Assembly: GCA_020344315.1 (NCBI GenBank)
Contig: CP070820.1
Span: forward strand, 653,325-702,598
Length of the DNA stretch: 49,274 nucleotides
Source of the DNA: Candidatus Bathyarchaeum sp.
GTDB lineage: Archaea > Thermoproteota > Bathyarchaeia > Bathyarchaeales > Bathyarchaeaceae
Direction of reading: 5' to 3'
Both the position numbers and the translations under genes were made by a program. The notes beneath the pieces were generated by a model. It did no database searches and had not been told where the DNA came from. It saw nothing but the letters and a program-made list of their open reading frames with translations. Shown one piece after another: positions 1-49,274 of the stretch; position 1 is the first letter of the stretch, and each line of letters begins with the position of its first letter.

Positions 1-2
1 CC

Positions 3-722
3 TACGAAGACGGCGAACGCTTTGCAGACATAGCCCTTAACACCAGTTACACCTACACAACAGCTCCAATCCAAAAGATATCAACCACGGGTGTAAGTGA
101 TCATGTCAGTTTCTGGGACGCCGGAATCCCTGCACTATGCATTTGCGAGTCTATGTTTTACCAAAACCCCTACTATCACCAGCCAACTGACTCTATGGAC
201 GCTGAGGGGTATAACTTCACTCTTGGAGCGAAGGCCGCCCAAGTGGTTGCCGCGACTATCGCGAAGCTCGCAGGCATACGCACACTATACGAGCAGCTAA
301 CCTTCAGTTTTACCTTCGGAGAAGAGACTTATCACATTACTACTTCCAGCAATTCTTCGGTTACAGATTTTTACTTCGACCCAGATGATGGAACCTTCAT
401 CAAGTTCAACGTTATAGGTCCAAATGGAACAACTGGCTTCTGCAACGTTACCATTCCTGAAGATTTGCTTCGGGGCGAATTCTCAGTTTACATGGATGGT
501 TTTTCGCTGGTAGAAGATGAGGACTATACTCAGACATACAACGGTACTAACTATATTTTCTACATTACTTATACCCACACCACTCATGTGATTGAAATCA
601 GAGGAACAGATGTAATCCCAGAGTTAGCATCATGGGCTATTCTATCATTACTGCTGCTTACTACGTTGGTCATCGTAGTCAACAAAAAGAAGCTACTCAA
701 TCAAACTGGAAAGCCACAATGA
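3..722 (+). CDS. M28-family metallopeptidase, C-terminal part (cut by window edge), membrane-anchored
   Basis: The reading frame is open from the window edge, so the N-terminus is missing. The first 85 or so visible residues match the end of an M28 zinc aminopeptidase domain: SDHVSFWDAGIPAL, then YYHQPTDSMD with the late zinc-ligand His, then a helix with AAQVVAATIAKLAG. A beta-rich domain of about 110 residues follows. The protein ends with IPELASW, a hydrophobic helix (AILSLLLLTTLVIVV) and a short basic tail. That is the usual surface-anchor architecture of archaeal secreted proteins, related to PEF-type C-termini. The enzyme probably acts outside the cell on peptides. The last ~9 residues (LLNQTGKPQ) look foreign: they are read out of frame through an integrase-like remnant starting near 700. 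Family call is firm; substrate is unknown. Confidence 0.85.
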   Translation, partial: YEDGERFADIALNTSYTYTTAPIQKISTTGVSDHVSFWDAGIPALCICESMFYQNPYYHQPTDSMDAEGYNFTLGAKAAQVVAATIAKLAGIRTLYEQLTFSFTFGEETYHITTSSNSSVTDFYFDPDDGTFIKFNVIGPNGTTGFCNVTIPEDLLRGEFSVYMDGFSLVEDEDYTQTYNGTNYIFYITYTHTTHVIEIRGTDVIPELASWAILSLLLLTTLVIVVNKKKLLNQTGKPQ

Positions 723-940
723 CATACAATAAAACCAAAGACATCCTATACGTCAAGAAACTGCTAGGTCACAAATCAATCAACAGCACGCTACTTTATA
801 CTCAGCTTATCAGTTTTGAAGGAGACGAATATCATTCATCCGTAGCAAAAACAACTGAAGAGGCAAAATCTCTGATAGAATCAGGATTCGAATATGTTTG
901 CAGTCACCAAGATTTGTTGTTGTTCAGGAAACGAAAGTAA
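704..940 (+). pseudogene. Tyrosine recombinase (integrase) C-terminal remnant
   Basis: The frame encodes NWKATMTYNKTKD, then ILYVKKLLGHKSINSTLLY and a tail ending in LFRKRK. This is the C-terminal end of an archaeal tyrosine recombinase: the LGHKS block carries the second conserved His region, and the Tyr in STLLYTQL is at the place of the catalytic nucleophile. The Arg/Lys-containing front of the catalytic domain and the whole N-terminal arm-binding domain are absent. An ATG at 719 overlaps the TGA of the M28 gene (ATGA), so a ~73-residue peptide could be translated. Without the other catalytic residues it cannot recombine DNA. I read it as a scar of a lost integrated element. Confidence 0.75.
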
Positions 941-1045
941 ACTGCCAAAAATGATGTGGTAATGCGGAATTTACCGAGGTAAAGTCTATTAAGGCTATAG
1001 ATACATATTGGATAGTTAATATGCCTGATGTAGGGTGAAACGTGA

Positions 1046-1195
1046 ATGAAGCTTGTAACAGTTCTTCTTCCAGAAGCTTATTTGACCGGACTTGACGAGC
1101 TCGTACGGTCAGGGATGTATCCGAGTCGAAGCGCCGCTATTCGGGCAGCGGTAAGAGATATGTTGAAGAAAGAGCTGTGGACCAAGCGGGAGTAG
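1046..1195 (+). CDS. Small ribbon-helix-helix (CopG/MetJ-type) DNA-binding protein, 49 aa
   Basis: The ATG follows a GGTGA Shine-Dalgarno-like site at 1035-1039. The 49 residues begin MKLVTVLLPEAYLTGLDELV and continue RSGMYPSRSAAIRAAVRDML before a basic tail KKELWTKRE. A first strand (LVTVLLP), a helix, a turn with Gly-x-Tyr-Pro-Ser-Arg-Ser and a second helix is the RHH fold used by CopG/NikR-type and antitoxin repressors, which bind DNA as dimers through the strand. No toxin gene follows: the next gene is convergent. Target is unknown. It sits beside the integrase remnant, so it could be cargo of the same lost element. Confidence 0.75.
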   Translation: MKLVTVLLPEAYLTGLDELVRSGMYPSRSAAIRAAVRDMLKKELWTKRE

Positions 1196-1304
1196 CTAAG
1201 AAGCTATTATGTCACTAGTCGGTTCTCTGAGGTTTCCGAAAAAAGCTGTTTTCAACAATCTTCTGTTATTAGGCTCCTAATAGAATTTGTGTTGTGTGCT
1301 AGTT

Positions 1305-2759
1305 TTATTGTGCGTTTCTGTAGACTGTGCTGAAAGTCTTTTTAACGTATTCTCGCAGGGTTAATTCTTTCTCTTTTGCCAGTCGCTGAAGAGCTTTGGT
1401 TACTCCGGTTGTGTACTGAATCGCTTTCTTTGGTTTGTCAGCGATAAAAGTAGGTATTTCTAGGTTGTGAGCTACCTGTCGTAGTACTCTTTTTCTAAGC
1501 CTGTCCTCAGTTGAGGCTATTTGCAGGCGTATGGGCAACCTTAATGTGAAGTCGATAACGTCCCTATCCACATAGGGGAGACGCAATTCTATTCCATGGA
1601 AGGAGCAGACCTGATTGTCTCTCTGAAAGTTTGCGTTGAACGAGTTTTCTATGTCATGGTACATTGCTTCGTCCACAGCCTCAGTGCCTGACGTATCATA
1701 TTCTGTTAGGTATTTCTGGTAGCCTCCGAAGAGCTCGTCAGCCCCCTGTCCAGCAAAAAGAATTGGGCATCCCAGTTTCGATGCGGTTTCAGCAGTCCAG
1801 AAGAAGGGGATGGCTATGCTCGCCTTGACTGTATGGTGTTCCTCAATCAGCCACAGTACCTTAGCAAGAGTCTCTTTCAGATCATTCACGGTGTAGGTTT
1901 GAAGATGGAGGGGCAATCCCAACGCTTCAGCCGCCTTTTCAGCAAACTCAACTTCAGGCTGATCCTCTAACCCCACCGAGATTAGTTGAACATTCACTCC
2001 TACACTTTTGGCCAGAACCGCAATGACACTGCTGTCTACACCCCCAGAAAAAGCTACGGCTACCTCTTCAATGTCTGAAACCCTTTTCCTAGTCCCTTCC
2101 AAAAGAAGAAGCTGCAGAGCTTTTGTCGCAGTCTCCATGTCCACAGTTTCCTTGGGAGGCCTCCGCAACGCTTTAATCTGTTTGAAGGAGAAGCCGTGTG
2201 CATTAATCACTGCCAGATATCCCGGAGGAAACGGTTTCGCATCCTGTATCCCTACCTTCCAAAGGGCCTTGCGCTCAGATGCTACGGCGCATATTGCATT
2301 GTTCTCCCCGTAATAGAGGGGGGTCGTTCCAAAAACATCTCTTCCAACAACTATCTTATTGGAAGTTGCCACTGCAAAAGCGTAGGACCCTTCCAAGCTT
2401 TCAATAATTTGACTGGCGTTTTTGATGGGGTTAGGCGCAAGTTTTCGAAGAATTTCTTCTATTTCAGGCAATTCGGGGAAGGGAAACAGCCGCCCCTCAA
2501 AGACAACTGTGAAATTGTGACTTTGAACTGGTTGAGGTTGGTCCCGCGGCAGGATGCGGGAAAGGTTATGTCCTAGGGCAACGCTTGAACTGCAGTTTTT
2601 AATGGCTAAATTTTCAATCGATTGGGCTGCTGTCGCTGAGTGGGGTGTTGCTATTCCATGGGCGTCTCTTCCTCTGTGGGTCAACTCCTTCAGCATGGTG
2701 GCTACTCTAGGTACAACGTTTTCTCCCGCCTTGTTAACAGCTGCCACTAAAGCTCCCAT
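1305..2759 (-). CDS. Asparagine synthetase B-like protein lacking the glutaminase cysteine
   Basis: The N-terminal half has class II glutamine-amidotransferase folding (VVPRVATMLKELTHRGRDAHG, then LEGSYAFAV and VGRDVFGTTPLYYG). The C-terminal half is an ATP-pyrophosphatase synthetase domain with the PP-loop SGGVDSS and GQGADELFGGY. AsnB enzymes make asparagine from aspartate, glutamine and ATP. Here the mature N-terminus would be MGALVAAVNKAG, with no Cys at position 2, so glutamine hydrolysis should be lost and ammonia used, or another substrate amidated. The start at 2759 is preferred because GGAG lies eight bases upstream. A TTG at 2837 would add 26 residues, has no ribosome site, and also would not restore Cys. 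The gene is divergent from the sheath-ATPase gene. Confidence 0.8.
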   Translation of the reverse strand: MGALVAAVNKAGENVVPRVATMLKELTHRGRDAHGIATPHSATAAQSIENLAIKNCSSSVALGHNLSRILPRDQPQPVQSHNFTVVFEGRLFPFPELPEIEEILRKLAPNPIKNASQIIESLEGSYAFAVATSNKIVVGRDVFGTTPLYYGENNAICAVASERKALWKVGIQDAKPFPPGYLAVINAHGFSFKQIKALRRPPKETVDMETATKALQLLLLEGTRKRVSDIEEVAVAFSGGVDSSVIAVLAKSVGVNVQLISVGLEDQPEVEFAEKAAEALGLPLHLQTYTVNDLKETLAKVLWLIEEHHTVKASIAIPFFWTAETASKLGCPILFAGQGADELFGGYQKYLTEYDTSGTEAVDEAMYHDIENSFNANFQRDNQVCSFHGIELRLPYVDRDVIDFTLRLPIRLQIASTEDRLRKRVLRQVAHNLEIPTFIADKPKKAIQYTTGVTKALQRLAKEKELTLREYVKKTFSTVYRNAQ

Positions 2760-2866
2760 GCTCATAACTCCATCAGGTAAATAGTTTATTTCAGCGAAAC
2801 TGGTAAAGTTTAGGTCAATTATTAATATCTTATCCAAATAAGAAATAGGATGTGGGGGCTTTCAAA

Positions 2867-4855
2867 ATGAACCCAACCCAAGTGTCTTATCCAGGAGTTT
2901 ATATTGAAGAAGTCCCGAGTGGTGTAAGGGCTATCTCAGGGGTATCCACTTCTATTGCTGTATTCATAGGGTTAGCGAATTGTAGAAACGATCAAGTGTC
3001 AAAGACTGCATACACACCTCAACCTAAAAGGCTATTTTCCTATCCCCAGTATGAGCAAGAATTTGGTCCACCTCATCCTCAGTCAGATCTTGCCACATCC
3101 GTGCGTCTTTTCTTCCTAAATGGCGGTACTAAATGTTACGCCATCAATATCTGTGAAAGCAGCGCGGCTGACACTACATTACCTTCAGAAGATGATGTGG
3201 TAGACTTGTATACGGAAGGCATAAAGTCTCTTGATAGTATTGATATTTTCAATCTCCTTATAATCACAAAACTGGATTCAGATACGAGAAAAGATGGAGA
3301 TAATGATATTAAGGTCGGCATGTCAGATACCAAATACTTAAGCATTCTCAACGAAGCAAGTAAATATTGTAAAAAAAGACGTGCTTTCTTACTAATTGAT
3401 CCATTAGACAGATGGACTACTTGGCAAGACCCTATCAAAAAATCTGAATTATCAGAGCTCAGAAATAATGTTGAGACTGAGAACTCTGCAATATATTTCC
3501 CTCGGTTAGAACTCACAGAGTATGATCATGTACAGAAAAAAAGAGTGCCCAAGAAAATTGGTCCAGCTGCTGCAATTGCAGGCATCATAGCTGAAGTTGA
3601 TTCTCAATATGGAGTTTGGAAAGCACCTGCAGGAGTAAATACAATTCTCGAGGGAATAAAAGGAGTAGATATTCCACTTAACGATATGCAGAACGGCCTC
3701 CTGAATCTGCAAGCGATCAATTGTATTCGCCAATTTCAAACCGGAACAGTGTGCTGGGGTGCACGCACTGTTGCAGGCTACACGGATGGTGATTGGAAGT
3801 ATATTCCAATTCGCCGTTTAGCCTTGTACATAGAAGAGACCCTATATCGAGGAACGAAGTGGGTTGTATTTGAACCTAATGATGAAACTACATGGGCTGC
3901 CATCCGAGCTAATGTCAGAGCATTTATGATGAATCTGTTTATCCAAGGAGCCTTCCAAGGAACAAGTCCAAAGGAAGCTTTCTTTGTTAAATGTGATGGA
4001 GATACAACTACGGAATATCATCGCAAGATTGGGATTGTCAATATCATTGTTGGTTTTGCTCCATTAAAACCTGCAGAGTTTGTGATCTTACAAATTCAGC
4101 AACGCATACCCACACTGAAGATAACCCCGAGATATACTTGGGAAGATTTAGTGCTACCTGACGGTAAGAAAAAACAGCTAAGAGAAATCTGTGTGCGCGC
4201 AGATTCAAGAGTTTATGATGTGGGGGGCGTTGAAAAGCATTCCCTTCGTAAAGGTCTTAAATTTATGTTTTCTGGTCCCTCTGGAACTGGAAAGACTATG
4301 GCTGCTGAGGTTATGGCCAATGAGTTGAGGTTAGATTTGTTTAGGATTGATTTGTCTATGGTCGTTAGTAAGTATATTGGAGAGACGGAGAAGAATTTGA
4401 ACAGGATTTTCAATGATGCGGAAGAGAGTAATGTGATTTTGTTTTTTGATGAGGCTGATGCTCTGTTTGGGAAGAGGAGTGAAGTGAGGGATGCTGATGA
4501 TCGGTATAAAAATGAAGCGATTAATTATCTTCTTAATAAGATGGAGGAATATGAAGGAATTGTTATTCTTGCTATTAATTTGAGGAAATATGTGGATGAA
4601 GCCTTTTTAAGACGAATGCACTTCATTGTTGAATTTCCTTTTCCTAAGGAAGAGTATAGGCGTGAGATATGGAAGAAAGTTTTCAAAGAAAAGGCTCCTT
4701 TAAATGATGTTGACTTTATTTCTCTTTCGAAGCTGAAAGTAAGCGGTGGTGACATAAAGAGAATAGCGCTTACAGCAGCTTTTCTAGCAGCAAGAAATTC
4801 AGATAAGATAACACTGAAATATATTGTTAAGGCAGCAAAGAGGGAAACCCAGTAA
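2867..4855 (+). CDS. Contractile injection system tail-sheath protein fused to eCIS-type AAA+ ATPase domain
   Basis: Residues ~1-410 (from the ATG at 2867) are a phage/eCIS tail sheath: the start SYPGVYIEEVPSGVRAISGV, the middle GTVCWGARTVAGYTDGDWKY, and the C-terminal domain with ALYIEETLYRGTKWVVFEPN and VNIIVGFAPLKPAEFVILQI. The frame then continues, without a stop, into PRYTWEDLVLP and an AAA+ module like that of the eCIS-associated ATPase (Afp15/PVC15 type): Walker A GPSGTGKT at ~470-477, Walker B ILFFDEADALFG with D528/E529, then SKYIGETEKNL and RRMHF. The usual ATNLR of sensor 1 reads AINLR. The N-terminal part expected of that ATPase is absent, so the junction is ~413-420 (about 4103-4126). 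No tube, baseplate, spike or toxin gene is nearby. A GTG at 2852 is an alternative start; sheaths normally begin close to SYPGVYI, which favours 2867. Confidence 0.85.
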   Translation: MNPTQVSYPGVYIEEVPSGVRAISGVSTSIAVFIGLANCRNDQVSKTAYTPQPKRLFSYPQYEQEFGPPHPQSDLATSVRLFFLNGGTKCYAINICESSAADTTLPSEDDVVDLYTEGIKSLDSIDIFNLLIITKLDSDTRKDGDNDIKVGMSDTKYLSILNEASKYCKKRRAFLLIDPLDRWTTWQDPIKKSELSELRNNVETENSAIYFPRLELTEYDHVQKKRVPKKIGPAAAIAGIIAEVDSQYGVWKAPAGVNTILEGIKGVDIPLNDMQNGLLNLQAINCIRQFQTGTVCWGARTVAGYTDGDWKYIPIRRLALYIEETLYRGTKWVVFEPNDETTWAAIRANVRAFMMNLFIQGAFQGTSPKEAFFVKCDGDTTTEYHRKIGIVNIIVGFAPLKPAEFVILQIQQRIPTLKITPRYTWEDLVLPDGKKKQLREICVRADSRVYDVGGVEKHSLRKGLKFMFSGPSGTGKTMAAEVMANELRLDLFRIDLSMVVSKYIGETEKNLNRIFNDAEESNVILFFDEADALFGKRSEVRDADDRYKNEAINYLLNKMEEYEGIVILAINLRKYVDEAFLRRMHFIVEFPFPKEEYRREIWKKVFKEKAPLNDVDFISLSKLKVSGGDIKRIALTAAFLAARNSDKITLKYIVKAAKRETQ

Positions 4856-5040
4856 AAATGCACTCTCAGTAATTAACACGCACGCGAGAACGGCTTGATG
4901 GATTAAAAAATATTCTAGTATAATCACGAATACACTACTTTCACAAGAACGTAGACACGCATAATATGAGTCCGAACATTACTTATGTAATAAAATTATT
5001 AACTACATACACTTATGTACCGTTCCGGAGGAAAATCAAA

Positions 5041-6408
5041 TTGCCTATCCTGCCCATCGACATAGGTCGATATGGAACGCCTGAAATGAGAAGAATCTTT
5101 GACGAAGAGAACAGGCTTGAAACGATGCTGGAGGTAGAGGCAGCCCTAGCTTGGGCTCACGGTCAAGTAGGGAGCATCCCAAAAGAGGATGCCTTGAAGA
5201 TTATGGAGAAAGCCTCTACGAAGTATGTCAAGCTGAAGCGTGTGAAAGAGATTGAAGATGAAATTCGCCATGACGTTATGGCTTTGGTACGAGCATTAGC
5301 CGAGGCTTGCGGCCCAAGCGGTGCCCATGTTCATCTCGGAGCCACAAGCTCAGACATTCTGGACACTGCAACCGCACTACAACTCAAGGAAGCCCTGAAA
5401 CTGATCGAAAAAAGATTGAATGATCTAGAATCGGTTCTGCTTGCAGGGGCGGAACAGCATAAAAAAACAGTTATGATAGGCAGAACCCACGGTCAACATG
5501 CCCTGCCAACCACGTTAGGCTTCAAGTTCGCTGTGTGGACACGCGAAGTTGCCAGACACCTCCAACGTCTCCAAGATTGTAGGGGGCGGCTACTAGTTGG
5601 AAAGATGAGTGGCGCCGTCGGAACCCAAGCGGGCTTAGGCTCAAACGCCCTCAAGATACAGCAGCTTGTCATGGAACGGCTAGGAATCAAACCAGCCGAT
5701 ATCTCCACCCAAATCATCCAGAGAGACCGGTACGCCGAATTCACCTGCATCATAGCCATAACCGCTTCTACGCTGGATAATATTGCCTCTGAGATTCGGG
5801 AACTGCAACGACCAGAGATTGGTGAGGCTTTCGAGGCTTTCGGGCAGAAGCAGGTTGGCAGCTCAACCATGCCTCATAAGCGTAATCCAATAATTTGTGA
5901 GAGGATTTGTGGCTTGGCGAAGATACTAAGGAGCCTTGTTTCTCCGGCTCTGGAGAATGTTCCTACTTGGCATGAACGTGACCTAACTCAGTCCTCGTGT
6001 GAACGGTTTGTAATTCCAGAAGAATGTATCCTCTTGGATTACATGTTGATTTTGATGACTCGGGTGCTGAGGGGGCTGGAGGTTGATGAGGAGAGGATGG
6101 TGGAAAATATGGGGTTGACGCAGGGGCGAATGATGTCTGAGGCTGTTATGCTTGCTCTGGCAAAGAAGGGACTGGGGCGACAGAAAGCCCATGAACTCAC
6201 AAGAGAATTAGCCATCAAAAGCCACGCTGAACAAAGAGGCTTCAAGGAAGTTCTCATGGAAAACAAAGCTGTACAAGAACTGCTAACCAATGAAGAAATC
6301 GAAGAGGTTTTGGACCCGAGAAACTATCTGGGCACTGCTATAGAACAGATTGAGCTTGTTGGGAAGATGACGAGGCGAGAAAGACGGGTTAGGGGCTTGC
6401 CAGACTGA
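5041..6408 (+). CDS. purB: Adenylosuccinate lyase
   Basis: Cytoplasmic enzyme of purine synthesis: it releases fumarate from SAICAR and from adenylosuccinate. The fumarase/aspartase superfamily signature SSTMPHKRNP is present, as are GRTHGQHALPTTLG (catalytic His region), HVHLGATSSD near residue 100, and the terminal helix region LDPRNYLGTA. The frame is open from an ATG at 4966, but the 25 extra residues look unlike the family. A TTG at 5041 follows GGAGG (5027-5031) at nine bases and yields PILPIDIGRYGTPEMR, the usual beginning and 455 residues, the usual length. It stands alone, with no other purine gene in the window. Confidence 0.95.
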   Translation: MPILPIDIGRYGTPEMRRIFDEENRLETMLEVEAALAWAHGQVGSIPKEDALKIMEKASTKYVKLKRVKEIEDEIRHDVMALVRALAEACGPSGAHVHLGATSSDILDTATALQLKEALKLIEKRLNDLESVLLAGAEQHKKTVMIGRTHGQHALPTTLGFKFAVWTREVARHLQRLQDCRGRLLVGKMSGAVGTQAGLGSNALKIQQLVMERLGIKPADISTQIIQRDRYAEFTCIIAITASTLDNIASEIRELQRPEIGEAFEAFGQKQVGSSTMPHKRNPIICERICGLAKILRSLVSPALENVPTWHERDLTQSSCERFVIPEECILLDYMLILMTRVLRGLEVDEERMVENMGLTQGRMMSEAVMLALAKKGLGRQKAHELTRELAIKSHAEQRGFKEVLMENKAVQELLTNEEIEEVLDPRNYLGTAIEQIELVGKMTRRERRVRGLPD

Positions 6409-6440
6409 TCAAGATTCTTTGAAGCTGTTGGTTATTTTCT

Positions 6441-7868
6441 TCATTTGTGTCGGTTTTTGCGGCTTAATGCTATTGCTGAGATTGATATTATCGGGACTGC
6501 TGCAAGGCTTGCAACAATTGCTATGGTTGATGGGTTTAAGGCCTTAGGTTGTTTCTCTTCTTCGGGGTTCTGGTAATCTGAGTCAAGTTGATTCTGTTCC
6601 TCCACGGGCTGGTCATGAGGGGTAAGTTGTGATTGCTCTTCTGGTAGCTGATCATCAGGGTTGGGATGTGACTGTTCTTCTGAGGGTTGATCATCAGGCG
6701 GTTGGCTGGGTGTGTCTTGCTCGGTGGGTGGCCAAGTGCCATAATAGCCGAAACCGGAGCAGTAAATGATTTCGCCTGTGTCTCCCCAAACACCAACCTG
6801 TACACCGTCGTCGCCCGCAATACTTTCGTTGAAGTAGAACCAAAATTGCCAGTAAGGATACAGCGTCAAGGGATCTCGTTCAATTCTGCTAGGAATCTGG
6901 CTTTCTTGATAGCGAAACGGTAACATGCTAAAGGAATCTTGGTAGACTGCATTTGACAAGTCGGGAACCTTGACGGTCTTAATCGTACCATTCTCATAAC
7001 CGATGCGCAATGTGCAGTCGTTAGCAGCCTCTAACGCTATCTGAAATGCTTCCTCAGAGGAAATCTCGCTGAGGCCACTAACATTGTAAAGTCCCCACGT
7101 ATCATGGAATGACTCAAAAGCGCCGTGGCGGAAATCTATGTCCACCCTTTTCCTGTTCATTATAATACCGCCTTCGGTGTATATCCACTTGATGCGTGTT
7201 TCGTTTTTATCCTCTGTAACTTGGAAGGTTACGTTTCCCTCAGTAATCTCCAGAGGTGTAAGGTCATCAACGCTATTTAGAATGTCCAGCATAGGCAAGA
7301 GGTAGGGGGCATCCTTGGCGTAATTTTTTTGAAAGAATGTTTGGTATCTTTGGAGTATAAGTTTGGCTCGACTGAGAATATCGGGTGGTTGCGGCTCTGC
7401 ATAGACGAAGTCTTCTTCACCATAATAATAGAGTTTTAAAGTATTCATATGCCCGTTGTAAAAGATGCACATCGTACCAAAGTTGGTTCCGTTGTATTCA
7501 AAGTCAAAGCTCGAGGACTCCTCTTCTACTAGACCGCCGAATTGATCAGGAAGTGTAAAATTCGGGGGTGGCAACGTAGAAGCATGTTCAGAGATTTTCT
7601 TATAGAATTCGAGAGGACCTAAACCTTCAAAACCAGGTGGAACGACCTCTGGTGGCACCACACCATATTTTGTTAGGTCAAGCCTAACAACATTGGATAG
7701 AAAATCGAAGAGCTTGGCGTTAGCCGGGGATTCACTGGAGAGAAATTCGAATAGCTCCTCATTATCATCGGATTCTGCTGAATATGAATTCGGCACCAAT
7801 AAAAGCAACAACACGAAAACAAGCGTTAGAATAAGAACGGCTCTTCTATTCCCCACCAAAGGCACCAA
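6441..7868 (-). CDS. Secreted, C-terminally membrane-anchored protein of unknown function
   Basis: 475 residues. An N-terminal signal segment (RAVLILTLVFVLLLLLV, then NSYSA) precedes a large extracellular region with many Asn-x-Thr/Ser sites and aromatic patches such as YPYWQFWFYFNESIAGD, which resembles repeated PepSY-like or lipoprotein-like beta folds but is not diagnostic. Residues 392-443 hold four imperfect 13-residue repeats of the form DDQPxEEQ, a Pro/Gln/Glu-rich stalk. A final hydrophobic helix (STIAIVASLAAVPIISISAIAL) and basic tail anchor it in the membrane. It ends beside the end of purB on the opposite strand. I do not recognise a family; the topology is clear. Confidence 0.7.
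   Translation of the reverse strand: MVPLVGNRRAVLILTLVFVLLLLLVPNSYSAESDDNEELFEFLSSESPANAKLFDFLSNVVRLDLTKYGVVPPEVVPPGFEGLGPLEFYKKISEHASTLPPPNFTLPDQFGGLVEEESSSFDFEYNGTNFGTMCIFYNGHMNTLKLYYYGEEDFVYAEPQPPDILSRAKLILQRYQTFFQKNYAKDAPYLLPMLDILNSVDDLTPLEITEGNVTFQVTEDKNETRIKWIYTEGGIIMNRKRVDIDFRHGAFESFHDTWGLYNVSGLSEISSEEAFQIALEAANDCTLRIGYENGTIKTVKVPDLSNAVYQDSFSMLPFRYQESQIPSRIERDPLTLYPYWQFWFYFNESIAGDDGVQVGVWGDTGEIIYCSGFGYYGTWPPTEQDTPSQPPDDQPSEEQSHPNPDDQLPEEQSQLTPHDQPVEEQNQLDSDYQNPEEEKQPKALNPSTIAIVASLAAVPIISISAIALSRKNRHK
6540..6695 (-). repeat. Four degenerate 39-bp repeats encoding an acidic Gln/Glu/Pro stalk
   Basis: Within the anchored protein, units DDQPSEEQSHPNP, DDQLPEEQSQLTP, HDQPVEEQNQLDS and DYQNPEEEKQPKA follow one another at 13-residue spacing. 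They form a flexible spacer just before the membrane helix. Confidence 0.75.
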
Positions 7869-7973
7869 TAATGCATTATTTAGAACAAAAGATAAGCGTT
7901 CTTGTCAATAAACCTTGACTAAAGAGTAGTCAAGAAACTTTGATACAAGAACGTCGCTACATCGAATGTCAGA

Positions 7974-10205
7974 CTAGTATTCAGTTAAGGCTCGTTGCTC
8001 CTCAGTTTCTCCCTTCTTCAGTCTCTTCCACTCTTCTGCTTTCACGAATCCGCCCACCTGCTCCTTAATCTTCTTAGCCAATCCAGAACCAATCAGAGGC
8101 AACCCAGTTAATCTGTCTAGGCGAGCAGCCTTCAAATCCTGAATGCTCCTGAGACCTGAATCATACAGAATACGGGCTCGAACTCTCCCGATTCCCTCCA
8201 GCTTAACCAATGGAAGAAGCTCAGGCTTCACTCCCTTCTCGATCCTCACAATAAGCTTAGCAAGATAAGAGAAGATATCCTTGTGACGAAAGAGGGCAGC
8301 CAGTTCATGAGAGGCATGAAGAAGCCATTTCGAGTTTTGAATTAGACGATAGAGGTCTCCGGGCTGAACCTTAAACCGCTCAATCATTCTGTCCTCCGTA
8401 GTTTCATTCATCCAAGCCTTCAGCACCCAAGCAAGCTTGGCTTCTCCAAGAAACTCTTCATAAGCAATCCGGTCCATCCACGCGTCTGGCAGATCAAACA
8501 TAAACTCCTCCTGATGCTCATCAACAAAGAGGGCAAGATCATCCATCTCGCTGGAATAAGGCCTCAGCTTAGGAAACGTATCTGGCGTTCGAGCAATCAT
8601 ATGAAGAAAACTGATGTCAGAAAGCCTCGACGCCCGACTCCTAAGGGCATCACGAATAACAACTCCAGTGAGTGGGTCAATATAGAGTTCAGAGACCCGG
8701 CGACCAAACTTGGTAGCGCGGACCTTATCACCGGCAACCTCAATCATCCTCTCGGCATAAAGAAACCCTAGACTCCTCGTTATCACTCCCTTTATTGCTC
8801 TAGGATCATACTGGTAAGCATAGAAAGTCTTTCCGAAGAAATCGAAGATTCCTTGCTCAGTGTGAGCAAAATCCGCCGCAATAGTAGCCAAAACATGAGA
8901 CCGAAGAATCCGCTCCACCGCCAGTTTAGACCAGATTCTTTCCGGTTCAGCAAGAATGTAGCTATCCATCAGATAGTCGCGCTCATCCTCGGTTTTGGCT
9001 ATAAGGAGGGCGTCTCCAACCTTGTCGTAGCAGGGTCTTCCAGCTCTTCCAGCCATCTGCTTATACTCAAGAACCGCTATGGGATAGTAGCCGTATCCGG
9101 GGTTGTATCGCCTATACTCTTGAACAATAACTACTCTCGCCGGCAGATTCACTCCGAAAGCCAAAGTGGGAGTAGCTGTCAAAACCTTAATCTTTCCTTC
9201 TCTGAAAGCGTTTTCAATTATCTTCCTGTGACCGCCCCCTAGCCCAGCGTGATGAAAAGCCGCTCCGTTACTGACAAGCTCAGCCAGCTGCTCGCTGATT
9301 CTCGTCCTCTCGCCTGCGGCAAGAATCCGTTCCGCAATCTGCTCTAGAGAACGTTTCATCGGCTTAGAAAGAAGAGGCTTGATGTTGGCAGCCATCATTT
9401 TGGCTAGGCTTACAGAGTTTCGTCTGGTTCCCGCAAAGGCTAGAGCCTGTCCTCCAGACTTTATTGTGTGCAAGGCTAAGTTTATGGCAGGATTTTTGCT
9501 GCTCTTCTCTATCTTCTTGGCGCCCCCGTCCTTGAAATGAACCTCGTCGTGGAGGAGTACGCCTTCCCGGAGGGTTACTGGTCTCCATTCTGTTGTGACA
9601 GAGATTGCCTTTAGCCATTCTGCGAGCTCTTCCGCATTTTTTATTGTTGCGCTCAGGGCAAGAATCTGGATGTCAGGGTTTACCTGTATGAGGCGGGCTA
9701 ATACCACTTCGAGGGTTGGTCCACGTTCCGGCTCGTTGAGAAGATGCACCTCATCAGCAACTACAAGGGAGACATCGCTGACCCAACGGGCTCTGTGCCT
9801 CAGCAGAGAATCCGCTTTTTCATTCGTAGTAACTATAATGTCATACTTTCCCAGCCACGGGTCGCTACTGTCATAGTCGCCTGTGCTGATGCCCACTTTT
9901 ACCCGTCTTCCGTTTCCTTTCTTTATATTCGCGTATTTCTTGAACTCCTCAAACTTTTCGCTAGCTAAGGCTCGCAGAGGAGAAAGATACAAAACTTTTC
10001 CACCTCTCTCCAAGACATGTTTGAGGGCGCAGAACTCGGCGATGAGGGTTTTACCCGAGGCTGTGGGACTCGCCAAGACAAGATTTTTTCCTTCTAAGGC
10101 TCCGGCATATATGGCTTCTTGCTGGGGGGGATAAAGTTCTGTGATTCCTGAACTGATCAGAACCTGTTTTACAGAATCATGTAGCGATAGTTCTTCGGTT
10201 CTCAC
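7974..10205 (-). CDS. hel308: Hel308-type (Ski2-like) superfamily 2 DNA helicase
   Basis: A 3'-5' DNA helicase acting on stalled replication forks. Motif I ASPTASGKT is at residues 45-53, the DEVH box at 151-154, motif III is LSATIKNAEELAEWL, motif IV-V region is FHHAGL and TPTLAFGVNLPARVV, and motif VI is QMAGRAGRP. The C-terminal ratchet and helix-hairpin-helix part has VKLEGIGRVRARILYDSG and LPLIGSGLAKKI. The length (743) is normal. The start is a GTG. It lies 17 bases after the MCM stop on the same strand, so it is probably the third gene of a gins-mcm-hel308 transcript, a sensible grouping of fork proteins. Confidence 0.93.
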   Translation of the reverse strand: MRTEELSLHDSVKQVLISSGITELYPPQQEAIYAGALEGKNLVLASPTASGKTLIAEFCALKHVLERGGKVLYLSPLRALASEKFEEFKKYANIKKGNGRRVKVGISTGDYDSSDPWLGKYDIIVTTNEKADSLLRHRARWVSDVSLVVADEVHLLNEPERGPTLEVVLARLIQVNPDIQILALSATIKNAEELAEWLKAISVTTEWRPVTLREGVLLHDEVHFKDGGAKKIEKSSKNPAINLALHTIKSGGQALAFAGTRRNSVSLAKMMAANIKPLLSKPMKRSLEQIAERILAAGERTRISEQLAELVSNGAAFHHAGLGGGHRKIIENAFREGKIKVLTATPTLAFGVNLPARVVIVQEYRRYNPGYGYYPIAVLEYKQMAGRAGRPCYDKVGDALLIAKTEDERDYLMDSYILAEPERIWSKLAVERILRSHVLATIAADFAHTEQGIFDFFGKTFYAYQYDPRAIKGVITRSLGFLYAERMIEVAGDKVRATKFGRRVSELYIDPLTGVVIRDALRSRASRLSDISFLHMIARTPDTFPKLRPYSSEMDDLALFVDEHQEEFMFDLPDAWMDRIAYEEFLGEAKLAWVLKAWMNETTEDRMIERFKVQPGDLYRLIQNSKWLLHASHELAALFRHKDIFSYLAKLIVRIEKGVKPELLPLVKLEGIGRVRARILYDSGLRSIQDLKAARLDRLTGLPLIGSGLAKKIKEQVGGFVKAEEWKRLKKGETEEQRALTEY

Positions 10206-10222
10206 TGCGTACGCCTTTTTTG

Positions 10223-12259
10223 TTAAGTCTTTTTGATGTATCCGTCCCGGGGTGCGAAGAGGGTTCCTTCCTTCAGCATCTGTCCTATGAGCCTCTCTGC
10301 TTCTCCAGATAGAATGTCATACTCAGCTTGAAGCCTCTCCAGCAGTCTTTCCTTGTCCACCATCCCCGTCTCCTTCTCCATGCTAGTAATAAGTCCAAGA
10401 ATTACAGAGAGTTTGTCGCGGAGACTCTTGGGTTTGCCAGTCATGATGATGTCAATGTCAAACTTGTGGGAGGAAATGTCGATTCCAACCTCCTCCAGTG
10501 ACTTCTTCATAATGTCAGTAGCCCGCTCAGCATCCTCTCCAGTAACCTCTTTCCGGAGGGCTGCACGAGCTCTAGCCTCAGCCAACCTCACCAGCGATTC
10601 CAATTGTCGGGCAGTTATGGCAACTGGGGTTCCTTCAGTTTCGCTGACTGACCGCATAAGCAGATAGAAGCTTTTCAGGTGTTCCAGAGCCTCTTTTGTT
10701 AAGACTGGCTTTATGTTTTTGGCGTAGCTGACGTATTTTCGGAAAAGATCAGGTTCTATGGGAGGCTCAACAGGAGATACACCGGTTCTGTGGAGATCAA
10801 GGATATGCTCTGTCATCTTCGCGTCATGGCTCTTTTCTGGGACATCCCTCAAGACGAAGATCAGGTCGAATCTCGAGAGAATCGTTACTGGAAGGGAGAT
10901 GTTCTCTGCCACTGTTCGGTAAGGATCGTATCTGCCCAAAGCTGGGTTAGCTGCGGCTAGGATGGCTGTTCGAGCGTTTAATGTTGCGACGATGCCGCCT
11001 TTTGCCACTGAAACTGTGTGCTGTTCCATGGCTTCGTGGATGGCTACCCGGTCCTCAGTTCGCATCTTATCCATCTCATCTATGGCTGCTATGCCTTTGT
11101 CCGCCAGAACTAGGGCTCCGGCTTCAAGGGTCATTCCTCCAGACTTTTCACGAAGCACAGCAGCAGTCAGACCCGCGGCTGTTGTTCCGCGACCAGAGGT
11201 ATACAGACCTCGAGGAGCTATCTTAGCTACATATTGCAAGAGCTGTGATTTGGCTGTTCCCGGGTCTCCCACCAAGAGAACGTTCATGTCTCCCCGGATT
11301 GTGATGTCTGGAAATTGTTTTGATGCGCCTCCGAAGAGGATATACATTATTGCCTCTTTGATGTGCTCGTAACCGTAGACGGAGGGCGCTAAAGAACGAA
11401 GAATCTTAGTGTGGATTTTTGGGTCTTTTGCCAGTTTAAGAATCTGTTTCTCTTCTTCAGGTGAGATTAGGACTTTTTCGGGTTCTTTGCTTTCCACATC
11501 GATATAGTTGGTGTCGAGGTGCAGTGTGAAGGATCGGAGGCGTCCAACTCTGGGGACAGTGGGAGCGACGGCGCGGGCGATTCCGACAACTGAGACGTGG
11601 TCACCGGGTCTTGCCACATCAACCAGATCTCTTTCGAGGAGTTTGATATCTAGCCATCGTGGAAGCTGGCCGGGGGGAAGATCTTCGGGTCTTTCTTGGA
11701 TGCGAACGTCTTGGGAGTCGATGAAAGTGGATTCTTCCTGAATAAATTCGAAAGAACTTTTCCTTCTGCAGTTTGGATTGCTGCATGCGAGGGGAGCTGA
11801 CAGGAAAGGACCTGATTGAGTAACTTCTGACATGACGCCGCACCATTTGCATTTGAAGGCGGCTTCCATAACCATGGGTCTGGCGGGGCTGGCGCGTACA
11901 ACGATGCCCTCTACCATGACGAGTGTTCCGATGTGTTTGGAGCCCAAGATTCGTAGCGGTGTGGGTTGTGGTAGATTGCTGAACCGGACGGTTACCTTGC
12001 TGATTTCTTCGGCGCATTCGGGTTCCTCTATCTGTAGCTGAGCCTTGGCGGCTCGGTTTGCGTATTCCAGATATTCGTCTGGTTTCTCAAGAAGGAGTTG
12101 TACGAGTTGAGGCTCGGATGCCAAGAGTTCGTCAAAATCTACTATCAGAGAGGTTCTGCCGGAGACTGCCATGCTGGAGAGGCGTTCACGGTATTTGTCT
12201 AATTTAAGGAAGTCTTGAAAAATTTCTTCTGGATCTGCTCTCAATTCAACTTCTGTCAT
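10223..12259 (-). CDS. mcm: Replicative minichromosome maintenance helicase MCM
   Basis: The archaeal replicative helicase, which forms a hexamer moving 3'-5' on the leading strand. The N-terminal domain carries a zinc site with Cys137, Cys140, Cys159 and Cys164 (CKWC ... CSNPNC). The AAA+ domain has Walker A GDPGTAKS at 331-338, Walker B IAAIDEMDKM near 390-399 and the arginine finger in LSRFDLIF (R463). A C-terminal winged helix follows. 678 residues is typical. GGAGG stands nine bases before the ATG, and the ATGA overlaps the GINS stop, so the two genes are translationally coupled. Confidence 0.97.
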   Translation of the reverse strand: MTEVELRADPEEIFQDFLKLDKYRERLSSMAVSGRTSLIVDFDELLASEPQLVQLLLEKPDEYLEYANRAAKAQLQIEEPECAEEISKVTVRFSNLPQPTPLRILGSKHIGTLVMVEGIVVRASPARPMVMEAAFKCKWCGVMSEVTQSGPFLSAPLACSNPNCRRKSSFEFIQEESTFIDSQDVRIQERPEDLPPGQLPRWLDIKLLERDLVDVARPGDHVSVVGIARAVAPTVPRVGRLRSFTLHLDTNYIDVESKEPEKVLISPEEEKQILKLAKDPKIHTKILRSLAPSVYGYEHIKEAIMYILFGGASKQFPDITIRGDMNVLLVGDPGTAKSQLLQYVAKIAPRGLYTSGRGTTAAGLTAAVLREKSGGMTLEAGALVLADKGIAAIDEMDKMRTEDRVAIHEAMEQHTVSVAKGGIVATLNARTAILAAANPALGRYDPYRTVAENISLPVTILSRFDLIFVLRDVPEKSHDAKMTEHILDLHRTGVSPVEPPIEPDLFRKYVSYAKNIKPVLTKEALEHLKSFYLLMRSVSETEGTPVAITARQLESLVRLAEARARAALRKEVTGEDAERATDIMKKSLEEVGIDISSHKFDIDIIMTGKPKSLRDKLSVILGLITSMEKETGMVDKERLLERLQAEYDILSGEAERLIGQMLKEGTLFAPRDGYIKKT

Positions 12260-12828
12260 GTCTTGCTGCCTCCTCTTGTTTTCAGAATTTTAAGTCTCCA
12301 TTTACTAATCTTCTCATGTAGATTATCGTAAAGCATCCGTTCTTCTTTTGTGAGATTTCCCAGAATCTGGCTCGTTTGTCTTGGTGACGAGGCAAGGGAA
12401 ACTATCTTTTTCACTCTAGTTCTAGTTATGTCGTCGGCAAGTTTTTTAGTTTTTTCGTAAATTTCCCTTTTTTCCGGTTTCTTGATGGCTTCCTCGTTTA
12501 ATTCTTCGAGGTAACGCCGCAGTTTAGGGTAAAAGTCTTCCGGGAGGGCTGTGACCCTTTTGGCAGCCTGAATTCCCTCTTTCCATTTAATCGTATTGAG
12601 CATCTTAACGTCTAGGGGTTCTTCCTCGCGGATATGGGCTATCCCAGACTTTTTCAGTTCTTGAGCTATCCAGAATCTGACTTCGTATTCCTTTCCCTTT
12701 TCGAAGGGTCCAATCTTCACGCCTGGAAGATCAATTTCGGGACTGTTCCTGTTTGCCACTATCTTGATGGGCGTGTTTTCATAGACGAAATCAGCGTCTC
12801 TGATAATTATTAAAGGGTCAACTGACAA
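12256..12828 (-). CDS. GINS complex subunit, Gins23-like
   Basis: GINS joins MCM and Cdc45/GAN in the archaeal CMG helicase. The small beta domain (LPGVKIGPFEKGKEYEVRFW) comes first and the helical domain (LPEDFYPKLRRYLEELNEEA ... RVKKIVSLAS) second. That order is characteristic of the Psf2/Psf3-like Gins23 subunit rather than Gins51. Coupling to mcm by a 4-base overlap supports this, as gins23-mcm pairs are known in Sulfolobales. Two TTG codons compete as start: 12834 and 12828. GGAG lies only two bases before the first but eight before the second, so 12828 is chosen. It is the first gene of the operon. Confidence 0.78.
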   Translation of the reverse strand: MSVDPLIIIRDADFVYENTPIKIVANRNSPEIDLPGVKIGPFEKGKEYEVRFWIAQELKKSGIAHIREEEPLDVKMLNTIKWKEGIQAAKRVTALPEDFYPKLRRYLEELNEEAIKKPEKREIYEKTKKLADDITRTRVKKIVSLASSPRQTSQILGNLTKEERMLYDNLHEKISKWRLKILKTRGGSKT

Positions 12829-12843
12829 TTCCAACGCTCCTCA

Positions 12844-12858
12844 GGCAGAAGCTCTGCC
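12844..12858. promoter_or_regulatory. Perfect palindrome between TATA box and start of the gins-mcm-hel308 operon
   Basis: GGCAGA-AGC-TCTGCC: 6-bp perfect arms with a 3-base centre, 16-30 bases before the chosen start and about 22 bases downstream of the predicted TATA box, therefore near the transcription start. It could be an operator that controls replication genes or a short hairpin in the 5' end of the mRNA. Confidence 0.45.
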
Positions 12859-12880
12859 CCACAAACAATGTGACGGACAG

Positions 12881-12888
12881 ATATAAAA
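12881..12888 (-). promoter_or_regulatory. Predicted TATA box for gins-mcm-hel308
   Basis: Read on the minus strand this is TTTTATAT. A start about 25 bases downstream would give a short 5' leader containing the palindrome and the GAGGAG ribosome site. Confidence 0.5.
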
Positions 12889-13044
12889 CCCTAATTAAAA
12901 CAAAAACAACAAAGAGATCATGAATAAAAAACCGACCTTTTCCCTTTTTGGGGCTATATTCGGCGATTATATTGATACAAATACTGATTAATCAAAAATT
13001 ATGGACAGTTTTAACAGCGTTAAATTTTAATCTCCAAACCCAAA

Positions 13045-13069
13045 CCCCATATTTTTAAGTAGAATGGGG
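13045..13069. terminator. Hairpin over the stop codon of the small membrane protein gene
   Basis: CCCCAT ... ATGGGG arms enclose 13 bases that include the minus-strand TAA at 13055. The run of T/A around it is compatible with a transcription end, but archaeal termination relies mainly on U-tracts, so the role is uncertain. The rest of 12889-13044 is AT-rich and holds no gene I can see. Confidence 0.3.
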
Positions 13070-13315
13070 ATTCTTCCACCCATATATAATTAGTAGTCCT
13101 AGACCAGCAAATAGGACCGATATTAAAAGATAATAGGGAATATATTTAATTGCAAACATCTGGGTCAACACCCAAGTGTAATACACTTCATTTGTAGATG
13201 CTTCAATGTAAACTCTTAAGGCATTCAGGATACTAGCGACTAGAAAACCTAAAGTTCCGAAGAGAAAAACAAAGAAAGAACATAAGGAAAGTGTTTTGAG
13301 AGCTTCCTGGTTCAT
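13055..13315 (-). CDS. Small two-helix membrane protein, unknown function
   Basis: 86 residues with two hydrophobic segments: LCSFFVFLFGTLGFLVASIL near the N-terminus and YLLISVLFAGLGLLIIYG near the C-terminus, joined by an about 25-residue loop. No motif suggests a function. It stands alone between the replication operon and a divergent flavoprotein gene. Base composition is AT-rich as in its flanks. The region 13316-13494 after its start is intergenic and probably holds both promoters. Confidence 0.55.
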   Translation of the reverse strand: MNQEALKTLSLCSFFVFLFGTLGFLVASILNALRVYIEASTNEVYYTWVLTQMFAIKYIPYYLLISVLFAGLGLLIIYGWKNPHST

Positions 13316-13494
13316 ACAAACAACTCTTTTTCTTTTTGGTCAAACAATGTGCTCTTCGTTCTTTATTTTGTTTTGTTTTCTTTAGGGTGTAGGTGTGGGG
13401 CTAAAATTCTAAGCACATAAATTCCCGTTCCCATTGTAAGGCGGTTTTTCATTCTTAAAAAATCTTAATAGCCAATCTAATCAGAAATTAGTTC

Positions 13495-14052
13495 ATGAAA
13501 ATCAAAAAGAAACCTTATACTGCCTTGTTTCCTTGTCCGGTTGTTCTTGTGACATGTTTAGATTCCACGGGAGAACCTAACATAATCACGTTAGCGTGGG
13601 CTGGAACCGTATGTTCTGAACCGCCTACAATCGCGTTGGGGATAAGACCATCACGATATTCTCACAAATTGATCGAAAATACCAAAGAATTTGTTGTAAA
13701 CATTCCAACAGCTAAAATCCTGAGAGAAACTGATTATTGCGGAATAACATCTGGAAAAGACATAGACAAGTTTTCTAGGACCAGATTAACCCAGGAACCA
13801 GCAGACAAAGTTAATCCTCCATTGATTCGCGAATGCCCAGTAAACATGGAATGTACCTTGAAGGATAAGTTTCCATTAGGCACTCACGACCTGTTCCTTG
13901 GAGAAATTGTCCAAGTCCACATCGACCAAGAAGTTCTGGATAAAGATGGAAACATCGATTTCACAAAAGCAGACCCTTTCGTCTATAACCAAGGCGAATA
14001 CTGGAACATACACAAGAAACTTGGAAAGTACGGGTTCTCAAAATGGGTATAG
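13495..14052 (+). CDS. Flavin reductase-like FMN-binding protein
   Basis: 185 residues with the split-barrel FMN-binding fold: FPCPVVLVTCLDSTGEPNIITLAWAG, where the Pro/Val start and N-I-(I/T) segment contact FMN, then PPTIALGIRPSRYSHKLIENTKEFVVNIP, typical of this family. Members are NAD(P)H:flavin reductases or flavoredoxin-like electron carriers in the cytoplasm. The conserved Cys in FPCPVV and TDYCGITSGKDIDKF are features of the archaeal/anaerobe branch. The gene is single, with an AT-rich upstream region. The electron donor and acceptor cannot be inferred from context. Confidence 0.85.
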   Translation: MKIKKKPYTALFPCPVVLVTCLDSTGEPNIITLAWAGTVCSEPPTIALGIRPSRYSHKLIENTKEFVVNIPTAKILRETDYCGITSGKDIDKFSRTRLTQEPADKVNPPLIRECPVNMECTLKDKFPLGTHDLFLGEIVQVHIDQEVLDKDGNIDFTKADPFVYNQGEYWNIHKKLGKYGFSKWV

Positions 14053-14132
14053 GGATTTGCTTATCTAAGAAATTTTGGACGAGTACTAATTTATAACGGT
14101 CTTTTTCCATTAGTCGTCACGGAGGCTAATGT

Positions 14133-15104
14133 TTGAGTTATGAAATGTGGGCTGAGAAGTATCGCCCCAAGTCACTAAACCAAATTATCAACCAAAAAGA
14201 AATCGTGGAACGCCTAAACAGCTTCGTGAAGGCAAGGAACGTTCCCCACTGCATCTTTGCCGGTCCACCCGGAACCGGAAAGACAACCGCAGCCCTCTGC
14301 CTAGCCCGTGACCTATACGGCACAGCCTATCGTGAGCATTTGATGGAGTTGAATGCCAGCGACGAAAGAGGCATAAAGATGGTCAGGGAAAACGTGAAGA
14401 CCTTTGCCAGAACCAGATCCATCGGCGAAATCTCCTTCAAGATATTGATTCTTGACGAGGCAGACAACATGACCTCAGACGCTCAGCAAGCATTGAGGCG
14501 AACAATGGAGCGCTTCACTGAAACCTGCCGCTTCATCATGATAGCTAACTACAGCGGCAAAATCATAGAACCCCTCCAATCCAGATGTGCACCCTTCAGA
14601 TTCTCCTACATGTCCCAAAAAGACCAAAACAGCTACTTACAGCGCATAATCAAAAAAGAAAACATCAAGATACTGGACGAAGGATTAGACGCCATCTTCG
14701 AAGTAAGCGGAGGAGACCTGCGGAAAGCCACCAACACAATACAAGCCGCCGCCTCCATGGGCAAAGAAATCGACGCCAAAACCGTCTACTCAGTAATCGG
14801 AAGAGCCAACCCAGCAGACATCAATGAAATGATAAAAACAGCAATGAAAGGCGACTTCCTAGGCGCCAGAAAAAAACTGAGAGAAATGATCCTGAAGTAC
14901 GGCGTGGCAGGAAGCGACATCGTCAAACAAATCCACACAGAAATCTTCCGCTCCATGCTCCCTGACTCCTGGAAGGTCACCCTCAGCGAAGCCATCGGCG
15001 AAATCGATTTTCGACTAGTCCAAGGCGCAGACGAAGAGGTCCAGCTAAGCGCCCTCCTAGCCCGACTAACAGAAGCAGGCCACGACTTAAAAAGAGGCGC
15101 CTAG
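14133..15104 (+). CDS. rfcS: Replication factor C small subunit
   Basis: The clamp-loader small subunit, which with RfcL opens and loads PCNA. It has Walker A GPPGTGKTT, Walker B LILDEADNM, the SRC motif QSRCAPFRFS, and the RFC-specific C-terminal helical collar. Start is a TTG, well supported by GGAGG at 14121-14125, seven bases upstream, and by the expected beginning SYEMWAEKYRP. 323 residues is normal. The next gene, rfcL, starts three bases after its stop. Confidence 0.97.
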   Translation: MSYEMWAEKYRPKSLNQIINQKEIVERLNSFVKARNVPHCIFAGPPGTGKTTAALCLARDLYGTAYREHLMELNASDERGIKMVRENVKTFARTRSIGEISFKILILDEADNMTSDAQQALRRTMERFTETCRFIMIANYSGKIIEPLQSRCAPFRFSYMSQKDQNSYLQRIIKKENIKILDEGLDAIFEVSGGDLRKATNTIQAAASMGKEIDAKTVYSVIGRANPADINEMIKTAMKGDFLGARKKLREMILKYGVAGSDIVKQIHTEIFRSMLPDSWKVTLSEAIGEIDFRLVQGADEEVQLSALLARLTEAGHDLKRGA

Positions 15105-15107
15105 CCT

Positions 15108-16367
15108 TTGCATACAGCCTGGACCCAAAAACACAAACCTCAAACCCTCTCCGAAATCATAGGTAACAAAGACGCAAAACAAAAATTTCTAACATGGCTG
15201 AAATCCTGGAACAGAGGAATTCCAAAAAAGAGAGCCGCCTTCTTGTATGGACCCCCAGGCGTCGGCAAGACAGTAACCGTTGAGGCATTAGCTAAGGAAC
15301 TGAAGATGGAGCTGGTGGAAAAGAACGCCAGCGACTACAGAACAACAGAAGCCATCAAGCGCTTCGCGGGTCTCGCCTCCCAGTATGCAACACTATCTGG
15401 TGGAAAACGCTTGATTCTATTAGATGAGGTGGATGGAATCAGCGGAAAAGCGGACAGAGGCGGAGTCAGAGCACTCACAGAGATTTTGAAGACCACTCGA
15501 AGCCCTGTTGCCCTCACAGCCAACGACGCATATAATCCCCGTTTCAGCACCATCCGCAAGTATTGCCTTCTCATAGAATTCAAAAAGCCCACGATTCGAG
15601 AAATCGTGTCGCACCTGAAGAAAATTTCCGCAAGGGAGGGAATAGCAGCCGACCAAGAAGCCCTGAAGTTCATAGCTGAACGGGCTGGAAGAGATGTCAG
15701 ATCAGCTGTCAACGATCTGCAGGTATTGGCGCAGGGTAAAAAACGTCTTGTCTATGATGATGTGGTTTGGTATGCTGGACGGGACAGAAAAGAGGTTATC
15801 TTCAACGTTTTACGAACAATACTTTATTCCAGAGATTCATGGGAAGCCAAGAAGGCAGTCAGCGCTGCTGATGTGGACCCGGACATGCTCTTCAACTGGA
15901 TCTACGAGAATGCACCCTACCACCTAACCGACCCTCATGATTTAGTTAAAGCAATGGACTCTTTGGCATTAGCTGACATATATCGAAAGCGAATCAGAGC
16001 CACCCAAAATTGGAGCCTGCTACGCTATGTTATTGACTTCATGACATCAGGAGTAGCGGTGGCTAGGCAACGAACAAAATCTTCAGGATGGATTCCTTTC
16101 CGGTTTCCGGAGAAGATACGCTTTTTGTCTAGTACAAGAGGAGAGAGGGCGCTTCAGTCTGCAATAGGTATGAAGGTAAGACGGAGATGTCACATGTCTG
16201 CTGTGAGGAGTGTGAAAGAGGTTCTGCCTTACCTGAAGATAATCTTTGAGAACAACTCGGAGATGGCAGCCGGATTATCGAAGTGGCTTGACTTGGACGA
16301 AAATATGATAGAATACCTAGCTGGAAACAAGAAACAAACAAAAATGATCGTTGCCAAAATAGGCTAA
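15108..16367 (+). CDS. rfcL: Replication factor C large subunit
   Basis: AAA+ clamp-loader large subunit: AWTQKHKPQTLSEIIGN at the start, Walker A GPPGVGKT, Walker B LLDEVDGI, then an alpha-helical C-terminal region. Start is TTG, three bases after rfcS, so the pair is surely co-transcribed. With 419 residues it is shorter than many archaeal RfcL proteins, which often end with a lysine-rich tail and PCNA-interacting peptide. Here the end is KKQTKMIVAKIG and I see no PIP box. It converges on the HtrA gene with only 26 bases between the stops. Confidence 0.95.
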   Translation: MHTAWTQKHKPQTLSEIIGNKDAKQKFLTWLKSWNRGIPKKRAAFLYGPPGVGKTVTVEALAKELKMELVEKNASDYRTTEAIKRFAGLASQYATLSGGKRLILLDEVDGISGKADRGGVRALTEILKTTRSPVALTANDAYNPRFSTIRKYCLLIEFKKPTIREIVSHLKKISAREGIAADQEALKFIAERAGRDVRSAVNDLQVLAQGKKRLVYDDVVWYAGRDRKEVIFNVLRTILYSRDSWEAKKAVSAADVDPDMLFNWIYENAPYHLTDPHDLVKAMDSLALADIYRKRIRATQNWSLLRYVIDFMTSGVAVARQRTKSSGWIPFRFPEKIRFLSSTRGERALQSAIGMKVRRRCHMSAVRSVKEVLPYLKIIFENNSEMAAGLSKWLDLDENMIEYLAGNKKQTKMIVAKIG

Positions 16368-16393
16368 ACTCACATTCAAAAACCAATTTATGG

Positions 16394-17554
16394 TTATGGT
16401 CGCTCTCCCAACTCCAGCGTAAAGCTCACTTCTTGTCCGTCTCTGATCGCTACCAAATCTACGTAATCTCCTGGACTACTGTTTCTCTCCAAGTAAACCA
16501 CGAGGTCAGTCATTCTTCTCACCGGACGACCATCCACTTCTATAATCACGTCTCCACCGATCGTAACCGGTTGTCCATCTATTGTTACATTTTGGTCCCC
16601 GCCTCTTAGCCCTGCCTGCTCTGCAGGACCATCTTCAACTACGCCTATTACGAGAACTCCCTGAGGTTCCTCCAGACCAATAGTGTCTGCAATAGCTAAG
16701 TTCACGTCCCTTGCAGATACACCTACCCAAGGATGAACATAGGTGCCAGTTTCTATAAGATCATCAATCTCCCGTTTGACCGTGTCAGAGGGGATGGCGA
16801 AGCCTATACCAGCGAATGTTCCAGTCTCTGACTGTATAGCGGTGTTTACGCCCACTACTTGGCCTTTGACGTTGACTAAGGGACCTCCGGAGTTGCCTGG
16901 GTTTACAGCCGCATCCATCTGAATTATATCTATAATCAAGTATCCTCCCGGGGCGTCTATTGTTCTCCCTAAAGAAGAGACAATGCCAGCGGTTAGGGTG
17001 TCGCTTAGACCAAAGGGGTTACCCATGGCTGCCACAGGTTCTCCCACGGTTAGGTCAGAAGAATCCCCGAGGACAACTGGCTGCAGGGTTGTGACTTGTG
17101 AACTGACCTTTACGACGGCAATGTCGCTGTAGGGGTCTGTCCCGATCATGTCTGCTGAGGCAGTGTTTCCGTCTAGGAAGGTAACCTGTATGGTCGTGGC
17201 ATTCTCGATTACGTGATAATTGGTTATGATACGACCGTCCTCGTCGTACACGAATCCGGAGCCTAAACCAAGGTCAGTTTCGATACGGACCACAGAATGT
17301 TTGAGTTGGTCGTAAATTGTGGGCCAGGGCATTATGCCTGTTTGATTTACTGTGTCTAAGATCTCAATTCGGTTTTGCAGGTCCTGAATTTCTCTGTTCT
17401 GTTCTGTGAGGGTTTTCTCCATGTTTGCAAGTTGATTTTGAGTGTAGAGGAAAGTTACCGCGAGGATTGCCGTGTTGGCTATAAGGATGATAAGGATTGC
17501 TGCAAAGGCGTAGGACTTCTTTTTGGTAACCGGAGGCGAAGGGAGTTCGGTCAT
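16394..17554 (-). CDS. Membrane-anchored HtrA/DegP-type serine protease with PDZ domain
   Basis: An N-terminal transmembrane helix (about residues 17-37) and a short coiled coil (40-68) precede a trypsin-like domain with the full triad: His114 in TNYHVIEN, Asp144 in YSDIAVVKV, Ser222 in NPGNSGGPLV. One PDZ domain follows, with GVLVIGVVEDGPAEQAGLRGGD and IIEVDGRPVRRMTDL. The catalytic part should face outside and degrade or chaperone misfolded envelope proteins. 386 residues is normal for single-PDZ forms. It is a single gene. Many archaea lack HtrA, so this branch was probably acquired from bacteria at some time, but it is common in the TACK group. Confidence 0.93.
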   Translation of the reverse strand: MTELPSPPVTKKKSYAFAAILIILIANTAILAVTFLYTQNQLANMEKTLTEQNREIQDLQNRIEILDTVNQTGIMPWPTIYDQLKHSVVRIETDLGLGSGFVYDEDGRIITNYHVIENATTIQVTFLDGNTASADMIGTDPYSDIAVVKVSSQVTTLQPVVLGDSSDLTVGEPVAAMGNPFGLSDTLTAGIVSSLGRTIDAPGGYLIIDIIQMDAAVNPGNSGGPLVNVKGQVVGVNTAIQSETGTFAGIGFAIPSDTVKREIDDLIETGTYVHPWVGVSARDVNLAIADTIGLEEPQGVLVIGVVEDGPAEQAGLRGGDQNVTIDGQPVTIGGDVIIEVDGRPVRRMTDLVVYLERNSSPGDYVDLVAIRDGQEVSFTLELGERP

Positions 17555-17664
17555 GAAACTGCTATTTCTCCTTATTCTTCATAACGTTTCAGGCTTGTTA
17601 TCTCTTGTTTAGAGGAACCATCAGTTCTAAAGTTTTCGGATCGATTGCGCAATTGACTAACAAA

Positions 17665-18603
17665 TTAGGTTGAGGTCTGAGGTGCGGGGATTGTTTTGTA
17701 GTATGGTTCACGTCTTTTGACGGCTTCAAGAAACAGTTCTGTCAGTTTTTCCTCGCTAGCGCCATTCCGGAGGGGTGTTAGAAGGTCTACTAGGTTGTCT
17801 TTTCTCATGAGGCAGGGCTTCACTTTTCCGTCGCTTGTCACCCTGATGCGGGTGCAACTGGCGCAGAATTCAGTGTTCTCTGTGGGACGAATCACCTCGA
17901 CCCTCCCCTTGGGCAGAGTGTAAACCCGTCGGTTCTGCATGTACTCTCGTATTCTCGTCTCCACTGCCTCCTTATTTAAACTCTGCTCAATCTCATCCAA
18001 GTCAAGATGGTAGCGCTTATAGTATGCTTTGCTGAGGTTTATCGGTTCCAGTTCGATCAGCTGTAAGATCGTCCTCGATTGTTCCGCATATCCAATCATC
18101 TTTTCAACTTCGTTGTCATTCACGTTTTTGAGCACCAGCATATTTAGTTTCACTGGATGGAATCCAGCTTCGACGGCTGCTCTCACTCCTTCAAGGGCAT
18201 CCTTCAAGTCGCCTCCCATGAGATCGTGGTATATTTCAGGGTCTAGGGTGGGGAGGCTAACGTTAATCCTAGTTAAGCCGGTTGTCTTCAGGTCTTTCGC
18301 CAAGTCTTTCAGATTGGTTCCGTTGGTCGTCATGGACAGGTCTGTTAAGCCCTCAAATACAGCGATGCTGCTGACAATCTCAACAATCTCTTTGCGAAGG
18401 AGGGGTTCTCCCCCAGTAAGTTTTACTCTAGAGATTCCGAGACCAAGCGCTATCTTGACTATGCGGATAATCTCCTCTACTGACATGACTGTGGAGGGGT
18501 TACTTTCGCCTTCCCTGTGACAGTAGGGGCAGTGCTTGTCGCATTTTTGGGTGACGGAAATCCTTAGGTTGAGAACCGGGCGGCCACAATTGTCGTAAAT
18601 CAT
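17665..18603 (-). CDS. moaA: GTP 3',8-cyclase MoaA
   Basis: The first enzyme of molybdenum/tungsten cofactor synthesis, a radical-SAM protein. The SAM-cluster motif CDKHCPYC (CxxxCxxC) lies close to the N-terminus, followed by KLTGGEPLLRKE. A second [4Fe-4S] site is at FCASCTRIRVTSDGKVKPC. The frame is open from a TTG at 18678, but the 25 extra residues are not family-like. The ATG at 18603 is preceded by GTGATC at four bases and gives the normal beginning MIYDNCGRPVLNLRISVT. No other cofactor gene is adjacent. Confidence 0.92.
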   Translation of the reverse strand: MIYDNCGRPVLNLRISVTQKCDKHCPYCHREGESNPSTVMSVEEIIRIVKIALGLGISRVKLTGGEPLLRKEIVEIVSSIAVFEGLTDLSMTTNGTNLKDLAKDLKTTGLTRINVSLPTLDPEIYHDLMGGDLKDALEGVRAAVEAGFHPVKLNMLVLKNVNDNEVEKMIGYAEQSRTILQLIELEPINLSKAYYKRYHLDLDEIEQSLNKEAVETRIREYMQNRRVYTLPKGRVEVIRPTENTEFCASCTRIRVTSDGKVKPCLMRKDNLVDLLTPLRNGASEEKLTELFLEAVKRREPYYKTIPAPQTST

Positions 18604-18760
18604 CAGGATCACATTTCTGAGCAGATATGTTGTGTATGGGAAAACATATCTTAGGTAAGATAAACTTTTCCGAAACAATTAACGGATCGGCACGCAGGGG
18701 CCACAATCTACATAAATCCGGATTTTCCTTAGCATAACAAATGTCCTTAAGGTGAGTTAC

Positions 18761-19093
18761 ATGTTGCCTTTCCAGTTGGATGCTTTGTCATCGAAAGAAC
18801 TCCAAAAAGATGTCATCGTAAGGCTTGTCCACGGCGATGAGTTGATGCTCAACTACTTTGAATTGAAGAGCGAGACTGTGAACATTTCTTTCCATGAACA
18901 TCCCGTGGAACATCTGGTAGTGGTCTTGGAGGGAGAGATGGAATTCATGTTTGAAGATCAAAATCTGCTTCTGAAAAAGGGGGATGGATTATTTGTTCCT
19001 GCTAAAAAACGGCACACGGCTCGCGTAGTCCAAGCTTCCGTCAAAGCACTGGAGATATACACCAACTTAGAGGACAAATATTACAAAAGATGA
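18761..19093 (+). CDS. Single-domain cupin protein
   Basis: 110 residues with both cupin motifs: FHEHPVEHLVVVLEGEMEF (motif 1, with metal-binding HxH and Glu-like positions) and KKGDGLFVPAKKRHTARV (motif 2 with the His). Such small cupins are metal-dependent sugar or organic-acid binding or isomerising proteins; the substrate cannot be told. The ATG at 18761 is preferred over an upstream GTG at 18752 because GGTGA at 18751-18755 sits at the right distance. Its stop overlaps the start of the Nudix gene by ATGA, suggesting an operon of two. Confidence 0.82.
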   Translation: MLPFQLDALSSKELQKDVIVRLVHGDELMLNYFELKSETVNISFHEHPVEHLVVVLEGEMEFMFEDQNLLLKKGDGLFVPAKKRHTARVVQASVKALEIYTNLEDKYYKR

Positions 19094-19662
19094 TTCACTC
19101 AAGAGGGGCAAATTTGGGTCATATTGGGAATGCAGAAAAACTGTCCAAGTTGCTGAAGCCAACTAGAGAGAGTCTGGATGCGAACGCCGCGGTTGTTGTG
19201 TTGTTACGAGAAGAGGAGCAGGACTTTCAGGTCTTGTTTGTGAAGAGAGCAGAGAAATCCGAAGATCCATGGTCTGGGCAGACTGCGCTTCCCGGGGGAA
19301 AATGTAACCCTGAAGACCGAGACCTGAAGGAGACCGTGATCAGGGAAACCTTAGAAGAGACCAGCATAAACCTTCTTGAGGGCTGCCGCTTTCTCGGAGC
19401 AATGGAGCCCCTGAGGTCAACACGGAGACCTGAGATGAGAATTCTTCCCTTCATTGTCCTGCTGGAGAAGGAACAAGCCATAAGTTTGAACGAGGAGCTA
19501 ACTGGATACTTCTGGACACCGCTAAAAGAACTTGCTCACCATAGAGGAACCGCTAAATTCAGTTTCGGAGAATATCCTGCCTACATCATAGAAAACCACA
19601 TTATCTGGGGATTAACCTACAGAATCCTCAAGAAACTCATGGACATCCTCGAAAGCTCCTAA
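19090..19662 (+). CDS. Nudix hydrolase, CoA pyrophosphatase-like
   Basis: 190 residues. The Nudix region is LPGGKCNPEDRDLKETV then IRETLEETSINL. The preceding LFVKRAEKSEDPWSGQTALPGG follows the pattern of the CoA/8-oxo-dGTP-type UPF0035 subgroup, whose members cleave the diphosphate of CoA and related compounds. The loop helix has the REtxEE core; the usual Gly after EE is replaced by Thr-Ser. The gene begins within the cupin stop codon, so expression is coupled. Specific substrate is unproven. Confidence 0.85.
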   Translation: MIHSRGANLGHIGNAEKLSKLLKPTRESLDANAAVVVLLREEEQDFQVLFVKRAEKSEDPWSGQTALPGGKCNPEDRDLKETVIRETLEETSINLLEGCRFLGAMEPLRSTRRPEMRILPFIVLLEKEQAISLNEELTGYFWTPLKELAHHRGTAKFSFGEYPAYIIENHIIWGLTYRILKKLMDILESS

Positions 19663-19721
19663 CCAATCGAAAACCTATGCTTTTTTCTCCGAAGCTACTT
19701 TGACCTCACCAGAGAGACGGA

Positions 19722-20588
19722 CTAACCTTTTCTCAGTCCTGTTCGAGCAACCAGAATCCCTATCAAAGAAAAGATTAGGGCGAAGCCTATCAGAAACTGG
19801 AAATCTACGGCTATCTTTGCCATATCGAGACCCGCGTTAGAGTGGAGGATGAAGCTTCTCACTGCATCCGCTGCGTAGGAGATGGGATTCAGGCTTGCGA
19901 CGGTTTGGAGCCAGGGGGGCATCTGCCCCACCGGAAACAAGGCATTGCTAGCGAAGGTGAGGGGAAGATTCAGCAGATTCGCAACGGCTATAACAGTCTC
20001 GTGGCTCTTTATCCTCATCGTAACCGCCAAAAACAGTGAGGTGAGTCCCAAACTTAACAGGAACACCGCAACCAATACTCCAAGGAAATCCAAGACTCCG
20101 AAGGCGTTCCCAACCTGCAACCCGAAAGCAAAGGCTAACCCAAAGATGAGCAACACCTGAATCATGCTTCTGATAACGCTAGAAAGTACTTTAGCCAGCA
20201 CTATCGACCCTCTCGCGATAGGCGCAACAAGAAGTTTGTTTAGAAAACCAAATCTCCGATCCCAAACTACTGACATGCCACTGAACATGGCAGTAAACAA
20301 CACTACAACAGACAGCATGCCGGCAGCCATGAAGGTGAAGTAATCCGTTGTTCCACCAAAGGTTTCACGCAACATCTGATCCAAAAGATCGGGTACTTGA
20401 GCCTGAAGTTCAGAGGGTAGTTGACTAAGAAATTCTGGGGGAACCGAGACAAAGCTTGAAAGGTTCAACGCTTTTCCAAAGAGACCCATCCAAATGACCG
20501 GCTGGACAAGCATCATGAAGAGCAGAAACGGATTCTTCAACCACTTCTTGATCTCTCTCCTAGTGAGAGCAATCGTTTCCCCTATCAT
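19722..20588 (-). CDS. ABC-2 type exporter permease
   Basis: 288 residues with about six membrane helices. After the first helix there is a 45-55-residue extracellular loop (SSFVSVPPEFLSQLPSELQ ...), then LSVVVLFTAMFSGMSVVWDRRFGFLNKLLVAP, a typical ABC-2 permease segment, and near the end SLNPISYAADAVRSFIL. This is the DrrB/NodJ-like class that exports drugs, lipids or glycans. Its start overlaps the stop of the ATPase gene upstream by four bases. Substrate is unknown. Confidence 0.9.
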   Translation of the reverse strand: MIGETIALTRREIKKWLKNPFLLFMMLVQPVIWMGLFGKALNLSSFVSVPPEFLSQLPSELQAQVPDLLDQMLRETFGGTTDYFTFMAAGMLSVVVLFTAMFSGMSVVWDRRFGFLNKLLVAPIARGSIVLAKVLSSVIRSMIQVLLIFGLAFAFGLQVGNAFGVLDFLGVLVAVFLLSLGLTSLFLAVTMRIKSHETVIAVANLLNLPLTFASNALFPVGQMPPWLQTVASLNPISYAADAVRSFILHSNAGLDMAKIAVDFQFLIGFALIFSLIGILVARTGLRKG

Positions 20589-21580
20589 CCCCTAACCCTC
20601 CTCATGTGCCTCATCCTCCTCCAAATCTCGCCAGTCTCCCCTCGAGTCTCCCGCAATGACCGCCCTGTATACTCCAGATAGACCTGATCGAGGCTTGGCT
20701 TAACCAAGGAAACCTTGCCTATCCTCAACTTCATCTTTAGTAGGTTCTCCATGATTTCCGGAAGCGCCTTCTCGCCTTTAGAAACTTTAATCATATATGC
20801 CTCTCCAATTTTCTTAACGTCTTTCACCATAGGCATTGTTTTCAGCGTCTCTATCTGACTATCTGTCGCCTCATCAAATTCAAGCTCAATTACGTCTCCG
20901 CCAAGGCTATCCTTAAGATTCTGGGGGGTATCTAAAGCCACAATTTTACCATGATCTATGATGGCAATGCGGTCACAGAGGACATCGGCCTCTTCCATGT
21001 AGTGGGTCGTCAAAAAAATCGTGATTTTATGTTCATCTCGCAGTCTCTTGATGTAATCCCACATGACTACTCGAGTTTGAACATCCAACCCGAGAGTCGG
21101 TTCATCCAAAAAGAGCACCTTGGGATAGTGGATTAGACCTTCAGCGAGTTCGAGACGCTTGCGCATTCCACCAGAATAGGTCTCAACTCTTCTGTTCGCT
21201 GCGTCTGTCAGACCAACAAGGCTCATAGCCTCTTTAATTCGTTCCCGAGCTACGTCTTTCGGAACATGGTATAGTCGTGATTGAAGCATCATGTTTTCCA
21301 TGCCTGTAAGATCATCATCAACCGTTATGTCCTGAGGCACTAGACCAACTATCTTTCTGACCTTGCCGTCTTGCTTTTCAACATCCAATCCACCCACCGT
21401 GGCGGACCCCTCTGTGGGGTTGAGGAGCGTCGTAAGCATGTTTATAGTAGTGGTTTTTCCAGCGCCGTTTGGACCTAAGAACCCGAATATCTCACCCTCC
21501 TCTACAGTGAAGGAGACGTGGTCCACCGCCACGAGAGAGCCGAAGCGCTTCGTTAGCTTGTCAGTCTTTATCACATACAT
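20585..21580 (-). CDS. ABC-2 type exporter ATP-binding protein (DrrA-like)
   Basis: 331 residues: Walker A GPNGAGKTT, Q-loop LVPQDITVDDDLTG, signature YSGGMRKRLELAEGL, Walker B VLFLDEPTLGLD and switch His in LTTHYMEEAD. The C-terminal ~90 residues form the extra domain common to DrrA-type ATPases. It pairs with the following permease gene. The upstream stretch 21581-21712 holds no gene and probably carries the promoter. Confidence 0.93.
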   Translation of the reverse strand: MYVIKTDKLTKRFGSLVAVDHVSFTVEEGEIFGFLGPNGAGKTTTINMLTTLLNPTEGSATVGGLDVEKQDGKVRKIVGLVPQDITVDDDLTGMENMMLQSRLYHVPKDVARERIKEAMSLVGLTDAANRRVETYSGGMRKRLELAEGLIHYPKVLFLDEPTLGLDVQTRVVMWDYIKRLRDEHKITIFLTTHYMEEADVLCDRIAIIDHGKIVALDTPQNLKDSLGGDVIELEFDEATDSQIETLKTMPMVKDVKKIGEAYMIKVSKGEKALPEIMENLLKMKLRIGKVSLVKPSLDQVYLEYTGRSLRETRGETGEIWRRMRHMRRVRG

Positions 21581-21712
21581 GATTTTTCAAAACCCTGATT
21601 CGGTAACTTCTCTGTTCTAGATACACCTTGTATCGCAGTTGATATCAACATTGACTTAAATAACTTACTGAAAAAAGTTCAGCAAACTGAAATTATGCGC
21701 GCGTACAACAAT

Positions 21713-22510
21713 CTAGGCAATCCCAAACTTCGCATATCCCCATAGATCCACAAATCGCCAGCACATGTAAACAAAAAACAATTCAGGACAACGCTTCTTT
21801 AAAGCCATCTCCAAACCACGAAGAGGACTGAATAGAAAACGGAACAACACACGAATAAAAGGAACCTTAACCCGCCAATTTGCTAGTTTAACCATCCTCA
21901 TTCGATGCCTCAAACAATCCCTAACACTACAGCTAATATGCTGAGAAACAAGATTCTTATCCACAACCCACTTGAACCCGGCCTTAATAACTCTACTCTG
22001 CAAAATGATATCACAGCCAGTATTAAACCTAACATCAAAGCCACCTAAGGCCCTAATTATCTCTGTTCGATAAAGGTTGTTATCCATGCTCACATATCGT
22101 TTTTCTCTCCTTAATCCTTCTTCCCTAATTGCTTTCATAATTCTGTTTGTCGGTAATCTCACACCTTGAACAACAGCAACTTCTTGGTCCTTTCTGATAT
22201 GTCTATATACTGTCGTAAACCAATTAGGACAAACAATGACATCATGTTCAAAAGAACAGAAAAACGGCGTCTGCACCATTTTTAAGGCTTGATTCGCTTG
22301 AAACGCGATACCCACAGTCTCAGCTTCAACCACATTCCAACCAAAACTTTTGGCAATCTCAACAGTATTATCTGTGCTTCTGCCATCAACTATTATTTTC
22401 TGACCAATAATCTCTTTAGGAATAGTTTTGGAAATGCTCTTCAAAGAGAGTTGCAGGGTCTTGCTAGAATTCAACGTCCACATTAATAAGTCAATTTTTT
22501 GAATCAACAA
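21713..22510 (-). CDS. Family 2 glycosyltransferase
   Basis: 265 residues with the GT-A nucleotide-sugar fold: KIIVDGRSTDNTVEIAKSFG, then FFCSFEHDVIVCPNWF, where the acidic EHD takes the place of the DxD metal site, and a C-terminal acceptor region with GCDIILQSRVIKAGFKWV. No membrane helix is evident apart from aromatic patches near the end, so it is probably peripheral on the cytoplasmic face and adds sugar to a lipid-linked or protein glycan. It stands alone. AT-rich codon use compared with the neighbouring ABC genes could reflect transfer, which is frequent for such genes. Confidence 0.82.
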   Translation of the reverse strand: MLIQKIDLLMWTLNSSKTLQLSLKSISKTIPKEIIGQKIIVDGRSTDNTVEIAKSFGWNVVEAETVGIAFQANQALKMVQTPFFCSFEHDVIVCPNWFTTVYRHIRKDQEVAVVQGVRLPTNRIMKAIREEGLRREKRYVSMDNNLYRTEIIRALGGFDVRFNTGCDIILQSRVIKAGFKWVVDKNLVSQHISCSVRDCLRHRMRMVKLANWRVKVPFIRVLFRFLFSPLRGLEMALKKRCPELFFVYMCWRFVDLWGYAKFGIA

Positions 22511-22830
22511 TATTCAAGTCCTTGAATTAATAGATTTTGCGAAAATTAGCCTATCCAAGAATGTTGTTCGAGATATCCCTAAGAAAAGGGTTGAAAGATT
22601 AATCTTTAACATTCTTCATTTTCCTTTCCCTTTTGTTGATTGTGAAGAAGAACTGCATAACGAAAAATATAATTCTTCACATAATTATCTAATTTAATAA
22701 TTGGTTATATTAAAGATTATTGGAGAATGCCTATCGAGTTGGACAAATAAAACGGCTACTCATGAAGGTTATGAACTACGCGTCCACACTGCTTCAATTA
22801 AGATTAGTAGAAAATATTTAATGGGTTAAC
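22511..22830. other. Gene-free AT-rich stretch
   Basis: 320 bases between the glycosyltransferase start and the MetE-like stop. I see no ORF, RNA gene or repeat I can support. It contains T-rich tracts around 22615-22635 and 22660-22710 and a 16-base coincidence with the PEPCK gene, which I do not count as meaningful. Confidence 0.5.
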
Positions 22831-23967
22831 TCAGCCAACATGACTATTCCATGCAGCTTTTCGATGTTCATTAGCATAACTTTCAACGGCACTGGAAACG
22901 CGCCTCAAACACTCAAGTGCAGTCTCATAGGTTGGGTATCCCTTTAATCCACATTCAGGTCCCGCGTATGGAATTCTTTCTACACCGAACCGGTCAATAA
23001 CTCTAACCAACCTATTCTTCATTGCATCTACACTTTCCAGAAAGATTTCGGGATCAATTCTTCTATATTTGATACCTGTCCAAGCGTCAGCAATCTTCTC
23101 GTTTGTATCGGATTCACTCAATTTTTCACGCGAATTAGCAACAATTCGTTGTTTAATCAATTTATCGAAGTCATTAACTGTTATGCTCGCCTTCACAAAC
23201 TTGTCTCTTGATTCCAGCATTTCTCGAGTTTTTTTCATTTCTTGGAGGGGATCATCAACATGAGAGTCGATCACTTCTAGGGAGTCTATATCCCAGAAAA
23301 GCTCGTTTGTTGTGCTATGAAGATGAATCATGGTCTGGGTGTTTTTTGATTTGATTTTATGAAAGATGCTCTCCCAAGCTCTCAGCAGGTTCTCCCTTCC
23401 TTCGGAACCAAAGTCGATTAATGGGTCATCGAGAAATCCGAAGAGTGGTTCATCAACCGAAACCAAAGTTGTTTTGCCGTATTTGTTGCTGAAAAGCGTG
23501 TTTTCTAAGATTTGGCAGATAACGTTTCCGAGTCTGCTGAATGTTCTAGCGTCTCTGTAAGGAAAAAAGGAAGCGAGCGTGTATGGGCCCGTAACACAAA
23601 CCCTGACTTCGAAGGGTTCACCTTTCTTTTCCTGAATCCCCTGAGAGTTCTTTTCTATAGCCACAATCTCAGGTATCTGATTTCCATCTGACTTCAGAGA
23701 AAGAATCTTGGTCTCCAAGTAGCCTGCATCAATTTTTTCTATTCCATCCATTATTGACAGAAACATCTTGTTCATGTCTCTGAATTGAGGATAATTCGGG
23801 ACATCAATGTTAACTCGGATTTTGTCGAGAAAGTTATCAACCACTTTTTTCTCAAAATATTCGGCTGATTCGCCCGTTTGATGGAGACTGAAACGCTTTG
23901 CTCCCTCCAAAAACTTTCCAAAATCACCAACGAAAGGAAAACTGCCCGAATCGCACGATTTTATCAT
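22831..23967 (-). CDS. MetE catalytic-domain-like methyltransferase (core methionine synthase family)
   Basis: 378 residues, one TIM-barrel like the C-terminal half of cobalamin-independent methionine synthase, without the N-terminal half. Recognisable parts are CVTGPYTLASFF, VSVDEPLFGF, the zinc region MIHLHSTTNELFW and the end GPECGLKGYPTYETALECL. MetE holds zinc with His, Cys, Glu and Cys. Here the first pair is HLH rather than HxC, the acidic ligand appears as Asp in VIDSHVDDP, and only the last Cys (PECGLKG) is unchanged. Short archaeal relatives use methyl-corrinoid or other donors to make methionine. This one may do so or may act on another thiol. Single gene. Confidence 0.75.
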   Translation of the reverse strand: MIKSCDSGSFPFVGDFGKFLEGAKRFSLHQTGESAEYFEKKVVDNFLDKIRVNIDVPNYPQFRDMNKMFLSIMDGIEKIDAGYLETKILSLKSDGNQIPEIVAIEKNSQGIQEKKGEPFEVRVCVTGPYTLASFFPYRDARTFSRLGNVICQILENTLFSNKYGKTTLVSVDEPLFGFLDDPLIDFGSEGRENLLRAWESIFHKIKSKNTQTMIHLHSTTNELFWDIDSLEVIDSHVDDPLQEMKKTREMLESRDKFVKASITVNDFDKLIKQRIVANSREKLSESDTNEKIADAWTGIKYRRIDPEIFLESVDAMKNRLVRVIDRFGVERIPYAGPECGLKGYPTYETALECLRRVSSAVESYANEHRKAAWNSHVG

Positions 23968-24000
23968 TAAACTGTCTCCGTTACCTTTCTTGTCTTCCCT

Positions 24001-24990
24001 TTAATCTGTTTTAAAATGTTCCCATCCTCGAGCATCTATAAAAATAGTCTTCCCATCTGATTTCAGGAGAAGCTGTTTCTCTTCGGTAACTACTCCAATC
24101 CTTATGAGTGTCCCACCAACCTTTTCCACAGCTCTTGTTGCTTCCTGCCAGAAATCTGGTTTGATGGTTACCAGAAGTTCGTATTCTTCTCCCCCATACA
24201 AGGCTAGTTCCACTGGATTGAGATTGTGAATCTTCGCGAACTTTTCTGTTTCAGGGGCTATCGGAAGCTTGTCTATGAGGAAGCCCACATTGCTTGCACG
24301 AGAGATTTCGTGAAGACTCCATGCTAGTCCGTCGCTGGAGTCTACGGAGGCTGTTGCCGCCTTCGATTGAGCTAGAGCCATCCCTTCTTTGACTCTTGCC
24401 TTAGGCATGAGGACGGAGTTAACAAGTTCTCCCCTTATCTCTTGAGCTGAGAGATTTTCCATGAGAATCTTCAATCCAATGGCCGTTTTTCCGAAGGCAC
24501 CTGTTGCTGCCACGTAGTCACCGCGTTTTGCCCCGCTACGCTTAATCAGGTGACCTTTATTGCATATTCCTAGAGCCATGCAGCTAATCACTAGGTCAGA
24601 GGCTTCGTTGGTGTCGCCCCCCAATATGTAGGCGTTGTATTCGCGAGCCCCAGCGTTCAGTCCCTTACCGATCTGTTGTATATCCGTCTCTTTTAGGTCC
24701 TGAGGTACTCCGATAGAGGCTAGGAGGGCAAGGGGCTGGGCTCCCTTTGCAGCTAGGTCACTTATGTTCATTATTACAGCTTTGCGGGCGGCTTGCCAGA
24801 GGCTCATAGTTCTTGGAACATCAGTTTTTCCGACAAGCATATCCGCTTTTATTACTGCTAATTTGTCGTGCCCTATTTCTACTGCTGAGACATCGTCTCC
24901 GAAGGGAACCGGATTATCTGGCATATGGTCTAGGCATTCTAGAATGAGTTCTATGATTTTTCTTTCACCCAGATCCTTTGCTGAAGCCAA
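24001..24990 (-). CDS. thiL: Thiamine-monophosphate kinase
   Basis: Makes thiamine diphosphate from thiamine phosphate and ATP. The AIR-synthase/PurM-like fold is shown by VPFGDDVSAVEIG (Mg-binding Asp pair), MNISDLAAKGAQPLALL, ILGGDTNEASDLVIS and ATASVDSSDGL. 329 residues is normal. It lies beside the MetE-like gene on the same strand with a 33-base gap, so the two may be co-transcribed. The tRNA-Thr gene upstream is on the other strand. Confidence 0.94.
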   Translation of the reverse strand: MASAKDLGERKIIELILECLDHMPDNPVPFGDDVSAVEIGHDKLAVIKADMLVGKTDVPRTMSLWQAARKAVIMNISDLAAKGAQPLALLASIGVPQDLKETDIQQIGKGLNAGAREYNAYILGGDTNEASDLVISCMALGICNKGHLIKRSGAKRGDYVAATGAFGKTAIGLKILMENLSAQEIRGELVNSVLMPKARVKEGMALAQSKAATASVDSSDGLAWSLHEISRASNVGFLIDKLPIAPETEKFAKIHNLNPVELALYGGEEYELLVTIKPDFWQEATRAVEKVGGTLIRIGVVTEEKQLLLKSDGKTIFIDARGWEHFKTD

Positions 24991-25062
24991 TCGGGGAACC
25001 TCTACTTACTGTTTGGTCCCGAATGTCTTAAAAATGTGGGGTTCACTCAATTCACTGGAAAC

Positions 25063-25139
25063 GCCTCGGTGGCTCAGACCGGTAGAGCGGCAGCCTCGTA
25101 AGCTGTTGGTCGCGGGCTCAAATCCCGCCCGAGGCTCCA
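25063..25139 (+). tRNA. tRNA-Thr (anticodon CGT)
   Basis: The acceptor strands GCCTCGG and CCGAGGC pair perfectly. D arm GCTC...GAGC, anticodon stem GCAGC/GCTGT with loop CTCGTAA, T arm GCGGG CTCAAAT CCCGC. The anticodon CGT reads ACG. Discriminator is T, followed by an encoded CCA. No intron. A TATA-like CTTAAAAATG lies about 27-36 bases upstream. Confidence 0.95.
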
Positions 25140-25217
25140 TAAAATTCTATACCTTTCACCTGTTCCGCGATTTTTGCCCTAACTCTCTGCACTTGAGAAT
25201 CTAGTGAAAAACTTAGG

Positions 25218-25700
25218 TCACTCCATGGGGACCGCTAGAACTTTCTTAAATGGCTCTTCAGGCTTGTCTTTGATTGTGCTGTGAACTATGAAAGTCTCCG
25301 TATCTTTTACACCGTTCAGATCATGAATCTTCTTTACCAAGTCAGTCAATTCCTTGTTATTCTTCACTAAAACCTTTACAATACTATCGTACTTTCCAAA
25401 GATTCTCTGAAATTCAGATACTTGGGGAAGATTCTTTACAATTTCTTCAGTCTCTTTTCTGCAATCGCTTCGGGGGTCTTCTTGCATTAATATGTACGCT
25501 TGAATAGATAAGCCCAATATTTCTGGTTCAAGTTTTGGAAAAAATGAAAGTATCAATCCAGATTCGTGCATTTGTTCAATTTTTTTTGCGACAGTTTGCC
25601 TTGTGACTCCGATGTCTTTTGCTATTTTAACAAGAGGCTGATTTCCCTTCTCCAACATATTAAGCAGAATCTTTTTCTCTAAATCTTTGATTCTTAACAT
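25218..25700 (-). CDS. Lrp/AsnC-family transcription regulator
   Basis: An N-terminal helix-turn-helix (NQPLVKIAKDIGVTRQTVAKKIEQMHESGLI) is followed by the RAM-like ligand-binding domain (FFPKLEPEILGLSIQAYILMQ ... VSEFQRIFGKYDSIVKVLVKN). Lrp proteins bind amino acids or related effectors and form octamers. The frame is open back to 25763, but MLRIKDLEKKILLNML at 25700 fits the family's start and gives 160 residues. No Shine-Dalgarno site is seen for either start, so the transcript may be leaderless. It is divergent from PEPCK across ~80 bases, making PEPCK a likely target. Confidence 0.85.
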   Translation of the reverse strand: MLRIKDLEKKILLNMLEKGNQPLVKIAKDIGVTRQTVAKKIEQMHESGLILSFFPKLEPEILGLSIQAYILMQEDPRSDCRKETEEIVKNLPQVSEFQRIFGKYDSIVKVLVKNNKELTDLVKKIHDLNGVKDTETFIVHSTIKDKPEEPFKKVLAVPME

Positions 25701-25782
25701 TTTGTTAACATAAAGTTTAAATGTCATGGCAATTTTTAAAGCTTTCCAACCAACAATAAACACGAAGTAAAGAGGCTAAACC

Positions 25783-27654
25783 ATGAACCCATACATTGAA
25801 GCATTACGACCTAAGCTCAGCCAACCTGACTACAAAAAACTATGCGCAATATCCATTCCCAAAGTCCACGAGTTTATTGCCAAGTCTGCTGACCTATGCA
25901 ACGCCGAGCAAGTATTCATCTGCAGCGATTCTGCACAGGATATAGCTTATGTACGGCAACAAGCAATCACCAACAACGAAGAAGCTCCCCTCAAGATACA
26001 GGGACACACAATCCACTATGACGGATTTTATGATCAGGGACGGGACCGAAAAGCTACAAAATACCTTGTACCTAAGAGAGTCTTTCTTAGCAAAGCCCTT
26101 AACCAAATCGACCGCCAAGAAGGTTTGGCAGAAGTGAAAAGCTTACTTAGAGACTCCATGAGGGGTCGCACAATGATTGCCCGTTTTCTTTCCTTAGGAC
26201 CCACCAACTCGGTATTCACAATTCTTGGACTCCAATGCACTGATTCTTGGTATGTAGCTCACTCTGAAGACCTCCTATATCGGTCAGGTTATGAAATATT
26301 CTGCCAATCAGGACCAGACAAGGATTTCTTACGTGTTCTACATTCAGCAGGAAAACTGAATGAGAGCATGGTTAGCCTAGAACATGAAAAGAAATGCATC
26401 TACATTGACTATATGGATAACACTATCTACAGTGTTAATACGCAGTATGCCGGTAACTCTATAGGCTTTAAGAAACTTGCTTTTCGCCTCGCTATCCGCA
26501 AAGCAAACACTGAGGGATGGCTTGCTGAGCATATGATGCTCATGGGAGTGCATGGTCCAGGCGGACGTAGAACCTATTTTGCCGGTGCTTTTCCCAGCGC
26601 ATGTGGCAAAACATCTACGGCAATGCTACCCGGTGAAACCATATTAGGCGACGACATTGCATATATTCGCGAAATTGATTCAATTGCAAAAGCAGTTAAT
26701 GTTGAGGCAGGAATTTTTGGTATCATCAAAGATGTCAATCCGATAGATGACGCTTCAATCTTCAATGTACTTCATAATCCCGGCGAAATTATCTTTTCCA
26801 ACGTTTTGGTTGAAAATGGCAAACCATACTGGCTAGGCATGGGCAGCAAACTTCCCAAAGAAGGAATCAACTTCTCAGGAAAATGGTACGAAGGCAAGAA
26901 AGACGAAACGGGTAATGCGATTCCACCCGCCCACAAGAATGCTCGGTACGCAGTAACCCTAAAGGCACTGGAAAATTGTGATCCTGAGTTAGAAAACCCC
27001 CTGGGAGTTGAGTTAAGTGGGATAATGTATGGAGGACGGGACACTAAGGCGTATGTTCCAGTTCAACAAAGCTTTGATTGGGAACACGGAATTATCGCAT
27101 ATGGAGCAGCTTTGGAGACGGAAACAACTTTTGCCACAGTTGGAAAAGAGGGAATACCTGAAATTAACATGATGAGTATTCAGGACTTCATCTCTATTCC
27201 CTTAGGAAAGAATGTTCGTAATAATCTTGAGTTCGGAAAAAAGCTCGAGAAACAGCCTCTTATCTTTGGAGTTAATTATTTCTTGCAGGATAAAGAAGGT
27301 GATTATGTCAATGATCCTCGAGACAAACATGTCTGGGTAAAATGGATGGAACTACGCGTCCACAATGAAGCGGATGCAATAGAAGCGCCCACAGGCTACG
27401 TTCCTAAATACGAAGATTTACGCATGCTCTTCAAGCAGGTATTAGATAAGGAGTATAGTAAGGAGGATTATTCCAAGCAATTTAGCATCCGTATTCCAGA
27501 AAACTTGGCTAAGATTAAACGCGTTAGGGAATTCTATAAGAAAAACGTCACGTACACACCAGAAGTGTTGTTTTGGGTACTAAACCAGCAATACGAACGC
27601 CTCCTTAGAGCCAAAGAAAACCATGGCAATTATATCCCACCCGAAAAATTCTAA
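25783..27654 (+). CDS. pckG: Phosphoenolpyruvate carboxykinase (GTP)
   Basis: Interconverts oxaloacetate and PEP with GTP/GDP; in an archaeon without glucose as the main carbon source it opens gluconeogenesis. The P-loop region AGAFPSACGKTSTAML has the hyper-reactive Cys274 and Lys276. GDDIAYIRE supplies metal-binding acids, and MYGGRDTKAYVPV and FDWEHGIIAYGA are family-specific. 623 residues is normal for the GTP class; ATP-type PEPCK is shorter and different. The divergent Lrp gene may control it. A T-rich tract ends the gene. Confidence 0.96.
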   Translation: MNPYIEALRPKLSQPDYKKLCAISIPKVHEFIAKSADLCNAEQVFICSDSAQDIAYVRQQAITNNEEAPLKIQGHTIHYDGFYDQGRDRKATKYLVPKRVFLSKALNQIDRQEGLAEVKSLLRDSMRGRTMIARFLSLGPTNSVFTILGLQCTDSWYVAHSEDLLYRSGYEIFCQSGPDKDFLRVLHSAGKLNESMVSLEHEKKCIYIDYMDNTIYSVNTQYAGNSIGFKKLAFRLAIRKANTEGWLAEHMMLMGVHGPGGRRTYFAGAFPSACGKTSTAMLPGETILGDDIAYIREIDSIAKAVNVEAGIFGIIKDVNPIDDASIFNVLHNPGEIIFSNVLVENGKPYWLGMGSKLPKEGINFSGKWYEGKKDETGNAIPPAHKNARYAVTLKALENCDPELENPLGVELSGIMYGGRDTKAYVPVQQSFDWEHGIIAYGAALETETTFATVGKEGIPEINMMSIQDFISIPLGKNVRNNLEFGKKLEKQPLIFGVNYFLQDKEGDYVNDPRDKHVWVKWMELRVHNEADAIEAPTGYVPKYEDLRMLFKQVLDKEYSKEDYSKQFSIRIPENLAKIKRVREFYKKNVTYTPEVLFWVLNQQYERLLRAKENHGNYIPPEKF

Positions 27655-27675
27655 GAATAGAAAAGGAAACAGGAA

Positions 27676-27709
27676 ATTTTCTATTTTTTTCCATACCTTT
27701 CATTTTTTT
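27676..27709 (+). terminator. T-rich terminator after pckG
   Basis: Three runs of T (TTTT, TTTTTTT, TTTTTTT) within 34 bases begin about 20 bases after the pckG stop, the form expected of archaeal U-tract termination. It lies before the second tRNA-Thr. Confidence 0.5.
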
Positions 27710-27780
27710 AGAAACGGAAAATCTATAGGGTAGTCACTACAAAAAAGGTTTTACTTAACGAACCCGTTAAGGCTACCGGT

Positions 27781-27857
27781 GCCTCGGTGGCTCAGCCCGG
27801 TAGAGCGGCAGCCTTGTAAGCTGTTGGTCGCGGGATCAAATCCCGCCCGAGGCTCCA
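27781..27857 (+). tRNA. tRNA-Thr (anticodon TGT)
   Basis: The same cloverleaf as the CGT isoacceptor with three base differences: one in the D loop, the first anticodon base, and one in the T loop. The loop CTTGTAA gives anticodon TGT, reading ACA and probably other ACN codons. Encoded CCA, no intron. TTTTACTTAA about 25-30 bases upstream may serve as the TATA box. Confidence 0.95.
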
Positions 27858-27887
27858 TCTTGATGAAGTAAACTCGTTTGTCTTGTC

Positions 27888-28427
27888 CTACTTGTCAACG
27901 ATTAGGGTTACGGAATCGCCTAAAATCTCGGTTTTTATCTCTTTGTTCAAGCTGGACCTGAATATTTCAGCTGATATTTCAGCAAGATAGATGCTCCAGT
28001 TAGGCCCCAAATCATGGCGCAAATGAAAGATTTCTCGGTCTCGTTTAACATGATGGTCACACTCGAACCATCCTGCAAACCCAGAAATAAGCTTCTTAAT
28101 CAAATAAACTAAGAAGCTGTAGCTAGTGGGGATTCCCATTGTTCGTGCAAGATCTTTAACGATTGATGAACCAGCGTTTCTTGCATTTTCTCTTATTTTG
28201 TCTTCTGGGCAAGATTCTAAGATAGCGGAAAAACCTTTCCGTGTTAATGTTATTGCACCGTAACGTAGCATGTATCTGATGAAGGAGTATTGCTGAAGGA
28301 GCCGATTCAGAAGGGAATTGACGCTGATTCCTTGTCTTTCTGCTTCCTCATTTAAGACTTGGAGCCATTCTTCATCTATTCTGAATGAGCGACCAACTGT
28401 TTTTCTCTTTTTGTTTAGAAACGACAT
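27888..28427 (-). CDS. Ribbon-helix-helix regulator with a C-terminal sensor-like domain
   Basis: 179 residues. Residues ~10-50 form an RHH domain: KTVGRSFRIDEEWLQVLNEE (strand and first helix), then ISVNSLLNRLLQQYS (second helix). The following ~125 residues are an alpha/beta domain containing His/Cys-rich GWFECDHHVKRDREIFHLRHDLG, which could bind a metal or ligand. The order resembles NikR (RHH plus a ligand domain), but the sequence is not NikR and the function is unknown. An inverted repeat brackets a TATA-like stretch upstream, as expected for autoregulation. Confidence 0.7.
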   Translation of the reverse strand: MSFLNKKRKTVGRSFRIDEEWLQVLNEEAERQGISVNSLLNRLLQQYSFIRYMLRYGAITLTRKGFSAILESCPEDKIRENARNAGSSIVKDLARTMGIPTSYSFLVYLIKKLISGFAGWFECDHHVKRDREIFHLRHDLGPNWSIYLAEISAEIFRSSLNKEIKTEILGDSVTLIVDK

Positions 28428-28445
28428 ATTATCCCTTCAAGTTAG

Positions 28446-28476
28446 AAGTGTTACACTGTATTATTATTTAACACTT
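28446..28476. promoter_or_regulatory. Inverted repeat bracketing the putative TATA box of the RHH gene
   Basis: AAGTGTTA at 28446-28453 and TAACACTT at 28469-28476 are perfect 8-bp arms, 15 bases apart. The spacer and inner arm contain TTAAATAATAATA on the minus strand, a likely TATA element 35-45 bases before the RHH start. Binding of the RHH protein here would exclude TBP. Confidence 0.5.
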
Positions 28477-28489
28477 TTTAACTTATTAG

Positions 28490-28535
28490 TGATGCATTGT
28501 ATCCATTAAAGTTTTAACGTTTAAAAATGCATCAT
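28490..28535. promoter_or_regulatory. Inverted repeat upstream of the receiver-domain gene
   Basis: TGATGCAT at 28490-28497 and ATGCATCA at 28527-28534 are perfect 8-bp arms 29 bases apart. Between them lies TTTAAAAAT, a possible TATA element 15-25 bases before the ATG at 28544. Related half-sites (GATGCA) occur again at the start codon. Confidence 0.35.
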
Positions 28536-28543
28536 GAATCACG

Positions 28544-28948
28544 ATGCAAGCTTCTAACAAAAAAGAGCGGATTAAAGTTCTATTCGTAGATGACGATGTA
28601 GAGTTCTTAAAAAGCGCAAAACAATGTCTGAAATTGCAAGGTGCCTTTGATGTAGAATCAGCTTCTTCGGCTGATGAAGTATTGGAAAAGATGAAGAAGA
28701 AACCTGATGTAATCGTCTGTGACATTAATATGCCCGACATAAACGGTATCGAGTTTCTCAAGGCACTCCGGGAAAGCGGCAACAATACTCCATTCATCGT
28801 GTTCACCGTAACAAGAGATAAAGAGACAGCTCTCAAAGCCTTTAACGCAGGCGCCAACGGATTCGTTGGAAAGTCTGGTGACCCCGCGGTTGTTTTTTCT
28901 ACGTTGAAAAGGTGCATAGAAGAACCTTTGACTACTAATTCTAAATAA
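28544..28948 (+). CDS. Stand-alone response-regulator receiver domain
   Basis: 134 residues, only a REC domain: acidic pocket VLFVDDDVEF, phospho-acceptor Asp in VIVCDINMPDINGIEFL, Thr in FIVFTVTRDKE and conserved Lys in GANGFVGKSGDP. No output domain and no histidine kinase in the window. Such single-domain regulators relay phosphate or act by protein contact, for example in chemotaxis or in archaeal signalling chains. The upstream region has inverted repeats. Partner is unknown. Confidence 0.9.
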   Translation: MQASNKKERIKVLFVDDDVEFLKSAKQCLKLQGAFDVESASSADEVLEKMKKKPDVIVCDINMPDINGIEFLKALRESGNNTPFIVFTVTRDKETALKAFNAGANGFVGKSGDPAVVFSTLKRCIEEPLTTNSK

Positions 28949-29057
28949 CAAACCTTGCAGGCTAACAGGTTGGCTGAGGCACCCTTCTCTCCGCGGGGAC
29001 CTAAGGCTTATATGTTTTCATGAAAGGAGAAACTTTGGAAAATGGGCGTAATAGCTT

Positions 29058-29168
29058 ATGAATGAGGAAAAGGCTGAGGAAGAGGCTATTCGAAAAAGGG
29101 TTAAGAGTAGACGATACAAGGGCAAATATAAGGGAAGGGGAAAATACAAACCGAAAGACCCCGCATAA
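29058..29168 (+). CDS. Possible very small basic protein, 36 aa
   Basis: MNEEKAEEEAIRKRVKS followed by RRYKGKYKGRGKYKPKDPA: an acidic helix-like start and an Arg/Lys/Gly/Tyr-rich end suited to RNA or DNA binding. A TATA-like CTTATATG lies at 29008-29015. A 13-codon frame (29020-29061) stops inside its ATG (ATGA) and carries an AAGGAG. I know no family for it. Its low complexity makes the call tentative. Confidence 0.4.
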   Translation: MNEEKAEEEAIRKRVKSRRYKGKYKGRGKYKPKDPA

Positions 29169-29201
29169 CATCACCGTTCTTGCCTTCTGGAGAGGGTCTA
29201 A

Positions 29202-30053
29202 CTGAAGAAAAACCTGAAAAACATTCTAGCCGACAAACTTGAACCCCAACAACTAACGCAAATATACAAAACCTACGACATTATCGGCGACATCGCTGTT
29301 ATCCGAGTTCCAGAACCCCTCAAGCACCACAGCCGCCTCATCGCCGAAGCCATCATGAGCATTCACAGAGAAGTGAAGGCAGTATGGCGCCAAGCCAGCT
29401 CAGTCTCAGGCGATTACAGGCTACGACAACTGGAGTTTCTCTTAGGCGAAAGAAAAACAGAAACCATCTACAGGGAGTATGGTTGCATCTTCAAAATCGA
29501 TTTAGACAAAGCATACTTTTCGCCCAGACTTTCCTATGAGAGATTACGAATCGCAGAGCTGATTCAGACGGGGGAAGTTGTTTTGAACATGTTCGCTGGC
29601 GTAGGCTGCTATTCCATATTCATCGCGAAACATTCAGAGCCCCTGAAGGTCTATTCGATAGATATCAATCCAGTTGCCATCCACTTACTTCACGAAAACA
29701 TCAGACTCAATAGGGTTGCAGACAAAATTGTTCCTATCAAAGGAGACGCAAAAAAGGTTATAGAAACAGAGCTTCAAAACATCGCTGACAGAGTTCTTAT
29801 GCCACTACCCGAAAGAGCCTACAGTTACCTCGACTCTGCCCTATTGGCTCTGAAGCCGACGGGAGGATGGGCCCACTATTATGCTTTTCAACACGCAAAA
29901 AAAACTGAAGACCCCGTAGAAAAAGTCGAGGAAAAAGTCTCCGAAAAGCTGCATAGCCTAGGCGTCAACTTTAAGTTAGACTCTGGACGAATCGTGAGGC
30001 CAATTGGTCCTCGATGGTATCAGGTGGTTCTTGACATCAATGTGAAAGGCTAG
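29202..30053 (+). CDS. trm5: tRNA (guanine37-N1)-methyltransferase Trm5, apparent CTG start
   Basis: Methylates G37 of tRNAs with S-adenosylmethionine to prevent frameshifting. The N-terminal D1-like domain is ADKLEPQQLTQIYKTYDIIG, DIAVIRVPEPL. The Rossmann domain has VLNMFAGVGCYSIFIAKH, VYSIDINPVAIHLLHENI and the family catalytic region DRVLMPLPERAYSYL. The first ATG in frame (29355) would delete the D1 domain. Upstream the frame is bounded by TAA at 29199-29201, and the first codon after it is CTG at 29202, with GAGAGGG five bases before. So the gene seems to use CTG, or a base is miscalled. Confidence 0.85.
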   Translation: MKKNLKNILADKLEPQQLTQIYKTYDIIGDIAVIRVPEPLKHHSRLIAEAIMSIHREVKAVWRQASSVSGDYRLRQLEFLLGERKTETIYREYGCIFKIDLDKAYFSPRLSYERLRIAELIQTGEVVLNMFAGVGCYSIFIAKHSEPLKVYSIDINPVAIHLLHENIRLNRVADKIVPIKGDAKKVIETELQNIADRVLMPLPERAYSYLDSALLALKPTGGWAHYYAFQHAKKTEDPVEKVEEKVSEKLHSLGVNFKLDSGRIVRPIGPRWYQVVLDINVKG

Positions 30054-30084
30054 CGACATTTCTGTGGGTGCAGACAACAGAAGC

Positions 30085-30092
30085 TATAAATA
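30085..30092 (+). promoter_or_regulatory. Predicted TATA box of the acpS-fkbH-acp operon
   Basis: TATAAATA, about 70 bases before the acpS ATG, placing transcription start near 30115. The ribosome site GGTGAG is at 30152-30157. Confidence 0.5.
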
Positions 30093-30160
30093 ACTTACAC
30101 ATTTGTTGTGTGACGTGGTAGAGACTGTGAAAACTAGTCACTTCCATTAGTGGTGAGTTT

Positions 30161-30586
30161 ATGAGCGAATGGAACATCGGAGTTGACGTTGTAGAAATTG
30201 CCCGTTTCGAGCGATTGAACTACTCAAGCAACAAACATTTTTACATGCGAGTCTTCACTCCGAAAGAGATTGAATATTGTTTATCCTTCAGCAGCCCAGC
30301 GCCCCATTTTGCTGCGAATTTTGCTGGAAAAGAAGCGGTCTACAAGGCAGTTAACAGGTTCTGCGATGTTAAAATTCACGATATCGAGATTCTCAGAGAT
30401 AAGTATGGAGCACCTAAAGTCAACCTAAACTTAAGTCGCGAAGAGAAGACTAGCCCCTTAAACGTGAAGGTTAGCATGTCCCACTCCTTATCCCATGCTG
30501 TCGCTTTTGCCGTTGCACAGAGTTCCACTAAAATAGCGAACGAACTTAACGTGAAAGCAGAGGCGGTATCTCCCAATGGATTCTGA
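30161..30586 (+). CDS. acpS: AcpS-type 4'-phosphopantetheinyl transferase (holo-ACP synthase)
   Basis: Moves phosphopantetheine from CoA to a serine of an acyl carrier protein. It has the family motifs in their standard places: GVDVVEIARFERL with metal-binding Asp9, FAGKEAVYKA with Glu58, and SMSHSLSHA near residue 110. 141 residues is slightly longer than the bacterial 120-130. AcpS is unusual in archaea, which do not make fatty acids on ACP. Here an ACP is encoded two genes downstream, giving a clear substrate. Its end overlaps the FkbH start by 11 bases. Confidence 0.9.
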   Translation: MSEWNIGVDVVEIARFERLNYSSNKHFYMRVFTPKEIEYCLSFSSPAPHFAANFAGKEAVYKAVNRFCDVKIHDIEILRDKYGAPKVNLNLSREEKTSPLNVKVSMSHSLSHAVAFAVAQSSTKIANELNVKAEAVSPNGF

Positions 30587-32441
30587 TGAAACATCACAGA
30601 AGAAAACCAGCGAACCAGTCAGTAGAACGCTAGAAAAACTGTTGAATCAGGTTCGAGAAGCGGCAAATCATCTGAACTACTGGAATGCCTACAAACGGAT
30701 TAAAAAGCTCGACCTAGAATCCCTCAATATCCCCGACGAAAAGAGGATAAAGGTGGCTCTGCTAAGCTCATTCACAATAGACCCCTTGGGCATATACCTC
30801 GATATTAAAAGCCGCCTCGCCCAATTGTATCCTGAAATATACATTGCACCATTTAACCAATACCAGCAGGAAATCCTTGACGAAAATAGCGGGTTATACG
30901 CCTTCAAACCAGACGTAATTATTTTGGCTGTTCAAGCAGATGTTTTGCTGAATGAGAATTTCATTTCAGATTTTGTAAAGTTATCTGACGTAGAGAAACA
31001 TCAGACAGAGATTAGCAATCGACTACAGGCGATCTTGTCCATGCTAACCTCTAGGACAGACGCTATTGTGTTGATTAACAACTTTATAGTTCCATCATTC
31101 ACTCCCTTCGGAATCCTAGATAACAAGGCGAAAAGTGGATTGCGGAGCTTCTTTCAGGGATTAAATCAGCGACTAGCAGAATTGTATAGGAAGAGCAATC
31201 AGGTTTACGTTGTTGATCTTGAAGGCGCTGCAAGCAAACATGGAAAGTCACGTTGCCTAGACCAGATGTTGTATTACAGGGGTTCTTTTCTTTTCAGCGA
31301 GTCCTTCCTACCCGTGATTGCAGACGAGTACATGGGATACATTAAGGCTCTGAAGAACCTCACAAGAAAGTGCATCGTATTAGATTTAGACAATGTACTC
31401 TGGGGCGGCATCATTGGCGAGGATGGAATCGAAGGAATCAAATTAGGAGTCGACTCGCCCGGAAACGCTTACAAAGACTTTCAGAGGGTCTTGCTGAGCT
31501 ACTACAATCGCGGAATCCTCTTGGCGATAAACAGCAAAAACAACCCTGATGATGCTATGAAGGCTATCAAGGAGCATCCTCACATGCTCTTACGCGAGAA
31601 ACATTTCGCAGCTATCAGAATTAACTGGCAGAACAAAGTCCAGAACATGATTGAACTGGCAAAGGAAATCAATATCGGATTCGATAGCATGGTCTTCATA
31701 GATGATAACCCCCATGAACGCGAACAGATTAAACAGGCGTTACCTCAGGTCTTGGTCGTAGACATGCCTTCTTCCCCGTTTCTGTATCGGCAAACCATGG
31801 AAAACATGAACGACTTCAACATCCTTGCGCTGACTGAAGAGGATAAGATGCGGGGAGAAATGTACCATGCAAGAAAAAAGCGGGAAGAACTTCGGGAATC
31901 AATCAGCACATTGGAAGATTTTCTGAAATCTTTAGAGATGAAAATCGTGATCAAGTATGCTGATGAGATGGGTATGCCAAGGATTGTGCGCATGGTGAAT
32001 AAGACAAACCAGTTTAATGCGACTACCCGTCGATATACCGATGTTGAAATTGGGAAGATGAAGGAAGCGACGGACCAATTTGACATTTACAGTCTGCAGG
32101 TTTCCGATAGATTAGGAGACGAGGGAATAGTTGGGGTGGCTATCGTCCGAAAAGAACCGAAAACATGGACTTTAGACTCGTTTCTCTTGAGTTGCCGTGT
32201 TATTGGGCGCAAAGTCGAGACAGCTTTCTTGGCAAAAATTGTGGAAGACGCGAAAGAACAAGGCGTTTCCACACTGGTTGGGGAGTATATTCCAACTCAA
32301 AAGAATGTCCCTGTTAAGAGCTTCTATTCTGATCATGGTTTTGAAGAATTTTCAAGGGAAGGAAACCTTTACAGGTGGAGGCTTGACTTGACTAAATCTA
32401 CATTAGAGATGCCTGAGTGGTTGGATGTCAAAAATGGCTAG
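30576..32441 (+). CDS. FkbH-like protein: HAD phosphatase-type glyceryl-ACP-forming enzyme with GNAT-like C-terminus
   Basis: 621 residues in three parts. Residues ~55-255 are an SGNH-like alpha/beta domain (VALLSSFTIDPLGIYLDIK, PDVIILAVQ). Then a HAD-IIIC domain has IVLDLDNVLWGGIIGEDG with Asp270 and Asp272, AINSKNNP, and FIDDNPHER with Asp376/Asp377. The end (~455-600) is GNAT-like: RIVRMVNKTNQFNATTRRYT and LSCRVIGRKVETAFL. FkbH enzymes take 1,3-bisphosphoglycerate, remove the phosphate and load glycerate on ACP as thioester for polyketide or polysaccharide use. The usual Thr after DLDN is Val, as in several family members. Overlaps on both sides show a tight operon with acpS and acp. Confidence 0.88.
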   Translation: MDSDETSQKKTSEPVSRTLEKLLNQVREAANHLNYWNAYKRIKKLDLESLNIPDEKRIKVALLSSFTIDPLGIYLDIKSRLAQLYPEIYIAPFNQYQQEILDENSGLYAFKPDVIILAVQADVLLNENFISDFVKLSDVEKHQTEISNRLQAILSMLTSRTDAIVLINNFIVPSFTPFGILDNKAKSGLRSFFQGLNQRLAELYRKSNQVYVVDLEGAASKHGKSRCLDQMLYYRGSFLFSESFLPVIADEYMGYIKALKNLTRKCIVLDLDNVLWGGIIGEDGIEGIKLGVDSPGNAYKDFQRVLLSYYNRGILLAINSKNNPDDAMKAIKEHPHMLLREKHFAAIRINWQNKVQNMIELAKEINIGFDSMVFIDDNPHEREQIKQALPQVLVVDMPSSPFLYRQTMENMNDFNILALTEEDKMRGEMYHARKKREELRESISTLEDFLKSLEMKIVIKYADEMGMPRIVRMVNKTNQFNATTRRYTDVEIGKMKEATDQFDIYSLQVSDRLGDEGIVGVAIVRKEPKTWTLDSFLLSCRVIGRKVETAFLAKIVEDAKEQGVSTLVGEYIPTQKNVPVKSFYSDHGFEEFSREGNLYRWRLDLTKSTLEMPEWLDVKNG

Positions 32442-32670
32442 TGCAGAGGTTAAACTGAAGGATATTCTGGCAAAGGTTTTGCTCATTGACAAGGTCAGTG
32501 ATGATATGTCCCGAAAGAGCGTGAAAGAATGGGATTCCATGGCGCATTTAATGCTGGTGAGCGAGATTGAATCTGCTTTTGAGGTTGCTATGAGTGACGA
32601 TGATATCATGGAGATTCAGACAGTAGGCGACATCAAGAATATACTGAAAAAACTGGGTATAACCATTTGA
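32425..32670 (+). CDS. Acyl carrier protein
   Basis: 81 residues, mostly helical and acidic, with the phosphopantetheine-accepting Ser38 in EWDSMAHLMLVSEIE, the form found in ACPs that partner FkbH enzymes (DSxxHL rather than the DSLD of fatty-acid ACP). The end is VGDIKNILKKLG, the fourth helix. It overlaps the FkbH gene by 17 bases. An ATG at 32434 is an alternative start that would shorten it by three residues. It presumably carries glycerate to an acceptor; no polyketide or fatty-acid synthase gene is present. Confidence 0.9.
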   Translation: MSKMASAEVKLKDILAKVLLIDKVSDDMSRKSVKEWDSMAHLMLVSEIESAFEVAMSDDDIMEIQTVGDIKNILKKLGITI

Positions 32671-32684
32671 ATTGAGCGCACCGC

Positions 32685-32707
32685 AGTTTCTGAGGTTCAA
32701 AGAAACT
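32685..32707. terminator. Small hairpin between convergent genes
   Basis: AGTTTC and GAAACT arms separated by 11 bases, placed between the acp stop (32670) and the acyltransferase stop (32706). It may serve transcripts from both sides; stem is short. Confidence 0.3.
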
Positions 32708-33164
32708 AAGTTTCCTCTTCTTCTCCGGGTTTCTTCAATTTTTTAACAGCACGTGCAGGGTTTCCCGCTACCATTGTGTATGGAGGGACATCTCTGCTCA
32801 CAACCGATCCGGCAGCAACAATCGCTCCCTCACCAATCGTGACCCCCGGAAGGATAATTGCTCCGGCAGCGAGCCAGACCCCCCGCTTGATTGTAACTTT
32901 TTTGGGTCCTTCATGATAGATTTTGAATCGTTGATGGAATGGACTTGCGCTGGAGTGAGCCATGATGCTTACTCCCGGACCGATGCTGGCTTCATCTCCG
33001 ATCTCAATGTATTCTGGGTACTCCCCGTCCATCATTACTAGAAAGCCGATGTAGACGTTTCTGCCAACCTTAACTCCACATTTGCGGTAGACACTAGCGC
33101 GGAACTGGTAGGCTGGTGCCAACCATGCAAGAATTCTAAGCAGTCGCCCCAATAATTTGCCCAT
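32706..33164 (-). CDS. Left-handed beta-helix (hexapeptide) acyltransferase
   Basis: Hexapeptide-repeat turns run through VGRNVYIGFLVMMDG, IEIGDEASIGPGVSIMAH, and VTIKRGVWLAAGAIILPGVTIGEGAIVAAGSVVSRDVPPY, ending TMVAGNPARAVKKL, the standard closure of maltose/galactoside O-acetyltransferase relatives. The catalytic His is in SIMAHSS. It transfers an acyl (normally acetyl) group to a sugar. The start at 33164 is preferred because GAGGT stands six bases upstream; the longer form from 33215 would overlap the deacetylase gene by 26 bases. It is convergent with the ACP operon, which could conceivably provide its acyl donor. Confidence 0.85.
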   Translation of the reverse strand: MGKLLGRLLRILAWLAPAYQFRASVYRKCGVKVGRNVYIGFLVMMDGEYPEYIEIGDEASIGPGVSIMAHSSASPFHQRFKIYHEGPKKVTIKRGVWLAAGAIILPGVTIGEGAIVAAGSVVSRDVPPYTMVAGNPARAVKKLKKPGEEEET

Positions 33165-33189
33165 GCCATAACCTCGTTTCATATTATAT

Positions 33190-34077
33190 TTAAAATAAAC
33201 GTTGAAGGTAGTCAAAGAAAGAGAAGTTATCTATATCACCGGTTAATAGGCAGCAGAAAGAGGCGTCATCTTTCCAGCTGCCATGCTCACTCCAATAGTT
33301 CACTGCTTCATTAACTGTTGGAAACCAGCCATTCAACTCTGTTCCATACTCCACAACATGTTTCAATGCATCGACATATTGTGGCTGTCCTATCCGGATG
33401 GGATGAAGATCAAACATAACCACGCCATGTTTTTCACTAGCCCTTCTGATGACACGCCGCAAGGTTTCTGCTATCTGGTGGCTACTGAAGCCCTGTATGT
33501 CAATCATTAAGTCGTCTGACCATCTGTTGAGGGGAATGCAGACGAAACTTGAATCGTGGTTGTCTATTTTAACTCGAAATGGAGAACTGCCCTCCCTATG
33601 TTTAGGATTGTAGCCGATTCCAATGTCCCAGAGAAAACCATGTTTCTCTACGAGTTTAGGCGTATCTTCTGCGTAGGTGTTGTAGGGTGCCCGAAATCCA
33701 TACACTGGAATACTAATTGCTCTGAAGGCGTCAAGAGCCTTCTCGATATCATCATCCTGTTGCTGTTCTGTCAGGTAAGAATAATTGAGGTGCTTGAAAC
33801 CGTGAACGGCAACCTCATGTCCACGGCTTAGAATTTCACGGGTTAACCCGGGGTCTTTTGCTGCAACAGATGCGACCATGGGGAAAGTGAATTTTGCCTT
33901 ATGGGGTTCAAGTGCATCAAACATATTTCTTAATAGGATGCTGAATGGAATAGAGTGGAATCGGAACATGCGGAGAGCCTGGCTCAGAATCTTTTTTCCT
34001 CGCCTATTTTTCAGGTATTTTATCCATGATACGCTTAACCGCACTTGAATCCCCTTCCAAAAAGGATTACAGAACAT
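33190..34077 (-). CDS. Polysaccharide deacetylase (NodB fold), apparently circularly permuted
   Basis: 295 residues. NodB motifs 2-5 occur in order: HGFKH with His92/His96 (metal), GFRAPYNTY (motif 3), FLWDIGI (motif 4), MFDLHP with His225 (motif 5). Motif 1 (TFDD-like, with the catalytic Asp) is not near the N-terminus. Instead the last 20 residues read CLLTGDIDNFSFFDYLQRL, a good match to a motif-1 strand (T-x-D-x-D). So strand 1 of the barrel seems to be at the C-terminus. A stop codon (TAA) lies six codons before the ATG, excluding a longer N-terminus. It probably removes N-acetyl groups from a surface glycan. It is followed by the acyltransferase gene, 25 bases on. Confidence 0.8.
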   Translation of the reverse strand: MFCNPFWKGIQVRLSVSWIKYLKNRRGKKILSQALRMFRFHSIPFSILLRNMFDALEPHKAKFTFPMVASVAAKDPGLTREILSRGHEVAVHGFKHLNYSYLTEQQQDDDIEKALDAFRAISIPVYGFRAPYNTYAEDTPKLVEKHGFLWDIGIGYNPKHREGSSPFRVKIDNHDSSFVCIPLNRWSDDLMIDIQGFSSHQIAETLRRVIRRASEKHGVVMFDLHPIRIGQPQYVDALKHVVEYGTELNGWFPTVNEAVNYWSEHGSWKDDASFCCLLTGDIDNFSFFDYLQRLF

Positions 34078-34302
34078 ATTCAGCGCGATTGTTTAAGATG
34101 TTTCCGGCAAAATTCACTTCGATACGTGATTGTTGAGAGTTCGCGATATTGATAGAATCCAGTAATCTGAAGTCATGGTTTTATATGAAAAACTAAAGTG
34201 TCGAATTCTATAACCGAAGCCTGTAAAACGTTACGCATTTAGAGGCATTACACGGTCAGCCAAAAATGAACTTTGGACAGTTAAAAACACTTTTAACGAT
34301 TA

Positions 34303-34322
34303 GCCTCAACTCATATTGAGGC
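34303..34322 (+). promoter_or_regulatory. 7-bp stem covering the ribosome site of the zinc-ribbon gene
   Basis: GCCTCAA (34303-34309) and TTGAGGC (34316-34322) flank a 6-base loop. The second arm contains GAGG, the ribosome site of the TTG start at 34329. If transcribed, the hairpin would hide the site; if the start of transcription lies inside it, it is a DNA palindrome at the promoter. The stretch 34078-34302 holds no other feature I can support. Confidence 0.4.
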
Positions 34323-34328
34323 CAGAAC

Positions 34329-34733
34329 TTGCCAGTATGCTCCGGATGCGGAACCGAGGTAACTAACCCGACTAAAATGTGGTCGATGGTTGGCAGACCC
34401 AGCAAAACCGGTGAACGGTTAAAGCTTACAATAGGAATCTTCACTTGCCCTCAATGTGAAAGAAGATTCCGGACCGTGATAGGAAAAGAGAAAGAGAGGG
34501 TAACTCTTAAAGGCATGATTAGGGAGATTAAAGGAATTGAGCAGGGGCTTGTGCAGACTTTGGGGGATTTAAGGGAAAAAATTAAGAATCTACAAAGCGA
34601 GAGAGCTGAACTTCTGGAACAGATAGAGAAACTCAAGAAAGCGGGAGAAAAGAAGGCTAACACTCTGAAGAAAGAGATAACCTCGCTTCGAGAAGAAGTA
34701 GAAGCTCTGAAGGAAATCCTAGTCGACATTTAA
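34329..34733 (+). CDS. Zinc-ribbon protein with long C-terminal coiled coil
   Basis: 134 residues. Residues 1-50 have CSGCG ... CPQCERRF, two CxxC pairs about 35 apart, a zinc ribbon. Residues ~60-134 form a continuous charged coiled coil (GIEQGLVQTLGDLREKIK ... ITSLREEVEALKEIL). TTG start with GAGG seven bases before. This architecture recurs in TACK archaea and may join nucleic-acid binding with oligomerisation, but no function is established to my knowledge. AT-rich promoter with TTAAAAA at 34281. Confidence 0.7.
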   Translation: MPVCSGCGTEVTNPTKMWSMVGRPSKTGERLKLTIGIFTCPQCERRFRTVIGKEKERVTLKGMIREIKGIEQGLVQTLGDLREKIKNLQSERAELLEQIEKLKKAGEKKANTLKKEITSLREEVEALKEILVDI

Positions 34734-34890
34734 TAGCCATCGCTAAAAGCATCTCAGCAGACAAACGGCATCTGATTACAGAAACAATAAGCTGGTGCGT
34801 TAACAGAATCTTTCAGTTTTTAAGAACTCTAGTGCTCAGTGAGATAAAAAGCAATATATTTCCCTGTATGTGTTAGAGTTGTGGATCAAA

Positions 34891-35151
34891 ATGAAGCCGG
34901 TAATCAAAAAGCCTACTGAAAATGAGAAGAAAGAAGCAGCGTGCTGGCCTATCTGGGAAAAAGAGAAATCTAAGTTTCCTTGGGAGTACAATGTGCAGGA
35001 GACATGCCTAATTCTGGAAGGAAAGGCTGTGGTTAGCACTCCTGAAGGGTCAGTGGAGTTTGAAGCAGGTGACTACGTCATATTTCCCGAAGGTCTTGTA
35101 TGCACATGGGAAATAAAACAGCCAATAAAAAAGCGTTACAAATTCGGTTAA
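34891..35151 (+). CDS. Small cupin protein (DUF861/cupin_3-like)
   Basis: 86 residues. EKEKSKFPWEYNVQETCLIL, EGKAVVSTPEGSVEFEAGDY and VIFPEGLVCTWEIKQPIKKRY give the double-stranded barrel of the cupin_3 group, which includes ureidoglycine aminohydrolase-like proteins and many uncharacterised short ones. The metal-binding His residues of classical cupins are mostly absent. The ATG at 34891 is preferred over an upstream GTG (34870). AATATATTT at 34853-34861 is a probable TATA element. Confidence 0.75.
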   Translation: MKPVIKKPTENEKKEAACWPIWEKEKSKFPWEYNVQETCLILEGKAVVSTPEGSVEFEAGDYVIFPEGLVCTWEIKQPIKKRYKFG

Positions 35152-35211
35152 ACGAAAACTGACATATTTAGTGAGATAGAAAATGCAGATTGGATAGGAA
35201 TATTATTCCAG

Positions 35212-35472
35212 CTATGAACGCTTTTTTTGTCGCTTGTCAATCAGGAGCCGTTTTTTTATGAGGTCCTTAACCTCTTCACGGAATTCATCATCCTTTTCCA
35301 GTTTAAGGAATTCGTTGTAGAGTTCTTCGAATCCGTTTGGAATTTCCAGTTTTAGGGTAATGAAAGGTTTTCCGATAGCCATCTCGAATTTTCTCTTAGC
35401 TTCTTCATATTCCGATTCTGGTTTTCTTTTTCTGGACAAAAGCCACTTTTTAACCAACTTTTTCACATCCAT
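35212..35472 (-). CDS. Small charged protein at the end of a transporter operon
   Basis: 86 residues, mostly Lys and Glu, predicted helical: MDVKKLVKKWLLSRKRKPES, EYEEAKRKFEMAIGKPFITL, then KDDEFREEVKDLIKKRLLID. It contains no membrane segment or known motif. The start overlaps the end of the transporter gene by ten bases, which makes it the third gene of that operon and suggests a cytoplasmic accessory. Confidence 0.55.
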   Translation of the reverse strand: MDVKKLVKKWLLSRKRKPESEYEEAKRKFEMAIGKPFITLKLEIPNGFEELYNEFLKLEKDDEFREEVKDLIKKRLLIDKRQKKRS

Positions 35473-36731
35473 AAATTAAACCTTACAATTAGATAAATGC
35501 TGGCGAAGCCTAATTGAACAACAGACATGATTATACCTACTTTCGTGAACTCGCCGAAACTTAGAGTGAGCCCTTCACGTTTGAGGGCGCCTATCGCCAT
35601 AATGGCTACAGTACCACTGAGGGGTGTTGTAGCGCCTCCCAGATTACTTCCAAGGACTAGCGCAGACCACAATGCTGGATTTGTACCGAAAACTCCGCTG
35701 ATCATTGGGGTAAATGTTAGGGCAACTGCCATGTTACTTACTATTGCACTGGTGAGGCCACTAAACCATAGAGTCGTCATACTTGCCGCCAAGGTGCTTC
35801 CTCCGAGAGTTTGGAATAGTTGCGTTGATATTTCGGTCAGGATTTGTGTGCTCTCTAGACCGCGAACAACAACCATAAAGCCTGCTATAAAGAAGACCGT
35901 CTCCCAATCTAGTTTCTTGAAGATCTCTGCCGGATCAAAACTGCTCAGAGCCAAGGCAAGAATGGCACAGCCCAAAGCTACAGCTTCTGGTCCAACACCA
36001 AGGTTCTCCAGCGTCAAAAAAAGTCCTACTAGAAGGGCGAGGATTAGGATGGAACGGTAAAAGATTTTCTTGTCTTCTATGCTCTCCCATGGATTATATT
36101 CAGGCAGTTCCTTTTTTTCTCCGAGCCTTGACTTGAAAAGCATATACAAAATGAGTATGGTTATTACCCATAGGGCAATTTCACCAATGGCTAAGTAGCT
36201 GATGAACTCTGTAAAACTTATTCCTGCTTCAACTCCGATTATCATGTTAGCCACCGAGCCTATCAGAGTGCTTGTTCCCCCCAGATTTATCATCATCATA
36301 GCAGAAATGAAGTAAGGCACCGGGTCGTAACGTAACAGCTTAGTTATCGTCGCCATGGCAGCGGCTATAAGAAGCATCGCCATCGGGTCACTGAGAAACA
36401 ATGAAACAATTGCAGACACCACGCAGATAAAGACGAAGAGCCTACCCGGATTTCCCCTAGAAAGTTTAACAGCATACAGGGCTCCGAAACGAAAGAGTCC
36501 ACTCCGCCTCGCCACCTCCACAACTATCATTACACCCAGTAGCAAGCCAAGTAGTCGAAAGTCAATGAAACTTACAGCTTCTCCATATTCGAACACATTG
36601 TAGAGGAGACCGAACAGAACGGTTAGCAAAGCTCCAATCATTGCACCGACTGACAAGGGAACGATTTCGGTGGCTGAAAGGAGAATGGTCAGGAGATAGA
36701 TGAGAAGAAAGAGTATTTGAATCTGATCCAT
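35463..36731 (-). CDS. ArsB/NhaD-type ion transporter
   Basis: 422 residues with 10-12 membrane helices. Half-repeats typical of the ion-transporter superfamily: FLSDPMAMLLIAAAMATITK, NLGGTSTLIGSVANMIIG in the first half and VSNMAVALTFTPMI, LGSNLGGATTPLSGTVAIMA in the second. Such proteins exchange Na+/H+ or extrude arsenite, or carry dicarboxylates. The GGT/A-ST-IGS-N signature fits ArsB/NhaD. The exact ion is open. It lies between a four-helix membrane protein (upstream, one base apart) and the small charged protein. Confidence 0.88.
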   Translation of the reverse strand: MDQIQILFLLIYLLTILLSATEIVPLSVGAMIGALLTVLFGLLYNVFEYGEAVSFIDFRLLGLLLGVMIVVEVARRSGLFRFGALYAVKLSRGNPGRLFVFICVVSAIVSLFLSDPMAMLLIAAAMATITKLLRYDPVPYFISAMMMINLGGTSTLIGSVANMIIGVEAGISFTEFISYLAIGEIALWVITILILYMLFKSRLGEKKELPEYNPWESIEDKKIFYRSILILALLVGLFLTLENLGVGPEAVALGCAILALALSSFDPAEIFKKLDWETVFFIAGFMVVVRGLESTQILTEISTQLFQTLGGSTLAASMTTLWFSGLTSAIVSNMAVALTFTPMISGVFGTNPALWSALVLGSNLGGATTPLSGTVAIMAIGALKREGLTLSFGEFTKVGIIMSVVQLGFASIYLIVRFNLWM

Positions 36732-36732
36732 T

Positions 36733-37290
36733 TTACTCCCTGTTCTTCCTTCGCTCAGCCATTCTAGCGAGACTGTCTGCTACAGATTCGGTTTTTCGTT
36801 CGACTATACGATAGAGGATTCGCCCAATATCATAAATTAGGACGAGAATTATTCCAAGAGCAACATATATGGTAATGTTTGACAACAAGCCTTTGACACT
36901 CGGCTCCAAAGTATCCAGTAGAGGCTGAAGAGCTGTTGTCACCAGAATAATTGCTATGATGTATATGGCCTCTCTCGCAGCTCTCTTCGGAGACCTTTCT
37001 TCCTTAATCCCTAGTCGCCTAACGAAGACATCTGTCAAAATGTCGCTCAGCACCAGAGCATCTGCCAATGCCCGTATCATAAAGATAGCTGTGAAAATCA
37101 GCGCAATAGTTCCTATTAGCGTGCCAGCGTTTACATTAATACCTGGAAGGGTTATTTCATCTATCGTGCCCGGAACAAAGGTATTGATTAAAAAGAAGAT
37201 AGCTGCCATGAACAGACTCATCGTTAATCGAGGAAATCTGTGCCGAACCTCCTCACCAATAGGCTTCCTTACCATTCGTCTATTCTCCAA
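36733..37290 (-). CDS. Four-helix membrane protein in transporter operon
   Basis: 185 residues. Hydrophobic segments LTMSLFMAAIFFLINTFV, NAGTLIGTIALIFTAIFMI, EAIYIIAIILVTTALQPLL and NITIYVALGIILVLIYDIG, with a basic cytoplasmic loop RRLGIKEERSPKRAA and a charged tail. I do not recognise a family. As it precedes the ArsB/NhaD-type gene by one base, it is probably an accessory or regulatory subunit. Confidence 0.65.
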   Translation of the reverse strand: MENRRMVRKPIGEEVRHRFPRLTMSLFMAAIFFLINTFVPGTIDEITLPGINVNAGTLIGTIALIFTAIFMIRALADALVLSDILTDVFVRRLGIKEERSPKRAAREAIYIIAIILVTTALQPLLDTLEPSVKGLLSNITIYVALGIILVLIYDIGRILYRIVERKTESVADSLARMAERRKNRE

Positions 37291-37576
37291 TAACTTCGCC
37301 GTATGTTTTAACGCTCCATGAATATTAACGCTACGATATCATCCAAACGTATTATCCAAAAACCCTCAGCAAAAATCTTAAAAATTGAATGTTAATTTTA
37401 TGTGCCTCTTTGTCAACACGAAAATTTCAAGAATTTTGGACCAAAAAAGAGAGCTCTTAATAGAGATGAATTACAAAAATGGCGGCGGATAATCCCCAGC
37501 TTTTCTTGATAAGAGTATGCTTGTTTAACATCGCCTAAATAGCCTATCAGGTGTTCTTGCCAACCCAACTTTAGGT

Positions 37577-38677
37577 TTACCACACTATCGCATAGTAGAC
37601 TATTAGTTTACCTAGATAATAATCGCCAACAGATATGGAGACGATTTGGTCATTTTGAGGTTCTATGAACATTATACCGGTTTCTATAACATCGAAACAA
37701 ATAATCGCATGTGCAGTATCATCAGCAAACGCCATGTAAACAAAACCAACTCTATAGCCTTGGTAAAAGGCATTTGCTTCGAAGTCTGCAGCAAAATTGA
37801 AACATGTATAATCTTGGGTGTATGTATTCTGATCAGTTGTGTCTGACGCGATAAACTCAATTGCTTCTGCGTAAGTTGGATCCCTTATGGTATAGCCTAC
37901 TCCCGCACTATCGTCTAATCCTTGAGTGTACCCTTCATCATACCCGAGCAGGTAGCCTACAGCTTCACCCGCGGCATAACCTGTGTCATAACTCAGAAGT
38001 ACTTCAGCTTCCAGTGTTGCAATTTCTGCTTCTAAGGTTGAAACTTGAGACTCTAGGGCGGTTTTGTCATTTTCTAGGGTAGTTACTTCGGATTGGAGAC
38101 TGGAAACCTGAGATTCCAGAGCGGTTTTTTCGTTTTCTAGAGTAGTTTTGTCGTTTTCTAGTGTCGTTACTTCGGATTGGAGACTGGAAACCTGAGACTC
38201 TAGCGAAGATTTTTCATTGCTTAGTGTCGTTACCTCGGATTGCAAATCGGAAACCTGAAACTCTAGGTTAGTCTTATCATCTTCCAATGAGGCTTTCTCA
38301 GATTGCAGATTTACAACCTGAGATTCCAGAGTGGTCTTTTCATTGGTTAGTGATGTTTTTTCGGATTGGAGACTGGAAACCTGAGACTCCAGAGCGGTTT
38401 TATCGTTTTCTAGGGTAGTTACTTCGGATTGTAAACCTGAAACCTGTGATTCCAGCGCAATCTTGGAGTTATTTATTGAAGTAACTTCGGATTGAAGGCT
38501 CAACACTTGGGTCTCAAGGGAAAGGTTCTCGTTTTCTAACGAAGTTACTTCTGATTGGAGACCTGAAATGGTTGTTTGCAAGTCATTGATCTGTAGGTTC
38601 AAAAAAACAGTTGCAGAAATCGCTATAGCTGATACAACTACAACTGCAAGAATTAAAACCCTGTTTGTATTAGACAA
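37577..38677 (-). CDS. Membrane-anchored coiled-coil stalk protein with a C-terminal Cys/His domain
   Basis: 366 residues. An N-terminal helix (VLILAVVVVSAIAISATVFL) anchors it. Residues 28-228 are a coiled coil of 21-residue repeats (LESQVSSLQSEVTTLEN type). A Gly/Tyr stretch GYAAGEAVGYLLGYDEGY follows. The last ~110 residues form a globular domain with Cys292 in DYTCFNFAADFEANA, His323 in DTAHAIICFDV and Glu339 in GIMFIEPQND, the order of a transglutaminase/papain-like cysteine hydrolase or a degenerate binding version. The domain would stand away from the membrane on a long stalk, outside the cell. Catalysis is an inference. AT-rich gene-free DNA (37291-37576) follows its stop. Confidence 0.75.
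   Translation of the reverse strand: MSNTNRVLILAVVVVSAIAISATVFLNLQINDLQTTISGLQSEVTSLENENLSLETQVLSLQSEVTSINNSKIALESQVSGLQSEVTTLENDKTALESQVSSLQSEKTSLTNEKTTLESQVVNLQSEKASLEDDKTNLEFQVSDLQSEVTTLSNEKSSLESQVSSLQSEVTTLENDKTTLENEKTALESQVSSLQSEVTTLENDKTALESQVSTLEAEIATLEAEVLLSYDTGYAAGEAVGYLLGYDEGYTQGLDDSAGVGYTIRDPTYAEAIEFIASDTTDQNTYTQDYTCFNFAADFEANAFYQGYRVGFVYMAFADDTAHAIICFDVIETGIMFIEPQNDQIVSISVGDYYLGKLIVYYAIVW
37994..38518 (-). repeat. Tandem 63-bp repeats encoding 21-residue coiled-coil units
   Basis: About eight units beginning L-E-(S/T/F)-Q-V with spacing of 21 residues (three heptads), at residues 54, 75, 96, 117, 138, 159, 187 and 208. One unit is extended by a single heptad (LENEKTA), showing growth or loss in heptad steps. 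Several units are nearly identical in DNA, so the array is probably unstable in length and prone to assembly error. Confidence 0.85.
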
Positions 38678-38836
38678 AATTCACCACTCCCTCGGATTGT
38701 TTTCGTGTAATCACAATTTAAATTATGTTGTTTTTCACTCTATATTTCACAGTGAAGTGTTCTATACTGTAGAATAAACCTTGAAGAAAGCACTATTAAC
38801 GCGCAATCAAATGAGCAACTCGACAACTAGTATTCT

Positions 38837-40039
38837 CTAAGGCTTTTTATCTGGAACCAATTCTTTCAACTTTTCCTCTGGCGCGCCCAGACAATAGAGG
38901 ATTCCAGCAAGGTTCTCCTTAGTTATGACACCAGCAGCCACTTTCTGAAGAACTTCCTTAGGATAAAGGGCAATTCCTAATCCTGAGTTCTGGAGCATAA
39001 ACCTGTCATTCGCCCCATCACCCACCGCAACTACCTGCTCCATCAAGAGATTTTCCTTCCCAGCTATCTCCCGCATCAACTCAGCCTTTCGCTCCGCATC
39101 AATTATAGGTTCCACCAGTTCGCCAGTCAGTTTCCCATCTTCGATTACAAGTTTGTTGGCATAAACGTAGTCAATACCTAGTTTTTCCTTGATCTTTCCA
39201 ACAAATTGAGTGAAGCCTCCCGAAATCAGAGCAATTTTATAGCCTAGGGCTTTCAGGGCAGTTATCAGTTCCTCCGCTCCTGGGGTTATATCTAAGTTTT
39301 CAACTATAGATTCGAGGACGCTGGCATCTAAGCCCTTGAGAAGTCGTACTCTTTCCTTGAGGGCTTGTTTAAATTCGATCTCTCCATTCATGGCTCTTGA
39401 GGTGATTTCGCTGACTTTTCCGCCGACTCCAGCAGCCTTTGCCAGCTCGTCGATCATCTCAGCGTCAATTAATGTGCCGTCTACGTCAAAGACTATCAAC
39501 CGTTTAGGTCTTCGGAAAACTGTGTCCTTCTGAAATACGACGTCCTGTCCAACCTCTTTGCATGCTCTGTTCAAGGCTTCTTTGAAGTCTTCGAGGGGAA
39601 TTATTATGTCGTTGATATCTATGAGTATCTCCATGGCGTTCAATTCTCCATAGGCGATCATCCGTATCCGTTCTATGTTTGCGTTGTTTTGAGAAAGAAA
39701 ACTTGAAACTTTTGCCACTATGCCTGGCCTGTCCTTTCCAAGGGTTGTTAAGAGCACGAGTTTCTTGCCGCTCTTTCGTCGTCCGGCTTCAATTGAGTCT
39801 ATGCTGACTTCGAGGCCAATCTTCTTTCCGAGGTCTAGAAGCTGATTTTTGAGGGCTACAAGGGGTATTGAGATGGAGCAGCAATCCAATATTATAAAGA
39901 TGGCGAAGAGCCCTCTCATACTGAATGCCTCGATGTCGACGATGTTACCGTTTACTTTGGCTATCATTTCGGTTATCTCAGCTGTCAAACCGGGCTTGTC
40001 CTTTCCAGTAGCGGTAATTACAACGAAGGGCATAGACAT
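38837..40039 (-). CDS. serB: Phosphoserine phosphatase with two ACT domains
   Basis: The last step of serine synthesis. ACT domain 1 (ITATGKDKPGLTAEITEMIA) and ACT domain 2 (TTLGKDRPGIVAKVSSFLSQ) fill residues 5-165 and probably bind serine for feedback control. The HAD domain has the nucleophile Asp185 and Asp187 in VFDVDGTLIDA, ALISGGFTQF, and GDGANDRFML. 400 residues is the length of the two-ACT form. It lies downstream of the Na+/Ca2+ exchanger gene, 144 bases apart, in line with the pgk-gap cluster that makes its precursor 3-phosphoglycerate. Confidence 0.94.
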   Translation of the reverse strand: MSMPFVVITATGKDKPGLTAEITEMIAKVNGNIVDIEAFSMRGLFAIFIILDCCSISIPLVALKNQLLDLGKKIGLEVSIDSIEAGRRKSGKKLVLLTTLGKDRPGIVAKVSSFLSQNNANIERIRMIAYGELNAMEILIDINDIIIPLEDFKEALNRACKEVGQDVVFQKDTVFRRPKRLIVFDVDGTLIDAEMIDELAKAAGVGGKVSEITSRAMNGEIEFKQALKERVRLLKGLDASVLESIVENLDITPGAEELITALKALGYKIALISGGFTQFVGKIKEKLGIDYVYANKLVIEDGKLTGELVEPIIDAERKAELMREIAGKENLLMEQVVAVGDGANDRFMLQNSGLGIALYPKEVLQKVAAGVITKENLAGILYCLGAPEEKLKELVPDKKP

Positions 40040-40183
40040 GTCAACATTTCTCCTCGGAATAACATCGTTTCAAACAGCATTCTTCATTTCAAACTAGCGA
40101 ATAGGTTCGCTCGTGCGTTGGTATATATAACTTTTGGCGATAGGATCAGGTCTTTGTAGTCCGTAAATTAGCAATAGTTGGTT

Positions 40184-41128
40184 TCAAAGTGGTTGGATTA
40201 GTGCTTGAAATAGAATGTATGTTATTATCAAGATTATGCCGCCGACCTTTGAGATGCCGCCTCTTGTGAGAAAACGCCAGAAAATGACTGTAGTTATCAG
40301 CAAAAATGGGAGAATTTCTGTGAAGATCATTATGTTAACTGCGAAGGGGGAAGTGAGAAGGACCAGTCCTAAGACGAGAGTTAGATTCGTTAGGTTAGAG
40401 CCAATGATGTCCCCGATTGCTAGATGAACATGTCCTCGTCGAACAGCTGTAAGATCCAGAGTTAGTTCTGGAAGAGACGTACCTATAGCAACAACTTTTG
40501 CTCCAATCAGGATCGGTGGAGCACCGAAAATAAGTGCAATTTCGATTCCGGATGAAACAACGAGACGAGCAGATATAATAACAGCCACTAAGCCGAGAAT
40601 TAACAAAACTATAACCTTTATTTTGTTTGCTTTTTCAGGAGTCACGGAACCGTTGGCGGCAACTGCGGGTGTCCTCTTTTTTGCCATCAAATAGATATTC
40701 ACCACAAAAGTTCCCAGAAGAAGAATGCCGACTAGGGGGCTTGCTACATTGAAAATTACGAGAAGAAGGGGGATAAGAGATGTGATGAAGAGGATGTCGG
40801 TGAGGTCTAAAAGAAGGTCTGTGCAGCATGTTTTGAGGTAACCTAACACTCCAAGTATGCCCAGAACTGCTCCTATGTTAAAGACGTTTGAACCAAGAAT
40901 ATCTCCTATGCCTATTCCGGGTTCCCCTTGAAGAATAGAGAAGAGGGCTACAATTATTTCCGGTGTCGAGGTTAAAACTGCGAGAATTATAAATCCTGCA
41001 GACATCTCGCTTAAGCCCGTGAGCTCGATCAGCTTTTCTACAGCCCGTATAGTGTAATGGCTAGCCCCAGCCAAAACAACTAAAGAGACAGCGAGAATCA
41101 AGATTTGAACTACGAGGCCCTCAATCAC
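40184..41128 (-). CDS. Sodium/calcium exchanger family (CaCA) membrane protein
   Basis: 314 residues with about ten helices in two inverted halves. Alpha-repeat 1: AVLTSTPEIIVALFSI and IGDILGSNVFNIGAVLGI; alpha-repeat 2: VAIGTSLPELTLDLTAVRRG and AIGDIIGSNLTNLTLVLG. The acidic residues in these repeats coordinate Ca2+ and Na+. It exchanges Na+ (or H+) for Ca2+ across the membrane. 'Archaeal' members of the same size are known from crystal structures. In this position it is probably independent of the glycolytic genes. Confidence 0.92.
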   Translation of the reverse strand: MIEGLVVQILILAVSLVVLAGASHYTIRAVEKLIELTGLSEMSAGFIILAVLTSTPEIIVALFSILQGEPGIGIGDILGSNVFNIGAVLGILGVLGYLKTCCTDLLLDLTDILFITSLIPLLLVIFNVASPLVGILLLGTFVVNIYLMAKKRTPAVAANGSVTPEKANKIKVIVLLILGLVAVIISARLVVSSGIEIALIFGAPPILIGAKVVAIGTSLPELTLDLTAVRRGHVHLAIGDIIGSNLTNLTLVLGLVLLTSPFAVNIMIFTEILPFLLITTVIFWRFLTRGGISKVGGIILIITYILFQALIQPL

Positions 41129-41221
41129 TTAGACAAACCCGACGTATTCTGTTAATTAGGGTTAGATATGCTTTGCTAAAACTGCTGAATTGGAACAAAC
41201 GTTCCCAAAAAAGGTGGGAGA

Positions 41222-42448
41222 TTAGGTTCTGGCGGCTGCCTTCTCCAGAGCAACAACTCCGGGCAGCTGCTTCCCCATAAGAAACTCTATCAAGGCGCCT
41301 CCTGCCGTGCTAACATAGGACATTTTGTCAGCCAGACCTAATTTTTCTACGGCAGCAACTGTGTGTCCTCCGCCAACCAGAGAGAACCCTTCAGAAGCCG
41401 CTACCGCCTCAAGAACCATCTGAGATCCCGCCTTGAACTCCGGATTTTCGAAAACACCCACAGGACCACTGACCACAATGGTTTTGGCATTTCGAATTAT
41501 CTCACCGAATTTCTTACCGGTCTCAGTTCCGATGTCAAAGATGGGATTGTTGGTAGGAAGCTCCTCAACAGTAATCTCCTTTCTCTTCTGATCAACTTGC
41601 ATGGCTAGGTCCACTGGAACTATAACAGCCCCAGGATATTCATTCATTAGCTCCTTTATGCCGGGAACTAAACCCATCAGGTCCTTCATTTCCAAGAACC
41701 GCATGTTCGGTTCTCCCAAGTCCACATTCTTGGCTACGAGAAAAATATGACCTATCACCCCGCCAGTTAAAACGTAGTCAGCTATGTCGTTCTTCAGCAC
41801 ATAACGCGATATATCCAACGAGTCGTCGCCCTTCGCCCCCCCAATAACGAAGACAGAGGGCTTCTCAGGAGCCTCCAGAACCTTCCCAAGAGCTTTGAGT
41901 TCTCTCTCCATTATCCTTCCAGCAGCACTAGGCAAAACAGCTGTGAAACCAACCATTGAAATATGAGCTCTGTGAGCCGCAGCAAAGGCGTCATTAATGA
42001 AAACGTCTGCTAATGGAGCTAAGTTCTTTACGAACTCGGTTTTAGAATGTTCTTCAGGTGTTCCTTTCTTTCGTTCGTTTGAGACGCTCCGAACGTTTCC
42101 TAAGACTAGAACTTCTCCGCTCTTCAATTCTCTGACTGCCTTCTGAGCCTTCTCTCCCAGAACATCCTCTACATGTTTCACTGGCATGCTTAGCGCCTTG
42201 CCGAGAAGCTCAGCGTGCTGATCAAGGGGAATGAAGTCTGCTTCTCCAGGTCTTCCCTGATGAGCTAAGATAACGGTTTTTGCGCCTTTTTGAACAAGCT
42301 CTTTAATGGTTGCTTCTGCGTGGGCACGAATTCTCTTATCATTAATAATCTGCTTGGTTTTCGGGTCAAGCGGCGAGTTAAAGTCGACTCTAACAAGAAC
42401 CGTCTTGCCTTTCAAGTCGAAATCGTCTATTGTCAAAAATTTTGACAT
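41222..42448 (-). CDS. pgk: Phosphoglycerate kinase
   Basis: Interconverts 1,3-bisphosphoglycerate and 3-phosphoglycerate with ADP/ATP. LVRVDFNSPLDPKTKQIIND, KRIRAHAEATIKEL, LAHQGRPG, VFINDAFAAAHRAH, VSGPVGVFENPEF and LVGGGHTVAAVEKLG are the family's substrate and nucleotide sites. 408 residues and the short spacing between motifs fit archaeal PGK. Start ATG is preceded by GAGGTGA. It follows the GAPDH gene by 59 bases; the two catalyse consecutive steps, and 1,3-bisphosphoglycerate, the shared intermediate, is also the substrate of FkbH. Confidence 0.96.
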   Translation of the reverse strand: MSKFLTIDDFDLKGKTVLVRVDFNSPLDPKTKQIINDKRIRAHAEATIKELVQKGAKTVILAHQGRPGEADFIPLDQHAELLGKALSMPVKHVEDVLGEKAQKAVRELKSGEVLVLGNVRSVSNERKKGTPEEHSKTEFVKNLAPLADVFINDAFAAAHRAHISMVGFTAVLPSAAGRIMERELKALGKVLEAPEKPSVFVIGGAKGDDSLDISRYVLKNDIADYVLTGGVIGHIFLVAKNVDLGEPNMRFLEMKDLMGLVPGIKELMNEYPGAVIVPVDLAMQVDQKRKEITVEELPTNNPIFDIGTETGKKFGEIIRNAKTIVVSGPVGVFENPEFKAGSQMVLEAVAASEGFSLVGGGHTVAAVEKLGLADKMSYVSTAGGALIEFLMGKQLPGVVALEKAAART

Positions 42449-42507
42449 GCTGTCACCTCTTTAAAAAAGGAAAAGGGTTGGATTTGAGATTTGTGTGGTT
42501 TACCAGT

Positions 42508-43524
<1,017 letters not shown>

Positions 43525-43684
43525 TCATTATCACCTTTATCTAGAGTTGCAACTGTAATGAGTTTCAGAATATTAACTTTATTGCATGTTTTACAACCAA
43601 GAAATTCAGAGCCTAATTTAACAGTGTAATGAATTGGTTTCCGCAGTTAGACAGGAGAACTCCACTTTTGATCTATTATCTGAC

Positions 43685-45139
43685 CTATCTTCTTATAGTC
43701 TTCAAAAGTTGTTTCTCGCTGTCGTAAATCTTGACTTCTAATGGCATCTCGCCTATTGCAAAGTGGGTAGCGCAGGCCCAGCATGGGTCGTAAGCTCTGA
43801 AAGCCATCTCCACCATATTTAATATACCATCGCTGACTTCACCGTTGTGTATTAGGCCTTGTGCAGCGTTCTTTATTGACATGCAGATGCCGGGAGCGTT
43901 ATGGGTTGTAGCCACTATGAGGTTGACTTTCTTCGCCAAAGCATTCTCATCCAACTGGTAATGGTGAATAAGAGTGCCTCTGGCAGCTTCAACTATCCCA
44001 ACTCCTTCGTCAGGCTTTCCAGGTTTGTTTCTAATGTCCTTGCCAGTAATGTCCTTGTCCGTGACCAGTTCTAATCCTCTTTCGGTTGCATACATGAGTT
44101 CAATCAGCCTAGCCCAGTGGAAGGCTAAGGTAGCATGAACTGGTTTTCCGCCAAGAGTTTTGTACATCCGCTCATATTCTGCTTGGGCGACTGGTGTTGC
44201 CATTCCATCAGCAGCATTAAGTCTTCCTAATGGACCAACTCGGTATACTCCGGTTTCTGGTCCGGTAATGAGACCTTTCCAACCAATTTTCTTCAGGTAA
44301 GGAAGTTTAACGTAAGTCCATGGTTCAACATGTTCTTCGATAACATCCAAATATTCGGTAGGACCGAATTTGACGAATTCTTTTCCCTGTGTATCGACCA
44401 CTCGGACTTTGCCGTCATAGAAGTTAACTTTGTTGTTCTTGTCAACGGTTCCCATGTAGTATGTTTCCAGATTGTAGGGGTCGCTTGTGATCAGGTTCAC
44501 GTAATCAGCGTTTTTCAGAACAACGTCGTCGAAGAGTTTCAGGGAGAACTTGGCGAACTCGTGACAGCTCTTAAGCATATTTTCGATGTCTTGCCGTTCT
44601 TCCTCATTTATTGTCTTTGCCATACCGCCCGGAAGAGCACTTACCGGATGAGTTGGTCTTCCACCAAGAATTCCAGTGATCCTTTGTCCAAAAGCACGGT
44701 GCTTTATTACTTCACCAGCAATATCCAACCCGACTTTCTCTATTACTCCAAGAATGTTACGTTTAGCGGCGGGAGCATCAGGTCCTACAACAAAGTCTGG
44801 GCCTCCCAAGAAGTAGAAGTGAAGTATGTGGTCATAAATGTAATAGCCACAATACTCAAGTTCTCTCAGCTTCTTCGCTGTCTCTGTCGGTTCAGCATTC
44901 ATTGCCATATCTGCAGCTTTTGCACCTGCCATGTGATGGGCAACTGGGCAGACCCCACAGATTCTGGTTGTGATTATAGGTAGGTCTTCAACCCTTCTTC
45001 CTTCGCAGAACCGTTCAAAGCCCCGCAGTTCAGGAACTTGGAAGTAGGCGTTCTCCACGTTTCCATCATCATTCAGGAATATGGTTATTTTTCCGTGGCC
45101 TTCCAGCCTTGTGATGGGATCTATCACTATCTCTTTCAT
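43685..45139 (-). CDS. [NiFe] hydrogenase large subunit, cytoplasmic group 3 (MvhA-like)
   Basis: 484 residues. Nickel ligands are in the L1 motif RICGVC (Cys61, Cys64) and the L2 motif DPCWACATH (Cys453, Cys456, ending His459). The 25 residues after His459 (FAIGEMPLEVKIY ...) form the tail that a maturation protease removes; no protease gene is in the window. The sequence resembles the F420-non-reducing (MvhA) and sulfhydrogenase alpha subunits. The enzyme oxidises or makes H2 in the cytoplasm. Its start overlaps the small-subunit stop by four bases. MvhD, HdrA or NAD/F420-binding subunits are not adjacent. Confidence 0.92.
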   Translation of the reverse strand: MKEIVIDPITRLEGHGKITIFLNDDGNVENAYFQVPELRGFERFCEGRRVEDLPIITTRICGVCPVAHHMAGAKAADMAMNAEPTETAKKLRELEYCGYYIYDHILHFYFLGGPDFVVGPDAPAAKRNILGVIEKVGLDIAGEVIKHRAFGQRITGILGGRPTHPVSALPGGMAKTINEEERQDIENMLKSCHEFAKFSLKLFDDVVLKNADYVNLITSDPYNLETYYMGTVDKNNKVNFYDGKVRVVDTQGKEFVKFGPTEYLDVIEEHVEPWTYVKLPYLKKIGWKGLITGPETGVYRVGPLGRLNAADGMATPVAQAEYERMYKTLGGKPVHATLAFHWARLIELMYATERGLELVTDKDITGKDIRNKPGKPDEGVGIVEAARGTLIHHYQLDENALAKKVNLIVATTHNAPGICMSIKNAAQGLIHNGEVSDGILNMVEMAFRAYDPCWACATHFAIGEMPLEVKIYDSEKQLLKTIRR

Positions 45140-46080
45140 TTCTTCACCTTCCTTCGGAGGATAGAGTGAGCTAATGAATACTTGTAGAAGGTTCCTACCG
45201 GATCCACAATCTCCTTAACAACATCCGGATTTGTAGCGATGGAAGCAAGGGCACCTATAGCTGCAGCACCTTGATCGATCACCCGAGGACCTGGACCACC
45301 ACAACCAGTGCAAGGCACGTTAACCTTTGGACACTGAGCATCACAGCCTGCTCGGGTGGCTGGACCCATACAAATCACGCATTGATCCAAAAAGCATGAT
45401 TCAAGGTCATCTTCGAGTTCGTAGATTCTTTTTATCTCTGAGAGTTGTTTGTCCTTTTTCTCTCTTGGGCATTCGTCACAGACCGACTTGTTTGGCAAGA
45501 AACTTGAACCCTTTGGAGGCAGATTGCCGCTTATTATTGCCATAAACATGTTGAGGATCTCCGGAATAGGCGGTGGACAACCAGAAATGGTGTAATCGAC
45601 ATCCACGGTTTGAGGTAATGTTTTCACTGTGTCATAGAATTCAGGAAGTTCCAGCTCTCCTTCTTTGACTTTGAGACGTGTTTTCGGGGTCACATATTCT
45701 GGGTTTTGGGTTGATGGAGTTTCAGAATATGCTCTCTCAAAGATTGTTTCCTTGTCCCAGAGATTTGCGAGGCCTTTTACGCATCCGTCGCAGGCACATG
45801 AGCCGAAGGCCACGAGTATCTTTGATTTCTGTCTCAGAAGATTAGCCATCTTCTCATTTTCTTCAGTTCTTATTGCGCCGTTGAAGAAGCAGGCGTCTAT
45901 ACTTTTGTCGGGCATTGCTTCGACATCTTTGTATTTTATGTCTATGGCCACTGGCCAGAAGACGATGTCAGCCGCTGCAACGACATCCAAGATTTTCTCG
46001 TTGACATCCAGAACAGCTACTTCGCAGCCTCCACAACTAGCCGCCCAATAAAAAGCGATCTTTAGTTTCTCCTTTTCCAC
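45136..46080 (-). CDS. [NiFe] hydrogenase small subunit (MvhG-like)
   Basis: Carries iron-sulfur clusters from the NiFe centre outwards. The proximal-cluster residues are in YWAASCGGCEVAVLD, GSCACDGC and SGCPPPIPEIL. A Cys-rich C-terminal part (CDECPREKK, CVICMGPATRAGCDAQC, VPCTGCGGP) would hold one or two more clusters. 314 residues. The start GTG at 46080 is chosen because GGTGAT lies four bases before it; a GTG at 46089 lies within that ribosome site. It precedes and overlaps the large-subunit gene. Confidence 0.9.
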   Translation of the reverse strand: MEKEKLKIAFYWAASCGGCEVAVLDVNEKILDVVAAADIVFWPVAIDIKYKDVEAMPDKSIDACFFNGAIRTEENEKMANLLRQKSKILVAFGSCACDGCVKGLANLWDKETIFERAYSETPSTQNPEYVTPKTRLKVKEGELELPEFYDTVKTLPQTVDVDYTISGCPPPIPEILNMFMAIISGNLPPKGSSFLPNKSVCDECPREKKDKQLSEIKRIYELEDDLESCFLDQCVICMGPATRAGCDAQCPKVNVPCTGCGGPGPRVIDQGAAAIGALASIATNPDVVKEIVDPVGTFYKYSLAHSILRRKVKK

Positions 46081-46188
46081 AGGAATCACCGTTTACAAGA
46101 GACTCGATTAAGATGAAGCGAGCAAATAAAGTTTTCTTATCATCAGAAAAAATTTGATGCCTTCTCATAAAAAATTGGCAGAAAGTTG

Positions 46189-46211
46189 CCTAGCCTTTTG
46201 GGCTAGGCTAG
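46189..46211 (-). terminator. Inverted repeat between flavoprotein and hydrogenase genes
   Basis: CCTAGCC (46189-46195) and GGCTAGG (46200-46206 and again overlapping 46205-46211) flank a 4-base centre. The repeated GCTAG elements can form a strong short stem after the flavoprotein stop (46240), favouring separate transcripts for it and the hydrogenase. Confidence 0.4.
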
Positions 46212-46239
46212 GATATTACTGGGTTATTTTTCAAAGAGT

Positions 46240-47583
46240 TTATCGAAGTCTTCTTATCACCATTTCTGCAGCTAAGACCATTGGCTCCCAAGTTTCGCAA
46301 ACTGGAGGCGCATAGCAGGTCTCAGCTTTCGCCAGTTCTCTCACAGTCATTTCTTTTTGTATGGCAAAGGATAAGGCGTTTATGCGTTGAGGTACCTCTT
46401 CTCCTCCTATGATTTGAGCACCGATTAGCTTTTCGGACTCTTTTTCTACTATGAGCTTTATTCGGATGGGTAAGGCTCCTGGGAAGTAGTCAGCCCTTGT
46501 TTTTGATGTTATGGTTCCTGTCACGGTTTCGATTCCAGCTCGACCAGCCATGAACTCGGTTAGTCCCGTGCCGCCAATTTCGGTGTCAAACAATCTTGTA
46601 ATCCAAGAACCTAAGGCTCCTGTAAAGGTGGCGTATCCTCCGGCAGCGTTGATTCCTGCTACTTTTGCTTGTTTCACAGCAGTAGTTCCAAGCTGGCTCA
46701 TCGTGGGTCTGCGAGTAACTAGGTTTATGGTTTCGACGCAATCTCCAGCTGCATAAATGCCTTTGATGTTAGTTTCCATTCTCAGGTTAGTTTTTATAGC
46801 TCTCTTTTCTCCCAGCTCTACGCCAGCGTTCTTGGCCAGTTCAACGTTTGCCCTTACACCAGTGGCTACTACAACCACATCTGCCGGAATTTCTTCTCCT
46901 CCAACTAGAACTCCAGTGACCTTGTCAGTTCCAAGGATTTCCTCTGCTCCCTTTCCTACAATGATTCTCATGCCTTTCTCCTCTAGCTCCTTTTGAACGC
47001 GGTCAGCCATACCTTTGTCCAGCAAGACAGGGAGAACATACGGAAGGAATTCAACAACCGTGGTTTTCAGTCCTCGTTCAAGGCAGGCTACGGCAACTTC
47101 AAGACCAATAAGGCCGGCGCCTACAATGACGGCTGACTTTGCGGTTTGAAGAGCTTGGTTGATCTTTTCTCCGTCTTCAATGGTTCGGACGACATATACT
47201 CCCTTCTTTTCCCGTCCCTTTATTGGGGGCACAAAAGGTATAGCCCCTGTCGTTATGACTAAATTATCATATTGAAGAGTCTCTTCGTTTCCACTCTTGT
47301 CCTGTATTGCGACAGTTTTTGCTTTCGGATCGATATTTGTTACTGTGGTTTCCGTTTTCAGGTTTAGCTTCATCATTTTGTAGAATCTTTCTGGAAAGAC
47401 CACTAAATCATCAAAGGTGGGTATGTGTCCTCCCAAAACGAAGGGGAGACCGCATCTGGAGTACGCTGTTTTTTTCTCTTTTGTTATTAGGGTGATTTCG
47501 GCGGTTCTATCGGTTTTACGGGCAGCTGAAGCCGCGTCGAGTCCTGCCGCGTGGGCTCCAATAACTATAATTTTTCGGGTCAT
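46240..47583 (-). CDS. CoA-disulfide reductase/NADH oxidase-like flavoprotein
   Basis: 447 residues with FAD site IVIGAHAAGLDAASAAR, redox Cys44 in YSRCGLPFVLGG, NAD(P) site VIVGAGLIGLEVAVACLERG and FAD site IYAAGDCVE, followed by a dimerisation domain (WITRLFDTEIGGTGLTEFMA). One active Cys, not a CxxxxC pair, sets it among CoA-disulfide reductases, NADH oxidases and persulfide reductases. It lies 150 bases before the hydrogenase genes on the same strand, so it may supply or accept electrons there, or detoxify O2/sulfur. The stretch between contains T-rich DNA and a small inverted repeat CCTAGCC ... GGCTAGG (46189-46211). Confidence 0.9.
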   Translation of the reverse strand: MTRKIIVIGAHAAGLDAASAARKTDRTAEITLITKEKKTAYSRCGLPFVLGGHIPTFDDLVVFPERFYKMMKLNLKTETTVTNIDPKAKTVAIQDKSGNEETLQYDNLVITTGAIPFVPPIKGREKKGVYVVRTIEDGEKINQALQTAKSAVIVGAGLIGLEVAVACLERGLKTTVVEFLPYVLPVLLDKGMADRVQKELEEKGMRIIVGKGAEEILGTDKVTGVLVGGEEIPADVVVVATGVRANVELAKNAGVELGEKRAIKTNLRMETNIKGIYAAGDCVETINLVTRRPTMSQLGTTAVKQAKVAGINAAGGYATFTGALGSWITRLFDTEIGGTGLTEFMAGRAGIETVTGTITSKTRADYFPGALPIRIKLIVEKESEKLIGAQIIGGEEVPQRINALSFAIQKEMTVRELAKAETCYAPPVCETWEPMVLAAEMVIRRLR

Positions 47584-47687
47584 CTAAATCACTCATTTTT
47601 TGGCTGTCAAGTTATCAACTGGTTTTTTCCATATTAATCTTATTCACAGATTGATAGTTCTCCTGTTAGAGGCTGGATGAAGGCACT

Positions 47688-47924
47688 TTAGCTTTCTTTT
47701 CTTACAAGGAAATATAGGCGATTCTTGTTATCGCAGTCGATTGTGCCTTCACTGAAGAGCTTTCGTAAAGCTTTGAAAACTGTTTTCTCTGGTTTTCCGA
47801 TTTGTTCTGCGATCTCAACGAGACCTAGAGGTTTTCCAGAGGTTTCTAGCAATGAAATTATTTGTTTATGAATCTTACCCATTATTAATTCCCAGCCGAT
47901 TTTTCTTCCTTCTCTATTGTTCAT
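47688..47924 (-). CDS. Small winged-helix DNA-binding protein
   Basis: 78 residues (or 64 from the internal ATG). IHKQIISLLETSGKPLGLVE, IAEQIGKPEKTVFKALRKLF and SEGTIDCDNKNRLYFL form helix, helix-turn-helix and wing. There is no ligand domain. It may regulate the neighbouring flavoprotein or be a general DNA-binding factor. Position is 100 bases upstream of the flavoprotein gene on the same strand. Confidence 0.7.
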   Translation of the reverse strand: MNNREGRKIGWELIMGKIHKQIISLLETSGKPLGLVEIAEQIGKPEKTVFKALRKLFSEGTIDCDNKNRLYFLVRKES

Positions 47925-48033
47925 TCCTAGATAAATTATCTTTTGTTAAAAAATAGGAGTGTGTAGAGTAATTCCTCCTAAGAGTCTCACTTGTATCCTT
48001 AGGAAAACCTTTAGGGACAGGTCTATAGCTCTT

Positions 48034-48450
48034 TTAGCCTTCTTTTGCGAGTTCTTTATGCCACTCGACTGCTGCTTCGAAGTTCATGAGTGCTTGCAAA
48101 TCTGCGTCTAGATTTGTTGGGGATACGATTATGAGCCATCCCTCGCTATAGGGATCTTCGTTTAGCAGTTCGGGTTTGGATTCCAGTTCTTCGTTTGCAG
48201 CTTCAATTGTGCCGCTTATAGGGGCAATGAGGTCTGAGACTGCTTTCACGGATTCTAGGGTTCCGAAGGGTTCATTTTGGGTTATGGTGTCACCGACGCC
48301 GGGGAGTTCGACGAATACGATGTCGTGGAGTTGTTTTTGGGCGAAGTCAGAGACTCCGATTTTCACTTTTCCGTTTTCTACCTTTGCCCACATGTATTCT
48401 TTGTGGTAATACAGGTTTTCAGGCACTTCATAGTCATTTACTTTGACCAA
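48034..48450 (-). CDS. gcvH: Glycine cleavage system H protein
   Basis: Lipoyl carrier that shuttles the aminomethyl group between the P, T and L proteins. Lys69 in TLESVKAVSDLIAPISG is the lipoylation site. 138 residues is normal. TTG start with GAGGTG six bases before. P, T and L genes are not in the window. In anaerobic archaea an isolated GcvH can also serve in lipoate-dependent pathways. Confidence 0.95.
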   Translation of the reverse strand: MVKVNDYEVPENLYYHKEYMWAKVENGKVKIGVSDFAQKQLHDIVFVELPGVGDTITQNEPFGTLESVKAVSDLIAPISGTIEAANEELESKPELLNEDPYSEGWLIIVSPTNLDADLQALMNFEAAVEWHKELAKEG

Positions 48451-48461
48451 ATTTTACACCT

Positions 48462-48485
48462 CTATCAGTTACCGTATTGTGATAG
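48462..48485. promoter_or_regulatory. Inverted repeat upstream of gcvH
   Basis: CTATCA and TGATAG, 12 bases apart, directly before the GAGGTG ribosome site of gcvH. Possible operator or leader hairpin. The rest of 48486-48683 has no gene I can support. Confidence 0.3.
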
Positions 48486-48683
48486 CTGTTTATCTTAAAA
48501 GTGTAACTCTCTCGTTACTTATTTTGCTCTCCTGAATCCAAACCATGCGTGCGCAGGTCGAAAATGACGACAGGGTCAAGGCAAAATCAATTATATAGTC
48601 TTCCAAACGTTTCAAAATGAAATCTTCTATGAGTGCATGCTCCTTGTGATTATACTTAATAAGGAGTTTTTGGCTACCGAGGT

Positions 48684-49274
48684 TTAGCTTTCAATTACCC
48701 CGTCTTCTATTCTAATCTGCTTTTGGGCATAACCAGCGATATCTTGTTCGTGGGTAATAATTATTATCGTGGTTTTAGTTTCTTCATGAAATTTTTTAAT
48801 TAATTCCATCACTTGCTTTCCAGTTTTCGAATCCAAGTCGCCAGTGGGTTCATCCGCAAATAAGACTTTAGGTCGGTTCGTTAATGCCCGAGCTATAGCT
48901 ACACGTTGCAATTGTCCTCCGCTCAGTTGGGCCGGGTACTGTTTAGCTTGTTTGCTAATTCCAACGCCGTCAAGGAGTTCTTCTATTCTGTTTTTCAAAT
49001 CTTTACTAAACCCTGCGAGATCAGCAGGTAGAGCTACGTTCTCACGAGTGTCGAAGTGTGGTATTAACGCATAACTTTGGAAGATGAAACCCATCTCTAA
49101 CAACCTAGCCCTCGATTTTTCTGAATCGCCTGAATGATGGAGATCTTTTCCTTTGAAAAAGACAACCCCATAATCAGGTTCATCTAGTCCAGCCATGCAA
49201 TTTAGAAGAGTAGTTTTTCCAGCTCCAGAATTGCCAACTATTGCCACAAATTCGCCATCTTTAATATCAAGGTC
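48684..49274 (-). CDS. ABC transporter ATP-binding protein, LolD/MacB type (N-terminus beyond window)
   Basis: The frame is open to the window edge; [14 protein letters not shown] precedes Walker [10 protein letters not shown], so the GTG at 49247 is an internal Val and not a start. Signature is [15 protein letters not shown], Walker [17 protein letters not shown], switch His in [12 protein letters not shown]-loop [17 protein letters not shown]. This is the class pairing with FtsX/MacB-like permeases, exporting lipoproteins or peptides or acting mechanically on the envelope. The permease must lie outside the window or elsewhere. Confidence 0.92.

Follow-up and report, generated by a model that had tools for sequence, protein, structure and literature searches.

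FkbH proteins transfer a glyceryl group from 1,3-bisphosphoglycerate to an acyl carrier protein (ACP) (PMC7489565). Two bacterial O-antigen systems are also relevant: in F. psychrophilum, a PglD-like acyltransferase is predicted to acylate an amino sugar with a group taken from a dedicated ACP (PMC6519341), and the O-antigen of Pragia fontium bears a D-glyceroyl amide substituent (PMC10609480). The open-licence literature yielded nothing relevant on FkbH from archaea or from O-antigen clusters, and an earlier description is possible. To our knowledge, archaea are held to lack ACP-dependent chemistry. The few ACP genes present in archaea have been ascribed to lateral transfer (PMC3533463).

The window, which is the whole 49,274-nucleotide stretch of Candidatus Bathyarchaeum sp. 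DNA analysed here, contains acpS, fkbH and acp as three overlapping open reading frames on the plus strand, with overlaps of 11 nt and 17 nt (Table 1). AcpS matches the ACPS family at 1.7e-14 and TIGR00516 with 69.5 bits (cut-off 59.8), and its Mg-binding Asp and Glu are present in the GVD and KEA motifs. FkbH matches TIGR01686 over the whole FkbH domain (2.1e-100; 336 bits against a cut-off of 146.65) in addition to FkbH_N, and 3slr (BF1531) is a relative in the PDB. The HAD DxD motif (DLDN; D270 and D272 in the window protein) and Cys540 (SCRVIGR) are invariant in the six Bathyarchaeia cassettes described below, and the SCRxxGR motif, whose Cys we take to be the residue that carries the glyceryl group, is found at all 31 archaeal cassette loci. 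The ACP matches the PP-binding family with 26.6 bits (cut-off 20.8); its assignment as a fatty-acid ACP equivalog was rejected, as the TIGR00517 score of 21.3 bits lies under the cut-off of 70.45. From these matches, the fkbH product is predicted to be a glyceryl-ACP synthase that uses 1,3-bisphosphoglycerate. Genes for PGK and GAPDH, enzymes that form or consume this expected substrate, lie in the same window 9-11 kb downstream of the operon, which indicates that 1,3-bisphosphoglycerate is available.

Table 1. Positions of the features discussed, numbered from the first letter of the window.
Feature	Position	Strand	Details
acpS, holo-ACP synthase (phosphopantetheinyl transferase)	30161..30586	+	141 aa; PF01648, TIGR00516; GVD and KEA motifs
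fkbH, FkbH_N + HAD-IIIC phosphatase + C-terminal acyltransferase-like region	30576..32441	+	621 aa; TIGR01686, PF21211
acp, stand-alone carrier protein	32425..32670	+	81 aa; PF00550; attachment Ser in EWDSMAHL
LbH, hexapeptide acyltransferase, maltose/galactoside acetyltransferase-like	32706..33161	-	PF00132
NodB/CE4-like de-N-acetylase	33190..34077	-	Polysacc_deac_1 (PF01522), 59.6 bits against a cut-off of 23.1
ORF with phage tail-sheath domains (residues ~205-417) and C-terminal AAA ATPase (472-596)	2852..4855	+	667 aa
Secreted-looking protein, long coiled-coil of near-repeats	37577..38677	-	SLQSEVTTLENDK

Two genes encoding an acyltransferase of the hexapeptide type (LbH) and a NodB-like protein are convergent with the operon. 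The LbH frame opens with a TTG at 33215, and the start is most likely the ATG at 33161, where all relatives start. LbH is the most conserved member of the cassette, with 75-93% identity to the proteins of the five other Bathyarchaeia cassettes, and its relatives in the PDB are maltose/galactoside O-acetyltransferases. On the basis of its family, LbH is predicted to transfer an ACP-bound acyl group to a sugar; a heptaprenylglyceryl-phosphate O-acetyltransferase was considered and rejected (NF058585, 89 bits, under the cut-off of 300). The start of the NodB-like gene is probably the GTG at 34044 rather than the ATG at 34077. In the NodB-like protein, motif 2 (HGFKH), motif 3 (GFRAPYN) and HPIR are all present, and motif 1 (TFDDG-like) is found at the N-terminus in none of the six Bathyarchaeia cassette proteins. 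Their C-terminus carries an invariant TGDIDN, which is (L/S)(T/S)GD(I/V)D-like in the relatives from another family of the class (f15). The AF2 model (pLDDT 85) places a strand at the C-terminal TGDIDN, and Foldseek reports a resemblance to PuuE/CE4. The protein is likely a circularly permuted CE4 enzyme in which TGDIDN may replace motif 1; a doubled-profile hhalign alignment failed to bridge the junction.

The window genome, a single contig of 1.56 Mb, contains one PF00550 match and one FkbH, and a second carrier domain that could serve a PKS, an NRPS or a type II fatty-acid synthase was not detected with this model. KS, PKS or NRPS partners are likewise not seen among the genes neighbouring the operon. 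At 0.443, the GC content of the cassette matches the 0.444 of the window, so that a recent lateral acquisition is unsupported. The observation made in the preliminary description is thus confirmed, in that the three overlapping genes each exceed a curated cut-off with intact catalytic motifs, the facing genes encode the acyltransferase and polysaccharide deacetylase that it named, and PKS or NRPS companions are lacking both in the neighbourhood and, as judged by PP-binding domains, in the genome. Elsewhere in the window, the ORF with tail-sheath and AAA ATPase domains possibly represents a fused contractile-injection component, and a secreted-looking coiled-coil protein is encoded (Table 1).

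Among 257 Bathyarchaeia genomes, FkbH exceeds the family cut-off in eight. In six of these, which belong to two families, fkbH-acp faces LbH-NodB in a conserved convergent order. An acpS gene lies ahead of fkbH in five of these cassettes; none was found on the sixth contig, which is short. Within the class, proteins strongly matching NodB and LbH of the cassette are restricted to these six genomes and f15, where LbH and NodB are adjacent in three genomes (loci L069, L070 and L071) and a fourth encodes at least the NodB-like protein. FkbH and a detectable ACP are absent from the f15 genomes with LbH-NodB, which indicates that the two proteins do not always need a carrier or glyceryl-ACP. Two of these three f15 pairs lie near ABC transporter genes. 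Three Bathyarchaeia genomes have the cassette flanked by topA on one side and aglB, which encodes the oligosaccharyltransferase, on the other, and its orientation there is reversed from one family to the other. The window genome likewise has topA and aglB as neighbours, with no cassette between them, and its aglB is ~613 kb from the cassette, which indicates that the cassette changes place. Its link to aglB is suggestive only. A second type of archaeal FkbH locus, VOC-FkbH-ACP (L026, 5528-7871), has an aminoglycoside N-acetyltransferase-like protein, GFO/IDH oxidoreductases and PGA_cap as partners, and its genome (G172) also contains a second ACP. A long-branched, divergent FkbH with 31% identity is present in the window's own genus with no cassette (L025, 16806-18650).

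In a phylum sample of 398 genomes, FkbH was found in one further family (f29), which is assigned to the ammonia-oxidising archaea because archaeal AmoA is present in all eight of its genomes tested. FkbH occurs in 26 of 151 f29 genomes, and 26 loci were read, 25 intact and one broken. The intact loci all contain FkbH, ACP, LbH and NodB, and AcpS is present in 24 of the 25; the broken one (L145 in G458) has a fragmented FkbH with LbH and NodB absent nearby and represents a decayed cassette. In f29, LbH-NodB is divergent from FkbH, whereas it is convergent in Bathyarchaeia, and NodB is of the canonical DUF3473 type, so the same content has been kept despite a different arrangement and NodB subfamily. 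Where f29 loci were examined one gene at a time, the surrounding genes encode nucleotidyltransferases (NTP_transferase), GDP_Man_Dehyd epimerases, DegT aminotransferases and glycosyltransferases. The set is therefore present at 31 archaeal loci in two classes (six from Bathyarchaeia and 25 from the AmoA family), which is more than chance would give and shows that it is not peculiar to the window genome.

PF00550 was detected solely in genomes that have FkbH; it has no match in at least 13 Bathyarchaeia without an above-cut-off FkbH (four f15 genomes included), in a genome with a divergent FkbH (G004), or in seven AmoA-family genomes without FkbH. As the model missed the divergent ACPs encoded in two f29 genomes, absence by this model is not absolute. 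In the FkbH tree, the archaeal cassette proteins group together (97/98), apart from the sampled bacterial rows; the group also includes a divergent FkbH from Bathyarchaeia on a long branch. The bacterial sample is small, and the clade support is provisional.

A sixth function, overlooked in the preliminary description, accompanies the set. In five of the six Bathyarchaeia cassettes, a VOC (Glyoxalase_4) gene adjoins NodB on the same strand, upstream of NodB. A loss of this gene from the window genome was ruled out, since an orthologue with 69% identity sits ~176 kb from the cassette (C1:862680-863075). Among the 25 intact AmoA-family loci, a MaoC-like hydratase is encoded in 16 and a VOC protein in nine, with both in none, which is the pattern expected if the two perform the same step. 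Of the 16 MaoC proteins, 14 have an intact hydratase-2 motif (GDxNPxH). The locus L092 encodes an additional SDR (assigned by Pfam), and the L143 operon contains an unannotated ORF of similar size.

Taken as a unit, AcpS, FkbH, ACP, VOC or MaoC, NodB and LbH rather probably form a six-function module for ACP-dependent glycan acylation, and the three genes that the preliminary description treated as a complete set are only part of it. As for the check proposed there, acpS, fkbH, acp, LbH and NodB show conserved co-occurrence across two classes of archaea, and do so within glycan clusters. From the gene identities, motifs, co-occurrence and glycan context observed, we infer each reaction, the exact acyl group and the acceptor. 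AcpS would convert the dedicated ACP to its holo form, and FkbH would take 1,3-bisphosphoglycerate, remove the phosphate and load a D-glyceryl unit onto the ACP. The VOC protein, or the MaoC-like protein in other archaea, may epimerise or dehydrate the C3 unit on the carrier. The NodB-like enzyme would de-N-acetylate an amino sugar in the precursor of a surface glycan, and LbH would then place the C3 acyl group on the exposed amine. It is quite possible, and is proposed here tentatively, that this constitutes a hitherto unrecognised archaeal pathway. Its lineage-restricted ACP system would have the sole task of turning a glycolytic intermediate into a C3 acyl unit, whether glyceryl, pyruvyl or lactyl, and this unit would N-acylate de-N-acetylated sugars either of surface glycans or of N-glycans transferred by AglB. 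VOC and MaoC would be interchangeable tailoring enzymes.

The same pathway may deliver a group other than D-glyceryl, a serious possibility that falls just short of being probable. The VOC or MaoC protein would then dehydrate glyceryl-ACP to enolpyruvyl- or pyruvyl-ACP, which an SDR, where present, would convert to lactyl-ACP, or would epimerise it to L-glyceryl. The presence of one or the other of these mutually exclusive proteins in every intact set suggests a modification of the glyceryl unit while it is bound to the carrier, and the intact GDxNPxH motifs, the SDR of L092 and the similarly sized ORF of L143 point the same way; both folds are able to abstract the alpha proton of a thioester. 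Against this, some FkbH loci in bacteria have neither VOC nor MaoC next to them, and in the window genome the VOC gene lies apart from the operon. Given the VOC or MaoC-like partner, the group delivered is perhaps not the plain glyceryl of the glycan-glycerylation pathway in the preliminary description.

The f15 pairs, with neither FkbH nor detectable ACP, are the main caution for the module reading, and they also suggest that LbH and NodB could be an independent de-N-acetylase/O-acetyltransferase pair that acts on glycans, with acpS-fkbH-acp supplying C3-ACP for another product, for instance the head group of a polar lipid or a small molecule. In line with such a separation, the enzymes most similar to LbH are acetyl-CoA-dependent acetyltransferases. 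We consider the separation unlikely, as the two halves occur together at 31 loci in two classes and two gene orders, and both lie within nucleotide-sugar clusters in AmoA-positive archaea. Against the module, it also counts that the LbH relatives of known structure use acetyl-CoA, that the NodB-like protein is without motif 1 in the usual place, and that the window cassette does not adjoin glycosyltransferases. A different origin, as the orphan remnant of a laterally acquired operon for a polyketide-type glyceryl or methoxymalonyl extender unit, is already disfavoured and highly improbable. FkbH with ACP is a known bacterial extender-unit set (PMC7489565) and occurs at plasmid loci, and archaeal ACP genes have been attributed to lateral transfer (PMC3533463); against this, the motifs are intact, the protein is conserved across lineages, the ACP is the sole carrier domain detected in the genome, the GC content equals that of the surroundings, and the archaeal cassette FkbHs group apart from the bacterial rows sampled. 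The cassette is an archaeal variant of FkbH/ACP chemistry that is conserved as a module and is, most likely, devoted to surface glycans. It would give a concrete reason, other than fatty acids, for archaea to keep an ACP with its activating enzyme, and it predicts that the surface glycans of ammonia-oxidising archaea, some of which are in culture, bear an undescribed acyl decoration.

A comparison with known systems reveals both shared elements and differences. The cassette resembles the polyketide FkbH/ACP systems (tetronates, methoxymalonyl-ACP) in its adjacent FkbH and stand-alone ACP and in the catalytic motifs, whereas it is without KS, PKS, FabH-like and oxidising dehydrogenase genes and has its own AcpS, LbH and NodB partners. 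With O-antigen N-acylation (WfpD/WfpG of F. psychrophilum; D-glyceroyl-Qui4N of Pragia fontium), it shares a dedicated ACP, an LbH protein and the glycan setting; however, a type II fatty-acid-like route, rather than FkbH, is the predicted source of the acyl group there, and an aminotransferase takes the place of the de-N-acetylase that is the likely source of the amine in archaea. The ACP-FkbH-MBOAT-VOC-acyltransferase cluster on a plasmid of Rhodobacteraceae SC52 shares FkbH, ACP, VOC and an acyltransferase with the cassette, and the FkbH-ACP-WcbI cluster of Niveispirillum shares FkbH and ACP. Both have glycan or sulfotransferase surroundings, and they differ in their MBOAT or WcbI enzymes, in the absence of NodB and in an FkbH of only ~33-35% identity. 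The interpretation in the preliminary description is partly supported. Since FkbH and ACP are also found together in glycan clusters of bacteria, the principle behind the glycan-glycerylation pathway that it considered new to archaea is not new, and the novelty lies in the archaeal module.
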